Assembly: GCF_003584125.1 (NCBI RefSeq)
Contig: NZ_QXFL01000003.1
Coordinates: forward strand, 1-64,000
Length of the DNA stretch: 64,000 nucleotides
Reading direction: 5' to 3'
Source: Aurantiacibacter zhengii
GTDB lineage: Bacteria; Pseudomonadota; Alphaproteobacteria; Sphingomonadales; Sphingomonadaceae
How positions within the stretch are numbered: position 1 is the first letter of the stretch; each line of letters begins with the position of its first letter. Under the pieces are notes generated by a model, which did no database searches, was not told the origin of the DNA, and was given only the letters and a program-made list of their open reading frames with translations. Shown piece by piece: positions 1-64,000 of this stretch. A program made the translations under genes and the position numbers.

Positions 1-10
1 TAGCACATTG

Positions 11-152
11 GGAAGCTGCCTCTCGAAGGCAGCGCTCGCCTTGATGGAGACAAGGGCGCGTAGCGCCCGCAGGCTTCATCAAGGCGGTCATGACCGGTCA
101 TCAGGTCTCTAAAGTGAAGTTGTCGACTCAACACTTTGGAGACAGACCGACC
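11..152 (+). ncRNA. Candidate bridge RNA region of the IS110 element
   Basis: The sequence folds by eye into three ordered elements. The first is a hairpin with a 6-bp stem (15-20 with 28-33). The second is a 10-bp perfect stem (37-46 with 77-86) that encloses a 6-bp GC hairpin (54-59 with 63-68). The third is a 10-base palindrome at 86-95. IS110-family recombinases are known to use a structured non-coding RNA made from an element end to recognise target and donor DNA. This position, directly upstream of the transposase, fits that role for the IS110 subgroup. Assignment as a bridge RNA is inference from position and structure; no covariance search was possible, and the target- and donor-binding loops are not identified. 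Confidence 0.4.
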
Positions 153-1445
153 ATGACCAAGCTCAGTTCTACACCCGCCGATGCCGTGCTGGTAGCCATC
201 GATATGTCCAAGCACCGCCAGGAGGTCCTCATCGAACGCCCGGAGGGCGGGCGGCGACGGCGTATGACAGTGATGGCGACGAAGACCGATTACGATCGCC
301 TTGCGTCCGATCTGGCTGATATTGGCAGACCGATTGTGGTCGGCTTCGAGGCGACCGGTAACTATCACCGCACCTTGGCGCACCGCATGCTCACAGCAGG
401 TTTCGAACTGCGCCTGATCTCGTCCGTAGCCCTGGCCCGGACCCGAGAGGCTCTACATAATGGCTGGGACAAGAACGACTCCAAGGACGCGCAGGTGATC
501 TTGCATATGCTGCGGATTGGCGCCACCCAGCGCTACGTCGATCCGCTTGCCGCCGGGATTAACGATCTGCAGGAGATGTCGAAGACACACGAGGCCATCT
601 CCAAAGCCAAGACCCAGACCTGGCACCGGATCCTGACCCATTACCTGCCCCTCTACTTCCCAGAGATCGAGCGCTTCGCCGGCAACAGCAGGTCTGATTG
701 GTTTCTTGCCTTGCTCGAGCGGTTTCCGACGCCCGGGAGCATGACAGCGCTTGGCCAGGAAGCATTCACGCGCGAGGCGTGGTCACTGGTCGGTCGCAAG
801 GTCTCCAAGGCTCGATTAATCAACGATATTTACGAGACCGCCTGCGCATCCGTCGCACTGCCGGTCGATGAGGATTCTGTGGCGATTGCCATGTTTCGCA
901 TGGTCATCGCGCAAGCGCGCAGTCTGATCCGCCAACGCGACGAGATCGAGCGAACCGCCCATGCCATGCTCAGCGAGAACCGTGACTACCAGCTGCTTCG
1001 TATGATCCCTGGCATCGGCCCGATCAACGCGCTGACCATCCTTGCCGAGGCCGGGGACCTTCGACGGTTTGCCCACCATCGCCAGTTCCTCAAGTTCTGC
1101 GGACTCGATCTGGCCACCTGCCAGTCCGGCACATTCCGCGGTCGGACCAAGCTTTCCAAATATGGTAATGCTCGGTTGCGCCGCACTTTCTGGATGGCCG
1201 CACAAGTCGCCGCTCGCCAACGCGACAACAGCTTTCGCGATAAGCTGGGTCGATACATGGAAGGACACGCCAGCGACCCTGATCGCCGCCGCAAGGCAAT
1301 GACTGCACTCACCGCCAAGATGGCGCGCGTCGCGCACGCCGTCATCAAGACGGGAACCGAGTACCGCCCGTTCCTCGAACGGGCGGACACCAGATGGAAG
1401 GACCCCTCTCTGCTGTGCCGTGAGGGCGCAACTGCGACCCTGTAG
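153..1445 (+). CDS. IS110-family transposase (DEDD recombinase)
   Basis: A 430-residue DNA recombinase that would move the IS110 element through a RuvC-like DEDD domain plus a C-terminal serine-containing domain. The N-terminus has the start of the RuvC fold (VAIDMSKHRQEV). The C-terminal half has the helix-hairpin-helix style stretch MIPGIGPINALTIL followed by the typical FCGLDL and GNARLRRTFWMAA segments. An in-frame ATG exists 63 bases upstream, but the start chosen here gives the normal N-terminus and leaves the structured flank non-coding. The length is typical and no stop or frameshift interrupts it, so it could be active. Family assignment is firm; the subgroup is less certain. Confidence 0.9.
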   Translation: MTKLSSTPADAVLVAIDMSKHRQEVLIERPEGGRRRRMTVMATKTDYDRLASDLADIGRPIVVGFEATGNYHRTLAHRMLTAGFELRLISSVALARTREALHNGWDKNDSKDAQVILHMLRIGATQRYVDPLAAGINDLQEMSKTHEAISKAKTQTWHRILTHYLPLYFPEIERFAGNSRSDWFLALLERFPTPGSMTALGQEAFTREAWSLVGRKVSKARLINDIYETACASVALPVDEDSVAIAMFRMVIAQARSLIRQRDEIERTAHAMLSENRDYQLLRMIPGIGPINALTILAEAGDLRRFAHHRQFLKFCGLDLATCQSGTFRGRTKLSKYGNARLRRTFWMAAQVAARQRDNSFRDKLGRYMEGHASDPDRRRKAMTALTAKMARVAHAVIKTGTEYRPFLERADTRWKDPSLLCREGATATL

Positions 1446-1659
1446 ATAATGTTCGGGCCTTCCATCTGGCATCCGCATCTCATTTTAAGGACGGTTAGGA
1501 CCACGACCGATGCGGCCGCTGGATCCTGTGTTTGCTATGGCCGAGAGCGCATTCCTTGACGATGGAAGCCATCTGGATCAAAAAGACATTTGCGCCGGTC
1601 ATGATCGGCGCAACGAGACCTGCTGGCCTTGTCCCACAGCTGCTTCCCGACCTAGGACG

Positions 1660-2207
1660 TTGTCGCTGACCACTGTGTACGGCTTGCCGCGCAGCCCGAT
1701 CAGGCTGCTCAGCTCGCGGGCGACCCGCGCACCGGAGAGCGACGTATCGGCCACCAGCGCCAGGCACTCCCGCGTGTAGTCATCGACCACGCACAGGATG
1801 CGGAAGCGCCGACCACAGATCAGGCTGTCGGATACGAAGTCGAGGCTCCACCGCTGGTTCGGACCATCTGGCAGCACCATTGGCCTGCGCGTGCCCAGTG
1901 CCCGTTTGCGACCGCCACGCCGGCGCACCCGGAGCCCTTCCTCGCGATAGATGCGCAGCAGCTTCTTGTGGTTGGGCCGCATGCCTTCCCTCGCCAACAG
2001 GTAGCCCAGGCGGCGATAACCGAACCGGCGACGTTCCGCCGCCAGCTCGCGCAACCGTTGCCGCAGCGCCCCGTCATCCGGCCTCGTCGGCTCGTAACGG
2101 ATCACCCTGCGGCTCACACCGACCAGACTGCACGCCCGACGCTCGCTCAGCCCGTGCTGCTCACGGGCGTGGGCGACGGCTTCCCGCTTGGCGCCGGGCG
2201 TTACCAT
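1660..2207 (-). pseudogene. IS3-family transposase orfB, 3' truncated
   Basis: This is the N-terminal part of an IS407-type DDE transposase. It has the HTH_21 segment (YRRLGYLLAREGM), the first catalytic Asp region (RWSLDFVSD), and the second Asp in VVSDN. The coding similarity stops right after this second Asp, so the catalytic Glu and the C-terminal region are lost. An open frame runs on to 1599 but encodes unrelated residues. The ATG at 2207 sits just after a run of seven A residues (minus strand) that marks the usual -1 frameshift site joining orfA and orfB in this family. Confidence 0.85.
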
Positions 2208-2318
2208 TTTTTTGATGCCAGATCCTTCAGCACCACGTTATCGAGCATCGCCTCGGCCAGCAGTTTCTTCAGCCGACTGTTCTCCTGCTCGAGCGTCCGC
2301 AGCCGCCGGGCATCGGAC

Positions 2319-2345
2319 TGAGGTGGTCCCGCCTATTTGGACAGG
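2319..2345 (+). repeat. Terminal inverted repeat of the nested IS3 (right end)
   Basis: Pairs with 3584-3610 in inverted orientation, 22 of 27 positions identical. It begins TGAGGTGGT and ends TGGACAGG. Confidence 0.9.
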
Positions 2346-2375
2346 TTTGCGGCTAAGATAAGCTCATCCGTGTTG

Positions 2376-3266
2376 TCATGCCGCCATTGTGGTGATCAGA
2401 TCATGGGGGGCATGCCCCCCATGATCTGAAGCGTCGATTTGCCCATATGCCTCGGCCGGGGTTTTGCCCGCAAGGCGTGAATGAGGCCGATGATGGTTGT
2501 AATAGGCAAACCACCGGCCCAGACCGGCGCGCAGTTCGGAACCCGTCTCGAAAGCGTGCAGGTAGACGCACTCGTACTTCACGGATCGCCACAGGCGTTC
2601 GATGAAGATGTTGTCCATCCAGCGCCCCTTGCCATCCATGCTGATTTTCACTTCGGCCGCCCGCAGCATGCCAGTGAAGGCCTGGCTGGTGAACTGGCTG
2701 CCCTGATCAGTGTTGAAGATGTCCGGCTTACCGTATCGGACCATAGCCTCTTCCAGCGCTTCGACGCAAAAGGCAGCATCCATGGTGTTGGACAATCGCC
2801 AGGCGAGCACCTTGCGGGTCGCCCAATCCATGATCGCGACCAGGTAGAGGAAGCCCCGACGCATCGGCAGGTACGTCACATCCGCGCACCACGCCTGGTT
2901 CGGCCGCGTGATCTCTAGATCGCGCAGTAGATAGGGATAAATCCGATGCTCCGGGTGCGGATCGCTGGTGCGCGGGCGCTGGTAGATCGCCACCAGCCCC
3001 ATCTTCGCCATCAACCGCCGCACCCGGCGGCGTCCCACCGCGTGCCCGAGCCGTTGCAGGTGCCGCGCCATCTGCCGGCTGCCGTACCACGGGCAGTCCA
3101 TGAACACCGCGTCGATCACCCGCATCAGCGCCAGCATCTCCTCGCTCTGGGGCACAGGGGTGTAGTAATACGACGACCGGCTGATCGACAGCAGGCGGCA
3201 TTGCCTCGTGATCGACAGGCGTGGGTGAGCAGGCTCGATCATTGATCGCCTCTGGCCCGCGCTCAT
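2376..3266 (-). CDS. IS3-family transposase orfB (integrase catalytic region)
   Basis: A 296-residue DDE transposase subunit with the N-terminal HTH_21 region followed by the rve integrase core. Catalytic residues are visible: Asp in WCADVTYLP, Asp in IFNTDQGSQFTS, and Glu in FIERLWRSVK. The C-terminal YNHHRPHSRLAGKTPAEAY motif is typical. The start chosen overlaps the orfA stop as ATGA. The open frame extends 51 codons further upstream, opposite the orfA reading, which would allow a frameshift fusion product. No damage is seen. Confidence 0.92.
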   Translation of the reverse strand: MSAGQRRSMIEPAHPRLSITRQCRLLSISRSSYYYTPVPQSEEMLALMRVIDAVFMDCPWYGSRQMARHLQRLGHAVGRRRVRRLMAKMGLVAIYQRPRTSDPHPEHRIYPYLLRDLEITRPNQAWCADVTYLPMRRGFLYLVAIMDWATRKVLAWRLSNTMDAAFCVEALEEAMVRYGKPDIFNTDQGSQFTSQAFTGMLRAAEVKISMDGKGRWMDNIFIERLWRSVKYECVYLHAFETGSELRAGLGRWFAYYNHHRPHSRLAGKTPAEAYGQIDASDHGGHAPHDLITTMAA

Positions 3267-3547
3267 CGACCGGAGGCTTTCGCTAAAAAATCGCGTTCCA
3301 CCAGCAACTGCCCGATCTTGGCGTGCAACTTCTCGATTTCCGCTTCGGCCTCCGCCTTCGACGCTTGCTCCCCACCGTCGAACAGGCCGGCCATTCCCTC
3401 CATCGCCTGGCGCTTCCACGCCCCGATCATCGTATGGTGGACCCCGTGCTTGGCGGCCAGTTCCGCCAGCGTCAATTCGCCACGGATCGCCTCCATCGCT
3501 ACCTTCGCCTTGAACTCCGCGCTGTAGCGCTTTCTCGTCTTCTTCAT
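3263..3547 (-). CDS. IS3-family transposase orfA (DNA-binding)
   Basis: A 94-residue helix-turn-helix protein that binds the element ends. It starts MKKTRKRYSAEFKAKVAMEA and has the HTH core LAAKHGVHHTMIGAWKRQA, followed by a coiled-coil tail rich in Glu, Lys and Ala. An in-frame ATG 36 bases upstream lies close to the element end and is less likely to be the start. Its stop codon overlaps the orfB start by ATGA. Confidence 0.9.
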   Translation of the reverse strand: MKKTRKRYSAEFKAKVAMEAIRGELTLAELAAKHGVHHTMIGAWKRQAMEGMAGLFDGGEQASKAEAEAEIEKLHAKIGQLLVERDFLAKASGR

Positions 3548-3583
3548 TCCCGTCCGTTCCTCACGTCGCGATGAGCTTAGCAC

Positions 3584-3610
3584 CCTGTCCAGATTTCCGG
3601 CACCACCTCA
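3584..3610 (-). repeat. Terminal inverted repeat of the nested IS3 (left end)
   Basis: Inverted partner of 2319-2345. The GAC immediately outside it (3611-3613) duplicates the GAC immediately outside the other end. Confidence 0.9.
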
Positions 3611-3823
3611 GACACCTCCAACCCGCCAAACTTCGACTTCCACTTGTAGAACGTGGCTGAGCTGATCCCGTGACGGCGACACACCTCCGCCGTCGGCATG
3701 CCAGCCTCCTGCTCCTTCAAAACCGCGATGATCTGCTCTTCGCTGAACCTGCTTCGCTTCATTCTCGTCCGACTCCTTCGCGTCGGACTCTACCAAAAAC
3801 CGGTCACATTTCAGGGGAGCACG

Positions 3824-4474
3824 TCAAACGCCTTCGAGCGCGTAGCGATCGCGCTGCCGGTTCAATGGCTTATGCGAGCCGAACTTCTCGAACAGGAGCA
3901 TGGCAAGAAAGCCCGGCCCGAACATACCGCGCGGCGTGACATGGAATGGTGCTGGAGGCTGGGAGATCTTCTCGCAGGCACGGCAGGCGAACTTCTCGCG
4001 AACCGTCTGGATCACCTTCCACTGACGCGGGATAACTTCGAGCGTCTCGGTGATGTCTTCGCCGAGCTTCGCCAAATGATCCGAGCCGCAACACGGGCAG
4101 CTTACAGGAGAGGGAATGACGACACGCTCGCGCGGCAGGTGCTCAGGGAGGCGACGCTGCGCCGGGCGCTTGCGGGTGAAGGCGCGGACTGTAGTTGAAC
4201 GCGCGGCAAGCTCAGCCAGTGCTTCGTCTTCGCTGGCGCTCATCTCGGCTTCCTCGAAGCCCATCTCGAGTTGGCCAGCGAGCCGGATACTGCGCTCGGA
4301 GCGCTGGCCGAACAGCTCACGCCGCATCTTGGCGTTCTGCAGTTCGAGGAACGCATTGCGTGCTTCGAGATCGGAGTTGATCGCATTCACCCGGGCCGCT
4401 TCCGCCTCAGCTTGAGCGAGACGCAAAAGCGCTTCTTCAAGACTGGAAATCCGAGGCTGTTCGGGCGTCTCCAT
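3824..4474 (-). pseudogene. IS66 transposase (TnpC), C-terminal truncated
   Basis: The 216 residues cover only the N-terminal domains. There is a coiled coil (about residues 10-65, ending RRELFGQRSERS), then a zinc-finger region with CPCCGSDH and ACRACEK, then the start of the catalytic domain up to NRQRDRYALEGV. The full protein is usually over 500 residues, so the DDE catalytic core is missing. The stop codon is the terminal TGA of the inserted IS407-like element, which fell in frame by chance. Confidence 0.9.
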
Positions 4475-4549
4475 CGTGCTGAAATGACTAGCACAAATGG
4501 CTGGAATCGCGAAGCAATATTACCCCGCTTTGAGAGAATTTTGTACCCC

Positions 4550-4897
4550 TTATCCGGCCATCCGCGGACGCCAGGTGGCCTGCGGATTACGCCAGTCGAT
4601 GCCCTCTAACAAACACGACAGGGCCGATGCCGAAATCGACACAACACCGTCCTTTGCCGAGGGCCAGATGAAGCGGCCACGCTCGAGCCGTTTGGCGTAA
4701 AGCGACATGCCGATCCCGTCGTGCCACAGGATCTTGCACAGCGATCCGGTCCGTCCCCGAAACAGGAATAGATCGCCGGCGACTACGTCCCTATGCAGAC
4801 CATGCTGGACCTGCCGGGCAAGGCCCGGCATCCCCTTCCTCATATCCGTATGGTCCATCGCGATCCAGATCCGCGCATGGCCCGGTACCGGGATCAT
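4550..4897 (-). CDS. tnpB: IS66-family accessory protein TnpB (orf2)
   Basis: A 115-residue protein of the IS66 Orf2-like family, needed for transposition of IS66 elements though its biochemical role is unclear. It shows the family hallmarks DHTDMRKGMPGLA, LFLFRGRTGSLCKILWHDG and YAKRLERGRFIWP. Its start overlaps the stop of the preceding orf1 by four bases. It appears intact, but with the transposase truncated it has no autonomous partner here. Confidence 0.92.
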   Translation of the reverse strand: MIPVPGHARIWIAMDHTDMRKGMPGLARQVQHGLHRDVVAGDLFLFRGRTGSLCKILWHDGIGMSLYAKRLERGRFIWPSAKDGVVSISASALSCLLEGIDWRNPQATWRPRMAG

Positions 4898-5253
4898 CCG
4901 CGCAATCCCTCCAGCGTCACCGAGACGAGCGAAGGCGGTGCATCGGCTGTGATACGCAAGTGACTACCGCCAATATCGATCTCGATCACCGCGGCGAGCG
5001 CGTCCGAATACGGCCGTGCCGGCGTGTCGTCGATGACCACCGAAGCGAAACCCTCTTCGGGCTCGAGCGCTGGAGCGGGATCGAGCAGTTCCTTGCGCCA
5101 CCGGTAGAGCTGCGCCGGCGCAATGTCCGCCTCCCGCGCGATCTCCGAGACATTGGCACCGGGCTCCATCGTCGCTTCGATCAGATCCAGCTTCTCATCG
5201 TCGCTCCAGCGTCGACGACGTTCGACACCCGTAAGTACTGTCACTTCGTTCAT
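4894..5253 (-). CDS. tnpA: IS66-family accessory protein TnpA (orf1)
   Basis: A 119-residue protein with an N-terminal helix-turn-helix (RRWSDDEKLDLIEATMEPG, then IAPAQLYRWRKEL), the transposase_8 type found as the first gene of IS66 elements. The C-terminal part is variable. The gene is intact and translationally coupled to tnpB. Confidence 0.9.
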   Translation of the reverse strand: MNEVTVLTGVERRRRWSDDEKLDLIEATMEPGANVSEIAREADIAPAQLYRWRKELLDPAPALEPEEGFASVVIDDTPARPYSDALAAVIEIDIGGSHLRITADAPPSLVSVTLEGLRG

Positions 5254-5374
5254 CGCGCCTTACTGACCCCGGTACAAATAACGTTACTAATACCAGGCAG
5301 ATATCTCAATCGTCCTACCGATCAGCGCAAGGTGGCTCTCTTCGGAGGGTTACGCAGAGAGGGCTCCGGATTGA

Positions 5375-6076
5375 TTTGAAGTGTCGGCCATCGTCAATCG
5401 CGGCCACCAAGGAGGTCGCGACGATCGGTCCTACGCCAGGTAGCGTGGTCAGACGTTTGCAACGTTCGTCGGTGCGGCAGATCTTGACCAGCATGTCATC
5501 CAGAGCCGACACTCTGGCATCAAGGTCGCGATACTCCTCAACGAGTTGTCGAAACAGGGGCTCGGCCAAGTCCGAGAGTTCGGCGGTCTCAATGATTCTC
5601 TCGATCTGCAAGCGGAACCGGGACGCACCAGCGGGCATGACTATGCCATACTCAGCCAAAAGCCCACGCGTGTGGTTGATCAAAGCGGTCCGCTGGACGA
5701 CCAGCCTGTCGCGCGTTCGATGCAGTGACTGAAGATCCTGCTGCTCGACACTCTTCAGTGGCACGAACCGCATGGTTGGTCTGGCAGCTGCTTCGAAAAT
5801 GGCTTCGGCATCGACTGCGTCGTTCTTCGATCCCTTCACGAACGGCTTTGCAAAACGCGGATGGATGAGACGCACACCGTGCCCCAAAGACTCGAAGGTG
5901 CGACCCCAATGGTGCGAGCTAGCGCAAGCTTCCATCGCGACCAATTGTGGTCGTAATCTGGTCACCGCGCCGACAAGCTTGGCCCGTCCAACCTTGCGCG
6001 AAACCACTTCGCCATCGTCAGTTAGCCCATAGATGTGGAAGGACTGCTTGCCCAAATCGATCGCCAGCATGTGCAT
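5375..6076 (-). pseudogene. IS110-family transposase, C-terminal truncated
   Basis: The gene starts MHMLAIDLGKQSFHIYG and has the DEDD-type N-terminal domain (YGLTDDGEVV, VAMEACASSHHWGR, KNDAVDAEAIFEAA). It continues through the LTTLPGVGPIVATSLVAAI hairpin motif. Similarity stops at about DDGRHFKS; the remaining in-frame residues down to 5315 look unrelated and the C-terminal domain with its catalytic serine is absent. The rest of the element was lost, probably at the junction with the IS66 copy. This type differs from the first IS110 transposase in the window. Confidence 0.85.
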
Positions 6077-6148
6077 GTGACGAACTCCTCTGCCCAATTG
6101 TTGCTGCAATCTTCTTGGCCCGATTGCGGGAGGCGTCCATCCCATAAG

Positions 6149-6535
6149 ATGAGACCCAAACCCTCCAATACAAAATCGCGCGCCAAGGCTCCTGCGGAAG
6201 CGGTGGTGAAGGACATCCGCCGTGCCACTCGGCGCCATTTCTCGGCCGAGGACAAGATCCGGATCGTGCTGGATGGGCTGCGCGGTGAAGACAGCATCGC
6301 CGAGTTGTGCCGCGAGGAAGGCATTGCCGAGAGCCTATATTACATCTGGTCGAAGAAGTTCATGGAAGCTGGCAAGCGCCGCCTGGCTGGCGACACTTCC
6401 CGTGCGGCGACGACAGACGAGATGAAGGATTTGCGCCGTGAGTCCCGCGATCTGAAGGAATGCGTCGCCGACCTGACGCTCGAGAACCGTCTGCTCAAAA
6501 AAAGCATGCTGGCGGATGGGGGAGGCCAAGAATGA
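6149..6535 (+). CDS. IS3-family transposase orfA
   Basis: A 128-residue DNA-binding subunit. It has the helix-turn-helix core HFSAEDKIRIVLDGLRGE and ESLYYIWSKKFMEAGK, followed by a coiled coil up to TLENRLLKKSM. Its stop overlaps the orfB start by ATGA. It is itself intact, but its partner orfB is broken, so the element cannot move on its own. Confidence 0.85.
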   Translation: MRPKPSNTKSRAKAPAEAVVKDIRRATRRHFSAEDKIRIVLDGLRGEDSIAELCREEGIAESLYYIWSKKFMEAGKRRLAGDTSRAATTDEMKDLRRESRDLKECVADLTLENRLLKKSMLADGGGQE

Positions 6536-7577
6536 GGTATCCCGCAACCGAAAAGCTCGAGATCACCAAGCTGGTCGAGCAATCGCACCTGCCAGCAAAG
6601 CGCACGCTGGATCAGCTCGGCATCCCGCGGCGGACCTTCTACCGCTGGAATGACCGATAGCGGACAAGCGGGCCGGAAGGGCTTGCCGATCGGCCATCGG
6701 CGCCGAGCCGGGTGTGTAACCGTATCCCGTCCGGGATCCAGGGCCAGATCGTCGAACTGACGCTGGAGCAGTCGGAGCTGAGCCCCCGCGAACTGGCGGT
6801 GCGCTTCACCGACGAGCAGCGCTACTTCGTGTCGGAGGCCACGGTTTACCGGCTATTGAAGGCCCACGACCTGATAACCAGCCCGGCCTATGTGGTGATC
6901 AAGGCGGCCGATCGCTTCCAGACCACCCGGCCCAATGAGATGTGGCAGACCGACTTCGACTACTTCAAGATCATCGGCTGGGGCTGGATGTATCTGTCGA
7001 CGGTGCTCGACGATTACTCGCGCTACATCATCGCCTGGCGACTGTGCAGCACGATGCGGGCCGAGGAAGTCACCGACACGCTGGATATGGCTCTGGCCGC
7101 CTCGGCTGCGATAACGCGCATGTTCAGCACAGGCCGAGGCTGCTCTCGGACAATAGTCCGAGCTACATCGCGTGCGAACTGGCAGAATACATCGAAGCGC
7201 AAGCCATGAGCCACGTGCGCGGCGCTCCGTTCCATCCCCAGACTCAGGGCAAGATCGAGCGCTGGCACCAGACCCTGAAAAACCGCGTGCTGCTGGAGAA
7301 CTACTTCCTACCTGGCGATCTGGAGGCGCAGATCGAGGCCTTCGTTGAGCATTACAATCACCAGCGCTACCATGAGAGCCTAAGCAACGTGACGCCCGCA
7401 GACGCCTACTTCGGCAGAGCTCCAGCCATCATCCAACAACGAGAAAGGATCAAACGCAACACCATCGCACATCGGCGCTTGCAGCACCGCAAGCTTGCCG
7501 CCCAACATCAACCCCAAGACAAGGCCGACGCTTCGCTAATTTACGCCGCGAGTGGTGCCAAATGTTCTGACGACTGA
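6532..7577 (+). pseudogene. IS3-family transposase orfB with nonsense codon and frameshift
   Basis: The reading starts MRYPATEKLEITKL and is broken by a TAG at 6658-6660, where related proteins usually have Tyr after the WYDR-like segment. It resumes in the same frame and covers the first catalytic Asp (WQTDFDYFKI) and LDDYSRYIIAWRL. Near 7110 it slips into another frame that carries the second Asp (LLSDNSPSYIA) and the Glu (KIERWHQTLKNR). All three catalytic residues are present but spread over two frames, so it is a decayed copy. The terminal repeats are not clear. Confidence 0.88.
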
Positions 7578-8010
7578 CACCCAAGACCGGGATATGGTGG
7601 CGCGGACCAGCTAAAAGGTAGGAACCTTCGGCTCTCACGGATTACTCAATATCCAGGCCGTCAATACAGGCCATTGCTCCGATGAAGATGCTCGATCGAG
7701 CTAAGAGGTGAGCGAAATGACGGTCTTGCTTGATCGTGAATGGCCTCGTCCGCAATCGAATCACACCCCTCCCCAAAGAAATATGGATCGAATTCAAGGC
7801 GGTCTGATTGCATCATGGCCAACGTCTTGCTGCCAAAAAACTCCACCTGCGATCCACCCTAGGACCTCGGTGCGACATCTCATGATGCATCGCGTGTATG
7901 CGACGAACGGGAATCTTGACATATCGCGAAGCCCGGCTAATTAAGCGCTTGCTTAGCAGAAATGCGCCTGATTGTTTTGGTCAGTCACACGGAGCACCGG
8001 GAGGGAAAAT
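7578..8010 (+). other. Gene-poor stretch upstream of the TonB-dependent receptor
   Basis: No convincing gene is seen in these 433 bases. The left part is leftover sequence from the IS3 element. The right part holds the promoter and a palindromic operator candidate for the receptor gene (annotated separately) and a good ribosome binding site, GGGAGGG, just ahead of the ATG at 8011. The base composition is visibly more AT-rich than the core region beyond 12.7 kb. Confidence 0.5.
7916..7955 (+). promoter_or_regulatory. Putative promoter with TetR-type operator for the receptor gene
   Basis: A perfect TTGACA at 7916-7921 is followed, at about sigma-70 spacing, by an AT-rich stretch TAATTAA. Overlapping it is the inverted repeat TAAGC-GCTT-GCTTA (7942-7955). 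The wider 16-base stretch matches the symmetric pattern AAGCAAGCGCTTGCTT at 14 positions. Such AAGC/GCTT palindromes are common binding sites of TetR-family repressors. No regulator gene lies nearby, so the partner is unknown. Confidence 0.4.
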
Positions 8011-10392
8011 ATGATAAAGAAACAGCCTGCGAGAAAGGTAATTGGACGCTACTGGTTGCTGGCGGCCTGCGCGCCACTCGCAATGTTTCCGGCAACTGTC
8101 TTTGCCCAAGATGATGGGACAACCGAGACGGACGCCCTGGAGGCCGAGGATTCGACAGGTCTCGGTGTAATCGTCGTGACTGCCCAGAAAAGGGAGGAGT
8201 CGCTCCAGAGCATCCCAGTGGCCATATCCGCTGTCGCGGGCGAAGCGCTGGAAGCCGGGAGCATTACCAGCGTGACCGATCTCGCTCAGATAACACCCGG
8301 TCTAGCATTCAACACTTTCCAGCCTGGCCAGCCGGAGATTTCAATCCGTGGAATCGGAACGAAGGAAGATGGTGCAGGCGCATCGGATTCCACTTTGGTG
8401 ATGGTTGATGGTGTTTATTTCGCTGCACGTAGCGCATCGAATGTCGATATATTCGATCTGGAGCGGGTAGAGATTCTACGTGGTCCGCAGGGTACTCTCT
8501 TCGGCAAGAATTCGATTGGCGGCGTTATCAATTACGTCACGCGCAAGCCTGATAGCACTTTCCGGGCGCGCCTGCGGCAGACCATCGGCAATTACGGCCA
8601 GTTTGACACTGCCGGACTTATCAATGTTCCGCTGGCGGATAATCTATTCACCAAATTTTCCTTCAGTCGCCGAACGTTCGATGGATATGACGATTGGATC
8701 ATTCCCGAACAGGTGGTGGAGCAGTCAAGGGTGCCGGGGACGGTTGAGAGAATAGGTGGGAACAACCAGTTTTCTTGGCGCTGGCAGACCCGCTGGGAGT
8801 CGTCTGATACACTGGATGTCCTGCTATCGCTGGACGGCGTGGACGAAGAGCTTGGCAACATCAACCGACAGCCGGTCGGTTCTGCAGGACCGCTCCATGA
8901 CTGTGGGTGCGCGTCAGATCCTGTTGCCGTGGATATTGCGCTGGGAGGAGCGGACTCCGTTCGCACATATCTCGGTGAGGATGACAATGGCGGGAGCCGC
9001 GAGGCTTTCGGTGCGATGATTGAGGTCAACAAGCAGCTTTCCATCGGCACCTTGACCTTCAATGGAGCCTACCGGGAATCCGATTATTTCTTCGAGCACG
9101 ACGATACTGGTCTGCCTCCTTCTCCGGTCGTAGACCTCACCGGCTCCAATGGAAATCCGAACGATCTCCTGCTTGGCGATCCTTCGATTGGATTCACATT
9201 CGACAATACGGATATCATTTGGGAAGATTCCCAACAGTTTACCGGTGAACTGCGCCTTGCGTCGAACGACGGGCCCTTCAACTGGGTAGTCGGTGTCTTT
9301 GCTACGTCCGAAGAAATAAACCGTGCAGAAGGAATTCTGTTTACAGCGCTTGCGGATGCATCGCTTGAACCGAATTATGCAATTGCAAACATGCTTTTCG
9401 ATGGTTGGGCAGTCGCGGGCTTTGCGCAGGGTAGTTACGAGATTACGCCTCGTTTAACTCTAACGGCCGGGGGGCGGTTCTCCTACGAAGAAAAGGAGAT
9501 TGTAGCGTTTAACGACATGCCGCGATCCCCCTCACTACAACTTGTCCTCTCCCAGTTCGATCCGGCGAGTGGCAGCGACAATTGGGAGAACTTCTCTTGG
9601 AAGCTTGCTGTCGATTACGACATTGCAGACGACGTGATGCTGTATGGTACGGTGTCGACCGGTTTCAAGAGCGGTGGATATACTGGCTCCGCCACTACTG
9701 CCGCCGGGGCGACTACGCCGTTTGAACCTGAAGAGGCCACAAATTACGAGGTCGGTCTGAAGGGTGATTTCTTCGATAGCCACCTGCGTGTTAATCTGTC
9801 TGGCTTCTATGTGGATTACAAGGACCTTCAGGTTACGCGCTTCTTTCAGCCTCCCACATCGGGTGCGGGCGAATTTATCACCGAGAACGCTGCCAACGCT
9901 GAGATCCTTGGTCTGGAGGCGGAATTCACAGCCTTGCTAACCGATAACTTGGAGATCGGCGGGTTCTATTCTTATCTCGACGCTACGTTCGAGGACTTCT
10001 TTGGAACCCCTGATATCTCCGGAGGGGGTGATTTTTCTGGCAACGTCCTGCGTCAGGCCCCTGAGCATAGCGCAGGCGGGCACATACAGTATGAATTCGA
10101 TCTCGGTGGTGAGCGCGGGTATCTGGTTGCCAATGCAAACGCACGATACCAGAGTCTCTCATATACGAATGTCGACAATAATCCGCTGGACGTGATCCCC
10201 GAGCACACCGTGGCAGACGCTTGGCTTGCTTGGCATTCCAACGATGACCGGTGGATGGTCCAGGCTTGGGTCAAAAATATCACGGACGAGGTCTATCGCA
10301 CCCATGTCTTCACGCAACGTGGTAATCGGATAGCCTTCGGCACTTTCGCGCCGCCACGGACTTATGGTTTGACGGTTCAATTCGACTACTAA
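8011..10392 (+). CDS. TonB-dependent outer membrane receptor
   Basis: A 793-residue outer membrane transporter that would import a scarce substrate using TonB energy. It has an N-terminal signal peptide ending AMFPATVFAQ, a TonB-box-like segment (GVIVVTAQKR, about residues 52-61), and a plug domain with ISIRGIG and VEILRGPQGTLFGKNSIGG. A 22-strand barrel domain follows, ending in the aromatic C-terminus TYGLTVQFDY. The start was chosen over one 39 bases upstream because it directly follows GGGAGGG and gives a clean signal peptide. The substrate is not evident; the sphingomonad-type IS neighbours and the adjacent Rieske ferredoxin hint at catabolism of an aromatic or lipid compound, which is only inference. 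The gene is intact and less GC-rich than the core genes. Confidence 0.93.
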   Translation: MIKKQPARKVIGRYWLLAACAPLAMFPATVFAQDDGTTETDALEAEDSTGLGVIVVTAQKREESLQSIPVAISAVAGEALEAGSITSVTDLAQITPGLAFNTFQPGQPEISIRGIGTKEDGAGASDSTLVMVDGVYFAARSASNVDIFDLERVEILRGPQGTLFGKNSIGGVINYVTRKPDSTFRARLRQTIGNYGQFDTAGLINVPLADNLFTKFSFSRRTFDGYDDWIIPEQVVEQSRVPGTVERIGGNNQFSWRWQTRWESSDTLDVLLSLDGVDEELGNINRQPVGSAGPLHDCGCASDPVAVDIALGGADSVRTYLGEDDNGGSREAFGAMIEVNKQLSIGTLTFNGAYRESDYFFEHDDTGLPPSPVVDLTGSNGNPNDLLLGDPSIGFTFDNTDIIWEDSQQFTGELRLASNDGPFNWVVGVFATSEEINRAEGILFTALADASLEPNYAIANMLFDGWAVAGFAQGSYEITPRLTLTAGGRFSYEEKEIVAFNDMPRSPSLQLVLSQFDPASGSDNWENFSWKLAVDYDIADDVMLYGTVSTGFKSGGYTGSATTAAGATTPFEPEEATNYEVGLKGDFFDSHLRVNLSGFYVDYKDLQVTRFFQPPTSGAGEFITENAANAEILGLEAEFTALLTDNLEIGGFYSYLDATFEDFFGTPDISGGGDFSGNVLRQAPEHSAGGHIQYEFDLGGERGYLVANANARYQSLSYTNVDNNPLDVIPEHTVADAWLAWHSNDDRWMVQAWVKNITDEVYRTHVFTQRGNRIAFGTFAPPRTYGLTVQFDY

Positions 10393-10439
10393 GTTGAGAA
10401 TCAGGATTGACTGGAGACTCGAAGAGGGTTTTGCCGATA

Positions 10440-10467
10440 GGGGGCACCTTGCCCCCCCCCCGCTTTT
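10440..10467 (+). terminator. Possible terminator after the receptor gene
   Basis: A 6-bp stem GGGGGC/GCCCCC with loop ACCTT is followed by a run of ten C in total and then TTTT. The short stem and the intervening C run make it weaker than a classical terminator. Confidence 0.4.
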
Positions 10468-10568
10468 AGACCGAGGTCGGATCCATAGTCTGTTCAGCTT
10501 CGTGCTGAAATGAGACCATGCGGCTTCCACTAGCGATGCGCTCACCGAGTTAAGATAAGGAAAAAAAC

Positions 10569-10910
10569 GTGTACGTTGACGTATGCAGAAGTGACGACTT
10601 AGCGGATGGCGAGGTTCTGCGCTTCGAGCCTGACGGTTTAGACGAAGCCCTGGCAGTCTGTAAGTCCGATGGTGAATTTTTCGCGGTTTCAGATAAATGC
10701 TCTCACGGAAACTGGAGTTTGTCGGAAGGTTTTCTGGAGAACTGTCATATTGAATGTGTGCTGCATGGTTCAGCATTCGATCTCAAAACTGGTTGGCCGG
10801 ATAAGCTACCGGCGACAAAGCCGGTGAAAGTGTTCGACACTAGGGTCAGAGACGGCGTGGTATCGGTCGATATTTCCTCGGGCAAGGTACGGGAGAAACC
10901 AGGCTCCTGA
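10569..10910 (+). CDS. Rieske-type [2Fe-2S] ferredoxin
   Basis: A 113-residue soluble electron carrier of the kind that feeds ring-hydroxylating oxygenases (BphA3/NdoA-like). The cluster ligands are visible as C44-S-H46 and C63-x2-H66, with 16 residues between the two pairs, and the rest of the Rieske fold (GSAFDLKTG) is present. The start is a GTG eight bases after AAGG. No oxygenase alpha or beta subunit or reductase gene lies nearby, so it is an orphan component, probably separated from its cluster by the rearrangements around it. Its only non-transposon neighbour is the upstream TonB-dependent receptor. Confidence 0.9.
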   Translation: MYVDVCRSDDLADGEVLRFEPDGLDEALAVCKSDGEFFAVSDKCSHGNWSLSEGFLENCHIECVLHGSAFDLKTGWPDKLPATKPVKVFDTRVRDGVVSVDISSGKVREKPGS

Positions 10911-11093
10911 GCAAAATTCCTTGCTCGCTGTCACATGATTTAGATATACCGAGCTGGGCACTGGTTGAGTGCTCAATCTGATCATGCTTAATGATCGGCT
11001 GTCGGCAGCAGCATTGTGGAGATTTACAGCGCTACTCTGTCAATTCCGAAACGAACCTCGCAAGCTATTCGTTCATCAATGCCATGTCAGTCG

Positions 11094-11285
11094 TGACGTG
11101 CTCCTCTGAAATGTGACCGCAAATTGGTAGAGTCCGACGCGAAGGAGTCGGACGCAAATGAAGCGAAGCAGGTTTAGCGGAGAGCAGATCATCGCGGTTT
11201 TGAAGGAGCAGGAGGCGGGGATGCCGACGGCGGAGGTATGCCGCCGCCATGGGATCAGTTCGGCCACGTTCTACAAGTGGAAGTC
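11094..11285 (+). pseudogene. Fragment of the IS407-like IS3 element (end plus start of orfA)
   Basis: It begins TGACGTGCTCC like the end at 3826 and encodes the same orfA N-terminus (MKRSRFSGEQIIAVL through FYKWKS). It is in inverted orientation to the copy at 1660-3826. Identity stops abruptly at about 11285, nine bases before the end of the integrase gene. One residue differs (Glu to Gly) from the other copy, so the two are close but not identical. Confidence 0.88.
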
Positions 11286-11293
11286 TCATCCAC

Positions 11294-12436
11294 TTACATT
11301 TGACCTAGGAACTCTGCCCACACAACCATCAAGTCGCGCCGCTTGTCGAAGAAGTCGGTGCGGCGATAGGCGGCTTCAACCTGGTTGCTAAGCTTGTGCG
11401 CCAGTGCCTTGTCCGCGACCTCCTTCGGGAAGTCGGTCTTCTCTGCTGCCCAATCGGTGAACGCGGAACGGAAGCCGTGGACGGTTGCACCCTTGATCCC
11501 CGCATCGCGCAGTAGCTTGGTCATTGTCATGTCGCTGATGGGTTTCTCGCCATTATTCGAGAACACGAGGCCATCGTCGCTCGTCCGCAGTTTCCAGCGC
11601 CGACGCAGAATCGAAACCGCTGCCTTAGAGAGCGGCACGACATGCGTTTCCTTTGCCTTCATGCGCTCGCCGGGGATAGTCCAGGTTGCCTTGTCGAAAT
11701 CGATCTCGGTCCAGACGGCCTTGCGCGTCTCGCTCGACCGCACGGCGTTGTAGATCGTGAAACGCAGGGCATCGCGGCCCGTGGTGGGTGATGCGGCCGC
11801 CAACTCCTTCATGAACGCTGGAATGTCGGCATAGGGCATGGCCTTGAAGTGCTCGACCTTGTCGGTCTGGCGCGGTAATCCTTTGCGGACTGAGCGCAGC
11901 GCAGCCTCTTCTTCACGCCATCCCTTGATATGCGCGAAGTCGAGCACGGCACCGATGCGCTGCAAGATCTTGCGAGCAGTATCGGGGATTTCGAGCCAGA
12001 TCGGCGTGAGCACCTCGACGACGTGGGTGCTGTCCACCTGATCGACGGGCTTCCTGCCGATCAGCGGGAAGACGTGGTTTTCCATGCTGGAAATCCAGTT
12101 GCGGTAGTTCTGGTTCTTCCAGCCGTCCTTCAACGCCTCGTAGCATTCGCGCGCTGCGGTTTCGAAGCTCGGCACCACTTTGCGCGACTTGCGTCGCTCG
12201 GCAACCGGATCGATCCCAGAGCGAACCTGGCGGCGCAATGCGGCTGCGGCGTCCCGCGCCTCGGTCAGCGTCACATCGAGCGCCGATCCCAATCCGTAAT
12301 CGCGCCGCCTGCCGTTATGCTGCATCCGCAAGACCCAACTGCGGGAGCCGCTTTCCTTCACGAAAAGACACAAGCCACGGCCATCAACGTAGCGACCGGG
12401 CTTGGCGTTCTTCACCTTCAATGCTGTCAGTGCCAT
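11294..12436 (-). CDS. int: P4-type tyrosine integrase
   Basis: A 380-residue site-specific recombinase that integrates and excises genomic islands or prophages. It has an N-terminal DUF4102-type arm-binding domain (about 1-85), a SAM-like core-binding domain (about 90-185) and a C-terminal catalytic domain. The catalytic set is visible: R233, K260, H320-x2-R323, H347 and Y357 (EAAYRR). The length is normal and the gene looks intact. It stands exactly between the IS-rich block and the core chromosome, with its 3' end against an IS fragment. No tRNA gene is recognisable next to it in the window, so the attachment site is unidentified. Confidence 0.92.
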   Translation of the reverse strand: MALTALKVKNAKPGRYVDGRGLCLFVKESGSRSWVLRMQHNGRRRDYGLGSALDVTLTEARDAAAALRRQVRSGIDPVAERRKSRKVVPSFETAARECYEALKDGWKNQNYRNWISSMENHVFPLIGRKPVDQVDSTHVVEVLTPIWLEIPDTARKILQRIGAVLDFAHIKGWREEEAALRSVRKGLPRQTDKVEHFKAMPYADIPAFMKELAAASPTTGRDALRFTIYNAVRSSETRKAVWTEIDFDKATWTIPGERMKAKETHVVPLSKAAVSILRRRWKLRTSDDGLVFSNNGEKPISDMTMTKLLRDAGIKGATVHGFRSAFTDWAAEKTDFPKEVADKALAHKLSNQVEAAYRRTDFFDKRRDLMVVWAEFLGQM

Positions 12437-12670
12437 AGGTTATACACACCATAAAAATTGTTCCAACTTTCGACCCCACATGATGATCGAAATGCAGGCA
12501 ATCGGGGGCGATCAACCGTGAACACGGTAGAAGACAAATCCCTGATTTTACAGAGTAGTTATGGACGTCCCGACACTGTCTGCGACAGAAGTTTTAGCAA
12601 TGTCGGGTGCGCCAGTTTTTCCGCCTCGCGCTAACCGAATGGCAACCAGCGTTGATCTACGGCGCGCTGC

Positions 12671-13084
12671 ATGAATGCGCCTTCGACCAATTTTCGTTTT
12701 TCGCCCGGGTTCAAGACCGGGACTGGCCGCACGACGGCCAGCGCCAGCAGCACGTCGATGCGCTGGGCCGCGCTTGGCGAGGCGGGACAGGTGGTGGCGA
12801 TGCTTGCCGGGCTGGAGGCCGAACATCCCACCAGGGAAATCCGCAATTTCCCGGCGCTCATCCGCGATGCCGAGAAATGGCGGCGCGACCTTGCCGACCA
12901 GGGTTGCGCGGATCTGGCCGCAGTGATGGAACCCGGCATAGCCGCGCTGCTGGCGGTGAATGCGCGCGGGGCGGACTGCAAGCCCGCAGCCCTCGCCCTT
13001 TGGCGCGAATTCGCCGCAGCTCGCGCCGCCATGCTGGCGCTGTTACCGCCCGCCAGCAAGCTGGGGCCGCGCCGCAGCGCCTGA
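12671..13084 (+). CDS. Hypothetical protein, first core gene after the island
   Basis: A 137-residue Ala- and Arg-rich protein of unknown function, with no signal peptide or membrane segment. The better-conserved-looking part begins near the internal ATG at 12758 (MRWAALGEAGQVV), so the true start may be there. There is no strong ribosome binding site before either start. It lies just upstream of mmcB in the same direction. I do not recognise the family. Confidence 0.5.
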   Translation: MNAPSTNFRFSPGFKTGTGRTTASASSTSMRWAALGEAGQVVAMLAGLEAEHPTREIRNFPALIRDAEKWRRDLADQGCADLAAVMEPGIAALLAVNARGADCKPAALALWREFAAARAAMLALLPPASKLGPRRSA

Positions 13085-13162
13085 CCCCTTCCGACGAGCC
13101 AGTCCCCGGCCGGGAATGCGACATCGCTTGACGATGTTCTTATTACGTTCCACTTTCCGGGC

Positions 13163-13693
13163 ATGGCCGATTCGCTGATCCAACCGTTCGCATCCGACAC
13201 CCGACACGAAGACACGCTCGATCCCGACGTGCTGCGCTCCCGCGCGGTTTGCCGCGGTATCGGTCGGTTGTTCGCGCGAAACAACGTCTGGGCGCTGCCC
13301 GAAATGCCGCTGCGCAATGGCAGACGGGCGGACCTGATGGGCATCGATGCCAAGGGCAAGATCGTGATCGTGGAAGTGAAGACCGCGCGCGGAGACCTGC
13401 TGGGCGATGGCAAGTGGCCAGACTATCTCGATTTCTGTGACAGGTTCTACTGGGGCCTGCCGCCGGAACTGGACCGTGCCTGCCTCGACGGCCCGGATTT
13501 CCGGCCGGAATGCTGCGGCGTGATCGTGGCCGACGAATACGACGCCGAGATCGTGCGCCCGGCCCCCAGCCATCCCCTGGCCGCGGCGCGTCGCCGGGTG
13601 GAAGTCGAACGCCTGTCGCGCACCGCGTTGCGCCGGTTGCAGGTGGCAAGGGATCCGCATTGCAACACCTGGGGCGCGGAACTGGCGGGCTGA
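13163..13693 (+). CDS. mmcB: MmcB family DNA repair protein
   Basis: A 176-residue putative nuclease of the family named after the Caulobacter SOS-induced mitomycin C repair protein. The PD-(D/E)xK-like core is seen in RRADLMGID (D57) and IVIVEVKTA (E71-V-K73). It is a single-domain cytoplasmic protein. Its downstream neighbour, a membrane hydroxylase-type protein, is unrelated in function, so this is probably a stand-alone gene. No clear SOS box was identified upstream. Confidence 0.85.
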   Translation: MADSLIQPFASDTRHEDTLDPDVLRSRAVCRGIGRLFARNNVWALPEMPLRNGRRADLMGIDAKGKIVIVEVKTARGDLLGDGKWPDYLDFCDRFYWGLPPELDRACLDGPDFRPECCGVIVADEYDAEIVRPAPSHPLAAARRRVEVERLSRTALRRLQVARDPHCNTWGAELAG

Positions 13694-13763
13694 GTGGGCA
13701 TGCGTGTTACCTGCGTTATCCGGTGATGGAATAATCGCGCCGCTTGCGCCATAAGCGCGCCAG

Positions 13764-14480
13764 ATGCTTCTCGCGATTACCCTTTCTGCCCTCGCCATGA
13801 CGGCCATCGTCGCCGTGCGCTACCTGCTGACCAGCGGCGGCTTTGCCCTGGCGACGCGGGCGGTGCGGCCCGGCCTTTACGAAGGGCTGAACCCGCAGAT
13901 CCGCAAGGAAATCGGCTGGTCGATGGCCTCGGCGGCGATCTACGGCATTCCTGCAGGCGTCGTCGCCTGGGGCTGGCAGGAACTGGGCTGGACGCGCATC
14001 TACACCGACGTGTCGGCCTATCCGCTGTGGTACCTGCCCGTATCGCTGTTCCTCTACATGTTCGCGCACGACACCTGGTTCTACTGGACCCACCGCTGGA
14101 TGCACCGCCCCAAGTGGTTCCGCATTGCCCACGCCGTGCACCACGCCAGTCGCCCGCCCACCGCGTGGGCCGCGATGAGCTTTCACCCGATCGAGGCGAT
14201 TACCGGGGCCGTGGTGATCCCCGTGCTGGTGTTTTTCATACCCGTCCACGTGGGCATCCTTGGCCTTGTCCTTGCGATAATGACGGTGATGGGCGTGACC
14301 AATCACATGGGTTGGGAGATGTTTCCTCGCTGGCTTGTTCATTCGCGCGTAGGGAATTGGCTGATAACAGCCAGCCATCACCAGCGGCACCATGACGAGT
14401 ATCGCTGCAACTACGGCCTCTATTTCAGATTTTGGGATCGCTTGTGCAACACGGATCGCGGGCTGGCAAAGCCTTCCTAA
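13764..14480 (+). CDS. Sterol desaturase / fatty acid hydroxylase superfamily protein
   Basis: A 238-residue membrane di-iron oxidase. Three histidine clusters that would bind the two irons are visible: H102-x7-H110-x3-H114, HAVHH at 123-127, and HHQRHH near residue 208. Four to five hydrophobic segments surround them. The family hydroxylates or desaturates lipids, including fatty acids, sterols and carotenoids; the substrate cannot be told from sequence. It overlaps the start of the following DUF2141 gene, so the two are probably co-transcribed. Confidence 0.85.
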   Translation: MLLAITLSALAMTAIVAVRYLLTSGGFALATRAVRPGLYEGLNPQIRKEIGWSMASAAIYGIPAGVVAWGWQELGWTRIYTDVSAYPLWYLPVSLFLYMFAHDTWFYWTHRWMHRPKWFRIAHAVHHASRPPTAWAAMSFHPIEAITGAVVIPVLVFFIPVHVGILGLVLAIMTVMGVTNHMGWEMFPRWLVHSRVGNWLITASHHQRHHDEYRCNYGLYFRFWDRLCNTDRGLAKPS

Positions 14481-14914
14481 CCCTGGTTACCGCCGCCGTG
14501 CTGGCCGCGCCCGCCGCGCAGCTTTCGGCGCGCCCTTCCGGCACGCAGGTGGTGATCGAGGTCACCAACCTGCGCAGCGCCGACGGCGTGGTGCGCGCCT
14601 GCATGACCCGCGATTCGGCGCGTTTCCCGCGCTGCCAGGATGCGGCCCAGGGCTATCGTACGGTCGTCGCTGCCGGGCACGCGACGACGCTGCGGTTCAA
14701 CAACGTGCAGCCGGGCACCTATGCCATCGCGCTGCTGCATGACGAGAACGACAACGGCAAGGCAGACCGCGTGCTGGGCATGATGCCGCGCGAGGGCTTC
14801 GGCTTTTCCAACGATGCGCCCGTCAACATGGGGCCGCCCAGCTTCGGGGATGCCGCCGTCCGGGTCGGATCCGGCGCAATGCACCAGACGATCCGCATGC
14901 GCTACATGTTGTAA
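14444..14914 (+). CDS. DUF2141 domain-containing secreted protein
   Basis: A protein of about 156 residues with an N-terminal signal peptide (TLVTAAVLAAPAAQLSA) and a DUF2141 beta-sandwich, seen in VIEVTNLRSADGVVRACM, PGTYAIALLHDENDNGK and PREGFGFSND. The function is unknown; the domain resembles a small periplasmic carbohydrate- or lipid-related fold. The start is GTG here; a TTG 12 bases upstream is in frame. It overlaps the preceding desaturase-family gene by about 37 bases, an arrangement that implies coupling. Confidence 0.82.
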   Translation: MQHGSRAGKAFLTLVTAAVLAAPAAQLSARPSGTQVVIEVTNLRSADGVVRACMTRDSARFPRCQDAAQGYRTVVAAGHATTLRFNNVQPGTYAIALLHDENDNGKADRVLGMMPREGFGFSNDAPVNMGPPSFGDAAVRVGSGAMHQTIRMRYML

Positions 14915-15053
14915 CCGGTTGCCTATGTAACGGGAGTAATTGCATTTCACCGTGCATCAACTTCCGAAAACGTCCGCGCAACTTCACGGAATTTTTACCA
15001 AAAATAGCCAAAGGTGTCTTTGTCACGAAGACACGAGAAAAGGCGATTTTGGC

Positions 15054-16418
15054 ATGGATACTTTGCGCGGCAGCTTCGAAGCGCTCGACACGGCAGACCT
15101 CGGACCGGGGATCGATGCCATGGATTACGAGCAGGACGATTCGGTCGACTCCTCTCCGCCCCCCGCCATCGGCACGGACGAGCGGCGCATGCAGGTGCGC
15201 GCCTACAATTTCTGGGCGAGCCTGCTGGACAACCGCAATTTCCCCGCCATCGACGATCTCGATCCCCAGGCCCTGCCCGACTTCGGCCCCAACTCCGTGT
15301 TGCTGGACTTCTCGCGCGGACTGGAAAATCCCGAGGTCGCCTACCTCGGCGCGCGCCTGGCAGAGGAATGCGACGGCGACCTTTCCGAGATCAACCAGCT
15401 TTCCGATGTGCCCGCGCGTTCCTTGCTGAGCCGCATCACCGACCATTACATGCAGATCATCGCCAACCAGGCGCCGATTGGGTTCGAGGCGGAATTCATC
15501 AACCAGCGCGGCGCGACGATCCTTTATCGGGGTATCCTGCTGCCCTTCTCCAGCGATGATGAAAGCATCGACTTCATCTACGGCGTGATCAACTGGAAGG
15601 AGATGGCGAGCAGCAGCGTCGCGGACGAGCTGCTGCTGGAGATCGATCAGGCGCTGGAGCACGAGGGCGACGACGACGCCGCCGATGCCTGGGCCACCGA
15701 AGCGCGCCGTCCCGTTGTGGAAGAGATGGTCGACTGGGCAGACGGCCCGGCCACGCTCGACCTGCCGGAACACGATGCGGAACCCACTTCGCTCGCCCTG
15801 GACCCTGCGCAGATGCAGCTGGCCGACTGGCTGGCCGCCGCCCGCGAGATGGCGCACGCGGCGCAGAGCAGCGAGGAACGCACCCGCTCTTCGCTCTACG
15901 ATGCTGTCTCGCGCGCTTACGATTTCGCCGTAGCCGCGCACGATGCGCCACACGAATTCGCCGAACTGCTGGCCGAGTCCGGACTGACGGTGCAGGAACG
16001 CGCGCCGATGACCCCGGTCGTCAAACTGGTTTTCGGCGTCGACTACGACAAGACGCGCCTTACCGAATATGCGGCCGTCCTCAGCTGGGCGCGGCGCACC
16101 GGCGTCGAACGCGGCGCGCTGGCCCACCATCTCAAGACCGCCGAGGGCGGGCTGAAAGGCATCATCTCCGCCGAACGCGCCTGGCGCCGGGAGCAGGATG
16201 GCAAGCCCGCCGCGCCCAAGGCGAAAGGTCCGAAGAAATCGGTGGTCCGCAAGCTGCGCGCCATGGAACCGTGCCGGTTCGAATCGCTTGCCGGTGATGG
16301 CGAGGAATTCGGCCTGGTGGTGATCCGCCGCACCGGGGATGGCGACGTGGTGATGCTGGGCGAAGTGCCCGCCAATGCCGCGCTGATCGAAAAGGCCGCG
16401 CACAGCCTTTTCGACTGA
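15054..16418 (+). CDS. PAS domain-containing protein of unknown function
   Basis: A 454-residue cytoplasmic protein. The N-terminal half (about 45-185) has the PAS_5-type segment: VRAYNFWASLLDNRNFP, then DHYMQIIANQAPIGFEAEF and FIYGVINWK. The C-terminal half is helical and ends in a basic stretch (KAKGPKKSVVRKLRAM) and a small alpha/beta tail. No kinase, GGDEF or DNA-binding domain is recognised. It may read a signal and act through protein contacts. The start is the ATG matching the normal N-terminus; an open frame reaches 114 bases further upstream through what is probably the leader. Confidence 0.7.
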   Translation: MDTLRGSFEALDTADLGPGIDAMDYEQDDSVDSSPPPAIGTDERRMQVRAYNFWASLLDNRNFPAIDDLDPQALPDFGPNSVLLDFSRGLENPEVAYLGARLAEECDGDLSEINQLSDVPARSLLSRITDHYMQIIANQAPIGFEAEFINQRGATILYRGILLPFSSDDESIDFIYGVINWKEMASSSVADELLLEIDQALEHEGDDDAADAWATEARRPVVEEMVDWADGPATLDLPEHDAEPTSLALDPAQMQLADWLAAAREMAHAAQSSEERTRSSLYDAVSRAYDFAVAAHDAPHEFAELLAESGLTVQERAPMTPVVKLVFGVDYDKTRLTEYAAVLSWARRTGVERGALAHHLKTAEGGLKGIISAERAWRREQDGKPAAPKAKGPKKSVVRKLRAMEPCRFESLAGDGEEFGLVVIRRTGDGDVVMLGEVPANAALIEKAAHSLFD

Positions 16419-16483
16419 TCCCCGCCCCCAGCCAAAGGCCGGGACGACATTCGTGGAACCTTGCGGCTGACACGGCTATTGGG

Positions 16484-17635
16484 GTGGGCATGCCCCTTTT
16501 TCCCACCCGGCCGCTCAACATCCAGCCCTATTTCGGCCATCGCAGCCGCTCGCGCCTAATCCTGTCCGCCCGCGCGCTGCGGATGAAGGAAGCGAATTTC
16601 GAACGGCAGAGCACGCTCGGCGCGATCGGCACCATGCTGGGCCAGTTCATCAGTCATGAAGTGGCGGGAATCGCGGTGACCCTGACCGTCCAGGGCAAGG
16701 ACGGTGCGATCCTGTCGCACGAAATGGTCAGCGACGAGGAAGGCTTCGTCCATTTCGACGTGGCGCTGGAACCCGAATGGTCGCTGCCCGAACACCCGGC
16801 ATGGGAAGTGGTCCATCTGCACTGGGAAGGTGCGGAGGGGCTGCAACAGGTCGATGCCCACGTTCTGGCGCCGGGTGCAGACGGCAGGCTGGCGGTCATT
16901 TCCGACATCGACGATACCATCATCGAAACAGGGATTACCGGTGGCATCGGCTCCGTGGCAAGAAACTGGGACCGCGTGTTCGCGCAGATGCCGCACCAGC
17001 GCACTGTCGTTCCCGGCGCGGCCACATTCTACAACGAGATCGGCGGTATGGAGGCCACTGGTGAGCGCGAGACCCCCAGCGAACGCCTGACCGCGACGAA
17101 GCGTCCGTTCTTCTATGTCTCTTCCAGCCCCTGGAACCTGTTCTCCTACCTCGTCGCCTTCCAGCGCATGCGCGGATTGCCGCTGGGGCCGATAAAGCTG
17201 CGCGACTGGGGCCTGAACCGCGAAACCTTCGGCAAGTCCAGCCACGGCAGTCACAAGGAGGCCGCCATTGCCGATATCCTCGCCATGTACCCGGAGATGA
17301 AATTCGCGCTGATCGGCGACGATACGCAGGGCGATTTTCCCGCCTTTGCGAATGCGGTCTCCCAGTTTCCCGGCCAGATCGCGGCGGTCTTCATGCGCAC
17401 GGTGTCGAGCGAGGCCCTCGCGCCGGAAGAGGAACAGGCCATTGCCACCATCCGGGAAGCCGGCATCCCGCTGTGGATGGGAGAGGATTACGCGACCGGG
17501 CTGGAGTTTCTTGCCGCCAATGGCTTCACCCCCAGCGGCGAGACCCAGCAGATCGTCAAGACCGTGGACCGCGTACCCGACGCCGAAGCCGATACGGGCG
17601 CGGATACGGCAGGCGACCACACGCCAGCCGGGTAA
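16484..17635 (+). CDS. App1-family phosphatidate phosphatase-like protein (DUF2183)
   Basis: A 383-residue HAD-fold phosphatase of the App1/lipin-like group, which removes the phosphate from phosphatidic acid in yeast. The DxDxT catalytic loop is seen in ISDIDDTIIETG. The family motifs FFYVSSSPWNLFSYL, LRDWGLNRETFGKSS and FALIGDDTQGDFPAF follow in order. The N-terminal part is a beta-rich domain. The start is a GTG with an ATG two codons later. The C-terminal tail is acidic and low complexity. The bacterial substrate is unproven. Confidence 0.85.
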   Translation: MGMPLFPTRPLNIQPYFGHRSRSRLILSARALRMKEANFERQSTLGAIGTMLGQFISHEVAGIAVTLTVQGKDGAILSHEMVSDEEGFVHFDVALEPEWSLPEHPAWEVVHLHWEGAEGLQQVDAHVLAPGADGRLAVISDIDDTIIETGITGGIGSVARNWDRVFAQMPHQRTVVPGAATFYNEIGGMEATGERETPSERLTATKRPFFYVSSSPWNLFSYLVAFQRMRGLPLGPIKLRDWGLNRETFGKSSHGSHKEAAIADILAMYPEMKFALIGDDTQGDFPAFANAVSQFPGQIAAVFMRTVSSEALAPEEEQAIATIREAGIPLWMGEDYATGLEFLAANGFTPSGETQQIVKTVDRVPDAEADTGADTAGDHTPAG

Positions 17636-17685
17636 ATCTTCAGTTCCGGTTCATGGCGCGGTCCGCTAGGCTGCACCCTGAAACC

Positions 17686-19149
17686 ATGGCTACTCTCAAG
17701 ACCCTTGTCGCCCGGATGCTGGCCGTGCTGGCCCTCGTCGCCCTTACCGTGCAACCGGTGGCCGCCCAGGGCATCTCCGTGCTCCGCGATGCGGAGACCG
17801 AGAGGCTGCTGCAGGACATGGTCGATCCGCTGGCAGAGGCCGCGGGCCTTGGCGCGGGATCGGTGGAGATCGTCCTGCTGAACGACCCCTCGATCAACGC
17901 CTTCGTCGCGGGCGGACAGCGCATCTATGTCCATTCCGGGCTGATCAACGCCGCCGACAGTGCGAACGAGGTGCAGGGCGTCCTCGCCCACGAACTGGGC
18001 CATATCACTGGCGGCCATATCAACCGCTTCTCCGAAGGGGCGGGCAACGCCACGCGCATCACGCTGCTTTCCGCGCTGCTGGCTGTCGGCGCGGCGCTGG
18101 CTGGCGGCGGCGAAGCGGCGATGGGCGTGCTGGGTGCGGGACAACAGGCCGCCATGGGCAGTTTCCTGGCCTTCAGCCGCGTGCAGGAAGCCAGCGCCGA
18201 TGCGGCAAGCGTGGAATATATCGAATGCGCCGGGATCGACGGCGCGGGGCTGATCACCTTCTTTGGCAAGCTGCAGAACATGGAATACCGCCGCCACATC
18301 CCGCAGGACGAGAGCGCTGGCTATTCGCGCACCCACCCGCTGACAGGCGACCGCATCGCCCGGCTGACCGATGCCATCAACCACGGCACCGGCGGCCCGC
18401 GCGCCGATCTTTACGCAGAGGTGCAGGAAGCGCCCTCCGTGGCGGGCGCGCAGGTGATCGAGCGGGAGCCGGGAACATGCGGCACCGCGCCCGCCGATAC
18501 GACCGAGCTGGAGGAGCGTTTCCAGCGCGTGAAGGCGAAGCTGTATGGCTATCTTGCCCCGCCCGAACGGACGCTGACGGCCTTTCCCGAATACATGACC
18601 GGCGCGCCCGCGCGCTATGCCCGCGCCTATGCCTATCACCAGCAGGCAAAGGTGGAGGACGCGCTGGAAGAGGTCGACGCGCTGATCGCCGCCGATCCCG
18701 CCGATCCCTATTTCCTGGAACTGAGAGGCCAGATCCTGCTGGAATCGGGCCGCGTGCAGGAGTCCCTTCCGCCCCTGCGCGAGGCGACCACCCTCACCGG
18801 CTCCAACCCGCTGATCGCCAGCAGCCTTGGCCATGCCCTGATCGCCACCGAAGACCCTGCGAACCTTGACGAGGCGGAGAGCGTCCTGCGCGCCGCCGTG
18901 GGGCGCGACCACGAAAATCCCTTTGCCTGGTACCAGCTTGGCGTGGTCTACGGCCAGCGCGGCGATATCCCGCGCGCGCGCCTCGCCAGTGCCGAACAGC
19001 AGGTGATGCAGGGCAATTTCCAGTCCGCGCTGGTGAACGCGCAGGCAGCGGAAAGCGCCCTGCCCACCGGTTCCCCGGACTGGATCCGCGCGCAGGACGT
19101 GGCGCTGCAGGCGCGCGGCTTGCTTGAACGCCAGCGGGATCGCCAGTAA
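17686..19149 (+). CDS. M48 family metalloprotease with TPR repeats (BepA-like)
   Basis: A 487-residue periplasmic zinc protease that by analogy with BepA/YfgC would help assemble or clear outer membrane proteins. It has a signal peptide ending QPVAAQ, the zinc motif HELGHITGGH, the third ligand region EASADAASVEYI, and a C-terminal half of tetratricopeptide-like helices (from about residue 310). Two upstream in-frame starts exist (one at 17653); this one gives a clean signal peptide. Twelve bases separate it from the following DsbA-like gene, which suggests a shared envelope-quality-control operon. Confidence 0.88.
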   Translation: MATLKTLVARMLAVLALVALTVQPVAAQGISVLRDAETERLLQDMVDPLAEAAGLGAGSVEIVLLNDPSINAFVAGGQRIYVHSGLINAADSANEVQGVLAHELGHITGGHINRFSEGAGNATRITLLSALLAVGAALAGGGEAAMGVLGAGQQAAMGSFLAFSRVQEASADAASVEYIECAGIDGAGLITFFGKLQNMEYRRHIPQDESAGYSRTHPLTGDRIARLTDAINHGTGGPRADLYAEVQEAPSVAGAQVIEREPGTCGTAPADTTELEERFQRVKAKLYGYLAPPERTLTAFPEYMTGAPARYARAYAYHQQAKVEDALEEVDALIAADPADPYFLELRGQILLESGRVQESLPPLREATTLTGSNPLIASSLGHALIATEDPANLDEAESVLRAAVGRDHENPFAWYQLGVVYGQRGDIPRARLASAEQQVMQGNFQSALVNAQAAESALPTGSPDWIRAQDVALQARGLLERQRDRQ

Positions 19150-19160
19150 CGCGTCTGGTC

Positions 19161-19853
19161 ATGCGCTGGATCATCACCACCTGTATCGCCCTGGTCGCCG
19201 GTTTTGCCGGCGCAGCAGCGTGGGACTATGCCGGCCTTGGGCCCGACCGCACGCGCGAGACGCTGATGGCCAATCCCGAAATCCTGCCAGAGGCCATGCA
19301 GGAACTGCAGCGCCGCGACATGGTGGCGCGCATAGAGCCTTTGCGCGACGAACTGGAAGAACCCTTCCCCGGCGCGGTGCTGGGCAACCCCGACGGGGCA
19401 ATCACCCTTGTCGAATTCAGCGATTATGCCTGCGGTTACTGCCGCCAGAGCCTGGACGACGTGAACCGGCTGATCGCCGCGAACCCCGATCTGCGCGTCG
19501 TCATCCGCGAATATCCCATTCTCTCGGCTGGCAGCGCGGATGCCGCCCGCATGGCGCTCGCCGCGGCGCAGCAGGGCCGCTACCAGCAGTTCCACGATGC
19601 CATGTTCGCCGCCGACGGTCTCTCGCCGGAGAATATCGAGCAGGCCGCGCGCGAGGCTGGCGTGGACGTTGAGCGGGCGCGGGCCGCCATCGACGCGGGC
19701 ACTTACGAGGGGCAGTTGCAGAACAACGTGTTCCTAGCGCGCAACATGGGCGTTTCCGGCACGCCTGCCTGGGTGGTGGGCGACCAGGTCCTTTCCGGCG
19801 CGGTCGGGGTGGAAACGCTGGGCGCGGCAGTCGACGAGGCGCGCGATTCCTGA
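19161..19853 (+). CDS. DsbA family thioredoxin-like protein
   Basis: A 230-residue envelope thiol-disulfide oxidoreductase. It has an N-terminal membrane anchor or signal, an N-terminal helical ScsC-like region (about 25-70), and the active site C91-G-Y-C94 after VEFSDYA. A cis-proline loop is seen at SGTPAWVVG. It resembles the Com1/ScsC branch used for disulfide isomerisation or oxidation in alphaproteobacteria. It follows the M48 protease gene closely, so it is likely co-transcribed with it. Confidence 0.88.
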   Translation: MRWIITTCIALVAGFAGAAAWDYAGLGPDRTRETLMANPEILPEAMQELQRRDMVARIEPLRDELEEPFPGAVLGNPDGAITLVEFSDYACGYCRQSLDDVNRLIAANPDLRVVIREYPILSAGSADAARMALAAAQQGRYQQFHDAMFAADGLSPENIEQAAREAGVDVERARAAIDAGTYEGQLQNNVFLARNMGVSGTPAWVVGDQVLSGAVGVETLGAAVDEARDS

Positions 19854-19932
19854 GGCAGCCCGCCTCGAACGGGAGACCGGCTCCGCCTCGCGCCAGCTAC
19901 ACGCCGGCGAAATCGATACTAGATTGGGCGGT

Positions 19933-21168
19933 ATGAACATGCTGCCCATCAGCCCCCGGCCCTTCTTCGCCGACAAGAACAAGGCGTTCTGGCGGCTGCA
20001 GATGCTGGGCTGGGGCGGCGCCTTCGTGTTCCGCTCCGCCACGATCGTGGCCAGCAACCGTCCGTTCGATTTCGTCATCGTGGCGCTTATTGCCGCCATC
20101 ACCGGCTTTGCGATCAGCAACGTGCTGAGCGTTATCTACTCCAACCTCATCAACCGCCGCCCGCTGATCACCTGGACGTCCACCGCCATCGTGCTGGCCA
20201 TGGCCGTGACCATGTCGGCCTTCATCAACGCGTGGACGCTGAGCATCTACCAGGGCGGCAGCGAGGACGGGTTTGCCGGCCTGATGCTGACCGTGTTCTA
20301 CCTCGACCTGCCCCTGCTGGGTGCGTGGTCCGCCCTGTATTACGCGATCAACTTCTTCCTGCAGGTGGAACAGCAGGCTGACCGGCTGGAACGGCTGGAA
20401 ACGCAGGCGACCAGCGCGCAGCTGGCGATGCTGCGCTACCAGCTCAACCCGCACTTCCTGTTCAACACGCTCAATTCCATTTCCACCCTGGTGCTGCTGG
20501 GCGAGACGAAGCCCGCCAATGCCATGCTCACCCGCCTGTCGGGATTCCTGCGGCACACATTGGTCAACACGCCGGGCGGCAAGGTAACCGTGGCGCAGGA
20601 GGTAGAGACGCTGATGCTCTACCTCGATATCGAGCGGATGCGGTTCGAGGAGCGGCTGCGCACCAATTTCGAGATCGGCGAGCGCGCCTCGCAGGCGCAG
20701 ATCCCCTCGTTCCTGCTCCAGCCGCTGATCGAGAACGCCATCAAGTACGGCGTTTCGGCGCAGGAGGAGGGCGCGCGCATCAGCCTTTCGGCGCACGTGA
20801 TCGGCAACATGCTGCGCATGATCGTGTCGGACACCGGGCCGGGCCTGCAGGGAACGCAGCGCAATGCCGAATCGCTGGCGCAGACGCCCTCGTCCACCGG
20901 CGTGGGTCTGGCCAACATTCGCGACCGGCTGGCGCAGGCGTACGGCGAAAGCAGCCGGTTCGAGATTGAAACCCCGCCCGATGGCGGCTTTACCGTGATT
21001 ATCGAGCTTCCCTTCGAACCGGCGAAGGCAGAAGATGACCCACGCGAGAAGGCGAAACTTACGCGCGCCTCGCGTGTTTCCAACACACCGGCTGCAACAG
21101 GGTCGAAGCAACCAACCGAAAGTGACGGAAACCCCGTCCCAGCCCCCCGAACCGGAGCCAATGCATGA
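19933..21168 (+). CDS. LytS-type sensor histidine kinase
   Basis: A membrane sensor kinase of the HPK8/LytS group. Four to five transmembrane segments fill residues 30-145. A short coiled coil precedes the His_kinase domain, where the phospho-acceptor is in NPHFLFNTLNSIS. The ATPase domain has LIENAIKYG and GVGLANIRDRL. The C-terminal tail is Pro- and Thr-rich and low in complexity. The start could also be a nearby TTG (19924) or ATG (19939). Its stop overlaps the start of the LytTR regulator by four bases, so the two form one two-component system. The signal sensed is unknown. Confidence 0.88.
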   Translation: MNMLPISPRPFFADKNKAFWRLQMLGWGGAFVFRSATIVASNRPFDFVIVALIAAITGFAISNVLSVIYSNLINRRPLITWTSTAIVLAMAVTMSAFINAWTLSIYQGGSEDGFAGLMLTVFYLDLPLLGAWSALYYAINFFLQVEQQADRLERLETQATSAQLAMLRYQLNPHFLFNTLNSISTLVLLGETKPANAMLTRLSGFLRHTLVNTPGGKVTVAQEVETLMLYLDIERMRFEERLRTNFEIGERASQAQIPSFLLQPLIENAIKYGVSAQEEGARISLSAHVIGNMLRMIVSDTGPGLQGTQRNAESLAQTPSSTGVGLANIRDRLAQAYGESSRFEIETPPDGGFTVIIELPFEPAKAEDDPREKAKLTRASRVSNTPAATGSKQPTESDGNPVPAPRTGANA

Positions 21169-21959
21169 GCATCCGTACAATCATCGTCGACGACGAAAAA
21201 CTGGCCATCCAGGGCCTGCAACTGCGCCTGGAACCCTTCACCGATATCGAAGTGATCGAAACCTGCGCCAACGGGCGTGAAGCGATCCGCGCGATCAAGA
21301 CCCAGAAACCCGACCTTGTCTTCCTCGACATCCAGATGCCGGGGTTCGACGGGTTCTCCGTCGTGAAAGGCGTGATGGACGTCGATCCGCCGCTGTTCGT
21401 CTTCGTCACCGCCTATCAGGAACACGCCATCCGTGCGTTCGAGGCGAATGCCGTGAACTACCTGATGAAGCCGGTGGACGAGGACAAGCTGGCCGACACC
21501 GTCGAACGCGTGCGCCAGCGCCTTGCCGAAATGCGCAGCGCCGAGGAGGCGGAGAAGCTGAAGGACGTGCTTGCCGAAGTCAGCCCCGACAGCCTCGACG
21601 CGATCTCCGACGAAGGCGATGCCACGGGCCGCTACGAAAAGATGATCAACGTGAAGGATCGCGGCCAGATCTTCCGCGTCGATGTCGACTCGATCGAGCA
21701 TATCGAGGCGGCCGGCGACTACATGTGCATCTACACCGGCGACAACTCGCTGATCCTGCGCGAGACGATGAAGGACCTCGAGCGCCGCCTGGACCCGAAG
21801 AACTTCCAGCGCGTCCACCGCTCAACCATTGTGAACCTGGACCAGGTGCGACAGGTGAAACCGCACACCAACGGCGAATGCTTCCTGGTGCTGGACAGCG
21901 GCGCTGAGGTGAAGGTTTCGCGCAGTTACCGGGATGTGGTTGCGCGTTTCGTGCATTGA
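21165..21959 (+). CDS. LytTR-family response regulator
   Basis: A 264-residue transcription regulator. The receiver domain (1-120) has the acidic pair at IVDDE, the phospho-Asp in VFLDIQMPG, and the Lys in MKPVD. The LytTR DNA-binding domain (about 165-264) has IEHIEAAGDYMCIY and FQRVHRSTIVNLDQV. It is translationally coupled to the upstream LytS kinase. A second such pair lies at the other end of the window. Confidence 0.93.
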   Translation: MSIRTIIVDDEKLAIQGLQLRLEPFTDIEVIETCANGREAIRAIKTQKPDLVFLDIQMPGFDGFSVVKGVMDVDPPLFVFVTAYQEHAIRAFEANAVNYLMKPVDEDKLADTVERVRQRLAEMRSAEEAEKLKDVLAEVSPDSLDAISDEGDATGRYEKMINVKDRGQIFRVDVDSIEHIEAAGDYMCIYTGDNSLILRETMKDLERRLDPKNFQRVHRSTIVNLDQVRQVKPHTNGECFLVLDSGAEVKVSRSYRDVVARFVH

Positions 21960-21968
21960 TTTGTTTTT

Positions 21969-22061
21969 CGAACCCGCCTCCGCGGGTTCGTCCTCGCTAG
22001 GCGCGCAGCAAGCTGCGCCCGCTGCGGGCGGGCGTTCGCCCTTGCGGTCGCTGCGCGACCG
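21969..22061 (+). repeat. Array of four stem-loops between the lyt genes and nadC
   Basis: Four inverted repeats lie head to tail: a 9-bp stem at 21969-21990, a 6-7-bp stem at 22003-22018, a 5-bp stem with a TT loop at 22030-22041, and a 7-bp stem at 22045-22061. None is followed by a T run in the forward direction, so this is not a classical terminator. It looks like a compound palindromic repeat unit of the REP/BIME kind. Confidence 0.55.
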
Positions 22062-22076
22062 ATGCAGGGATTACAA

Positions 22077-22940
22077 ATGACCGACTTCCAGATCGAAGGG
22101 TTCGACCTTCACGCATTCATCCACGCTACGCTTGCCGAAGACCTTGGCGAGGGGCTGTCCGGCGGCGGGGTGGACGTTACCGCCACTAGCGTCATTCCCG
22201 CCGATGCGCGGTTCCAAGGCGTGATGGACAGCCGCGACGCGATTACCGTCGCGGGCCTGCCGATCGCGGTCGCCTTTTTCCGCCACCTCGACCCCGAAAT
22301 GCAGATCGACCTGCTGGTGGAGGAAGGCGCGCAGGTCTCCCCCGGAACGGACCTGATGCGCCTTTCCGGTAACGCCCGCGCCATGCTGACGGCGGAACGC
22401 AGCGCGCTCAACACCGTGCAGCACCTCTCCGGCATTGCCACGCTCGTGCGCGAATATGTCGATGCGATGGACAACCCGCATTGCACCCTGCTCGATACCC
22501 GCAAGACCCTTCCCGGCCTGCGCCATATCGAGAAATATGCCGTGCGCATGGGCGGTGGCAACAATCACCGCATGGGCCTGTGGGATGCGGCAATGATCAA
22601 GGACAACCACATCCTCGTGGCCGGCAACGTGGGCGAGGCGGTGCGCCGCGCGCGCGATGCCGGGGTGACGAACATCATCTGCGAAGTCGACCGGATCGAC
22701 CAGATCGAGCCTGCCCTTGCCGCAGGCGCGGATCACCTGCTGCTCGACAACATGAGTCCCGAGACCCTACGCGCCGCCGTCGACATCATCGCCGGGCGCG
22801 CGAAAACGGAGGCCAGCGGCGGCATCACGCTGGAGACGATCAAGGCCAAGGCCGCGACAGGCGTCGATTACGTATCGGTGGGCCGCCTGACGCAAAGCGC
22901 ACCCGCCGCCGATATCGGGCTGGATTTCACTGTAGAATGA
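22077..22940 (+). CDS. nadC: Nicotinate-nucleotide pyrophosphorylase (carboxylating)
   Basis: A 287-residue enzyme that converts quinolinate and PRPP to nicotinate mononucleotide, CO2 and pyrophosphate in NAD synthesis. The QPRTase N-terminal domain is followed by the barrel with LLDTRKTLPGLRHIEKYAV, GGGNNHRMGLWDAAMIKDNH and the phosphate-binding C-terminus (YVSVGRLTQSAP). The start is the ATG that follows AGGGA by seven bases; an in-frame ATG 15 bases upstream is less likely. Its stop overlaps the next gene start. No other NAD genes are adjacent. Confidence 0.95.
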   Translation: MTDFQIEGFDLHAFIHATLAEDLGEGLSGGGVDVTATSVIPADARFQGVMDSRDAITVAGLPIAVAFFRHLDPEMQIDLLVEEGAQVSPGTDLMRLSGNARAMLTAERSALNTVQHLSGIATLVREYVDAMDNPHCTLLDTRKTLPGLRHIEKYAVRMGGGNNHRMGLWDAAMIKDNHILVAGNVGEAVRRARDAGVTNIICEVDRIDQIEPALAAGADHLLLDNMSPETLRAAVDIIAGRAKTEASGGITLETIKAKAATGVDYVSVGRLTQSAPAADIGLDFTVE

Positions 22941-23383
22941 GAAAGGTACGCGGGCCGCGTCCATGGCCTGTCTGCCTGTTCGCCGCGCTGTTCCTGCTGG
23001 CAGCGCTGCTACGGCTGGTCGTCAGCCTGATGGACCCCTTCGTCATGCTGATGGAAGTGGACCAGATGTGGCCCGGCCTTGCCTACACCCGCGATTCGGC
23101 CATCGTTCTTGCGAACGCGCAATTCACCATCGCCTGCATCCCCGTGGCGCTGGTGTGGTTTCGCGCCGCGCGCTTTGCCCGCTGGCTGGTGGCGGTGATG
23201 GTGGTGCTGAGGGTTGCGCTGGCGGCAACGATAGTGCGCGCAGTCACCGGGCAGGGCTGGGGCCTCGCCCTGCACGATCTTGCCCTGCTGATGTCGGTAA
23301 TCGCCGCCGCGCTGCTGTTCACGCCAGCCGCGCATCGCTGGTTCGCCAAGGGAGAGGAGCGCGATGCCAAGACATTCGAATAG
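22937..23383 (+). CDS. Small integral membrane protein of unknown function
   Basis: A 148-residue protein with four hydrophobic segments (about 12-32, 55-72, 80-98 and 115-135) and a positively charged N-terminus. The start ATG overlaps the nadC stop as ATGA and its end overlaps the RNase T2 start by 20 bases, so it is a coupled gene in a three-gene unit. I do not recognise the family; the layout resembles DoxX-like or other small four-helix membrane proteins, which is only a guess. Confidence 0.65.
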   Translation: MRKVRGPRPWPVCLFAALFLLAALLRLVVSLMDPFVMLMEVDQMWPGLAYTRDSAIVLANAQFTIACIPVALVWFRAARFARWLVAVMVVLRVALAATIVRAVTGQGWGLALHDLALLMSVIAAALLFTPAAHRWFAKGEERDAKTFE

Positions 23384-24092
23384 CTTCGCGCTTACCCTCG
23401 CGCTGCTCGCCCTGCCCGCCGCCGCGCCCACCCCTGTTCAGGCGCAGGCCTACCAGTGCCGCGTACCCAGCGGCCCGGTTTCCCTCCCCTCGGTGGAGCG
23501 CGACGGACCCGTGCGCGAGAGCCGCGTCACCGGCTATACCCTCGCACTCAGCTGGAGCCCGGAATTCTGCCGCTTCCGCGATGAGCAACCCCGCCACGCG
23601 CGCCAGTGCGGCGGGCAGGCCGGGCGTTTCGCCTTCGTAGTCCACGGCCTCTGGCCCGAAAGCGGCCCCGGTCGCTGGCCGCAGTGGTGCCCCGCCCCTC
23701 GCCAGCCGAGCGCAAGGGAGGTGCGCGCAAGCATGTGCATGACGCCGGACCTGCCGCTGCTCGCCCGCCAGTGGAAGAAACACGGCGCCTGCATGACCCG
23801 CAACCCGGACACCTACCTGCGCGTCACCCGCATCCTGTGGAACTCCCTGCGCTGGCCCGACTTCGACCGCCTCTCCCGCCGCGATGGCCTGACCGCAGGC
23901 ATGGTCCGCGAGACCTTTGCCGAGGCAAACCCCCACTGGGACGCGGAGGACGTTGGCCTGGTCGTCAACGAACGCAGGTGGCTGCGCGAAATGCGCCTCT
24001 GCTACGATGCGGACTTCATGCCGACGGCTTGCGACCGGCAGCGGTTCGGGCCGGATGACGGGGAAGAGGTGCGAATCTGGCGGGGGCTTTAG
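23364..24092 (+). CDS. Ribonuclease T2 family protein
   Basis: A 242-residue secreted or periplasmic endoribonuclease that cuts single-stranded RNA. It has a signal peptide ending TPVQAQA, then the two conserved active-site segments FVVHGLWPE and WKKHGACM, each with the catalytic His. Several Cys suggest disulfides. It overlaps the preceding membrane protein gene. The family is common in Gram-negative periplasm for RNA scavenging. Confidence 0.9.
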   Translation: MPRHSNSFALTLALLALPAAAPTPVQAQAYQCRVPSGPVSLPSVERDGPVRESRVTGYTLALSWSPEFCRFRDEQPRHARQCGGQAGRFAFVVHGLWPESGPGRWPQWCPAPRQPSAREVRASMCMTPDLPLLARQWKKHGACMTRNPDTYLRVTRILWNSLRWPDFDRLSRRDGLTAGMVRETFAEANPHWDAEDVGLVVNERRWLREMRLCYDADFMPTACDRQRFGPDDGEEVRIWRGL

Positions 24093-24104
24093 TTCTTTCC
24101 AACG

Positions 24105-24135
24105 TCACCCCGGGCTTGACCCGGGGTCCCGCTTC
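24105..24135 (+). repeat. Palindromic repeat, left copy flanking the GIY-YIG gene
   Basis: The core ACCCCGGG-cttga-CCCGGGGT forms an 8-bp stem and is followed by CCCGCTT. An inverted, slightly diverged copy lies at 24452-24483. Confidence 0.75.
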
Positions 24136-24151
24136 CCTTTGAAGCCACTTG

Positions 24152-24451
24152 ATGGATCGGGAAATGCATGGCGGCTGGCTCTACATCATGGCCGACCGCT
24201 ATCGCGGCACGATGTACGTCGGCATGACGACGGACCTGCCAATCCGCATTACGAAGCATCGCGAGGGCAAGGGTTCGGAATTCTGCGCAAAGTACGGCCT
24301 GAGACTCCTGGTCTGGGCGGAGCAGGTCACACCGATTGACCTGTGCATCGCGCAGGAAAAGAGGATCAAGCGCTGGAAGCGGGAATGGAAATTCGCGCTG
24401 ATCGAGAAGGCCAACCCGGACTGGGAAGATCTTTACGAGCGATTGGCTTGA
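24152..24451 (+). CDS. GIY-YIG nuclease family protein
   Basis: A 99-residue single-domain protein of the small GIY-YIG endonuclease type (UPF0213/YhbQ-like). The GIY-like strand is WLYIMADRYRGTMYVGMT, with the catalytic-region residues further on (ITKHREGKG, then the Glu in AQEKRIKRWKR). The in vivo role of such proteins is unclear. It is tightly bracketed by inverted copies of a palindromic repeat, with the stop codon touching the right copy, which suggests a small mobile or repeat-associated unit. Confidence 0.85.
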   Translation: MDREMHGGWLYIMADRYRGTMYVGMTTDLPIRITKHREGKGSEFCAKYGLRLLVWAEQVTPIDLCIAQEKRIKRWKREWKFALIEKANPDWEDLYERLA

Positions 24452-24483
24452 ACAGCGGGACCCCGGATCAAGTCCGAGGTGGC
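24452..24483 (-). repeat. Palindromic repeat, right copy flanking the GIY-YIG gene
   Basis: Read on the minus strand it gives ACCTCGG-acttgat-CCGGGGT followed by CCCGCT. It matches the left copy at 24105-24135 with a few substitutions in the stem, in inverted orientation. Confidence 0.75.
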
Positions 24484-24495
24484 GGATCGAACTGG

Positions 24496-24951
24496 CTACC
24501 GCCGTTCCGCGAAAAACCCCCGCAGCAATTCCGCCGCCTCGCCCTCGCCCAGCCCGCTATAAACCTCCGGCCTGTGCAGGCATTGCACCTGCTGGAACAC
24601 CCGCGCGCCATGCTCCACCGCGCCGCCCTTGGGGTCGCTCGCACCGTAGTAGAGCCGCCCGATTCGCGCATGGCTGATCGCGCCCGCGCACATCGGGCAC
24701 GGCTCCAGCGTCACGTAGAGGTCGCATCCGGTCAGCCGTTCGTCGCCCAGCGCTGCTGCCGCCGCGCGAATCGCCACGATCTCTGCATGGGCGGTGGGAT
24801 CGTGATGCGTGCGGGTGAGGTTGTGGCCCTCGCCCACCACCTTTCCATCCTTGACCACCACCGCGCCAACGGGCACTTCGCCCGCGGACGCCGCCTCCTG
24901 CGCCAGTTGCAGCGCGCGCTTCATCGGTTCGGGGGTGGACCATTTCGCCAT
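24496..24951 (-). CDS. tadA: tRNA-specific adenosine deaminase
   Basis: A 151-residue zinc deaminase that changes A34 to inosine in tRNA-Arg(ACG). The zinc site is visible as HAEIVAI and PCPMCAGAI, and the C-terminus has the family's GEGEAAELLRGFFAERR. The open frame extends far upstream through the rpmB region, but the ATG chosen gives the normal protein length. It is divergent from rpmB across 108 bases. Confidence 0.95.
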   Translation of the reverse strand: MAKWSTPEPMKRALQLAQEAASAGEVPVGAVVVKDGKVVGEGHNLTRTHHDPTAHAEIVAIRAAAAALGDERLTGCDLYVTLEPCPMCAGAISHARIGRLYYGASDPKGGAVEHGARVFQQVQCLHRPEVYSGLGEGEAAELLRGFFAERR

Positions 24952-25059
24952 GCCCTGCGCTACCGCGAAGCTTGACGAATCTCCACCCCCACTGTAAGCG
25001 CGCGCCTTTCCCAGCCTAAAAGCTGCACAAAGCAACCGTTTCAAACGAGAGAATTCGTC

Positions 25060-25356
25060 ATGTCGCGCATCTGCGAACTTACCGGCAAGGGCCGCCAGGT
25101 CGGCCACAACGTCAGCCACGCCAACAACAAGACCAAGAAGGTCTTCCTGCCGAACCTGCAGAACGTCACGCTGATCAGCGAGAAGCTGGATCGCAGCTTC
25201 AAGTTCCGCGTGTCGACCCACGGCCTGCGTTCGGTGGAGCACAACGGCGGTCTCGATAACTGGCTGCTGAAGACCCGTGACGAGAAGCTGTCCAGCAACG
25301 CGCTGAAAGTAAAGCGCGAACTGAAGAAGGCGATGGCTTCCAGCGAAGCCGCCTGA
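25060..25356 (+). CDS. rpmB: 50S ribosomal protein L28
   Basis: A 98-residue ribosomal protein beginning [20 protein letters not shown], the conserved L28 N-terminus, and continuing through the [14 protein letters not shown] segment. It stands alone, with its own promoter region upstream (TTGACG at 24972) and a strong terminator downstream. The L33 gene that often accompanies it elsewhere is not here. Confidence 0.97.
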
Positions 25357-25383
25357 TCGGCACCAGCCAGCACTGAAAACGCG

Positions 25384-25420
25384 AAAAGCGCGCGAGGTTA
25401 CGGTTCCCCGCGCGCTTTTT
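25384..25420 (+). terminator. Strong bidirectional terminator after rpmB
   Basis: An 11-bp stem, AAAAGCGCGCG paired with CGCGCGCTTTT, with a 14-base loop and TTTTT on the forward strand. The A run on the other side makes it usable for the convergent gene as well; the stop of that gene lies inside the loop. Confidence 0.85.
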
Positions 25421-26399
25421 CGTGCGTGCTGCCAGGCGGCAGCGCTACCGCATCTTCCCGCCACGCCAGATGCACCAGCAAGGTGCGCTGGAACGATGCC
25501 AGGTTGTCGTCCGCGATTAGCCACAAGTGAACCGCACCATCCCCGGCGTCTCCTGCCAGCGCCAGCCCCTCGTAATTCTCGCTCGGCACGATGGTATCGA
25601 GGTCGATCAGCAAATCGATGTCGAGCGACCCGCCGTCAGCGATGGTCGCGGGATCGGCGATGGCCAGGGCGCTTTCGAACGGCGGGATGCCCCAGGCGAT
25701 CTGCCGCAGCAGTATCAGCACCCGGCCATCGGGCAGGGCTGCCATGTCGGTCGAGCTATAGCCGCCGGGCACGGCGAAGGTGAAGCGTGTCGGGGCGATC
25801 TTCCCCACGGGGTCGGAGGGGTAAAGCAGCCCGGTGCGCCGGCCTTCCGGAAGGACCAGAAACCGGCCATCCGGCAGCCTGGCCATTGCCTCGGCGCCCG
25901 CGTTCATGTCCCAGCCTTGCCATTCCGAAGGTGCGCGCGCGGCTTCGTATTCGCCATCCGCCGAGAAGCGGATAAGCGAATGGAACTGCTCGATGCCCAG
26001 CCAGTAGTCGCCCGTTGCCGGATCGCCCGTGGCCGATTCAATATCAGGCTTCCGGTTGCTCAATCCACCGCGGTCGATAGTCTGGTATAGTGGTGCCCTC
26101 GTCGCGGTGTGGCCGGGGGCGGTAAAGGTCAGGTGCTTGCCCCTGTCGGAAAAGGCCCTGACAGCGCCATCGTCCGTGACAAGAATCGCTGAAAATCCGC
26201 CGAAGTCGGCCCGGCGGCTGTCCAGTTCCCATACCCCGATTCGGACGAACCCGCTTGCCTGTCCTGGCAGGTCGATCCCTGTCAGCGGCGTGATGGAAAG
26301 CTCGATGGCGTCGTAATCGGGGATCGGCGTGCGAAAGAAAACGCCGGGCGACAGCATCAGCGCGAGGAACAGCGCCCGTGCAAGCTTTCGTCTGTTCAC
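25398..26399 (-). CDS. Esterase-like activity of phytase family protein
   Basis: A 333-residue exported protein with an N-terminal hydrophobic signal (ALFLALMLSPGVFF) and the phytase-like beta-propeller domain. Features are FGGFSAILVTDDGAVRAFSD, YWLGIEQFHSLIRF, DMNAGAEAMARLPDG and SENYEGLALAGD. The family name comes from a domain annotation; the real substrate is unknown. It converges with rpmB and shares its terminator. The M23 peptidase gene lies upstream in the same direction, 19 bases away. Confidence 0.85.
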   Translation of the reverse strand: MNRRKLARALFLALMLSPGVFFRTPIPDYDAIELSITPLTGIDLPGQASGFVRIGVWELDSRRADFGGFSAILVTDDGAVRAFSDRGKHLTFTAPGHTATRAPLYQTIDRGGLSNRKPDIESATGDPATGDYWLGIEQFHSLIRFSADGEYEAARAPSEWQGWDMNAGAEAMARLPDGRFLVLPEGRRTGLLYPSDPVGKIAPTRFTFAVPGGYSSTDMAALPDGRVLILLRQIAWGIPPFESALAIADPATIADGGSLDIDLLIDLDTIVPSENYEGLALAGDAGDGAVHLWLIADDNLASFQRTLLVHLAWREDAVALPPGSTHEKARGEP

Positions 26400-26418
26400 G
26401 CCCCCTGCCCCGCGATCG

Positions 26419-27366
26419 CTAGGGCATGGGGCCGGTGAACAGGATCGGGTCGAGGCGCGTCAGGTGCCATTTCAGGCTCCAGTGCAGGTGCGGACCTGTC
26501 GCCCGTCCCGAGGAACCGATGCGGCCAAGCACCTGGCCCTGTTCCACCCTGTCGCCCTCTTCCACGGCAATGTCCGACAGGTGCAGGAAGGCGCTGTTCA
26601 GCCCCGCACCGTGGTCGATGATGAGGAGGTTACCCTCTAGGCTGAAATCGCGCACCGCCAGCGTCACCACGCCCGCGGCCGGAGCCACGAAGGGATCGCC
26701 GCTGCCGCCTGTGGCGATATCGATGCCCGAATGGTAGCTGCCCGGCTCTCCGCGGTAGATGCGCTGCGAGCCGAACTGGCCGGATATCCGTCCGGTCAGC
26801 GGCCAGATGAAATCCTGCTTCCAGCCGTCGGTATCCGAATCGGCCGTACGAGCATCCCAGATGGCATCCAGCTCGGGCTGGCGGCGGCGCATGAAGCTCT
26901 CGCTCGCGCCGCCCGCGCGGCGGGCCACGTTGACGCGCTCGATATCCCAGTCGCGGGGCGAAATAGTAAGGGGACTGCGCACTTCGCGCCCGTTCTCCAG
27001 CGTGGCGACCAGCACATCCTGCGATCCGGCATCCCGGTCGAACGCGGCGAAGAAATTACCTTCCTCGTCCAGCGTCAGTTCGGTGTCGCCCAGCCGCGCG
27101 CTGGCCGTGCCGCCCGGCGCCTGACCGCGAATCCATCCACCCTGCGTCAGTTCGCCATCGAACAGGAAAGTAGAGGGGCCGGTCGGGGCCGGCGTAGGCG
27201 TGGGGGTCGGCGCAGGCGTAGGCGTCGCCACGGGCTGCACCACTTCTGCCGGGATGGTGCCCGCGGGCGGCGCGGCGCGCTGTTCATTGGCGGGGGGCAC
27301 CACGGTGCATGCGGCCATGGCCGCGCACAGGGCAGGGATTACAATGGAATAGCGGCCTTGCGTCAC
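26419..27366 (-). CDS. M23 family metallopeptidase lipoprotein
   Basis: A 315-residue cell wall peptidase. The N-terminus carries a lipobox-like LCAAMAAC, then a Pro-Thr-Ala linker (about 47-62). A middle beta domain follows, then the C-terminal M23 domain with the zinc ligands in HSGIDIA and GPHLHW. It would cleave peptidoglycan cross-bridges or regulate amidases at the outer membrane. It is coupled to the DUF2093 gene upstream (ATGA overlap). Confidence 0.88.
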   Translation of the reverse strand: MTQGRYSIVIPALCAAMAACTVVPPANEQRAAPPAGTIPAEVVQPVATPTPAPTPTPTPAPTGPSTFLFDGELTQGGWIRGQAPGGTASARLGDTELTLDEEGNFFAAFDRDAGSQDVLVATLENGREVRSPLTISPRDWDIERVNVARRAGGASESFMRRRQPELDAIWDARTADSDTDGWKQDFIWPLTGRISGQFGSQRIYRGEPGSYHSGIDIATGGSGDPFVAPAAGVVTLAVRDFSLEGNLLIIDHGAGLNSAFLHLSDIAVEEGDRVEQGQVLGRIGSSGRATGPHLHWSLKWHLTRLDPILFTGPMP

Positions 27367-27566
27367 AGGTCCTCAAGCGCGCGGCGGGTGGAAAGTTCCG
27401 CGCTGGCATAGGCCTCCTGCCGGTCCACGCTCCAATAACGCAGTTCCTCCAGCGGAACGGGTACGCCGCTCATCGCGCAGACCACGAAGTGTCCGGGTTT
27501 GACGACGCGGAACGCATTGGGGCCGTACATCAGGGTGGCGGCTTTATCGGAAGATGACATCAACAT
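27363..27566 (-). CDS. DUF2093 domain-containing protein
   Basis: A 67-residue conserved alphaproteobacterial protein of unknown function. The family signature is clear: AFRVVKPGHFVVCAMSG and LEELRYWSVDRQEAY. It overlaps the M23 gene start by four bases and lies downstream of xseA in the same direction; in many alphaproteobacteria it is linked to xseA. Confidence 0.88.
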   Translation of the reverse strand: MLMSSSDKAATLMYGPNAFRVVKPGHFVVCAMSGVPVPLEELRYWSVDRQEAYASAELSTRRALEDL

Positions 27567-27628
27567 GGGTGCCTATGTAGTGCGCGCGGTCTGACTGCGC
27601 AATTTACGAGTTCTACAGCAGTTTCGGC

Positions 27629-29080
27629 CTACAACAGCTTGGGTTGGCCGCTTTCGGGAATGTCCTTCGGTCGCCGCACCGCCTTTTTCGGAGCAGCGCC
27701 GGGCACGACCTGCAAGGTGCCGTCGGCGAATTCCAGCGTCAGCAGCGCCTGCCCGGCCGCCACGTCCCGCGATTTCACCACCGGATGCCCTTCGGCACTC
27801 ACCAGCGCATAGCCGCGCTGCAACGGAGCCTTGGGGTCGAGCTGCAGCCGCAGCCGCTCCAGCGCGGCGAGGCGTTCGCGCTTTTCGGCGACGGGCCGGG
27901 TGACCAGGGCGGGCGAAAGGCGCGCCGCACCCAGCCGCTGGCGTGCGTCGCGAAGGTTGCCGCGCAGGATCGCGGGCGAAAGGCGCAGGTCGGCCAGCTT
28001 CTCGCGACCCTTCGCAGCACGGTCCACCAGCCCGCGGCGCAGGCGTTCGCCCAGTTCATCCAGCCGCTGAGCGTGGGGTTGCAGCAATTGCTCCAGCCTC
28101 GGCAGCCGGTCCGCCCGCGCGACAAATCGTTCGCGGCCAAGCTGCACCGGGCGGAGCGCGCACTTGCGCTGGCGCAGGGCGAGGTCGTCGATGGTGGCGA
28201 GCAAGTCGCGCAGCACGGGCACGGCGATTTCGGCCGCGGCGGTGGGCGTGGGGGCGCGGCGGTCTGCGGCATAGTCGCACAGGGTCGTGTCGGTCTCGTG
28301 CCCCACGGCGCTGATCGTGGGGATCGGCGATTCGGCCACGGCGCGCACGACGATCTCCTCGTTGAAGCTCCACAGGTCCTCGATGGAGCCGCCGCCGCGC
28401 GCAACGATCAGCAGGTCGGGACGCGGAACAGGCCCATCCGGTTCAAGCGCACCGAAGCCGCGAACCGCATCGGCGACCTGCCGCGCCGCTCCGTCGCCCT
28501 GCACCAGCACGGGCCACACGATCACGCAGGTGGGGAAGCGGTCTTCCAGCCGGTGCAGGATGTCGCGAATCACCGCGCCGGTGGGCGAGGTGACAACGCC
28601 GATGGTGCGCGGGGCGAACGGCAGCGCGCGCTTGCGTTCGGGCGCGAAAAGCCCTTCCGCCTCAAGCCGGGCCTTGGTCTTTTCCAGCAGCGCCAGCAGC
28701 GCGCCCTCGCCCGCGATCTCCATCCGCTCGATCACGATCTGGTACTTGCTGCGTCCCGGGTAGGTCGTCAGCTTGCCGGTCGCGACCACCTCGATCCCGT
28801 CCTCGGGCTGGAACGCCAGGCGCGGCACTGCGCTGCGCCACATGACTCCGTCCAGCACCGCCTTCTCGTCCTTCAGCGCGAGATAGACGTGGCCCGACGC
28901 CGCCCGCTTCACGCCCGACAGTTCGCCGCGCAGCCGCACATAGCCGAACCGGTCCTCCACCGTGCGCTTCAGCGCCTGCGAAATCTCGGTGATCGTCAGC
29001 GGTGCGGAATTGTCGCCCGCCTCGCTGGTCGCTAGGAGCCGGTCGTCCGAAGAATCGTCGTAGGGAGTGTTGGCGGCCAT
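27629..29080 (-). CDS. xseA: Exodeoxyribonuclease VII large subunit
   Basis: A 483-residue nuclease subunit that, with XseB, degrades single-stranded DNA to acid-soluble oligonucleotides. The N-terminal OB domain (about 25-125) is followed by the catalytic domain with [35 protein letters not shown], and [10 protein letters not shown] long coiled-coil region and a C-terminal beta segment complete it. Its start codon overlaps that of purD on the other strand. XseB is not in the window. Confidence 0.95.
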
Positions 29081-30359
29081 GAATATCCTTGTGCTGGGTG
29101 GAGGCGGCCGTGAACATGCCCTGTGCTGGAAGCTGGCGCAATCCGCAGCAATCGCGAAAGACGGTGGCAAACTCTACGCAGCTCCCGGAAACCCCGGCAT
29201 CGCCGAATGCGCGGAACTGGTGACACTGGACGAGAAGGACCACGGCGCGGTCGTGTCCTTCTGCGAGGAAAACGCCATCGGCCTGGTCGTGATCGGCCCC
29301 GAGGCACCGCTGGTGGATGGTTTGGCGGACTCCCTGCGCGCCGCGAACGTGGCCGTGTTCGGCCCGTCGAAAGCCGCGGCGCAGCTGGAAGGCAGCAAGA
29401 ACTTCACCAAGGCCCTGTGCGACAAGGCGGGCATTCCCACGGCGGGCTATGTCCATTGTACTTCGCTTGAACAGGCGAAGGCCGCACTCGCCACCTTCTC
29501 CCCGCCATTCGTCCTGAAAGCCGATGGTCTTGCCGCAGGCAAGGGCGTGGTGATCGCGGAGAACGAGGAACACGCGCACGAGGCGCTGGAGGACATGTTC
29601 GGCGGCGCTTTCGGCGATGCCGGCGCGGAAGTGGTGATCGAGGAGTTCATGGAAGGCGAGGAAGCCAGCTTCTTCGCCCTGACCGATGGCGAGACCGTGA
29701 TCCCCTTCGGCACCGCGCAGGATCACAAGCGCGTGGGCGATGGCGACACCGGCCCCAACACCGGCGGCATGGGCGCCTACAGCCCGGCGCGCGTGCTGAC
29801 AGAGGCGCTGCTGGCCGAAACGATGGAGCGCATCGTCTTCCCCACCGTGCGCCAGATGGCAAAGGACGGCACCCCCTACGTCGGCGTGCTCTACGCCGGG
29901 CTGATGCTGACCGACGAGGGACCGAAACTGGTCGAATACAACGCCCGCTTCGGTGACCCGGAATGCCAGGTGCTGATGATGCGGCTGGAAAGCGACCTCG
30001 CCCAGTACATGCTCGCCTGCGCCAGCGGCTCGCTCGCCGCGCTGCCGGAACCCACCTTTGCCGACGATACCGCGATGACCGTGGTAATGGCGGCGAAGGG
30101 CTATCCCGGCACCCCGGAGAAGGGCGGCGCGATTGTATTGGGCGATACCGAGAGCGAGGCTGCGAAGGTCTTCCACGCGGGCACTTCGCTTAAGAACGGT
30201 TCGTTGGTAGCGAATGGAGGCCGGGTGCTGAACGTCACCGCCACGGGTGCGGATACCCGCGCCGCGCAGGATGCAGCCTATGCTGCGGTGGGCAAGGTGG
30301 ACTTCCCCAGTGGCTTCTACCGCAAGGACATCGGCTGGCGCGAGATTGCGCGGACCTAG
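29079..30359 (+). CDS. purD: Phosphoribosylamine-glycine ligase
   Basis: A 426-residue ATP-grasp enzyme that joins glycine to phosphoribosylamine in purine synthesis. The N-terminus has the glycine-rich [12 protein letters not shown]; the ATP-grasp part has [35 protein letters not shown] and [13 protein letters not shown]. The start codon shares two bases with the xseA start on the opposite strand, so each promoter must lie inside the other gene. Confidence 0.97.
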
Positions 30360-30457
30360 CGGCGGGAGGGAAAGGGAGCCTTCGACCGCTCGCAAGGGTA
30401 GCCAGGGCGATTGCGGCTCCTGAATCGAAAGCTGACCGACACCGCTCTTCGAAGCGA

Positions 30458-30499
30458 TTGACATCGCATTACCCTCCCCGAATAGTGATAGCGCTATCA
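30458..30499 (+). promoter_or_regulatory. Promoter with LacI-type operator upstream of the DUF1593 gene
   Basis: A perfect -35 TTGACA (30458-30463) is followed by a 17-base spacer and a -10 AATAGT (30481-30486, four of six consensus positions). Directly on the start-site region lies the perfect 14-base palindrome TGATAGCGCTATCA (30486-30499), whose central CG and even symmetry are typical of LacI-family repressor operators. A repressor bound here would block transcription. No LacI gene is in the window. Confidence 0.7.
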
Positions 30500-30514
30500 T
30501 TGGAGAGATAAGCG

Positions 30515-31987
30515 ATGCGCCTCTGGTTTCGCCCGGCCATGATGGCCATCATGTCGCTGGCCATTCCCACGGCCGCCAATTGTCAGGTCGAGTCCCGCAT
30601 TCCGGTTGGCGAACTTGCGAAGCCCCGGCTTCTGGTCCTTACCGACATCGAGGCGGATCCGGATGACACGCAATCCCTGATCCGGCTTCTGCTCTATTCC
30701 AACGAGATCGAAATCGAGGGTCTGGTCGCGACCACCTCGGTGCATCAGAAGAACAGGGTAGCTCCCGAATCCATCCAGCGGATTATCGCGCAGTATGCCA
30801 GGGTTCGCGATAACCTTGCGCTTCATGATCCCGCTTTTCCGCCTGCGGCCACCCTTGAAGGGCTCGTCGGGTCAGGCCAGCCCGTCTACGGTATGGCGGG
30901 CGTCGGCCGGGGCAGGTCCACCGATGGTTCGCGCCGCATCATCGCCGCGCTGGAAGAACCGGATCCGCGCCCCCTCTGGGTGGCCGGCTGGGGCGGTCCG
31001 AATACGCTTGCCCAGGCGCTTTACGACATTCGCGAGACCCGAAGTGCTGAAGAGGCGGAGCGGCTCATCGCGAAGCTGCGCGTCTACACCATCTCGGACC
31101 AGGACGACAGCGGACCCTGGATGCGAGAGGAATTCCCCGAGCTTTTCTATATCGTCAGTCCCGGCGGATACGGTGCTTCAACATGGACGGCGATGAGTTC
31201 CGTCATCGACGGGATCGACAACTCCGCCATTTCCAACGCTTGGTTCGCCCAGCACATTCAGCAGGGACACGGGCCCCTTGGCGCGGCCTATCCCGATACG
31301 GCCTACGGGGTGGAAGGCGATACGCCTTCGTTCCTGGGGCTGATCCCGAACGGCCTGAATACGCCGGATCGGCCGGACTGGGGTGGTTGGGGCGGTCGCT
31401 ACGAACTGCGCACGCCAGACCGCTCCACCACCGATCCCGATGGCTTCAACGGCGGCGTTCCTGTTCCCCAGGAGACGCGGCCGATCTGGACCAACGCGGT
31501 GGACAGCTACCAGCCATATGTCGCTAGGCCTTACGGACGTGCGATCGCGCCGATGGACCGGACGTTCACGGGGTTTCGGGAAACGCTCTGGCGCTGGCGC
31601 GACGAGTTTCAGAACGACTTCGCTGCCCGCATGGACTGGACGGTGGAAGCGCCCCAGGATGCCAACCATCCACCCATTGTCCGCCTTGCCCATCCTGACC
31701 GGATTACGGTGCATTCCGGCGACGTCGTCGCTCTGGACGCACGCGGCACCACAGATCCCGACGGAGACAGCCTCAGCTATCACTGGTTCCAGTATCCGGA
31801 AGCGGGGACATACCCGGAAGCCGTGGAAATGTGGGGCGCCGAAAATCTCTATGCGAGGGGATTCAGCGCTCCTGTTGTCGACGAAAGGTCCGAGGTTCAT
31901 TTCATCCTGAAAGTTACCGACAAGGGTTCGCCTCCGCTCACACGTTATCGCCGGGTTGTCGTAACGGTTCTGCCCGCTGGCACGTGA
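30515..31987 (+). CDS. DUF1593 domain-containing protein (nucleoside-hydrolase-like)
   Basis: A 490-residue exported protein with a short signal peptide ending ANCQ. The DUF1593 domain has a nucleoside-hydrolase-like fold, as in LLVLTDIEADPDDTQSLIRLL and PLWVAGWGGPNTLAQAL. A C-terminal domain follows with a PKD/cadherin-like pattern (DARGTTDPDGDSLSYHW, then VHFILKVTDKG). Relatives occur in polysaccharide-use clusters, which fits the LacI-type operator on the promoter. The ribosome binding site GGAGAG lies just ahead of the ATG. The substrate is unknown. The gene stands alone and converges with the PfkB kinase gene. Confidence 0.87.
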   Translation: MRLWFRPAMMAIMSLAIPTAANCQVESRIPVGELAKPRLLVLTDIEADPDDTQSLIRLLLYSNEIEIEGLVATTSVHQKNRVAPESIQRIIAQYARVRDNLALHDPAFPPAATLEGLVGSGQPVYGMAGVGRGRSTDGSRRIIAALEEPDPRPLWVAGWGGPNTLAQALYDIRETRSAEEAERLIAKLRVYTISDQDDSGPWMREEFPELFYIVSPGGYGASTWTAMSSVIDGIDNSAISNAWFAQHIQQGHGPLGAAYPDTAYGVEGDTPSFLGLIPNGLNTPDRPDWGGWGGRYELRTPDRSTTDPDGFNGGVPVPQETRPIWTNAVDSYQPYVARPYGRAIAPMDRTFTGFRETLWRWRDEFQNDFAARMDWTVEAPQDANHPPIVRLAHPDRITVHSGDVVALDARGTTDPDGDSLSYHWFQYPEAGTYPEAVEMWGAENLYARGFSAPVVDERSEVHFILKVTDKGSPPLTRYRRVVVTVLPAGT

Positions 31988-32241
31988 GCCATCTCTTCGC
32001 CAGGCGATGCCACGTCAGACCCGTCAAAAGGCGACAGCGAAAGCCATTGCCGAACGACGCCGGTGAATAGACGCGCCCTTTCCTACAGCGGGTGCGACTG
32101 CCACAGCCGCGCCCGCTCTTTCTCGCCGTCAGCTCCCTTCCAGTCCGCGCCCGTCCGCACGCGCGCGAGAGGCACGCCTATGGAAGCAGGCAAAACCCCG
32201 CGCCCCGCATGTATTTCATCAACTGAAGTCGGGTGGCCCGC

Positions 32242-33237
32242 TCAGCCGAGCTTTTCGGCCATCAGCTTGGCGAGGTCCGTTTCCGGCCGCGCGCCGTAGT
32301 GGCTGATGATTTCCGCCGCCGCGATAGCGCCGCGCTTCAGGCAGCGGTTCGGTTCCTCGCCGCGCACCAGGCCGAACAGGAAGCCTGCGGCAAACAGGTC
32401 GCCCGCGCCGGTGGTGTCGACCACCTTGTCGATCGGCTCTGCCGCGACCTTGTAGAACTCGCCGCCGGTGGCGCAGACCGCGCCCTTCTCGCTGCGGGTC
32501 ACGACCAGCGTGGGCACCTTGTCCTTCAGCGCGTCGATCCCGGCGTCGAAATCCTCCTCGCCCGTCAGCGCGCCCAGTTCCACCTCGTTGGCGAACAGGA
32601 TGTCGATCATGCCATCGTCGATCAGCGCGCGGAAATCGTCGCCGTAGCGATCGATCACGAAAGCGTCCGACAGGGTGAAGGCCACCTTGCGGCCCGCATC
32701 CTTGGCGGTCTTGATCGCAGAGCGCATCGCCCGGCGCGGTTCTTCCGGATCCCACAGGTATCCTTCGAGGTAGAGGATGTCCGCCCCGCCGATGGCTTCC
32801 TCGTTCAGCGCGTCTGCCGGAAGGAACTGGGTCGCCCCCAGGAACGTGTTCATCGTGCGTTGGCCGTCGGGCGTTACGAAGATCAGGCAGCGCGCGGTCG
32901 GCGGCTCGCCTTCGCGGGCAGGCACGTCGAAATCGATGCCCACGGCGCGGATATCGTGGGCAAATACGTTGCCGAGCTGGTCGTCCGCCACCTGCCCCAC
33001 GAAAGCGCACTGTGCGCCCATTCCCGAAAGGCCCGCCAGCGTGTTGGCTGCGGAACCGCCGGAAATCTCCTTCGCCGGCCCCATGGCATCGTACAATTCC
33101 TTCGCCTGATCGGCATCGACCAGCGTCATGCCGCCCTTCTTCATGCCCAGCTCTTCAACCAGTTCGTCCGAAGCGGGAGCCATCACATCGACAATGGCAT
33201 TACCGATGGCGATTACGTCGTAACGGGGGGCGGACAT
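32242..33237 (-). CDS. PfkB family carbohydrate kinase (adenosine-kinase-like)
   Basis: A 331-residue ribokinase-fold kinase. It starts YDVIAIGNAIVDV, has GGSAANTLAGLSGMG, and ends with the PfkB signature DTTGAGDLFAAGFLFGL containing the catalytic Asp. The sequence style, including the long lid and the GATQFL motif, fits the branch annotated as adenosine kinase in sphingomonads, but the substrate is not proven. The start ATG follows AGGAG. It is divergent from the EI24 gene. Confidence 0.88.
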   Translation of the reverse strand: MSAPRYDVIAIGNAIVDVMAPASDELVEELGMKKGGMTLVDADQAKELYDAMGPAKEISGGSAANTLAGLSGMGAQCAFVGQVADDQLGNVFAHDIRAVGIDFDVPAREGEPPTARCLIFVTPDGQRTMNTFLGATQFLPADALNEEAIGGADILYLEGYLWDPEEPRRAMRSAIKTAKDAGRKVAFTLSDAFVIDRYGDDFRALIDDGMIDILFANEVELGALTGEEDFDAGIDALKDKVPTLVVTRSEKGAVCATGGEFYKVAAEPIDKVVDTTGAGDLFAAGFLFGLVRGEEPNRCLKRGAIAAAEIISHYGARPETDLAKLMAEKLG

Positions 33238-33329
33238 GAATTCTCCTGATAGTCTTGCGGCGCGTTTTCCGGCGTGGGGGCACCAAGCGGCGTTGACTTG
33301 GCCGATACGCCGGGCAATCGCAAGCGTCG

Positions 33330-34037
33330 ATGGGTTCACTTGCAACTTCTCTTGCGCTTGGTCTGCGACAGATCGCCGACGGGGCGGTGTTGCGCATCCT
33401 GCTGAAGAGTATCGCCGTTACCATTGCGGTGTTCGTGCTGGTGGCCGCCTGCGGCTGGTTCCTGCTGGACTGGCTGCTCACCGCAGGCGGGCTGGAGGAT
33501 ACGCTGTTCACGGGCGCTGGGGCCGTGCGCGGGGCGCTTTCGGCGGTGTTGGCGATAGTCGGGCTGTGGCTGACCTGGCGCATCGTCGCGATGGCGGTGA
33601 TCCAGTTCTATGCCGACGAAGTGGTGCAGGCTGTGGAAGCACGCTACTATCCCCGGGAAGCGCAAACGGCGCGCGACCTGCTGCCCGGAAAGCAGGTTCG
33701 CAATGCACTGTCGGCAGCGGGAAGGGCACTGCTGGCGAACCTGATCGCCCTGCCTTTTGCGCTGGTGCTGCTGTTCACCGGGGTCGGGACTTTCGTCCTG
33801 TTCCTGCTGGTGAATGCAGTGTTGCTGGGGCGCGAATTGCAGGACATGGTGTGGCTGCGCCATTCGCACGATGCGAAGGACAGCGCGCCCGTCAGCAAGA
33901 CACAACGGTTTTTACTCGGGGGAGTTATCGCCGCGATGCTGGCAGTTCCCTTTGTCAATTTCCTCGCGCCGGTGCTTGGGGCGGCATCGGCAACCCACCT
34001 CGTCCACCGCGGTTCGCGGCGGAAAGCAATTTCCTAG
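33330..34037 (+). CDS. EI24 domain-containing membrane protein (CysZ-like)
   Basis: A 235-residue membrane protein with about four to five hydrophobic segments (25-52, 65-90, 135-165 and 195-220). The EI24 family includes CysZ sulfate transporters, but no cys genes are nearby, so the substrate is open. The segment MAVIQFYADEVVQAVEARYYP and the later WLRHSHD match the alphaproteobacterial form. Its end lies 13 bases before the lipoprotein gene. Confidence 0.82.
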   Translation: MGSLATSLALGLRQIADGAVLRILLKSIAVTIAVFVLVAACGWFLLDWLLTAGGLEDTLFTGAGAVRGALSAVLAIVGLWLTWRIVAMAVIQFYADEVVQAVEARYYPREAQTARDLLPGKQVRNALSAAGRALLANLIALPFALVLLFTGVGTFVLFLLVNAVLLGRELQDMVWLRHSHDAKDSAPVSKTQRFLLGGVIAAMLAVPFVNFLAPVLGAASATHLVHRGSRRKAIS

Positions 34038-34050
34038 AAAGACGCCTGTT

Positions 34051-34488
34051 ATGCGCCTGAGCGCCGCCCTTCTCCTGGTTGCCACCCTGTCCGCCTGTGT
34101 CTCCGCACCGCGGCAGCAGCAGGCACCGCCTCCGCCACCCAGCACGGTAGACCCGCGACAGGTTCCGCCGACAGAATCCGTGCCGCCTCCGCCGGCTACT
34201 GCGGGTTTCCGTATGCCCGAAGTGCTGGAAGGCCCCGGTCTTGCAGGTATCATCCGCCAGCCAGCCTCCGCCCTGGTGGGCCGCTTCGGCCAGCCGCGAC
34301 TGGACACGCCCGAAGGCGATATGCGCAAGCTGCAGTTCCGCAGCGAGGCGTGCGTGCTCGATGTCTATCTCTATCCGCTGGCACCGGGCGGGGAGCCGGT
34401 GGCGACGTGGCTTGAAGCGCGCCGCGCGAGCGACGGTGCGGCAGTGGATCGCCTCGCGTGTATCCAGGCCTTGTCGCGAGCGCGTTAA
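34051..34488 (+). CDS. Small lipoprotein of unknown function
   Basis: A 145-residue protein with a lipobox (ALLLVATLSAC, Cys at residue 16), a Pro-rich linker (about 23-50) and a compact C-terminal domain containing VGRFGQPRLDTPEGDMRKLQF. It probably sits in the outer membrane facing the periplasm. It lies 13 bases downstream of the EI24 gene. The family is not recognised beyond lipoprotein. Confidence 0.75.
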   Translation: MRLSAALLLVATLSACVSAPRQQQAPPPPPSTVDPRQVPPTESVPPPPATAGFRMPEVLEGPGLAGIIRQPASALVGRFGQPRLDTPEGDMRKLQFRSEACVLDVYLYPLAPGGEPVATWLEARRASDGAAVDRLACIQALSRAR

Positions 34489-34566
34489 ACGGGGAAACGT
34501 CCGCCCGGTAACCCGAATTTAAGGCTGTTGCGGCATGACCCCTGGTGCACAGGAGGATCTGCCCCC

Positions 34567-35508
34567 ATGAGTCTTGAATTCGCCGAAATCGCCCGGCACG
34601 CCGCTGCCGACCGCTCGATCAGTTCAGAAGAAGTGCTGGCGCTGCGCCGGGCTGGCTGGGCTGACGGCCGCATGACGCGCGAAGAAGCCGAGATGGTCTT
34701 TGCGACCGAGCACGCCATCGACAATCCTTCCCGCGAGTGGTCCGACTTCTTCGTCGAAGCGGTCCGCAATTACGTTCTCGAGGGCAGCGAGCCGCGTGGT
34801 TTTGCCAGCGCCGAGGAGGGCGCATGGCTGATCGCGCAGGTGGAGGCAGACGGCAAGGTCTGCTCCATGACCGAACTGGAACTGCTCACATCGATTATCG
34901 AACGCGCCCAGAACGTGCCCGAGACACTGAAGACCTACGTGCTCGACGTCATGGTGCGCGAAGTGCTGGAAGGCACCGGCCCCACCCGCTGCGGTGGCGA
35001 ACTGTCCGACAGCCACGTCAGCCAGGCCGAATGCCGCATCCTTCGCCGCGTGATCTTCGGCCAGGCGAGCGACCGCCCGGCAGCCGTCAGCCGCCGCGAA
35101 GCCGAAGTGATGTTCCGCATCAAGGATGCCGTGGCCGGGCAGGAAAATGCGCCCGAATTCAAGCGCCTGTTCGTGCAGGCGGTGGGCAATTACCTGATGG
35201 GCTTTGCCGCCGATACGGCACAGGTCAGCCGCGAACGGATGCTCGAACTGGAAGCCTTTGTCGGCGACAACAAGGGGAGCGTGGGACGGTTCATGGGCAA
35301 AATGGCTAGGTCCGCTCCCAATGCGTTCGGTGTGGTGTTCGGACGGCGCTCTCCTGCCGAGAGCCGCGAGGAACTCGTGGCGCAGGATGCCGCAGTAACC
35401 GCGTTCGAGCAGGAATGGCTCGATGACCAGATCGCCAGGAGCGGCGAAATCGACGAGTACGATCAGGCGCTGCTGGAGTTCATTGCCGAGGAAGCCGGCC
35501 AAGCTTGA
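34567..35508 (+). CDS. Hypothetical helical protein with internal duplication
   Basis: A 313-residue soluble, acidic, helix-rich protein. The chosen start follows AGGAGG by about eleven bases. Two repeats are visible. The first has REEAEMVFATEHAI, then FFVEAVRNYVLEG. The second has RREAEVMFRIKDAV, then LFVQAVGNYLMG. Each unit spans roughly 100 residues with an SxxE lead-in like a TerB or EF-hand-type helical pair. The C-terminal 60 residues are separate. I do not recognise a named family. Confidence 0.7.
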   Translation: MSLEFAEIARHAAADRSISSEEVLALRRAGWADGRMTREEAEMVFATEHAIDNPSREWSDFFVEAVRNYVLEGSEPRGFASAEEGAWLIAQVEADGKVCSMTELELLTSIIERAQNVPETLKTYVLDVMVREVLEGTGPTRCGGELSDSHVSQAECRILRRVIFGQASDRPAAVSRREAEVMFRIKDAVAGQENAPEFKRLFVQAVGNYLMGFAADTAQVSRERMLELEAFVGDNKGSVGRFMGKMARSAPNAFGVVFGRRSPAESREELVAQDAAVTAFEQEWLDDQIARSGEIDEYDQALLEFIAEEAGQA

Positions 35509-35515
35509 AAACGTA

Positions 35516-35734
35516 GTGCGAAATCGGCGCGACGTGCTGGTTACGCTCGATCCGGAGGAGGGAACCGAGGCTTACGACCGCCTGGTGCGCGAACGCAGAG
35601 TAAGGCACATTGCTCGCCGCCTTGCTGTGCTGGCGGTGATCGGGCTCCTCGCCTGGGGCGTGCATCACCTTGCAGATCTAGGCCGGGAACTGGAACACCG
35701 CGCCGGGATCAGCGGGTCTGAAATCAGACCATGA
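35516..35734 (+). CDS. Possible small single-pass membrane protein
   Basis: A 72-residue reading frame starting at GTG. A hydrophilic N-terminal part (TLDPEEGTEAYDRLVRER) leads to one transmembrane helix (LAVLAVIGLLAWGV). It lies just downstream of the duplicated-helix protein gene, in the same direction, and its end overlaps the convergent sufA gene by 11 bases. The start is uncertain and there is no strong ribosome binding site. Confidence 0.4.
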   Translation: MRNRRDVLVTLDPEEGTEAYDRLVRERRVRHIARRLAVLAVIGLLAWGVHHLADLGRELEHRAGISGSEIRP

Positions 35735-36083
35735 AGCTTTCACCGCAGCCGCAGGCACCCTTGGCGTTGGGATTTTCGAAGGTGAAACCGGCGATGAAAT
35801 CGTCTTCCACCCAGTCCATCGTGCTGCCGATCAGGTAAAGCACGCTGGCGCCATCGATGTAGAAGGTACCGCCGGGCGTTTCGATCTTCTCGTCGAACGC
35901 GACTTCCTCGCTGACATAGTCGACCGAGTAGGCGAGGCCCGAGCAGCCACGGCGCGGGGTCGAAAGCTTCACGCCGATCGCGTCGGAGGGAGCGCGCGCC
36001 ATCAGGTCGGCCACGCGCTGTTCTGCGGCGGGGGTGAGGATCACTGCGGCCTTGGGGGCGGGGCGGGCTTTCGTTTCGGTCAT
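35724..36083 (-). CDS. sufA: SufA/ErpA-type iron-sulfur carrier protein
   Basis: A 119-residue A-type carrier that passes Fe-S clusters to target proteins. The three conserved Cys are visible in RRGCSGLAY and in the C-terminal GACGCGESF. It is the last gene of the suf operon, and its start overlaps the stop of the GNAT gene by four bases. It could equally be named erpA; position in the operon favours sufA. Confidence 0.92.
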   Translation of the reverse strand: MTETKARPAPKAAVILTPAAEQRVADLMARAPSDAIGVKLSTPRRGCSGLAYSVDYVSEEVAFDEKIETPGGTFYIDGASVLYLIGSTMDWVEDDFIAGFTFENPNAKGACGCGESFMV

Positions 36084-36580
36084 ATCAGTTTCTTCTGCCA
36101 GAACATGGCTTTGCCGGCGGCGGGGTCGAGCTCGTAGTCACCGTAGCCGCACTTCGCGTAAAGCGCCTTGGCGGTCTCGTTACCGCTCAACACTTCCAAT
36201 GTGATCTTGCACGCGCCTCGCTTCAAGGCCTCTGCCTCCACCGCTTCCATCAGCGCCCTGCCGATCCCGTGGCCGCGATGCCCCGGCAAGACGGCCATAT
36301 CGTGGATATTCACCAGCGGCGCGGCTGCAAAGGTGGAGAAGCCGGTGATGCAATTGGCAAGGCCCACCGGAACATCGTCGAGCCGGGCAATCAGGCTGAA
36401 GGCACCGGGAAACGACGCCAGCGCATCCACGAGGGTGTCCCGCACTGTGTCGGACAAATGCTCCCCGCCGCCCATCGGATCACGGGCATAGGCATCCAGC
36501 AAGGCCACCAGCGCCGCACCGTCTGCCGGGTCGGCATAGTCGGCCAGGGAGACCGTTAGGGTTGGCGCCGCAAGGCTCAC
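36080..36580 (-). CDS. GNAT family N-acetyltransferase
   Basis: A 166-residue acetyltransferase with the acetyl-CoA-binding motif A seen in VLPGHRGHGIGRALMEAVEAE, and a C-terminal strand pair with GCYALYAKCGYGDYEL-like pattern (ALYAKCGYGDYELDPAAG). It lies inside the suf operon between DUF59 and sufA with four-base overlaps on both sides, so it is co-translated with Fe-S assembly genes. Its substrate is unknown. Confidence 0.87.
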   Translation of the reverse strand: MSLAAPTLTVSLADYADPADGAALVALLDAYARDPMGGGEHLSDTVRDTLVDALASFPGAFSLIARLDDVPVGLANCITGFSTFAAAPLVNIHDMAVLPGHRGHGIGRALMEAVEAEALKRGACKITLEVLSGNETAKALYAKCGYGDYELDPAAGKAMFWQKKLI

Positions 36581-37098
36581 AGCATCCCCAGTTCGAGGCG
36601 GGCCTCGTCGCTCATCTTGGAGGGATCCCAGGGCGGATCCCAGGTTACGACAACCTCGGCATCGCGCACGCCGGGAAGGCCCATCACGCGCATCTCGATT
36701 TCGTTGGGCATGGTTTCCGCGACAGGACAGTGCGGTGTGGTGAGCGTCATGGTGACCTTTACGTCAGCATCTTCCGCGACCTCGACGTTGTAGATCAGTC
36801 CAAGGTCATAGATGTTTACCGGGATTTCCGGGTCATAAATGTCCTTCAGCGCATCGATCACCGACTGGTGCAGTTCGCCGCCGGGTTCACCGGGGGCCAC
36901 GCCCTCGGGTTTCTTCTGCAGGAAGCCTTCGAGGTAATCGCGCTTGCGCTCCAGCTTCTCGCCGGCCGTTTCCTCTTCTAGGATCGGCGCATCGGAAACG
37001 CGGGCACGCGGCGGCTTCTCGGCCACGTTCTCCGTGGGCGAGGGCGCCGCGACGAAATCCTTTTCTTCGTTCTGGGTCATGTTGTCCTGATTTGCCAT
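36577..37098 (-). CDS. DUF59 / MIP18-family SUF-associated protein (SufT-like)
   Basis: A 173-residue protein with a disordered, charged N-terminus (about 1-70) and a C-terminal DUF59 domain (about 75-170). Landmarks are YDPEIPVNIYDLGLIYNVEV, TMTLTTPHCPVAETMP and VVVTWDPPWDPSKMSDEAR. DUF59 proteins help mature Fe-S proteins. It lies immediately downstream of sufS (one-base overlap). Confidence 0.9.
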   Translation of the reverse strand: MANQDNMTQNEEKDFVAAPSPTENVAEKPPRARVSDAPILEEETAGEKLERKRDYLEGFLQKKPEGVAPGEPGGELHQSVIDALKDIYDPEIPVNIYDLGLIYNVEVAEDADVKVTMTLTTPHCPVAETMPNEIEMRVMGLPGVRDAEVVVTWDPPWDPSKMSDEARLELGML

Positions 37099-38291
37099 CA
37101 GCCGAAAATCCTTTTGGTGCGTTCGATGCCGCGTATCAGCGCGGCGACGTCTTCCTCGTCGGAGTAGATCCCGAAGCTGGCGCGCGCGGTTGCGGATATG
37201 CCCAGCTTCTCCATCAGCGGCTGCGCGCAGTGGTGGCCTGCGCGGATTGCCACGTTCTCTTCATCCAATATGGTGCCCAGATCGTGCGGGTGAACCCCGT
37301 CCATCATGAAACTGACGATCCCGGCGCTGTCGTCGGGCCCGTAGAGCGTGACATCGTTCATGCCGCGCAGGGCCTCGCGGGTCTGGCGCACCAGTTCCGC
37401 CTCGTAAACGTGGATGGCTTCCAGGCCGATGCCGGAAACGTAATCGCAGGCCGCCGCAAAGCCGATGGCCTCAACGATCGCGGGGGTCCCTGCCTCGAAC
37501 CGCTGCGGGGCGGGGGCATAGGTGGTGTTTGCGAAACCGACCTTGTCGATCATCGCCCCGCCGCCCTGCCAGGGGGGCATTGCGGCAAGCAGGCCAGCCC
37601 GGCCCCACAGCGCACCGATACCGGTCGGGCCGTAGAGCTTGTGCGAGGAGAAGGCGTAGAAATCGCAGTCGAGCGCGGCGACATCCACCGGCACGCGGGG
37701 CACGGCCTGGCATCCGTCGAGCAGCAGCTTCGCACCCACGGCGTGGGCAAGGTCTGCAGCGCGCTTCGCGTCCACCACGCTCCCCAGCACGTTGGAGACG
37801 TGCGCAAAGGCGACCATCGTGTGTTCGGTCGTCAGCAGTTCCTCGGCAGCGTCAAGGTCGATCTGGCCGTCTTCGGTGATCGGGCAGACGTCAACCTGCC
37901 AACCAGCCAGTTGCCACGGCACGATGTTGGAATGATGTTCCAGTTCCGACAGCAGCACGCGGCCCTTTTCAGGGTAGCTGTAGGCCAGCAGGTTGATCGC
38001 CTCGGTCGCGCCGCGGGTGAAGACGATCTCGTCCTCCTGCCCGCCGATGAACTGCGCCACCCGGCGCCGCGCAGCCTCGTAACCCAACGTCATCTCGGCA
38101 GAGCGCGAATAGACGCCGCGATGTACCGTCGCATAGTCCGCGCCCAGGGCACGGGCCACCGTATCGATCACCACCTGCGGCTTTTGCGCGGTGGCGGCGG
38201 AATCGAGGTAGTGCCACGGCTGGCCATCCGCCGTGACCATACCGGGAAAATCGGCCTTGCGCGATTGGAGGGCAGCGTCGGTCAGGCTCAT
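37098..38291 (-). CDS. sufS: Cysteine desulfurase SufS
   Basis: A 397-residue PLP enzyme that takes sulfur from cysteine for Fe-S cluster assembly. The PLP lysine is K218 in SSHKLYGPTG, the group II desulfurase features are present (HHSNIVPWQ), and the active-site Cys is in RAGHHCAQPL near residue 355. No SufE gene is seen in the operon. It overlaps sufD by four bases. Confidence 0.95.
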   Translation of the reverse strand: MSLTDAALQSRKADFPGMVTADGQPWHYLDSAATAQKPQVVIDTVARALGADYATVHRGVYSRSAEMTLGYEAARRRVAQFIGGQEDEIVFTRGATEAINLLAYSYPEKGRVLLSELEHHSNIVPWQLAGWQVDVCPITEDGQIDLDAAEELLTTEHTMVAFAHVSNVLGSVVDAKRAADLAHAVGAKLLLDGCQAVPRVPVDVAALDCDFYAFSSHKLYGPTGIGALWGRAGLLAAMPPWQGGGAMIDKVGFANTTYAPAPQRFEAGTPAIVEAIGFAAACDYVSGIGLEAIHVYEAELVRQTREALRGMNDVTLYGPDDSAGIVSFMMDGVHPHDLGTILDEENVAIRAGHHCAQPLMEKLGISATARASFGIYSDEEDVAALIRGIERTKRIFG

Positions 38292-39049
38292 GCGATCATC
38301 GCTTCGGCATCGTCCAGGACGGCCAGCGCGGTGTCTAGCAGGCGTTCGGCCTCGCTCTCGTCCTCCAGCGCGGCAAGCGCATCGGCGATGAAGGCGCGGA
38401 CCAGCAGCTTCTTGGCGAGATCGGGGGCGATGCCCCGGCTCGCCATGTAATAGCGGGCCATCTCGTCCATCTGCCCGATGGCGGCGCCGTGGGCGCACTT
38501 CACGTCGTCGGCAAAGATCTCGAGTTCAGGCTTGGCATTGGCGGCCGCGCCCTTTTCCAGCACCAGCGCCTTGAAATCCTGCGCCGCATCGGTGCGCTGG
38601 CCGCCCCGGCCCACGTTGATCGCGCCGAGGAAGTTGCCGGTTGCCTCGCCCCAGTGGACGGCGCGGACGACCTGGTTGGATGTCGCCTCGGGCTCATCGT
38701 GGGTGGTGCGGGTTACGAATTCGCGCACGGCATCGCCGCCGCCGATGGTCACGCCGCCGAATTCGAAATGCGCACCGGTTTCGAGGCGCGTGATTACTTC
38801 CATGCGGGTGTAATCGCCGCCCAGGTTGACTGCGAACAATTCCAGCCGCGCACCTTCGCCCACCTTGGCGCGGATGCGTGTGAGGGAGGGCTCGGCAGCG
38901 TCCAGCACGAAGCACTCGCGATGGGTTTCACCGGGGGCAACATCGATATCGCGCCAAGCCTCGAACGTATCGGGAGACAGCGCGGCGAGCGCCTTGGCGT
39001 CCGCATAGCGCCATTCCTCGTCCTTCAGTGTCGGGTTCTGCTGGCTCAT
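38288..39049 (-). CDS. sufD: Fe-S cluster assembly protein SufD
   Basis: A 253-residue scaffold subunit of the SufBCD complex, shorter than the E. coli SufD. The SufBD core is seen in LETGAHFEFGGVTIG, FKALVLEKGAAANAKPELEI and DVKCAHGAAIGQMDEMARYYM. It overlaps sufC and sufS by four bases on each side. Confidence 0.93.
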   Translation of the reverse strand: MSQQNPTLKDEEWRYADAKALAALSPDTFEAWRDIDVAPGETHRECFVLDAAEPSLTRIRAKVGEGARLELFAVNLGGDYTRMEVITRLETGAHFEFGGVTIGGGDAVREFVTRTTHDEPEATSNQVVRAVHWGEATGNFLGAINVGRGGQRTDAAQDFKALVLEKGAAANAKPELEIFADDVKCAHGAAIGQMDEMARYYMASRGIAPDLAKKLLVRAFIADALAALEDESEAERLLDTALAVLDDAEAMIA

Positions 39050-39798
39050 GCCGCCATCACCTCGTCGTAGCCTTCCGCTTCAAGCTGCTTCGCAAGGTCG
39101 GCACCGCCGGTCTTCACGATCTTCCCGGCGGAAAGGATGTGCACGAAGTCCGGCTCCACGTAGTCGAGCAGGCGCTGGTAGTGGGTGATCAGCAGCACGG
39201 CCTTGTCGCTCTTGCGCATGATGGCGTTGATGCCCTCGCCCACCACTTTCAGCGCGTCGATGTCGAGGCCGCTGTCGGTCTCGTCCAGCACGGCGAAAGC
39301 GGGATCGAGGATGCCCATCTGCACCATTTCGTTGCGCTTCTTCTCGCCGCCGGAAAAGCCGACGTTCACGTTGCGCTTCAGCATCTCCATGTCGAGCTTC
39401 AGCAGCCCGGCCTTTTCCTTGGCGAGCTTCAGGAATTCGCCGCCCGACAGTGGTTCTTCGCCGCGCGCCTTGCGCTGCGAATTCAGCGCCTCGCGCAGGA
39501 ATTGCACGTTGGATACGCCGGGAATCTCGACCGGATACTGGAAGCCCAGGAACATGCCGAGAGCGGCGCGTTCGTGCGGTTCCATGTCCAGCAGGTCCTT
39601 GCCATTAAAAGTCACGGTTCCTTGCGTGACTTCGTAGCCCGGACGCCCGCCCAGCACATAGGCCAGCGTGGACTTGCCAGCGCCGTTCGGCCCCATGATG
39701 GCGTGGATCTCGCCCGCGTTCACTTCGAGCGAGAGGCCCTTTAGGATTTCCTTGCCGTCAATCTCGGCGTGGAGGTTTTCAATTTTCAGCATCGTCAT
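39046..39798 (-). CDS. sufC: Fe-S cluster assembly ATPase SufC
   Basis: A 250-residue ABC-type ATPase of the SufBCD complex. Walker A is GPNGAGKST, the signature is FSGGEKKRNE, and Walker B leads into ILDPAFAVLDETDSGLD. It drives conformational changes of SufB-SufD during cluster assembly. The stop overlaps the sufD start. Confidence 0.97.
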   Translation of the reverse strand: MTMLKIENLHAEIDGKEILKGLSLEVNAGEIHAIMGPNGAGKSTLAYVLGGRPGYEVTQGTVTFNGKDLLDMEPHERAALGMFLGFQYPVEIPGVSNVQFLREALNSQRKARGEEPLSGGEFLKLAKEKAGLLKLDMEMLKRNVNVGFSGGEKKRNEMVQMGILDPAFAVLDETDSGLDIDALKVVGEGINAIMRKSDKAVLLITHYQRLLDYVEPDFVHILSAGKIVKTGGADLAKQLEAEGYDEVMAA

Positions 39799-39814
39799 TT
39801 TCCTGTCTGTCGAA

Positions 39815-40045
39815 CTAAATCGCGACCTTGGCCGCGCCGTCGATAAATCCCTTGTCTGCCCGGTGCGGTCCGTTCGCCGCCTGCCAGAAATAGTCCAGCG
39901 CCGGGTCGGCCGAACCGGCCAGCATGATGTCGTCGGGCATGTCGCCCTCGAAGGTCCACACGTCGGCCTTGGTCCAGCAGACCAGCGTGCCGGTCATGCC
40001 CTGGCCCTTTGCCAGCGCGACGAGTCTGTCGATGGCCGCACTCAT
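39815..40045 (-). CDS. Small conserved-looking protein inside the suf operon
   Basis: A 76-residue soluble protein starting MSAAIDRLVALAKGQGMTG, with a Trp-rich middle (CWTKADVWTFEGD). It fills the space between the DUF559 gene (3 bases away) and sufC (16 bases away). No family is recognised. A reading frame in another phase overlaps it, but this one has the better amino acid composition. It may be a small accessory of the Fe-S system; that is inference from position only. Confidence 0.6.
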   Translation of the reverse strand: MSAAIDRLVALAKGQGMTGTLVCWTKADVWTFEGDMPDDIMLAGSADPALDYFWQAANGPHRADKGFIDGAAKVAI

Positions 40046-40048
40046 GGC

Positions 40049-40593
40049 TCACCTCTTGCCGCCGCGATCGTTACGGGGCGGGCCGTTGCCATCGCGGTCG
40101 TAGCGCGGGCGGGTCTGCCGAGGGTTATCTGCTTCGTGGCGGCGGCGCGCGTCGCCCCTGTCGGCTATGCGCTGGCGCATGCCGGCAGTGATGCGCTTGA
40201 GCACATCATCCATGTTTTCGAGGATGTCGGTAGCCTTCAGGTGCATCACCTTCACGCCGACCGCATCCAGCGACTTGTCGCGGCGACGGTTGAGCGCAGG
40301 GTCGTCGCCTTCCTCGTCGATCACGATGGCCATGCCGAGGTTGTGGCAATTGAAGTCGACAATCGCGCTGCCCACCACGGCGAACCGCTTGAAGGTGTAG
40401 CGCCCAAGATCGGCCCTGGAGAACCGCTCGGCCAGCGCCTTGTGCGCTTCGGAGGCTTCGCGGCGCATCTTGCGCGCTTGATCGTGCAGGTTGTCGAGCC
40501 GCTTGTCGGAAATTTCCCAGCCGCGCCCACGCTTCTTGATCGCGGGGGCTTCGGCGTCCGAGGTGTCGCGCAGGTTGAGGGTTTTGCGTTCGG

Positions 40594-40597
<4 letters not shown>
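40049..40597 (-). CDS. DUF559 domain-containing protein
   Basis: A 182-residue protein with a DUF559 domain, which has the PD-(D/E)xK/Vsr-like endonuclease fold. Landmarks are [40 protein letters not shown] and [19 protein letters not shown]. The C-terminal tail (about 145-182) is very basic and low complexity. The start is a GTG overlapping the sufB stop (GTGA). It lies between sufB and the rest of the suf genes. Nuclease activity is not shown by sequence alone. Confidence 0.8.
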
Positions 40598-42071
<1,474 letters not shown>

Positions 42072-42075
<4 letters not shown>

Positions 42076-42488
42076 GCCATTTCTTCCGTTCTTGCCAACT
42101 GCACCAGCGAGATATTCGCCAGCGCGCCGCGCAGAGCATTGTTCACTATCGGCCAGTGCGGCTGCACCGCGCAGCTGCCCTCCAGCGCGCAATCGTGCCG
42201 TCCTTCATCGACGCAGGAAGTGAGCGCGATCGGCCCCTCCATCGCCTCCACGATGTCGGCCAAGCTGATCGCCGCTGCCGGGCGCGCCAGTTGCAAACCG
42301 CCGCCTGCGCCCCTTGCCGACCGCAACAGGCCCGCTGCCGTCAGCTTGCTGACCACTTTCTGCACCGTGGGCGCAGGAAGACCGGTTTCCTCGGCCAGTT
42401 CCGCCGCAGACGTGCGCCCGCCCCCGCAATGACGCGCGGCCTGGCTCATCGTGACGACGGCATAATCTGCAAGATTCGATAGGCGCAT
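42072..42488 (-). CDS. Rrf2-family Fe-S regulator of the suf operon
   Basis: A 138-residue winged-helix repressor. The DNA-binding part is [18 protein letters not shown] and [19 protein letters not shown]. Three Cys that probably bind a [2Fe-2S] cluster lie in [19 protein letters not shown]. It is the first gene of the suf operon, like IscR or SufR-type regulators elsewhere, and probably represses its own operon when clusters are plentiful. Confidence 0.92.
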
Positions 42489-42498
42489 AGTTTAATCG

Positions 42499-42520
42499 GA
42501 CCAATTCGTTCCGATTGGTC
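42499..42520 (-). promoter_or_regulatory. Inverted repeat in the suf leader, likely Rrf2 operator
   Basis: A perfect 7-bp inverted repeat GACCAAT-N8-ATTGGTC ends ten bases before the start of the Rrf2 gene, where a ribosome binding site would normally be. Position suggests autoregulation by the Rrf2 protein. No exact match to a known IscR or RirA box is claimed. Confidence 0.55.
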
Positions 42521-42594
42521 ACCTATGCGCAAATCTGGCGGAATCAAGCCATTTCCGACTGTTGCGAGTCGTTAGCAATTCGTCGCGATGGGGC

Positions 42595-43482
42595 TCATCC
42601 GAGTTCGCGCAGGTTCTTCCCGTCGATCAGCTCACGCAGGTACGGCGATTCGTCGTCGGCCAATCTTGCGGGTGTTCGTCCGACGAATTCCCGGATCTCG
42701 TGGATCATGTGCGGCTGGTCGTAAAAGGCATCCTGGATGAGTGCAGCCTGCTCATCCGAAAGATCGGGCTGCGAGAGGGCGGCAGCGGCACGCAGGGCGC
42801 GATACTTGCGACGAAGGGCAACGGGCGACACGCCGAAGTACTGCTGCACCAGCCGCTGCGTCTGCCGGCGGGAAAAGCGGCTGGCGGCGTACAGATCCTC
42901 CACATCGGGAAGGAGGCTGCCGGAAAGCCAGGCCCCTGTCGTCTTCATCAAGTCAAGGTGGGGCGGTCGCGGCAGCCTGACATGTGCGAGGATCAATCGC
43001 GCCAGTTCCTCCACCATGTCCGCCGCAGTAACCGAGCCGTCGCGGTACCCTGCACACAATTCCCCGCTCCGCTCCGCGATTTCGGCGGGGAGCCAGTCGG
43101 CTGCATCATATAGCCTGTTTGCGTGCTCCTGCGCATGCAGCCCCGTAAGAGCTGCCCATCCCAGCGGAGAAAGCGCGGCGCCAACCGCGTGAAAGGGGCC
43201 CTCCACCTCGATATGCAGGGCACAGGCCAGCGGGGTCAGCAGGTTCACTTCATGCGAATCGTCATAGCCGCCATCGGGCAGGCTGATGCGCCCCTTGCCA
43301 TGCGGAAACAGTGACAGCTGGCCGACCGCAGCGGGCTGGATGTCCCGCACCAGCGCATCATCGCAACGAAAATGATAGAAGGTGGTGACGAACGCCGCGA
43401 CATCGCCCTGGGGTGCGATATAGTCGATGTCGAACCGGTTTGGCGGGGTCAGCTCCCCGCTTTCGAACCTGCCCCGTTTCAT
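42595..43482 (-). CDS. AraC family transcriptional regulator
   Basis: A 295-residue regulator. The N-terminal part resembles the DUF6597-type sensor (QGDVAAFVTTFYHFRCDD). The C-terminal HTH_18 domain (about 190-290) has LYAASRFSRRQTQRLVQQYFGVSP and the second helix pair with FYDQPHMIHEIREFVGRTP. A GTG start two codons upstream is also possible. The target is unknown. Divergent genes on both sides leave a 106-base gap to the suf operon leader. Confidence 0.88.
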   Translation of the reverse strand: MKRGRFESGELTPPNRFDIDYIAPQGDVAAFVTTFYHFRCDDALVRDIQPAAVGQLSLFPHGKGRISLPDGGYDDSHEVNLLTPLACALHIEVEGPFHAVGAALSPLGWAALTGLHAQEHANRLYDAADWLPAEIAERSGELCAGYRDGSVTAADMVEELARLILAHVRLPRPPHLDLMKTTGAWLSGSLLPDVEDLYAASRFSRRQTQRLVQQYFGVSPVALRRKYRALRAAAALSQPDLSDEQAALIQDAFYDQPHMIHEIREFVGRTPARLADDESPYLRELIDGKNLRELG

Positions 43483-43488
43483 CACCAC

Positions 43489-43807
43489 AACCCCTGCAAC
43501 CCCGCGACTGACGTGAAGGTATACAGCTAGTCAAGGATCGGGGGTAGCCACCAAAAAAAGGGCGGCCATTGCCGCGATGGCAGGCCGCCCTGTTTGAGTG
43601 GAGAACCCGATGCAAAGATTGCGTCGAGCCCTTCGGGTCGCGGGTGGTGAACTAACGGATTCTTGCGCGTCAGGCTTGTAAGAAGACGACAATTAAACGA
43701 TTTTTGCCTCTGCCCCAACCAATTGTGCCGGCACCGCACTGGCGAACCGTCCTCGCCAGTCCAGAGGCTATTGCGCGCAACCCCGAGATGCTGCCAAGGG
43801 CATCGTC
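43489..43807 (-). ncRNA. Intergenic region with a possible minus-strand small RNA
   Basis: The 319 bases between the AraC gene and pyrD contain no convincing gene. On the minus strand a 9-bp GC hairpin followed by seven T (annotated separately) ends a transcript that no annotated gene could supply. The region upstream of it, roughly 43592-43760 on the minus strand, could therefore encode a small RNA or an untranslated leader that attenuates the AraC gene. No known RNA family is recognised. Confidence 0.3.
43553..43591 (-). terminator. Strong intrinsic terminator on the minus strand
   Basis: The stem AGGGCGGCC (43559-43567) pairs with GGCCGCCCT (43583-43591), with a 15-base loop, and on the minus strand it is followed directly by TTTTTTT. 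Confidence 0.75.
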
Positions 43808-44845
43808 ATGCTATATTCGCTGATCCGCCCTGCCCTGTTCAAGCTCGATGCAGAGCGTGCCCACGGTTTTGCCATCAAGGCGCTGAAGGCCATGCCCGCG
43901 GGCAAGGCGGAGCCGCTGGGCGGTCCGCTGGAGACGATGATTGCGGGGATTCGTTTTCCCAACCCCGTCGGCATGGCAGCGGGCTTCGACAAGGATGCCG
44001 AGGTCGCCGATGCGCTGCTGGGCCTTGGCTTCGGCTTCGTGGAGGTTGGCTCTGTCACCCCCCTGCCGCAAGCGGGCAATCCAAAACCGCGCCTGTTCCG
44101 GCTGGAGGAAGACCGCGCCGTCATCAACCGCATGGGCTTCAACAACGGCGGCGCGGAGGCTGCGGGGGTCCGGGTCGCCTCCCGCGGCGACAGGCCCGGC
44201 GTACTGGGCATCAACATCGGTGCAAACAAGGACAGTGCGGACAGGATTGCCGACTATGCCGCGATGACGCGGATCATGGCGCCTTACGCCACCTACCTTG
44301 CCGTCAATATCTCCAGCCCAAACACCCCCGGCCTTCGCGCCCTGCAGGATGAAGGTGCGCTGGTAGAACTGCTGGATGGTGTGCTGGAGGCGCGCCGTGG
44401 CAAGGGGCCGCCGGTGTTCCTCAAGGTCGCACCCGACTTGCAGACAGCCGATGTGGAGGCCATCACCCGGATCGCGATGGACAAAGGGCTGGACGCGCTG
44501 ATCGTGGCCAACACGACTATCTCCCGCCCCGATCTCGCCTCTGCACACAAGGATGAGACCGGCGGCCTCTCGGGCGCTCCGCTAAAACCGCTCGCGCTGG
44601 ACACGCTGCGCTCATTCCGCAAGGCTTCGGGCGGAGCCATTCCGCTGATCGGCGTTGGCGGTATTGCCACGGCGCAGGACGCTTGGGAGCGCATTCGCGC
44701 AGGGGCCAGCCTGGTGCAACTCTACAGCGCGATGACCTATCACGGACCGGGTATTGCGAAGCAGATCAACAAGGGGCTGGAAAAGCTGATGCGCCGGGAT
44801 GGTTTCGCCAGCATTGCCGAAGCCGTGGGCAGCGAAGCGGCCTAG
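43808..44845 (+). CDS. pyrD: Dihydroorotate dehydrogenase (quinone)
   Basis: A 345-residue class 2 enzyme that oxidises dihydroorotate to orotate and passes electrons to quinone at the inner membrane. It has the N-terminal membrane-binding helices (LYSLIRPALFKLDAERAHG), NPVGMAAGFDKD, NRMGFNNGG and the catalytic Ser in NISSPNTPGLR. The end is IPLIGVGGIATAQDAWE and a final phosphate loop. It overlaps the convergent gamma-glutamyltransferase gene by four bases. Confidence 0.96.
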   Translation: MLYSLIRPALFKLDAERAHGFAIKALKAMPAGKAEPLGGPLETMIAGIRFPNPVGMAAGFDKDAEVADALLGLGFGFVEVGSVTPLPQAGNPKPRLFRLEEDRAVINRMGFNNGGAEAAGVRVASRGDRPGVLGINIGANKDSADRIADYAAMTRIMAPYATYLAVNISSPNTPGLRALQDEGALVELLDGVLEARRGKGPPVFLKVAPDLQTADVEAITRIAMDKGLDALIVANTTISRPDLASAHKDETGGLSGAPLKPLALDTLRSFRKASGGAIPLIGVGGIATAQDAWERIRAGASLVQLYSAMTYHGPGIAKQINKGLEKLMRRDGFASIAEAVGSEAA

Positions 44846-46566
44846 GGCTCGCCCACCAGCACCACGCCTTCGCGGCGCGGATCGTAACCGCCGTCGACGC
44901 GGCCATCGCGTATCAGCACGGCGTGGACCCCGGAATCCTCTCCCTGGCCGGGTTCGAGATCGATCCCCCGCTCGGCCAGCCCCGCGACGATGGCAGGGTC
45001 GAAGGCGCTCACTTCGCCGCCGATACGGTTACCGCGCGCAACAAGGTTGGGCAGCGCCAGTGCCTGCTGCATCGGCAGCCCCCAGTCGACGGCACCGACG
45101 AGCGTCTTGCCGACATAGGCAGGGATCGAGTTGCCTCCGGCAGAGCCGATAGCCCCGGCGAACCTACCGTCTGCATCGAGCAGGATCAGCGGCACCATGG
45201 AGGAGCGCGGCCGCTTGCCCGGAGCCACGGCATTGGGGGCTTCGTCGCCGCCCGGCTGCAAGGGATTGAAGGCGAAATCGGTCAACTGGTTGTTGAGGAA
45301 AAACCCGTCGACCATGCGGCCGGTGCCGAAAATGGATTCCACCGTGGTGGTGATCGACAGTACGTTGCCGTGCCGGTCGCGCACGATGAAATGCGAAGTT
45401 CCAGCGGGTTCGTGGGTCAGGTCTTCCATTGCGAGATCCGCCCCTTGCGGCCGGCCCGGCTCGACATTCTCGGCGGCGGCGGGGCCGATCAGTGCGGCAC
45501 GGGCATCGAGGTATACCGGATCGAGCAGGCCCTCCACCGGTACGTCCACGAAATCGCCATCGCCGAAATAGGCGTCGCGGTCGGCATACATCAGGCGGCT
45601 GGCCTCGGCGAACAGATACCATGAGCGCGGATCCTGCGGCCCCAGCGAGGCGATCTCGGTGCGCTCCAGCAATGCCAGCAGTTCCAGCATGGCCGCGCCA
45701 CTGGACGGCGGCGGCGGCGCGCAGACGCGGTACACGCGCCATGCGTTGCACACCGGCTCCCGCTTTATCGGACGATAGTTCGCAAGGTCCGCCATGGTCA
45801 TCGTGCCACCGCGCGGCGCGGCGCGGGTCCGCTGGACGATCTGCGCTGCCGTGCTGCCTTCGTAGAGTGCCGATATGCCGTTGGCAGAGAGGCGGCGGAG
45901 GAAATCGGCGTAGGCCGGGTTTCGCAACCGGTCACCCTCCTGCATCCGCGTACCGTCGGGGCGGGCGAAATAGGCGGCGGCATCGGGCTGCGACAGTTGC
46001 GGGAAATCGCGCGACAGGAACCGCCCCAGCCGCGGTGTGATCACGAACCCCTCCTCGGCAGTGCGGATCGCATCGTCGAACAGGCCGTCCCAGGCCAGCG
46101 CGCCGTGTTCGTCGTGCAACATGGCGAGGGCCGCGACCGCGCCGGGAACTCCGGTGGCGCGACCGCTCACCACAGCCTCGCGATAGCCCAGCGGCTCTCC
46201 GTCCGTGTCGAGGAACATCGTGCGGCTGGCCTGCGCAGGCGCGGTTTCGCGCCCGTCGTAGATGATGACCTCGCCCGTCACGGCGTCGTAGTAGTTGAGG
46301 AACGCGCCGCCCCCCATGCCCGAACTTTGCGGCTCCACCAGCGAGAGCATGGACTGGACCGCCAGCGCCGCGTCGGCCGCGTTGCCGCCGTTTTCCAGCA
46401 ACGCCATTCCCGCCTCTGCGGCCAGCGGGTTTGCCGCGATCACGAAAGGCGCGACTTCGCTTTGCTCGGCGAAAGATGTTCCGGCTGTTTCGGCGGGGCC
46501 GGGGACAGTAGTGCAGGAAGCGAGGGCGAGAGCGGCGGCAGCGGCGCAAAGGCGGATAAGCGACAT
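44842..46566 (-). CDS. ggt: Gamma-glutamyltransferase
   Basis: A 574-residue Ntn-hydrolase proenzyme that cleaves the gamma-glutamyl bond of glutathione in the periplasm. It starts with a lipoprotein-type signal (ALALASC), then has ENGGNAADAALAVQSML and SSGMGGGAFLNYYDA. The autoprocessing Thr is in PAGTSHFIVRDRHGNVLS, and the small subunit ends with a GSAGGNSIPAY motif. The processing site and key residues are present. Convergent with pyrD. Confidence 0.94.
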   Translation of the reverse strand: MSLIRLCAAAAALALASCTTVPGPAETAGTSFAEQSEVAPFVIAANPLAAEAGMALLENGGNAADAALAVQSMLSLVEPQSSGMGGGAFLNYYDAVTGEVIIYDGRETAPAQASRTMFLDTDGEPLGYREAVVSGRATGVPGAVAALAMLHDEHGALAWDGLFDDAIRTAEEGFVITPRLGRFLSRDFPQLSQPDAAAYFARPDGTRMQEGDRLRNPAYADFLRRLSANGISALYEGSTAAQIVQRTRAAPRGGTMTMADLANYRPIKREPVCNAWRVYRVCAPPPPSSGAAMLELLALLERTEIASLGPQDPRSWYLFAEASRLMYADRDAYFGDGDFVDVPVEGLLDPVYLDARAALIGPAAAENVEPGRPQGADLAMEDLTHEPAGTSHFIVRDRHGNVLSITTTVESIFGTGRMVDGFFLNNQLTDFAFNPLQPGGDEAPNAVAPGKRPRSSMVPLILLDADGRFAGAIGSAGGNSIPAYVGKTLVGAVDWGLPMQQALALPNLVARGNRIGGEVSAFDPAIVAGLAERGIDLEPGQGEDSGVHAVLIRDGRVDGGYDPRREGVVLVGEP

Positions 46567-46708
46567 GCCGCAAGGCTTTAGAGGCGCGTGGCCGGGCTGG
46601 CAATGAAGCAGGCTTGCCCCCCGCGCCCGCGCCGCCTAACTCCGCTGTTCATGCCATAAGCCGCGCCGGAACCATAACGATGGTCGGCAGCAAGGGAGAG
46701 CCGAGCGA

Positions 46709-48505
46709 ATGCAACTCGCAGATATCGACCACGCCAGCAGTCTTGTCGCGCTGTTTTTGCAACGGGCCGACGAGCGCGGCGACAAGCCATTCCTGACGGC
46801 CAAGATCGATGGCACCTGGACCTCGATGTCGTACGCCGAGGCCGCCGAGAAGGTGTGCCTGATGGCGGAAAACCTTCGCAAGCTGGGCCTGCGCGATGGC
46901 GACCGGGTGGTAATCGTGGCGGAAAACCGCCCGGAATGGTGCATTGCCGATCTCGCCATCATGGCGGCGGGCTGCATCACCACGCCTGCCTACACCACCA
47001 ATACGGAGCGCGATCACGCCCATATTCTCGACGATTCGGGCGCCAGCGCAGTGGTTCTGGGCAATGCGAAACTCGCGAAACCGCTATTCCGCGCGATCAT
47101 GAAGACCGGGCGCGGGAAGAAGGTGATCGCGGTTGATCCGATTTCCTCGGCACAGAGCGGCAGTATCGAACTGACCAGCTGGGGTGATGTAACCAGCGGT
47201 GACGCAGTGCAGGCGCGCGAAGCGGTGGAGTCGCGCATCGCGGGCTTCAAGCGCGAGGACATGGCTTGCATCATCTACACCAGCGGCACCAGCGGCGCGC
47301 CGCGCGGTGTGATGCTGCACCACGGGGCCATCCTGCACAACGTGGCCGCCGCCGCGCACGTGATCGAGGGCGATTTCGGTTGGGAGGAGGAACGCTTCCT
47401 GTCCTTCCTGCCGCTGAGCCATGCCTTCGAACACACGGCCGGCTTCTACCTGCCCTTGGGGCTGGGGGCCGACATCTGGTTTTCCGAAGGGCTCGACAAG
47501 CTGTCCAGCAACCTCGAGGAAGCGCGTCCCACCATTATGGTGGTCGTGCCTCGCCTGTTCGAAGTGCTGCGCACCAAGATGATGAAGGCGATCGAGAAGC
47601 AGGGGAAGCTCGCCAACTTCCTGCTTGGCCGGGCGCTGGTGCTGGGCGAGAAACAGGTGAAAGGCCGCACCGGCGTGATGAGCGCGATAGACGAGGCGCT
47701 ACTCTCGGCCACCCTGCGCCCGAAGATCAAGGAACGCTTTGGCGGACGGGTGAAGGCCCTCGTTTCCGGCGGCGCGCCGCTCAACCCCGAAGTCGGCGGG
47801 TTCTTCCAGGCTATGGGGCTCACCATGCTACAGGGTTACGGCCAGACGGAGAGCGCTCCGGTGATCGCCTGCAACTATCCCAGCGCCGGCATCAAGCTCG
47901 ACACCGTGGGTCCGCCGCTGCGCGGCGTGGAAGTGAAGATCGCCGAGGATGGCGAGATCCTCGTGCGCGGCGAACTGGTGATGAAGGGTTACTGGCAACG
48001 GCCCGACGATACTGAGAACACCCTGCGCGATGGCTGGCTCCATACCGGTGATGTGGGGCATATCGACAAGAAGGGCCGGATCAAGATAACCGACCGCAAG
48101 AAGGACATCATCGTCAACGACAAGGGCGACAATGTCGCCCCGCAGAAACTGGAGGGTATGCTCACCCTGCAGCCCGAGATCAGCCAGGCAATGGTTTCCG
48201 GCGACAAGAAGCCGTACATGGTCGCGCTGATCGTGCCCGATGCCGAATGGGCGGTGCAATGGTCGCGCGACAACGGCCAGCAGTTCGACATGGCCGCGCT
48301 ACAGGACCTGCCCGCCTTCCGTGCTGCCATCAAGACAGCGATAGACCGGACGAACGAGGATCTCTCGGTGATCGAGAAGGTGCGCAAGTTCGTGCTGGCG
48401 GACGAACCTTTCACCGTGGACAACGACATGATGACGCCCACGATGAAGATCCGCCGCATGCAGATCCGCGAAAATTACCAGGATCGGCTCGACGCGCTTT
48501 ATTGA
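46709..48505 (+). CDS. AMP-dependent synthetase, long-chain-fatty-acid-CoA ligase type
   Basis: A 598-residue acyl-adenylate-forming enzyme that activates fatty acids to acyl-CoA. The AMP-binding signature is IIYTSGTSGAPRGVML; later motifs are YGQTESAPV, GWLHTGDVGHIDKKGRIKI and TDRKKDIIVNDKGDNVAP. The length and the C-terminal region fit the FAA1/FadD15-like subgroup. GGGAGAG lies upstream of the ATG. The chain-length preference cannot be read from sequence. Confidence 0.92.
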   Translation: MQLADIDHASSLVALFLQRADERGDKPFLTAKIDGTWTSMSYAEAAEKVCLMAENLRKLGLRDGDRVVIVAENRPEWCIADLAIMAAGCITTPAYTTNTERDHAHILDDSGASAVVLGNAKLAKPLFRAIMKTGRGKKVIAVDPISSAQSGSIELTSWGDVTSGDAVQAREAVESRIAGFKREDMACIIYTSGTSGAPRGVMLHHGAILHNVAAAAHVIEGDFGWEEERFLSFLPLSHAFEHTAGFYLPLGLGADIWFSEGLDKLSSNLEEARPTIMVVVPRLFEVLRTKMMKAIEKQGKLANFLLGRALVLGEKQVKGRTGVMSAIDEALLSATLRPKIKERFGGRVKALVSGGAPLNPEVGGFFQAMGLTMLQGYGQTESAPVIACNYPSAGIKLDTVGPPLRGVEVKIAEDGEILVRGELVMKGYWQRPDDTENTLRDGWLHTGDVGHIDKKGRIKITDRKKDIIVNDKGDNVAPQKLEGMLTLQPEISQAMVSGDKKPYMVALIVPDAEWAVQWSRDNGQQFDMAALQDLPAFRAAIKTAIDRTNEDLSVIEKVRKFVLADEPFTVDNDMMTPTMKIRRMQIRENYQDRLDALY

Positions 48506-48519
48506 TGGGGCGCCCGGGG

Positions 48520-49050
48520 TCAGGCGGCCTCGACCTCGATTCTTTCCGGGAAGAACGCCGGTTCCTTGCGCGACCAGGCGGGCGCCGTGGCGGCTGCCTC
48601 GCTCAGGCTTTGCAACAGCATGCGGCGGCGTTCGGGGCGGATTTGTGGCAGTGCGGCCGCAGCGCAGAACGCTGCAGGAAGGAACGGCCGCACTGCAGCG
48701 CCAAGCAGGCGCTCATAGAGAAAACGGTAGGCGGAGAAGCTGTCCAGCCGCTCCATCGCAAGATCTTGCGCCGAAATGCGCAGCAGCGTGCCCATCAACC
48801 CTTCAATCCCGTCGAAGGTGTCACCGCCCGGAATCATCGCCCGCAGGTGCTTCAGTTCGCGATAGGCAAGGTACTGGCCGCGGATGGCGCGCTTGTCGTC
48901 GGCGCAAACACTCCACGTCTTGAAGGCATCGCACCGGCTCAGCGCAATATCGAGCGAGCGTTCGATGAATTCCTGCTCGTATTCGGCGAAACCGGCGAAC
49001 TCGCGCATTTCGGCGATGGTGAGGGAGAACGTCTTCGATTCGTGACCCAT
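48520..49050 (-). CDS. Hypothetical protein
   Basis: A 176-residue soluble, helix-rich protein with no recognised domain. The N-terminal half has acidic and aromatic residues (EYEQEFIERSLDIAL, KTWSVCADDKRAIRGQYLAYR), and the C-terminal half is Ala- and Arg-rich. It is convergent with the acyl-CoA ligase gene (14 bases apart). It could be a lineage-specific protein. Confidence 0.6.
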   Translation of the reverse strand: MGHESKTFSLTIAEMREFAGFAEYEQEFIERSLDIALSRCDAFKTWSVCADDKRAIRGQYLAYRELKHLRAMIPGGDTFDGIEGLMGTLLRISAQDLAMERLDSFSAYRFLYERLLGAAVRPFLPAAFCAAAALPQIRPERRRMLLQSLSEAAATAPAWSRKEPAFFPERIEVEAA

Positions 49051-49172
49051 GATCAGCCTTTCCTTGCGGTGTCAGGGAAAGGTGTGCGCGCGTATGGTTA
49101 ATATAATGTGAGATGTCCGACGGATTAGCACCAGGCGCGTAGTTGTTCGTGCGGCAAGAGCACCAGGGCCAG

Positions 49173-50159
49173 CTATATCAATCCGGCCAGGGGCGAGCTT
49201 GGATCGGCATATTTGCGCCGCCCCATGCGGCCTGCAAGATAAGCCTCACGCCCGGCCTCCACGGCCAGCTTCATCGCGCGGGCCATGCGGATCGGGTCCT
49301 TGGCCTCGGCGATGGCGGTGTTCATCAGAACGCCGTCGCAGCCCAGTTCCATGGCGACCGCGGCATCGGAGGCGGTGCCGACACCCGCATCCACCAATAC
49401 CGGGACGCTGGCACCTTCCACAATCAGGCGGATCGTCACCCGGTTCTGGATGCCCAGCCCCGAGCCGATCGGCGCACCAAGGGGCATGATGGCGACGGCC
49501 CCTGCGTCCTCCAATTGCTTCGCGGCGATGGGGTCGTCGGTGCAGTAGACCATCGGCTTGAAGCCTTCGTTCGCCAGGACTTCGCAGGCGCGGATGGTTT
49601 CGACCATGTTGGGATAGAGCGTCTTCGCTTCACCCAGCACTTCCAGTTTCACCAGGTCCCAGCCGCCCGCCTCGCGAGCCAGCCGCAGGGTGCGGATTGC
49701 GTCTTCGGCGGTGAAACATCCCGCAGTGTTGGGCAGGTAGGTCACCTTCTTCGGGTCGATATGGTCCATCAGCACCGGCTGGCTGGGGTCCGAAATGTTG
49801 ACCCGGCGCACGGCGACAGTCACGATCTCGGCCCCTGCCGCCTCGACCGCCGCGGCGTTCTGCGCGAAATCCTTGTACTTGCCCGTACCCACGATCAGGC
49901 GGCTGGTGAAGCGGTGCCCCGCCACTTCCCAGCTGTCGTCCTGAGCGCCGGAGCCGCCGCCGACGAAGTGCACGATTTCCAGCTGGTCACCGTCGGAAAG
50001 GGCAGTCTGCTCCAGCGAAGAGCGGGGAGCGATTTCGCCATTGTGCTCGACGGCCACCTTCTCGGGCATGAGCCCCAGTTCGCGCACGAGCGCGGCAATG
50101 GTGGTGGCCTGTGTGCGACGGGTGTCGCCGTTGACTGTAAGGGAGATTGGCTGGGTCAT
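49173..50159 (-). CDS. thiG: ThiS-ThiG fusion: sulfur carrier plus thiazole synthase
   Basis: A 328-residue protein joining two steps of thiamine thiazole synthesis. Residues 1-69 are ThiS ([12 protein letters not shown], ending IVHFVGGGS with the Gly-Gly that normally ends free ThiS). Residues about 77-328 are the ThiG barrel, with the Schiff-base Lys region [27 protein letters not shown] and a C-terminal phosphate-binding [20 protein letters not shown]. The ThiS Gly-Gly is internal, so it must be processed or act in an unusual way. No TPP riboswitch is seen; the upstream MerC gene is only 22 bases away. Confidence 0.93.
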
Positions 50160-50181
50160 CACCCACGCCACATAGAGCCTG

Positions 50182-50550
50182 TCAGGCGTGGCGCAAGTTG
50201 AGGATGTGGCCTGCTGCCACCAGCGTAACCCCGATCATGGTCAGCACCGCCTCCTCGAAACCGTGGCCTACGGCCAGCGCGCCGCCCATGAAGGTGAGGC
50301 CGGTCATCGCCACCACGAAGGGTCCGGCCCGGCGATGGCGCAAGGCGCCAACGCCGATAGCCACGCCCGCGATGATCGTGGCCAGCAACAGCCCCCAGCG
50401 ATGGAGGTCGGGATCGAGCAGGAACGTGCCGCCAAACCCCAGACCGGCAACCAGCACGAGCCCGAGAACGCAGTGCACGAGGCACAGCGCGGACAGCATG
50501 ACGCCGGCACGGTCTAGTCGACCGCGAATCCAGGGGTTGATCGAGCCCAT
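50182..50550 (-). CDS. MerC-domain membrane protein
   Basis: A 122-residue membrane protein of the MerC family with four hydrophobic helices and the metal-binding-type Cys pair region in [12 protein letters not shown]. MerC proteins import mercuric ions, but many alphaproteobacterial members sit in zinc-regulated genes. The start was set at ATG 50550 because a start at 50586 would place the Zur-like box inside the coding sequence. The thiSG gene follows 22 bases downstream on the same strand. Confidence 0.8.
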
Positions 50551-50562
50551 GCGCAACCATCT

Positions 50563-50579
50563 ATGTAACGTCATAACAT
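50563..50579 (-). promoter_or_regulatory. Zur-like box upstream of the MerC-domain gene
   Basis: The 17 bases ATGTAACGTCATAACAT match 12 of 16 scoring positions of the E. coli Zur core ATGTTATANTATAACAT, and the outer ATGT/ACAT arms are symmetric. It ends 13 bases before the chosen start codon. A Fur-family regulator with a related site is an alternative. Confidence 0.45.
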
Positions 50580-50686
50580 TGCGCAAGGGGTGAGCGACGA
50601 TTCCCTGTCACATTTTGTGCCGCTGTGCGAAGCCTGCACCAAGGCCCCGCTTGCGAATCCCTGCGCAAAGTTGCAAATCGCGCCCC

Positions 50687-51745
50687 ATGGTCGCCGCCTC
50701 AGCAACTTCCGCAAGTTCCGTTACCGCCGCTTCACCGCGCCCGCTGGCGCTGGCGCGCTGGCTGTTCGCGGTGGCGACGCTCGTACTGGTGATGGTTGTC
50801 GTGGGCGGTATCACCAGGCTGACCGAGAGCGGGCTGTCGATCACGCACTGGAGCCCGGTCAGCGGCGCCCTGCCCCCGCTCAGCGAAGCGGACTGGCAGG
50901 CAGAGTTCGACCTCTACAAGCAGACCGGCGAATACCGGAACGTCAGCGGCCCGGCAGGGATGGACCTGGCCGCGTTCAAGTTCATCTTCTTCTGGGAATG
51001 GTTCCACCGCCTGCTTGGCCGTGTGATCGGACTGGCCTTTGCCTTGCCGCTAGCCTGGTTCTGGCTGCGCGGCGCGATACCGGCTGGATACAAACCGCGC
51101 CTGCTGGCACTTCTCGCTCTGGGCGGGCTGCAGGGGGCGTTCGGCTGGTTCATGGTTCGCTCCGGCCTCGGCACGGAGATGACCGACGTTTCGCACTTCT
51201 GGCTTTCGATCCATCTGCTGACAGCTTTCTTCACGCTCGGCGGTCTGGTGTGGACGGCGCTCGACCTGCGCCAGCTCGATAGACAGGGGCACGGAACGCC
51301 AGCGCGGTTCACTGGCCTCGCCCTCGCTGTCGCGGTGATCCTGTTCCTGCAACTGCTCATGGGAGCATGGGTGGCCGGCCTCAACGCAGGGCTTGCCTCC
51401 GACACCTGGCCGCTGATGCAGGATCGCCTGGTGCCCGAGATCGATTGGTCGAACGGCGTGGTCTGGACCTTCACGCACGATCCGTTCTGGCTCCACTTCG
51501 TCCATCGCTGGTGGGCGTGGGTCGCGGTGGCGGCACTGGTGATCATGGCGCGGCAGGTGAAGCCGCTGGACCGGCGCGCCTCGATCGCGATCCACTCCGC
51601 ATTCGGCGTGCAGATCCTGCTGGGTATCGCCACGGTCATGACGGGCGTGGCGCTGTGGCTGGCCGTGGCACACCAGTTGGTCGGTGCGCTGCTGGTGGGT
51701 GCCTTCGCCTGGGGCGCGCACGTACTGGGCAGGCAGGCGCGATGA
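50687..51745 (+). CDS. ctaA: Heme A synthase (COX15/CtaA family)
   Basis: A 352-residue inner membrane monooxygenase that oxidises heme O to heme A for cytochrome oxidase. Eight hydrophobic segments carry conserved histidines in EWFHRLLGR, SHFWLSIHLL, FVHRWWAW and VAHQLVG. The N-terminal part has RLTESGLSITHWSPVSGALPP. The class 2 type without the periplasmic Cys pair fits alphaproteobacteria. An open frame reaches 72 bases upstream, but the ATG chosen gives the normal N-terminus. It overlaps cutA by four bases. Confidence 0.93.
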   Translation: MVAASATSASSVTAASPRPLALARWLFAVATLVLVMVVVGGITRLTESGLSITHWSPVSGALPPLSEADWQAEFDLYKQTGEYRNVSGPAGMDLAAFKFIFFWEWFHRLLGRVIGLAFALPLAWFWLRGAIPAGYKPRLLALLALGGLQGAFGWFMVRSGLGTEMTDVSHFWLSIHLLTAFFTLGGLVWTALDLRQLDRQGHGTPARFTGLALAVAVILFLQLLMGAWVAGLNAGLASDTWPLMQDRLVPEIDWSNGVVWTFTHDPFWLHFVHRWWAWVAVAALVIMARQVKPLDRRASIAIHSAFGVQILLGIATVMTGVALWLAVAHQLVGALLVGAFAWGAHVLGRQAR

Positions 51746-52089
51746 GTTCGCAGCATACCTTTGGGGCTGCGCTGATCTGGAGTCCGTTCGGGGATGCCGA
51801 GCAAGCGCGGGAGGTGGCCAGCACGCTGCTGGAGGAAGGCCTCGTAGGCTGTGCAAACATCCTGCCGCAAATGCTTTCGGTCTTCCGCCATGAAGGGCAG
51901 GTGCAGTCGTCTGCCGAGGTGGGCGTACTGTTCAAGACGAACGGTGCCTTGCTGGAAGCCGCGACGCAGCGTCTCGCCCAGTTGCATCCTTACGATACGC
52001 CCGCAATCTGCGGCTGGATGGCGGATTCCGCGCCGGAGGCGACCCGGGAATGGCTGGCCGAACTGTCGCCGGGCGGGGAACGGCAATGA
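51742..52089 (+). CDS. cutA: Divalent cation tolerance protein CutA
   Basis: A 115-residue small trimeric protein linked to copper tolerance. The family core is present: GDAEQAREVASTLLEEGLVGCANILPQ and HPYDTPAICGW. The start overlaps the heme A synthase stop and its stop overlaps the next gene start, each by four bases, so the three genes are one operon. The N-terminal start is firm because the open frame upstream runs through the ctaA coding sequence. Confidence 0.9.
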   Translation: MSSQHTFGAALIWSPFGDAEQAREVASTLLEEGLVGCANILPQMLSVFRHEGQVQSSAEVGVLFKTNGALLEAATQRLAQLHPYDTPAICGWMADSAPEATREWLAELSPGGERQ

Positions 52090-52817
52090 GCAGGACCGAC
52101 AGGCGCAGTGCGATGCTTCTGGCATTTGTAGCGGGCGTCGCTCCTGCACTGTGTGCAAACAGGGCCCTCGCCGCCCCACTGAGTGGCCTGATCGCTCCTC
52201 CCGACGGACCGATGCGCTATTCCCGAACGGTCGTGCGCCAACTGGCAGACGGTAGGGAATTTTCTGCCACGCGCGATTTCGCGGTGGCCTTTCGCCGGTT
52301 CGACGGCGGGTTCATGCTGAGCGGACAACAGACCGATGTACGGATCGAGGCGCCCGCCGCCTTGGAACAGTTCGTGCGAATCGAGCGAGAGCGCGACGAG
52401 AGCGGCTTGTTTCCCATCGCACTCGATGCGTTCGGCCAGATCCTCTCGACCCAAATAGCGCAGCCTGCCGGTCCTGATCTTCGACGCGCTGTCGGGGAGG
52501 CTCTTGCCCAGATCTCCAGCGACCATGCCAGCGCGGATGAGCGTGAACAGCTTGCGCGATATCTTTCGGCCCTGCAGATAGCTGGCAACCACGTGATCGC
52601 CTACCTGCCGACAGACCTGTTTGCCCCGGCATCCCTGTCCCGCCGCGACGAGCAGCGCGTTGATCTGCCCGGGGGTCTGCAGGGGACCGTGGAATCGGTT
52701 TTCGAATGCGAACGCGATGCAAGTACCGGCCTGATGCGCGCTGCCGCTCGCCGCATAGTGACGCTGGTTGAAGGCACGAGCCGCACGGTCCGCGAACACT
52801 GGAGCCTGACCCGCTGA
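52086..52817 (+). CDS. Exported hypothetical protein coupled to cutA
   Basis: A 243-residue protein with a signal peptide ending ANRALAA. The mature part has alternating beta strands and helices (MRYSRTVVRQLADGREFSAT, FDGGFMLSGQQTDVRIEAP) and a C-terminal FECERDASTGLMRAAARRIV. It starts with an ATGA overlap of cutA, so it belongs to the ctaA-cutA operon. I do not recognise a named family. Confidence 0.7.
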   Translation: MSRTDRRSAMLLAFVAGVAPALCANRALAAPLSGLIAPPDGPMRYSRTVVRQLADGREFSATRDFAVAFRRFDGGFMLSGQQTDVRIEAPAALEQFVRIERERDESGLFPIALDAFGQILSTQIAQPAGPDLRRAVGEALAQISSDHASADEREQLARYLSALQIAGNHVIAYLPTDLFAPASLSRRDEQRVDLPGGLQGTVESVFECERDASTGLMRAAARRIVTLVEGTSRTVREHWSLTR

Positions 52818-52993
52818 GACGCCGCAATATTGCCGACGGTATTATTTTACCTCCACGCTATGCCCCGGATTTGCTTGACTTGCGGCGGGTAAAGCGACAA
52901 ATGCCGCGCCTTCGCTGCCCTGGCAGATGGTGATTCTTCACCGCCTTCAGGTCAGCGGCGAATTTTCGCACTGATTTTTGAGGACATCCAGCC

Positions 52994-53473
52994 ATGAAGG
53001 CTCTGACGAAGACCACCCGGTCGATCAAGCCGGCCGAGGTCGAAAAGAAGTGGCACATCATCGACGCCGAAGGTCTCGTCGTCGGTCGCCTCGCTTCGAT
53101 CATCGCCAACATTCTGCGCGGCAAGCACAAGCCGATCTACACCCCTCACGTCGACTGCGGTGACCACGTCATCGTGATCAACGCCGACAAGGTGAAGTTC
53201 ACCGGCAACAAGGCCGCGAAGAAGATCTACTACAAGCACACCGGCTATGCCGGCGGCCTGAAGGAAGTTACCGCCGACAAGGTTCTGGCCGGTCGCTATC
53301 CCGAACGCGTGCTGGAAAAGGCCGTTGAGCGCATGATCCCCACGGGTCCGCTCGGCCGTGCGCAGATGAAGGCGCTGCACCTCTACAACGGCACCGAGCA
53401 CCCGCATGACGGCCAGAAGCCCGAAGTGCTCGACGTTGCCTCGATGAACCGCAAGAACAAGGTGTCCGCATAA
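52994..53473 (+). CDS. rplM: 50S ribosomal protein L13
   Basis: A 159-residue ribosomal protein. Landmarks are [41 protein letters not shown] and [15 protein letters not shown]. It is the first gene of the L13-S9 operon. The 176-base leader contains a short GGTGA-TTCT-TCACC hairpin and could host autoregulation, which is speculative. Confidence 0.97.
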
Positions 53474-54003
53474 TGGCTACCGAAGACAACAACACCGCCA
53501 GCGATCTCGCTGACCTGAAGGACGTCGTCGGCGATGCTCCCGAAGCAGATGCCGATACCGGGAACGCCGAACCCAAGGCTCCGACCGCGCCCCTGCGCGA
53601 ACAGGAACTCGACGCCCAGGGCCGTGCCTACGCCACCGGTCGCCGCAAGGATGCCACCGCCCGCGTGTGGATCAAGCCCGGTACCGGCAAGGTGACCGTG
53701 AACGGCAAGGACCAGGAAGTGTACTTCGCCCGTCCGACGCTGCGTCTCGTGATCAACCAGCCGTTCACGATCTCTGACCGTGAAGGCCAGTATGACGTGG
53801 TTGCCACCTGTTCCGGCGGCGGCCTCTCCGGCCAGGCCGGCGCGGTGAAGCACGGCATCAGCCAGGCGCTGAGCAAGTTCGAGCCCGCGCTGCGCGGCAC
53901 GATCAAGGCAGCCGGTTTCCTCACCCGCGACAGCCGCGTGGTGGAACGCAAGAAGTACGGCCGCGCAAAGGCACGCCGCAGCTTCCAGTTCAGCAAGCGC
54001 TAA
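53473..54003 (+). CDS. rpsI: 30S ribosomal protein S9
   Basis: A 176-residue S9 with an acidic N-terminal extension of about 50 residues (rich in Asp, Glu and Ala) before the conserved core that starts [18 protein letters not shown]. The C-terminus ends [15 protein letters not shown], the expected basic tail reaching the P site. It overlaps rplM by one base (TAATG). The extension is common in alphaproteobacteria. Confidence 0.97.
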
Positions 54004-54056
54004 GTCTCCGGGCGCTACCGCGCCTATCAAGAGTTTCCTCGACGGAGGAAAATACG

Positions 54057-54087
54057 AAGGGCGGCCCCCACGAAGGGTCGCCCTTTT
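54057..54087 (+). terminator. Terminator after rplM-rpsI
   Basis: The stem AAGGGCGGCC pairs with GGTCGCCCTT (one wobble pair) around a short loop, followed by TTTT. Confidence 0.75.
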
Positions 54088-54113
54088 CGCGTCTATCGAT
54101 GGGTTTCGAAGTC

Positions 54114-54494
54114 CTAGTGGACTTTCTGGCCTTCCAGCAGTGCATCGACTTCGCCCAGCAGGCTCTCGATGCTCAGCGGCTTGGCCAGATAGCCGCCTGC
54201 CCCTGCGCGGCGGATCCCTTCCTCGTCGCGCTTGCCGGCATAGGCGGTGATCGCGAGGATCGGGATGTGCTGCGTCTGCGGATTGCGCTTGATTTCCCGG
54301 ATCAGCTTGCGGCCACTGACGTGGGGCAGATGAATATCCATGGTGATGATATCGGGCGTGAAGCTGTCGACAGCGTCCAGCACGCGTGCACCATCGTCCA
54401 CGAGCATCAGCTCATAGCCGCGCTGCCTGAAGACGGCCTCGTAGAACATGCGGTTCAACAGGTCGTCCTCGACGATGAGGACCTTTGTCGCCAT
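54114..54494 (-). CDS. Single-domain response regulator (DivK-like)
   Basis: A 126-residue receiver domain without output domain. It has VLIVEDD at the N-terminus, the phospho-Asp in DIITMDIHLP, the Thr/Ala switch at AITAYAGKRDEEG, and the Lys in LAKPLS. The sequence style is close to DivK, the cell-cycle regulator of alphaproteobacteria, but no PleC/DivJ kinase lies nearby, so the name is not assigned. Confidence 0.85.
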   Translation of the reverse strand: MATKVLIVEDDLLNRMFYEAVFRQRGYELMLVDDGARVLDAVDSFTPDIITMDIHLPHVSGRKLIREIKRNPQTQHIPILAITAYAGKRDEEGIRRAGAGGYLAKPLSIESLLGEVDALLEGQKVH

Positions 54495-54582
54495 GACGGA
54501 ACTTTACGCGGTGAACTGCCAATTCGTGCCTATTGCTGCGACAAAATGGCCGGAAATAAGGACGAGTTGACGGGTTTGATGG

Positions 54583-55588
54583 TTATTCGTCTCCGTAAAT
54601 GCCTACCGATACGTGCGAATCCCTGGCCGCCACTCCGCGATACATGCCCGGCGTATTGAAGGAATAGGCCCAATCCCCGTCTGCCCCCACGACGATGACG
54701 CCGCCGCTGCCGCCCATCTCCAGCGTTTCCGCCTGCACGAAGTCCGCTGCCTCCTGCGGACTCTCGCCAAGGAAGCGGATACGCGCGCAAATTTCGTGCG
54801 CCACGCCCTCGCGAATGTAATACTCGCCCGCACCGGTGGCAGAGACGGCGCAAGCGCGGTTGTCAGCATAGGTACCCGCGCCGATCACCGGTGAGTCGCC
54901 AACCCGGCCATAAAGCTTGCCGGTCATGCCCCCAGTCGATGTGCCGGCGGCAAGGTTGCCCTCCATATCCAGTGCCACCGCACCCACGGTGCCGAACTTG
55001 TAATCCGCACCGGCCAGGTCGCTGGCATCCGCACGGTTGCGCGAAAGGAACTGCTGCAACTGGTCGAAGCGCTCCTGCGTATGGAACCAGTCGGGCCCGG
55101 CTTGCTCCAGTCCCTGCTCGATCGAAAATTCGTCCGCCCCGCTCGCGGCCATCATCACGTGCGGGGAATCCTCCATCACAGCGCGCGCCAGGCTGATCGG
55201 GTGGCGGGTGGCGGGTGGCGGTAACGCCAGCAACGGCCCCTGCATCGCGCGTGCGACCATCCATTATCGAGGCATCCAGTTCGTTACGCCCCGCGGCGGT
55301 AAACACTGCGCCCCGGCCGGCGTTGAAGTTAGGATTATCCTCCAGAACCCGGATCGTCGCCTCGACGGCATCAAGGGCGCTGCCGCCTTCGGAAAGCACC
55401 GCGCTGCCCGTTTCCAGTGCCAGTGCCAGCGCCTCGCGGATCTCGGCATCGCGTTCGGGGGACATGCGATCGCGCTCTATCGTGCCCGCCCCACCATGAA
55501 TGACCAGCCGCCAATCCTGCGCGGCGGCAGGCGTGGCGCTGAGGAAGGCAGATACGATTGCGAAAACGACACCGTGACGCGCCAGCAT
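54583..55588 (-). pseudogene. Isoaspartyl peptidase / L-asparaginase, frameshifted by a 7-bp repeat
   Basis: An Ntn-hydrolase of the plant-type asparaginase family, about 330 residues if whole. The first part (from 55588) has a signal peptide ending TPAAAQ, IHGGAGTIERD and FNAGRGAVFT. The second part, in another frame, has ISLARAVMEDSPHVMMAASG, the catalytic Thr in YKFGTVGAVALD, and GTSTGGMTGKLYGRVGD. The two join at 55201-55221, where three copies of GTGGCGG (plus strand) are present. Losing one copy would restore one continuous frame. It is either a recent pseudogene or a phase-variable gene. Confidence 0.85.
55201..55221 (+). repeat. Three tandem copies of a heptamer inside the peptidase gene
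   Basis: GTGGCGG occurs three times without interruption. The copy number sets the reading frame of the isoaspartyl peptidase gene on the minus strand: three copies put it out of frame, and two (or five) would put it in frame. Confidence 0.85.
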
Positions 55589-55678
55589 GGAGGCGACCTT
55601 TCCTGATAGCTTCGAGGCTATCTGGCATTATCGACTGGCTGCCGACAAGCCGGATTCGATCGCCAATGTGCCGGGGTG

Positions 55679-56536
55679 CTAGTGGACTGGGGGATCGGTG
55701 CGCGGTACCTTGCCCACGGGGGCTACGGGTTCGCCCGGATCGCGCGGCGGCATGGCATCCTCTGGCACGTCCTCGATCAGCATGTCGCGCGTTCGCACGT
55801 GCTCTAGGTTGCGCACGCGCACACTCAGGGCCTTCCCATCCCAGTTAAGTTCGTTGAAGCTGGGCGGTGTCGAACGGACCCGTTGCGACAGTGTTCCTGC
55901 ACCGATCATGCGTATCCGGCCGTGAACGGTCTCCTCCATGATGTCGAAGGCATCGTGGACATGGCCCGAAAGCACGGCCAGCACCGGTCTTTGCGCAAGT
56001 TCGTTGAGGGCGTTCTGCCCGTGCTTGGTAAGCGCCGTGCCCTGCGTGCCGACCTCGCGCAGCGGGTGGTGAACCGTCACCAGCGCCTGAACTCCGGCGG
56101 GAAGCGTGTCGATGGCTGTAAGGCAGCGCTCCAGCGCGGCATCGGTTACCCAGCCCTTCGACCAGTTGAGCCGGGGTTGCCAGCGGCGCACCGTCTTCAG
56201 GGGAATGATGGCCAGCCCGGGCAGGTCGATCTCTGCTTCCACCTTGTCGGAAATGGCGCGGATGCGCTTGTAGGGGTCGAAGAACCGCTCGATCGGGTTG
56301 AAATAGGGCAGGTCATGGTTGCCTACCTCCACCGTCACCGGCGCGTCGAGCGACTGGATCCATTTGCATGCGGCGTCGAATTCCCGCTGCCGCGCGCGCA
56401 TCGTCAGATCGCCCGTGATCGCCACGGCATCGGGCCGACGCTCGGCAATTTCCTGTTTCACCCAGTCAAGGGCGCTATTGTCCTCCAGCCCGAAATGGAT
56501 GTCGGACAGGTGGAATAGCAGCTTACCGTCAGTCAT
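55679..56536 (-). CDS. Metallophosphoesterase
   Basis: A 285-residue calcineurin-like phosphoesterase. The metal-binding motifs occur in order: LSDIHFG, ITGDLT, VGNHDLPY, VTVHHPLREV and LSGHVHDAF. It resembles bacterial class III phosphodiesterases and 3',5'-cAMP phosphodiesterase-like proteins, but the substrate is not set. Its start overlaps the end of the diacylglycerol-kinase-like gene by eight bases. Confidence 0.88.
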   Translation of the reverse strand: MTDGKLLFHLSDIHFGLEDNSALDWVKQEIAERRPDAVAITGDLTMRARQREFDAACKWIQSLDAPVTVEVGNHDLPYFNPIERFFDPYKRIRAISDKVEAEIDLPGLAIIPLKTVRRWQPRLNWSKGWVTDAALERCLTAIDTLPAGVQALVTVHHPLREVGTQGTALTKHGQNALNELAQRPVLAVLSGHVHDAFDIMEETVHGRIRMIGAGTLSQRVRSTPPSFNELNWDGKALSVRVRNLEHVRTRDMLIEDVPEDAMPPRDPGEPVAPVGKVPRTDPPVH

Positions 56537-57395
56537 TGCCGGGCTTTGCTAGCAGGTCGACTTCGGAAGTCACTAGCTTGAATTCCAGGGGGCCATCCGC
56601 TTCTGCCGGTTCTCCGTCGAGGAGGACGCCGAACCTTTCGCCGCCCACGCTCGCGAGTGTTACGCTTTCGGAACTGCCGATCAGGTCGTGCGGTCCCTGG
56701 CGGAAATCGTGCTTGGCGAGGGCCAGCAACTGGTCGACGAATTCGGCGGTGGTTTCGGCATGATAGGCATAGAGCACGATTTCCTTATCGTGCGGTTCGA
56801 GCAACAGCAGTGGATAGCCACGGGCGCGGCCCAGTTCGGGCTCGATGCAGCGCAGCGGTTTATCCCGCAGGGTGCGGGCAAAGGCCTCCCGCGTCTCGGT
56901 CGCCATCGCCAGGACGTCGGTATTGCGCATGGCCTCGCGTACGTCGTTCCAGCTGGTGCCCGGCCCGGCCAGCAATCCCGCATAGGCATTGCCAAGCGAG
57001 CTGGAGATGATGCCCGGCCGCCGAACGGCCAGCTTGCGACCGGCCGCCAGTTCCAGCACTTCGTCCAGCGTCATGTCGGCGAACAGGCGATGATAAAGCA
57101 GGTTCATCGTGCCTCCGGGCAGCACCAGCACCTGTCCGCTCCAGCCAGACAGCGCATCGAGCGCGGCGTTCACCGTCCCGTCGCCCGCGAAAACCGCTAC
57201 CAGATCGATCTCGGCCTCATCCAGCATGGCGGGCGTCGGCAGGTCCTCGGTCGGGAAGCTGCTGCGATAGGCGACGTGCAGGCCGCAACTGACGCAACTG
57301 GAATCCATCCGCTCCAGCGCCTCGCGATCGTTCGAGCCGCTGGCTTCGTTGTGCACGAGCCAGAGCCGCCTCTGTTGTCCCTTCTGCGCATCCAT
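56529..57395 (-). CDS. Diacylglycerol kinase family protein
   Basis: A 288-residue lipid kinase with the DAGK catalytic domain: WLVHNEASGSND at the N-terminus, then VAVFAGDGTVNAALDAL containing the nucleotide-binding GDGT, then VLPGGTMNLLYH. The C-terminal domain is beta-rich. It could phosphorylate diacylglycerol or a related lipid. It is coupled to the metallophosphoesterase gene downstream. Confidence 0.87.
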   Translation of the reverse strand: MDAQKGQQRRLWLVHNEASGSNDREALERMDSSCVSCGLHVAYRSSFPTEDLPTPAMLDEAEIDLVAVFAGDGTVNAALDALSGWSGQVLVLPGGTMNLLYHRLFADMTLDEVLELAAGRKLAVRRPGIISSSLGNAYAGLLAGPGTSWNDVREAMRNTDVLAMATETREAFARTLRDKPLRCIEPELGRARGYPLLLLEPHDKEIVLYAYHAETTAEFVDQLLALAKHDFRQGPHDLIGSSESVTLASVGGERFGVLLDGEPAEADGPLEFKLVTSEVDLLAKPGND

Positions 57396-57431
57396 GTTGC
57401 TGAAATCGCCGGAGCGGCAGTGCAGTTCCCG

Positions 57432-57698
57432 CTACAGCCTTCCCGTGATGACCGACCAGGCGGCACCAAGGTTGATCAGGGAGTATCCGGCATAGAGCCA
57501 CACCCAGTGCACCACGCCCTCGCTTGCGGCGTAAAGCGCGCCGCATAGCAGGACGAATTCCAGCGCGAGGCTGGCGCTGCGGGCAACCAGCAGGGTGCGC
57601 GGCGGCATTTCCGTCAGCATCCGGTGGCCGCTGGCAATCACCGCGCGGTGACAGGCAAAATTGCCCATGCCCAGCAGGAACGTGATGATCAGCGCCAT
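57432..57698 (-). CDS. Small membrane protein of unknown function
   Basis: An 88-residue protein with three hydrophobic segments (about 2-15, 38-57 and 63-80) starting MALIITFLLGMGNF. An upstream in-frame start exists at 57734. It precedes the DAGK-like gene by 36 bases and may be co-transcribed. The family is not recognised. Confidence 0.6.
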   Translation of the reverse strand: MALIITFLLGMGNFACHRAVIASGHRMLTEMPPRTLLVARSASLALEFVLLCGALYAASEGVVHWVWLYAGYSLINLGAAWSVITGRL

Positions 57699-57939
57699 GT
57701 CCGCGCCTGTGCCCGAACCGCGTCGCAATCGCAATTGGTCGTTGGTGGAGCCGTGTATGGCGTTGGTCAGGACACACGCCTGCTGGTCGACTGCTCATGC
57801 GCACAGGTCGACCCTTTGCAGCGCTCGGCGGCGAACAGGGCTACATCCGTAATCGCACCGCAGCTGTTCCAGTCCCACCGGCTGCGGTGCGACCCCCCAA
57901 GAATGACGATACTGGGATTCGAGGAGGAGGAAGCAAGCG

Positions 57940-58266
57940 ATGAAAACCCGTTCAACCAACAGCCTGATCGGCAGTGCTCTGGCCGCTGCCGCCATGACGC
58001 TGGCAGCAACCGGTGTATCCGCCCAGGATGAGCAAACACGCGCCGCGAGCGTCAGTCACGCCGATCTGGACCTTTCCACCGCCGAAGGCGTCAGGGAACT
58101 GGATCGCCGGATCGACAGCGCAGCGAGGGAAGTGTGCGGTTTCGGCGAAGTCGAACTGGGCAGCCGCATACCCAGCCGCGAGACGCGGCAGTGCTACCGC
58201 ACTGCCAAGCGCCAGCTTGACCGGCAGTTCGCGCAGATCGTCGAAGACGCGCAGCGCGTCAGCTGA
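57940..58266 (+). CDS. UrcA family protein
   Basis: A 108-residue secreted protein typical of sphingomonads. It has a signal peptide ending ATGVSAQ, the UrcA core VSHADLDLSTAEGVRELDRRI, and the paired Cys in AAREVCGFG and ETRQCYRTA. The function is unknown. GGAGGAGG precedes the ATG, and a strong terminator follows. Confidence 0.88.
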   Translation: MKTRSTNSLIGSALAAAAMTLAATGVSAQDEQTRAASVSHADLDLSTAEGVRELDRRIDSAAREVCGFGEVELGSRIPSRETRQCYRTAKRQLDRQFAQIVEDAQRVS

Positions 58267-58288
58267 TCGGCCTTCCGCACCTGCATCA

Positions 58289-58321
58289 GGGGCGCTTCCG
58301 CCAGGCGGAGGCGCCCTTTTT
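58289..58321 (+). terminator. Strong terminator after the UrcA gene
   Basis: A GC-rich hairpin of 12 pairs plus one wobble (GGGCGCTTCCGCC with GGCGGAGGCGCCC) followed by TTTTT. Confidence 0.88.
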
Positions 58322-58358
58322 CATGCTCGTGAGTCAAGCGCCGCAATATTAGCGGCCA

Positions 58359-59105
58359 TCACCGGCCCGCCATGGCCTTTACCTTTTTCAGATAAGTGCG
58401 CCCGATACGCAGTTCCTTGCCATCGGCCAATTCGGCGCACCACACGCCCAGCCCTTCGTGCTTCAGGCCGGTAATGAAATCGCGGCGCAGGATGGTGGAG
58501 CGATGGATGCGGATGAATTTCTCCGGATCCAGCTTTTCTTCCAGACCCGCAATCGTCTGTAGTAGCAGGTAGCTGGTTTCGCCCACGTGGAGGCGCACGT
58601 AGTCGCGCTCTGCATCGATGCGATAGACTTCGCTCGCGTCGATACGCAGCAGTTCGGACCGGTGCGGCACCCAGAATTCGCCGAGCCAGTCGCTCTCGCC
58701 CTCCGCCTGTCCCGCGCGCCGCGCCTTTCGTGCCAGGGCGCGCTCGATGGCACGCTCCAGCCGCTCCGTCGCGACGGGTTTAAGCACGTAATCGATAGCT
58801 TCGAGATCGAAGGCTTCGACAGCGAAGTTCTCGTGCGCGGTCACGAAAATGACGGCTGGCGGCGTGTCCATTTTACCGGCTTCGGCAGCTACCTGTAGCC
58901 CGTCCTTGCCGGGCATCGTCATGTCGAGCAGCAGCAGGTCGGGGTTCAGCTTCTCCGACAGGCGGAGAGCGGATTCGCCGTCACTGGCCGTGCCGATCAC
59001 CTGCAGGTGCGGGATTTCCGCACACAGGACCTGCATCCGCTCGATCGCCAGCGGTTCGTCGTCCACGATCAGCGTGCGCAGGGTTCCGTTGTCGTTGCTC
59101 GTCAC
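58359..59105 (-). CDS. LytTR-family response regulator (second pair)
   Basis: A 248-residue regulator. The receiver has LIVDDEPLAIERM, the phospho-Asp in LLLLDMTMPGKDG, and the Lys in LKPVATERL. The LytTR domain has YRIDAERDYVRLHVGE and FIRIHRSTILRRDFI. It overlaps its kinase gene by four bases. It differs clearly from the first LytTR regulator in the window. Confidence 0.93.
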   Translation of the reverse strand: MTSNDNGTLRTLIVDDEPLAIERMQVLCAEIPHLQVIGTASDGESALRLSEKLNPDLLLLDMTMPGKDGLQVAAEAGKMDTPPAVIFVTAHENFAVEAFDLEAIDYVLKPVATERLERAIERALARKARRAGQAEGESDWLGEFWVPHRSELLRIDASEVYRIDAERDYVRLHVGETSYLLLQTIAGLEEKLDPEKFIRIHRSTILRRDFITGLKHEGLGVWCAELADGKELRIGRTYLKKVKAMAGR

Positions 59106-60289
59106 GCTGCTACCCTCTCCTTGATCCGTTTCAGCGGCATGCGCAGGTGTGTGGCATAGCCGCCCGGCACCTGGCCGGAGACGACGGTCGCCTCATTGCC
59201 GAAGCGCGCTTCCAGCCGCTGGCGCACGTTGCTGAGGCCGATGCCGAAACCCGGGCGCGTATCGTCGCGGTCTTCCGCGCTCTGTCCGTTGTCGGAAATC
59301 GTCACCACCAGCCGGTCATACTCTTCCCGCGCGCTGAGCGTGATGGTCACCTGGCCCGACGAAGGGGCCACCGCGTGCTTCACCGAATTCTCGACCAGCG
59401 GTTGCAGGATCATGCCAGGCACCAGGGCATTCTCCAGCTCGGCGGGTATGTCGTAATGCGTCTGCAGGCGTAGCGGGAAGCGCACCGCCTCGATCTCGAG
59501 GTACAGCTTTTGCAGGTGGATCTCTTCGCGCAGCGGCACGTCGGACGTGGTGTCGTCGGCCAGGCTGCGGCGATAGAAGACGCTGATGGTCTGGATCATC
59601 CGCTCCGCCGCCTCGGTCTTGCCGGTCAGCACCAGCGCAGACAGCGAATTGAGCGTGTTAAACAGGAAATGCGGGTTCACCTGGTATCGCAGGCTCTGAA
59701 GCTCGGCCGCCTTGGCGGCGTTGCGGAACTGCTGTTCGCGCCGCTCCGCATCGCGCGCCTTTTCACCGGTCAGCAGGGCAAGGTACAGTGCGCACCAGGC
59801 AAGCAGCAGGAAATATCGGCTGAAGGCAATCTCGATCAACTGCTGGTACGGGCCCATCGTCACCAGGTCGGAAAGCTCGGTCATCAGCGCCTCGCGCCCG
59901 CCTTCCCCGTCCAGGCCCCGCGCCTCGGCAAATTCCTGCAGGACCTTGTCATTCAGCGCACTTTGCATGTCGGCGAAGATCAGCGTGTTGGCCTGGGCGC
60001 AAAGCAGGGCGGCAGGCATGGCAAGCAGCAGTGCTGCGGCTATCTTCACCCACAGCGGCCTCGGGTCGAACGGGCGCAGCATGACCCACAGGCCGCAGGT
60101 GATGAGGACGCCGAGCGCAACGGAAAGCAGGCGCAACCAGATCATCTGGTCGGCGAAATCCATCTCCAGCAATTCGGCCCGCAGGGTGACGATCACGAAA
60201 TAGGTCGCCCACAATCCGAAGATCGAGGCGAGCACCGTCTTGAACGGCACGCGCGAGGTAAGCGTCTCTTGCTTGTCAGCAGGTTCCAT
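59102..60289 (-). CDS. LytS-type sensor histidine kinase (second pair)
   Basis: A 395-residue membrane kinase with about four to five transmembrane segments in residues 15-175 and a periplasmic loop between. The His_kinase site is NPHFLFNTLNSLSAL, and the ATPase part has LVENSVKHAV and GFGIGLSNVRQRLE. It precedes its LytTR partner with a four-base overlap. The signal is unknown. Confidence 0.92.
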   Translation of the reverse strand: MEPADKQETLTSRVPFKTVLASIFGLWATYFVIVTLRAELLEMDFADQMIWLRLLSVALGVLITCGLWVMLRPFDPRPLWVKIAAALLLAMPAALLCAQANTLIFADMQSALNDKVLQEFAEARGLDGEGGREALMTELSDLVTMGPYQQLIEIAFSRYFLLLAWCALYLALLTGEKARDAERREQQFRNAAKAAELQSLRYQVNPHFLFNTLNSLSALVLTGKTEAAERMIQTISVFYRRSLADDTTSDVPLREEIHLQKLYLEIEAVRFPLRLQTHYDIPAELENALVPGMILQPLVENSVKHAVAPSSGQVTITLSAREEYDRLVVTISDNGQSAEDRDDTRPGFGIGLSNVRQRLEARFGNEATVVSGQVPGGYATHLRMPLKRIKERVAA

Positions 60290-60388
60290 CCCGCCGGTCT
60301 AGCTCACGGGTATTGGCGCGACCAGTAGGCGCAGTGGTTTCCATCGAAAGCACTGTGTCATTGGTCGATCACAAGTTCGGCGCGATCG

Positions 60389-61915
60389 CTACTTCGTGCC
60401 GAGCAGGCCCTCTTCGCGAATCTTCTCGCGCCAGTGCAGCGGAGCGAGCGTGTGAACGTTGTTACCCTCGGCATCGACGGCGACGGTCACCGGCATGTCC
60501 TTTACCGTGAATTCGTAGATGGCTTCCATGCCCAGGTCCTCGAAAGCGACAACTTTCGATTCCTTGATCGCACGCGCCACCAGGTAGGCCGCACCGCCGG
60601 TGGCCATCAGGTAGGCGACCTTGAAACGGCTGATCACGTCCACCGCGTCGGCACCGCGCTCGGCCTTGCCGATCATGGCGAGCAGCCCCTGATCGAGCAT
60701 CATTTCGGTAAACTTGTCCATGCGGGTGGCCGTCGTGGGCCCGGCGGGGCCGACGACTTCGCCCATCACCGGGTCCACCGGCCCGACGTAGTAGATAGCC
60801 CGCCCCTTGAAATCGACGGGCAGTTCCTCCCCTGCATCAAGCATGTCCTTGATACGCTTGTGCGCGGCATCGCGCCCGGTCAGCATCTTGCCGTTCAGCA
60901 GCAGGCGATCGCCGTTCTTCCAGCTGCCGACTTCCTCCGGCGTCAGGTTGTCGAGATCGACGCGGCGTGCCTCTGCATCGGGTTCCCATTGCACGTCGGG
61001 CCAGGCGTCGAGGTCGGGCTGCGGCAGGTAGGCGGGGCCGCTGCCGTCCAGCGTGACGTGGGCGTGACGGGTGGCGGCGCAGTTGGGGATCATGCCAACC
61101 GGCTTGCCCGCGGCATGGCACGGCCAGTCGAGGATTTTCACGTCGAGCACGGTGGACAGCCCGCCCAGCCCCTGCGCTCCGACGCCCATCGCGTTCACCG
61201 CGTCGAATATGTCGATGCGCAGCTGCTCGATATCGGTCTGCGCGCCGCGCTGTTTCAGCTGCGCCATGTCGATCGGGTCCATCAGGCTTTGCTTGGCCAG
61301 CTTCATGCAATGCTCTGCCGTGCCGCCGATGCCGATGCCCAGCATGCCCGGCGGGCACCAGCCAGCGCCCATCGAGGGAATCTGCTCCAGCACCCATTCG
61401 ACGATGTTGTCGCTGGGGTTCATCATCTTGAACTTGGACTTATTCTCGCTGCCCCCGCCCTTGGCAGCCACGTCCACGCCCACGGTCTTGCCCGGCACCA
61501 TCTCCACCGACAGGACGCAAGGCGTGTTGTCGCGCGTGTTGCGGCGGGTGAAGGCGGGATCGGCAAGGATGGAGGCGCGCAGCTTGTTGTTCTCGTTGGT
61601 ATAGGCGCGGCGCACGCCTTCATCGACGACCTCCTGCAGGCTCCTGTCCGATTCGAGGCGGCAGTCCTGACCCCACTTCAGGAAGACGTTGACGATGCCG
61701 GTATCCTGACAGATCGGGCGGTGTCCCTCGGCGCACATGCGGCTGTTGGTCAGGATCTGGGCGATCGCATCCTTGGCTGCCGGGCCCTGTTCGGCCTTGT
61801 AGGCCTCTCCCAGTGCCTGGATGTAATCCATCGGATGATAGTACGAGATGTACTGCAGCGCGTCGGCGACCGTCTCGATCAGGTCTTCTTCGCGGATCGT
61901 CACCATGTCGCTCAT
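60389..61915 (-). CDS. fumA: Fumarate hydratase class I
   Basis: A 508-residue iron-sulfur enzyme that interconverts fumarate and malate in the TCA cycle. The N-terminal alpha domain has the first cluster Cys in NSRMCAEGHRPICQDTGI, then GMLGIGIGGTAEHCMKLA with another ligand region. The C-terminal beta domain has IYYVGPVDPVMGEVVGPAG. The two domains are fused in one chain as in FumA/FumB. The start may be three codons downstream. It is divergent from the PIMT-like gene. Confidence 0.93.
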   Translation of the reverse strand: MSDMVTIREEDLIETVADALQYISYYHPMDYIQALGEAYKAEQGPAAKDAIAQILTNSRMCAEGHRPICQDTGIVNVFLKWGQDCRLESDRSLQEVVDEGVRRAYTNENNKLRASILADPAFTRRNTRDNTPCVLSVEMVPGKTVGVDVAAKGGGSENKSKFKMMNPSDNIVEWVLEQIPSMGAGWCPPGMLGIGIGGTAEHCMKLAKQSLMDPIDMAQLKQRGAQTDIEQLRIDIFDAVNAMGVGAQGLGGLSTVLDVKILDWPCHAAGKPVGMIPNCAATRHAHVTLDGSGPAYLPQPDLDAWPDVQWEPDAEARRVDLDNLTPEEVGSWKNGDRLLLNGKMLTGRDAAHKRIKDMLDAGEELPVDFKGRAIYYVGPVDPVMGEVVGPAGPTTATRMDKFTEMMLDQGLLAMIGKAERGADAVDVISRFKVAYLMATGGAAYLVARAIKESKVVAFEDLGMEAIYEFTVKDMPVTVAVDAEGNNVHTLAPLHWREKIREEGLLGTK

Positions 61916-62072
61916 CGATTATGCACTCCTCTTGATCGGCTTCGCCATAGTCACGCGGGGCCCCGTTCGTCAAAACGCTTTCGTCGACCCCCGATGGCAG
62001 CGTGACGAATTGCGACAACGCAGGCCATTGCCCGCATCGCCCGCAATCCCTAAGGCACTTGCCGTCCACCAA

Positions 62073-62720
62073 ATGCGAGAGATTCCAGCCGTGATTTCCG
62101 ATCCGCTCGATTCAGCAGAAGCCGCCAACACCATTCCGAACACCGGCCAGCACCGCGCCCGCCGCGCGATGATCGACAGCCAGCTGCGCACCAGCGGCGT
62201 GAACACGCCTTTCGTCATCCGGCGCATGGGCCAGGTCGCGCGCGAGGATTACGTGCCCGTCGCCAGCAAGGGCGTCGCCTACGTCGATCGCGCGATCCGG
62301 CTGGAAAACGGCGCCTGGCTGCCTGCGCCGCTAGTGCAGGGCAAGACGCTGGAAGAAGCGCAGCCCGCAGGCGATGAAAAGGCCATCGTGGTCGATGCGG
62401 GATCGGGCTATCTGGCGGAACTGTTCCGCCCGCTGGTGGCAGAACTGACCGTCATTTCTCCCGAAGAGGCCGTGGGCAAGGGCACCAAGGGAAAAGGCGC
62501 GGACCTGCTGGTGATCGACGGAGCGGTGGAGGAGATCCCCGCAGCCCTGGCGAAGCGGCTGGCCGACGGCGCCCGGATCGTGACCGGCATGGTGACAAAC
62601 GGCGTCACCCGCATGGCCGTGGGCCGCAAGACCGACAGCGGCGTATCGCTGATGCCGGTCTATGATCTCGGCATTCCGCAGCTGCACGAATTCGATAAGC
62701 CGAAAGGCTGGAGTTTCTGA
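62073..62720 (+). CDS. Degenerate protein-L-isoaspartate O-methyltransferase-like protein
   Basis: A 215-residue protein with the N-terminal PIMT helix pattern (RARRAMIDSQLRTSGV, then VAREDYVPVASKGVAYVDRAI). The SAM-binding motif VVDAGSGYLAELFRPL is partly kept. The active-site segment, usually GQTISQP, reads GAWLPAP here, so methylation of isoaspartate is doubtful. It lies two bases before the TolC-type gene and is probably co-transcribed with it. Confidence 0.75.
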   Translation: MREIPAVISDPLDSAEAANTIPNTGQHRARRAMIDSQLRTSGVNTPFVIRRMGQVAREDYVPVASKGVAYVDRAIRLENGAWLPAPLVQGKTLEEAQPAGDEKAIVVDAGSGYLAELFRPLVAELTVISPEEAVGKGTKGKGADLLVIDGAVEEIPAALAKRLADGARIVTGMVTNGVTRMAVGRKTDSGVSLMPVYDLGIPQLHEFDKPKGWSF

Positions 62721-62722
62721 AG

Positions 62723-64000
62723 ATGCGCAAGACCCTTAGGCTGGCGACCGCGCTTGCGGGTGTCGGCCTGCTGGCGGCCCCCGCTTCAGCCGACACGCTG
62801 AAGGAAGCACTGGCCCAGGCCTATTTCGACAATCCCTCGCTGGAAGCAGCGCGGGCGCAGTTGCGCGCAACGGACGAAAACGTCGTGATCCAGCGCTCTG
62901 CCCGGCTACCCTCGCTCGACACGACGGGCGGCTATACCGAGTTTATCACCGGCGGTACGGGCGTTGCGGCCCGCCAGGCCACCGCGAATCTCTCGCTTGG
63001 GGTGCCGTTGTACCAGGGCGGGGCGGTGCGCAATGGTATCCGCGCCGCAGAGGAGCGGGTAGATGCAGGCCGCGCCGATTTGCGAGGGACCGAGAGCGGT
63101 CTCTTCACCCGCGTGGTTGCCGCCTACATGGACGTTATCCTCAACGAGGCGCTGGTCACTCTCTCGGCCAACAACGTCGAAGTGCTTAGCGTCAACCTCG
63201 AGGCGACGAGCGACCGGTTCCAGATCGGCGATCTTACCCGTACCGACGTGGCGCAGTCCGAAAGCCGGCTGGCCCTGGCGCGCGGCGACCTTCGCACCGC
63301 GCGGGCCAACCTGGTGCAGGCACGGGAAACCTATATCGAACTGGTCGGTGAAGCGCCGACCGATCTCGAGCCTCCGCCGCCGCTCCCCGGCCTTCCAGAC
63401 AGCCCGGCGCAGGCCGTGGCCGTGGCGCTGGATAACAATCCCGACCTGATCGCGGCCCAGCAGCGCGCCGATGCCTCGGAATATGACATCGCCGTAGCGG
63501 GGGCAGGGCGGCTTCCCCGGTTCGAAGTGGTTGGCGGCCCCGGTTACACGAACTTCCTCGGCTCGCGCACCACAATTCCCGGCTCGGGCGCGGCTGCCGA
63601 TCAGGACGACCTTGGCATCCAGGCCGGTGTGCGGATGACCTTGCCGCTCTTCCAAGGTGGCCGGGTGGCTGCGCAGCAGCGCCAGGCAACAGCGCAGGCG
63701 CAGGCCGCGCTCGAACAGGTCATCGCGACCGAACGCAATGTTATCGCCCAGGTGCGGGCTTCCTATTCCAGCTGGCGGGCCGCGCTTGCCATCATCGCAT
63801 CGAGCCAGGCCGCGGTGGATGCAGCGGCCCTCAGTCTCGAGGGCGTGCGGGCAGAGAACACGGTCGGCAACCGCACCGTGCTCGATATCCTCGATGCCCA
63901 GCAGGAATTGCTGCGCGCGCAGGTGCAGCTCGTTACGGCCCGTCGCAACGCCTACGTCGCCGGTTTCTCCCTGCTAGCCGCCATGGGCAAGGCAGAGGCG
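62723..64000 (+). CDS. TolC family outer membrane protein, 3' end beyond the window
   Basis: The first 426 residues of an outer membrane efflux or secretion channel. It has a signal peptide ending LLAAPASAD, a first helical hairpin repeat (YFDNPSLEAARAQLRATDENV), a strand region with NLSLGVPLYQGGAVRN, and the second repeat with NNPDLIAAQQRADASEYDIAVA and LPLFQGGRVAAQQRQ. No stop codon occurs before the window end. The partner inner-membrane transporter is not visible. Confidence 0.93.
   Translation, partial: MRKTLRLATALAGVGLLAAPASADTLKEALAQAYFDNPSLEAARAQLRATDENVVIQRSARLPSLDTTGGYTEFITGGTGVAARQATANLSLGVPLYQGGAVRNGIRAAEERVDAGRADLRGTESGLFTRVVAAYMDVILNEALVTLSANNVEVLSVNLEATSDRFQIGDLTRTDVAQSESRLALARGDLRTARANLVQARETYIELVGEAPTDLEPPPPLPGLPDSPAQAVAVALDNNPDLIAAQQRADASEYDIAVAGAGRLPRFEVVGGPGYTNFLGSRTTIPGSGAAADQDDLGIQAGVRMTLPLFQGGRVAAQQRQATAQAQAALEQVIATERNVIAQVRASYSSWRAALAIIASSQAAVDAAALSLEGVRAENTVGNRTVLDILDAQQELLRAQVQLVTARRNAYVAGFSLLAAMGKAEA

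What the first reader, a model, noticed from the sequence alone, without database searches (positions are those of the whole stretch)
11..152. Structured IS110 left flank: candidate bridge RNA
The bases before the IS110 transposase fold into a 6-bp hairpin, then a 10-bp perfect stem enclosing a 6-bp GC hairpin, then a 10-base palindrome. IS110-family recombinases are known to be guided by a structured RNA from an element end. An intact transposase with such a flank may be a working, reprogrammable recombinase system.
Basis: partly seen in the sequence, partly recalled or inferred. Interest (0 to 1): 0.75.

Follow-up and report, generated by a model that had tools for sequence, protein, structure and literature searches.

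The report
Jumping gene guided into other transposons
The folded stretch in front of this transposase gene is real but is probably not the guide RNA; the guide appears to lie at the other end of the same mobile element, and it seems to steer the element into the catalytic-site codons of other transposons' genes.

Summary
The structures at 11-152 are real (z -5.8; 0 of 200 shuffles as stable), but the bridge RNA is at the other end. Window 1-1659 is a complete IS110-family element with its recombinase at 153-1445. The left end holds the terminus and a fast-changing 5' leader that pairs the start codon; none of its loops keeps a target match. A conserved, covarying two-loop RNA lies at about 1390-1550, overlapping the stop codon. 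Loop 1 (GUGCCGU, GAUAAUG) pairs with the two halves of the insertion site. Loop 2 matches the element's own ends and changes with them in diverged relatives. The site is CCRTTRTC, antisense of the D-N-G codons at the second catalytic Asp of DDE transposases: left flank CC[AG] in 103 of 104 loci, right flank TT[AG]TC in 99 of 102; 72 of 77 distinct two-sided sites have a DDE transposase piece on at least one side. Guide letters opposite the two third codon positions can pair with either purine by wobble. ISEc21 was already known to hit this motif, with its guide upstream of the gene. Expression and pairing are untested. A new variant of a known kind.

The parts
1..1659 (+). complete IS110-family element; left end TAGCAC.., right end ..TAGGACG; no target duplication seen
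   Evidence: Ends shared by relatives in unrelated flanks; uninterrupted IS3 relatives in the same genome read ..GTGCCG|TTATCGCTG.. at the junction
1..12 (+). left terminus TAGCACATTGGG (right half of the donor junction in a circular form)
   Evidence: First six bases nearly invariant in relatives; covaries with a loop-2 guide
10..16 (+). left sub-terminal inverted repeat GGGAAGC
   Evidence: Matches 1642-1648; longest exact repeat 4-12 bp in 52 distinct end pairs, often at a fixed offset
   Evidence: 52.9% of cells paired across 34 relatives
   Evidence: helices 2-5 at 35.9-63.5% of cells paired across 34 relatives
86..158 (+). start-codon stem GGTCATG/CATGACC with the GGAG region in the hairpin below it
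   Evidence: helices 6-8, 82.5-87.5% of cells paired, with changes on both sides; at least two of three start-codon bases paired in the MFE of 28 of 34
153..1445 (+). recombinase (transposase), 430 aa, DEDD and Transposase_20 domains
   Evidence: aligns with IS621
1390..1550 (+). predicted bridge RNA (two internal-loop stem-loops), overlapping the 3' end of the recombinase gene; outer limits approximate
1390..1469 (+). target-binding stem-loop: outer stem 1390-1401/1458-1469, inner stem 1424-1429/1434-1440
1415..1421 (+). [quoted passage not shown]
   Evidence: GCC[GA]T in 34 of 34 relatives; pairing scan
1445..1451 (+). right target guide GAUAAUG (would pair with the top strand C-R-TT-R-TC); shares its first base with the stop codon TAG 1443-1445
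   Evidence: GA[TC]AATG in 34 of 34 relatives; pairing scan
1487..1495 (+). left donor guide AAGGACGGU
   Evidence: Matches right end TAGGACG|T with one extra base; covaries in L055 and L138
1527..1540 (+). right donor guide UGUG-UU-UGCUAUG(G), discontiguous pairing with CGTAGCACA
   Evidence: covaries with the left terminus in L133, L194, L192, L193 and L138
1642..1648 (+). right sub-terminal inverted repeat GCTTCCC
1660..2207 (-). target gene: 5' part of an IS3-family orfB, cut after the second catalytic Asp
   Evidence: Pfam HTH_21 and rve; the rve match ends at profile position 73 of 102, at the junction

Best explanation
An intact IS110-family element whose bridge RNA is encoded at the right end, at about 1390-1550, overlapping the recombinase stop codon. 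[quoted passage not shown] Loop 2 pairs with the element's own abutted ends. The recombinase joins circle and target at a small core (GT in the donor, GT or AT in the target) without duplicating the target. The target-guide letters opposite the two third codon positions (Asn, Asp) can pair with either purine, so one guide reads all four GAY-AAY-GG spellings of D-N-G and directs insertion antisense into the second-Asp motif of DDE transposases, splitting them. The left-end structure is the 5' leader of the recombinase mRNA, which hides the start codon, plus the left donor end. Shown by sequence: ends, site motif, conserved covarying RNA, guide-target match, guide-donor covariation. Inferred: transcription, binding, pairing in action, translational repression by the leader.
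For: Flanks found from element-side motifs only: left CC[AG] in 103 of 104 loci, right TT[AG]TC in 99 of 102; loci are partly redundant, and 72 of 74 distinct full-length two-sided sites fit. In a second list selected for TT[AG]TC on the right, 72 of 77 distinct sites have a piece that matches a DDE transposase by blastp on at least one side; IS3, IS481 and Mu-type by Pfam, though the rve match of L008, L090 and L134 is below the curated cut-off. RNA: 34 relatives chosen from 105 usable of 118 loci; RNAalifold 38 pairs, 23 with changes on both sides; my structure 96.0% of cells paired against 31-58% when slid, 17 pairs with double changes against 8.0 in shuffles. Both target guides in 34 of 34, also where the gene stops before the left guide (8 by script, 7 after I read L100 as mislabelled). 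In L138 the stem sequences are replaced and still pair, while both guides are kept. Donor covariation: L055 guide GAGTACAGT with end TAGTACG (end found with a broad pattern after the guide was read); L138 AAGTCCCGT with TAGTCCG; L133 and L194 left end TAAC with GUUA; L192 and L193 left end TAGCAT with UGUA; L138 TAGT with ACUA. Wobble positions: GG 37, AG 25, AA 8, GA 7. Leader: start codon paired in 28 of 34 MFEs.
Against: No expression data. By letters alone an ordered 7+7 guide pair arises 63 times in 2000 shuffles of the element, both strands (191 times for 5+7), and the left end also holds 7-nt matches: CATTGGG at 6 and GGCAGCG at 28 with the top strand, GTTGTCG at 119 with the bottom strand. 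Folding of the right end alone is not unusual (1440-1670 z 0.20; 1380-1600 z -1.71). The left-end structure also covaries above its shuffles (34 of 47 pairs with double changes against 21.3), so it too is maintained. Target bases beyond -6..+5 are biased (A at -12 in 68, T at -9 in 71, C at -8 in 65 of 74 sites), which the guides do not obviously explain. The genome holds 63 GNGCCRTTRTC sites against 29 for the reversed pattern, so guides alone do not account for the bias to transposases. Of 74 sites 32 have A at -1, so the first core base often differs from the donor's G. Non-transposase sites: L051 (DUF1173), L097 and L022 (unidentified), and the mutL side of L129. Donor-guide misfits: L121 (TAGGCCG) and L079 (TAGCAA) mismatch; 14 loci need rU-dG at the left donor guide; the Microvirga group and L102 need wobble; the outer UGUG part varies in 11 loci with TAGCAC (TATG, TGCG, TAGG). 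Loop 2 is broken in L013 and L116. Leader: the start codon is mostly open in L049, L128, L126, L048, L054 and L131.
Confidence: 0.83

Rival explanations
1. The left-end structure (1-152) is the bridge RNA, as in IS621, and the right-end conservation is something else.
For: Strong fold; most IS110-group elements are predicted to encode the RNA in the left end (PMC11208160, section 12); [quoted passage not shown] the left-end structure covaries above its shuffles.
Against: That match is in 12 of 34 relatives, though the target does not change; the left end is 84 nt in L138 and 93 nt in L128; the consensus fold keeps 4 pairs. Donor matches in the left end were not searched systematically.
Confidence: 0.05
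2. Both ends give RNAs: the right-end RNA guides, and the left-end RNA is a separate regulator or a second part of a split guide.
For: Left-end folds have z of -2.0 or lower in 31 of 34 relatives and the structure covaries above its controls; [quoted passage not shown]
Against: The first two hairpins are very variable or absent; a leader that hides the start codon explains the best-conserved part more simply.
Confidence: 0.2
3. The right-end hairpin is an mRNA 3' structure or a coding constraint, and its match to the target is chance.
For: It overlaps the gene in most relatives; letters alone match 63 times in 2000 shuffles.
Against: Guide loops are among the most invariant columns while stems change and re-pair; guides persist where the gene ends before them; two further loops covary with the element ends.
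Confidence: 0.05
4. The concentration in transposase genes reflects survival: the element can insert at any CCRTTRTC-like site, and mainly insertions in dispensable transposase genes are kept.
For: 63 GNGCCRTTRTC sites exist in the genome; of 30 examined, 3 have the IS3 context at -12/-9/-8; rare non-transposase sites exist.
Against: It does not replace the guide rule, since the junction motif CCR|TTRTC holds also at the non-transposase sites; whether survival or further contacts give the bias is open.
Confidence: 0.3

Closest known systems
ISEc21 (IS110 family), PMC11187229
   Same: Targets the codons at and around the second D of DDE in certain IS3-family transposases; its RNA matches both target strands in the order bottom-strand match first; no target duplication (section 12 read).
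   Different: Its guide RNA is upstream of the gene (bp 8-179) and its transposase has 358 aa; here the RNA is at the right end and the transposase has 430 aa. Sequences could not be compared (records not held).
IS621 bridge RNA (IS110 group), PMC11208160
   Same: Two internal loops for target and donor, left guides pairing with bottom strands and right guides with top strands, core inside the pairings, discontiguous right donor guide, homologous recombinase.
   Different: IS621 encodes the RNA in the left end; here it is at the right end and overlaps the stop codon. The target here is DDE transposase codons; IS621 targets REP elements.
IS1111 group
   Same: RNA downstream of the gene and sub-terminal inverted repeats.
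   Different: Transposase 430 aa against 330-350; repeats short and often imperfect; a sizeable left end is also present; the guide order is the IS110 one, reported as reversed in IS1111 (abstract).
ISRel25 and ISMex12 (annotated IS110-like relatives)
   Same: ISRel25 (L194): both ends, both loops and target class as here. ISMex12 (L013): left end, loop 1 and left flank as here.
   Different: L013 has lost loop 2 and its right end. Their guide RNA was not found described: ISMex12 gave 0 papers; ISRel25 does not occur in the 10 papers listed of 34.

Membership tests
IS110-family RNA-guided element | DEDD_Tnp_IS110 plus Transposase_20 domains | tested here: met
   PF01548 2.3e-19, PF02371 3.6e-26; NF033542 214.2 bits against cut-off 140
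IS110-family RNA-guided element | active-site columns (Asp/Glu/Asp/Asp and Ser) kept | tested here: met
   alignment with IS621 and ISCro4 chains; which columns are catalytic is recalled
IS110-family RNA-guided element | insertion without target duplication | tested here: met
   comparison with uninterrupted IS3 relatives (67-80% identical) in the same genome
IS110-family RNA-guided element | two-loop RNA with conserved paired structure | tested here: met
   (right end)
IS110-family RNA-guided element | loop complementary to both halves of the target | tested here: met
   chance rate by letters 63 in 2000 shuffles
IS110-family RNA-guided element | loop complementary to the donor ends | tested here: met
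   covariation in L055, L138, L133, L194, L192, L193; misfits listed under evidence against
IS110-family RNA-guided element | RNA expressed and bound by the recombinase | not testable with these tools
   needs RNA and protein work
   three 7-nt matches in the window; GTTGTCG kept in 12 of 34, GGCAGCG in 1 of 34; CATTGGG is the terminus itself and was not counted
   no systematic search
   start-codon helices 82.5-87.5% of cells paired, hairpins 1 and 2 35.9-63.5%, whole structure above its controls; 4 pairs by RNAalifold
IS1111 group | RNA in the right end | tested here: met
IS1111 group | sub-terminal inverted repeats of 7-17 bp | tested here: inconclusive
   7 bp in the window; 22 of 52 distinct end pairs have 7 or more exact bp, some at an irregular offset; 35 of 2000 shuffled pairs reach 7
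IS1111 group | transposase of about 330-350 aa | tested here: not met
   430 aa; size range from PMC11187229 section 6
IS1111 group | recombinase phylogeny | not tested
   no tree with IS1111 and IS110 type sequences was built
ISEc21-like | target at the second D of DDE | tested here: met
ISEc21-like | guide RNA upstream of the gene | tested here: not met
   RNA is downstream

The most novel reading that the evidence does not exclude
A family of RNA-guided elements whose guide has become fixed on a protein motif: one guide, tolerant of both third codon positions through G-U wobble, reads all GAY-AAY-GG spellings of D-N-G and so disables IS3, IS481 and Mu-type transposases alike. The same guide loops occur in Alphaproteobacteria, a Gammaproteobacterium (Rahnella, L189) and an Acidobacterium (L055). 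ISEc21 hits the same motif with its guide RNA at the opposite end, so the catalytic motif of rival transposons may be a recurrent target of RNA-guided elements.
Probability: 0.45. Interest if true: 0.75.

Novelty: new variant of a known kind. Interest (0 to 1): 0.56.

Why it matters
It places a testable guide RNA for a widespread IS110 lineage at the end opposite to the one a reader would pick from folding strength, overlapping the stop codon. It shows that strong folding at an IS110 end does not identify the guide RNA, whereas loop conservation and covariation with the ends do. If it acts as inferred, it is a compact recombinase with a short, wobble-tolerant target, and an element that spreads by splitting rival transposase genes.

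Tried and rejected
Left end as guide RNA: rejected, with the caveat that its structure is itself maintained. Rfam: no gathering-level hit in the whole window; at a relaxed threshold in 1-1700 one match, Esr41, E 0.78, far below its gathering score. Minus-strand left-end RNA: folds (z -4.44); I compared its loops with the target by eye only. Coding constraint on the guides: rejected. RTG variant GACAATG (L117, L119, L129, L131, L132): 5 of 5 have G at the Asp third position, as pairing predicts, but G is common there anyway, so this is not evidence. A junction promoter was looked for by eye in the abutted ends and not established (no call). No structure prediction and no tree was run.

More relatives, own genome included where it is in the group: phylum protein search 4 of 398 genomes; covariance-model search 3 of 385; L138 relatives 1 of 78, L138's own; viral contigs none for L138; phages no match. 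Of six regions fetched, four (L191-L194) entered the donor table; L189 has another IS110 element in its right end and L190 lacks a recognisable right end.

Rows dropped before counts: of 116 loci, 5 had no left motif and 7 a left flank cut by a contig start; 14 had no right motif. The three right-flank exceptions (L026, L115, L116) have no true right end nearby; the left exception L111 is an element-element junction. The first flank count used patterns that included target bases and was replaced; the 77-site list and the donor table still use such patterns. In one search the script put L100 among genes ending before the left guide; I read that as a mislabel (8 becomes 7); L132, L052 and L044 have early stops.

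Full report
WHAT IS THERE. The window begins exactly at the left end of an IS110-family element: contig C22 starts at element base 1. The 430-aa recombinase at 153-1445 has both IS110 domains and aligns with IS621 across its active-site regions (which columns are catalytic is recalled). Copies in unrelated surroundings share TAGCAC.. on the left and ..TAGGACG on the right, which puts the right end at 1659. Beyond it lies the 5' part of an IS3-family orfB on the minus strand; its rve match breaks off at profile position 73 of 102, at the junction. Uninterrupted IS3 relatives in the same genome, 67% identical, read straight through ..GTGCCG|TTATCGCTG.., so nothing appears to be duplicated. The donor core would be GT; the target has GT or AT.

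All three structures exist and are far from chance. The leader also pairs its palindrome with the start codon. In 34 diverged relatives the left end has z from -1.2 to -7.5, 31 of 34 at -2.0 or lower. Hairpins 1 and 2 are poorly conserved and sometimes missing; the start-codon stem and the hairpin below it hold best. Counted on my structure, the left end is 71.4% paired, against 65.3% in shuffles and 29-46% when slid, with 34 of 47 pairs doubly changed against 21.3: the structure is maintained, mainly near the start codon. In L138 (45% identical recombinase) the left end is 84 nt and still pairs the start codon. The simplest reading is a translation-hiding 5' leader. This is an inference from folding: at least two of three start-codon bases are paired in 28 of 34 MFEs, and six relatives have a mostly open start codon.

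THE TARGET. Using element-side motifs only, the left flank ends CC[AG] in 103 of 104 loci and the right flank begins TT[AG]TC in 99 of 102; the exceptions are an element-element junction (L111) and three copies without a true right end nearby. Loci are partly redundant; among 74 distinct full two-sided sites, 72 fit and the other two come from those misplaced right ends. The octamer is the antisense of GAY AAY GG, D-N-G. In a list of 77 distinct sites (selected for TT[AG]TC on the right), 72 have a piece that matches a DDE transposase on at least one side, 2 run into a contig end, and 3 do not match (L051 in a DUF1173 gene, L097, L022). One of the 72, L129, has mutL on its left and IS3 on its right. 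So the rule is one of nucleotides, with a strong bias to transposases. All four combinations of the two third-position purines occur (GG 37, AG 25, AA 8, GA 7). The genome has 63 GNGCCRTTRTC sites against 29 for the reversed pattern, so guides of this length do not by themselves explain the bias; survival in dispensable genes or further contacts (A-12, T-9, C-8) may. The neighbouring IS3-type orfB at 2376-3419, which reads DQG where the target reads DNG, is not interrupted.

THE RNA. The 3' end of the gene and the following DNA fold into a long stem with an internal loop and a capped inner stem. Aligned over 34 relatives (A1; chosen from 105 usable of 118 loci), RNAalifold finds 38 pairs, 23 with changes on both sides. 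My structure has 96.0% of cells paired and 17 doubly changed pairs against 8.0 in shuffles; sliding the partners drops pairing to 31-58%. RNAalifold keeps 4 pairs at the left end. The guide loops are among the most invariant columns: GCC[GA]T and GA[TC]AATG in 34 of 34. GUGCCGU equals the top strand of the left target and so would pair with the bottom strand; [quoted passage not shown] This is the order reported for ISEc21. Folding energy of the right end alone would not have shown it (z 0.20), and letters alone match 63 times in 2000 shuffles; the left end has 7-nt matches too. Conservation and position on opposite sides of one loop make the case. It is not a coding effect: the gene stops before the left guide in 7 of 34 relatives as I read (8 by its script).

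DONOR GUIDES. The second stem-loop carries AAGGACGGU and UGUGUUUGCUAUGG. The first matches the right end TAGGACG|T with one extra base; the second pairs discontiguously with CGTAGCACA. They move with the ends: L055 has GAGTACAGT in the RNA, and its end, found with a broad pattern after the guide had been read, is TAGTACG; L138 has AAGTCCCGT with TAGTCCG; left end TAAC goes with GUUA in L133 and L194; left end TAGCAT goes with UGUA in L192 and L193; TAGT goes with ACUA in L138. Misfits: the Microvirga group (4 loci, TAGT with GCUA), L102 and 14 loci with AAGGATGGT or GAGGATGGT need wobble pairs; L121 and L079 mismatch; the outer UGUG part reads TATG, TGCG or TAGG in 11 loci with an unchanged end; L013 and L116 have a broken second loop.

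WHAT IT WORKS LIKE AND WHAT IT IS. It works like a bridge-RNA recombinase (PMC11208160: abstract, sections 5, 6, 7, 12, 20, the first part of section 43 and passages read). It meets the sequence-level features of the IS110 family that I could test. It does not fit either subgroup cleanly: the RNA is at the right end and there are sub-terminal repeats (GGGAAGC 10-16, GCTTCCC 1642-1648), as in IS1111, but the recombinase is 430 aa and the guide order is that of IS110. ISEc21 was already reported to target the second D of DDE in IS3-family genes with an upstream RNA (PMC11187229: abstract, sections 6, 9, 12, 13 and passages read), so the target class is not new, and both papers report exceptions in RNA location. 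What I add is this lineage's RNA, its overlap with the stop codon, the breadth of target families and the wobble-tolerant fixed guide. I found no description of this lineage's RNA in: 'bridge RNA' with 'IS110' from 2024 (18 of 19 listed, only the two main papers opened), ISMex12 (0 papers), and IS110 with RNA-guided, target site, DDE transposase, catalytic motif (4 listed). The library is open-access only and supplementary files could not be read, so a tabulated prediction may exist.

LIMITS. No RNA evidence. Convergence with ISEc21 was not tested because its sequence was not held. Whether the wobble-tolerant letters are selected or incidental is open.

Noticed in passing
L111 (Nitrobacter sp. 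Nb-311A contig), left end of the element: The left flank is the right end of another copy (..CATAGGACG|TAGCACC), a head-to-tail junction like the one expected in a circle.
   Followed up: no
L129, both flanks: The element has mutL on its left (at codons for DNGCGM) and an IS3 gene on its right: recombination between two copies, or an assembly chimera.
   Followed up: partly
L051, both flanks: Insertion in a DUF1173 gene of a Novacetimonas hansenii plasmid, a non-transposase site with the same octamer.
   Followed up: partly
G000 contigs C14, C16, C22, C29: The four identical hits lie at contig ends (two contigs start at element base 1, two share the element plus 239 flank bases), so they may be two insertions split by assembly.
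   Followed up: no
L189 (Rahnella sikkimica plasmid), downstream of the gene: A relative with both target-guide loops whose right end contains another IS110-type recombinase frame some 270 bases after the stop.
   Followed up: no
window 2376-3419, minus strand: A second IS3-type orfB (rve) next to the interrupted one; its motif reads TDQGSQF, not DNG, and it is not interrupted.
   Followed up: no
RNA loop 1, 5' side (alignment A3, invariant T20 C21 of the first sequence): An invariant UC some 6 nt before the left guide might contact the conserved TC at target -9/-8; unexplained.
   Followed up: no
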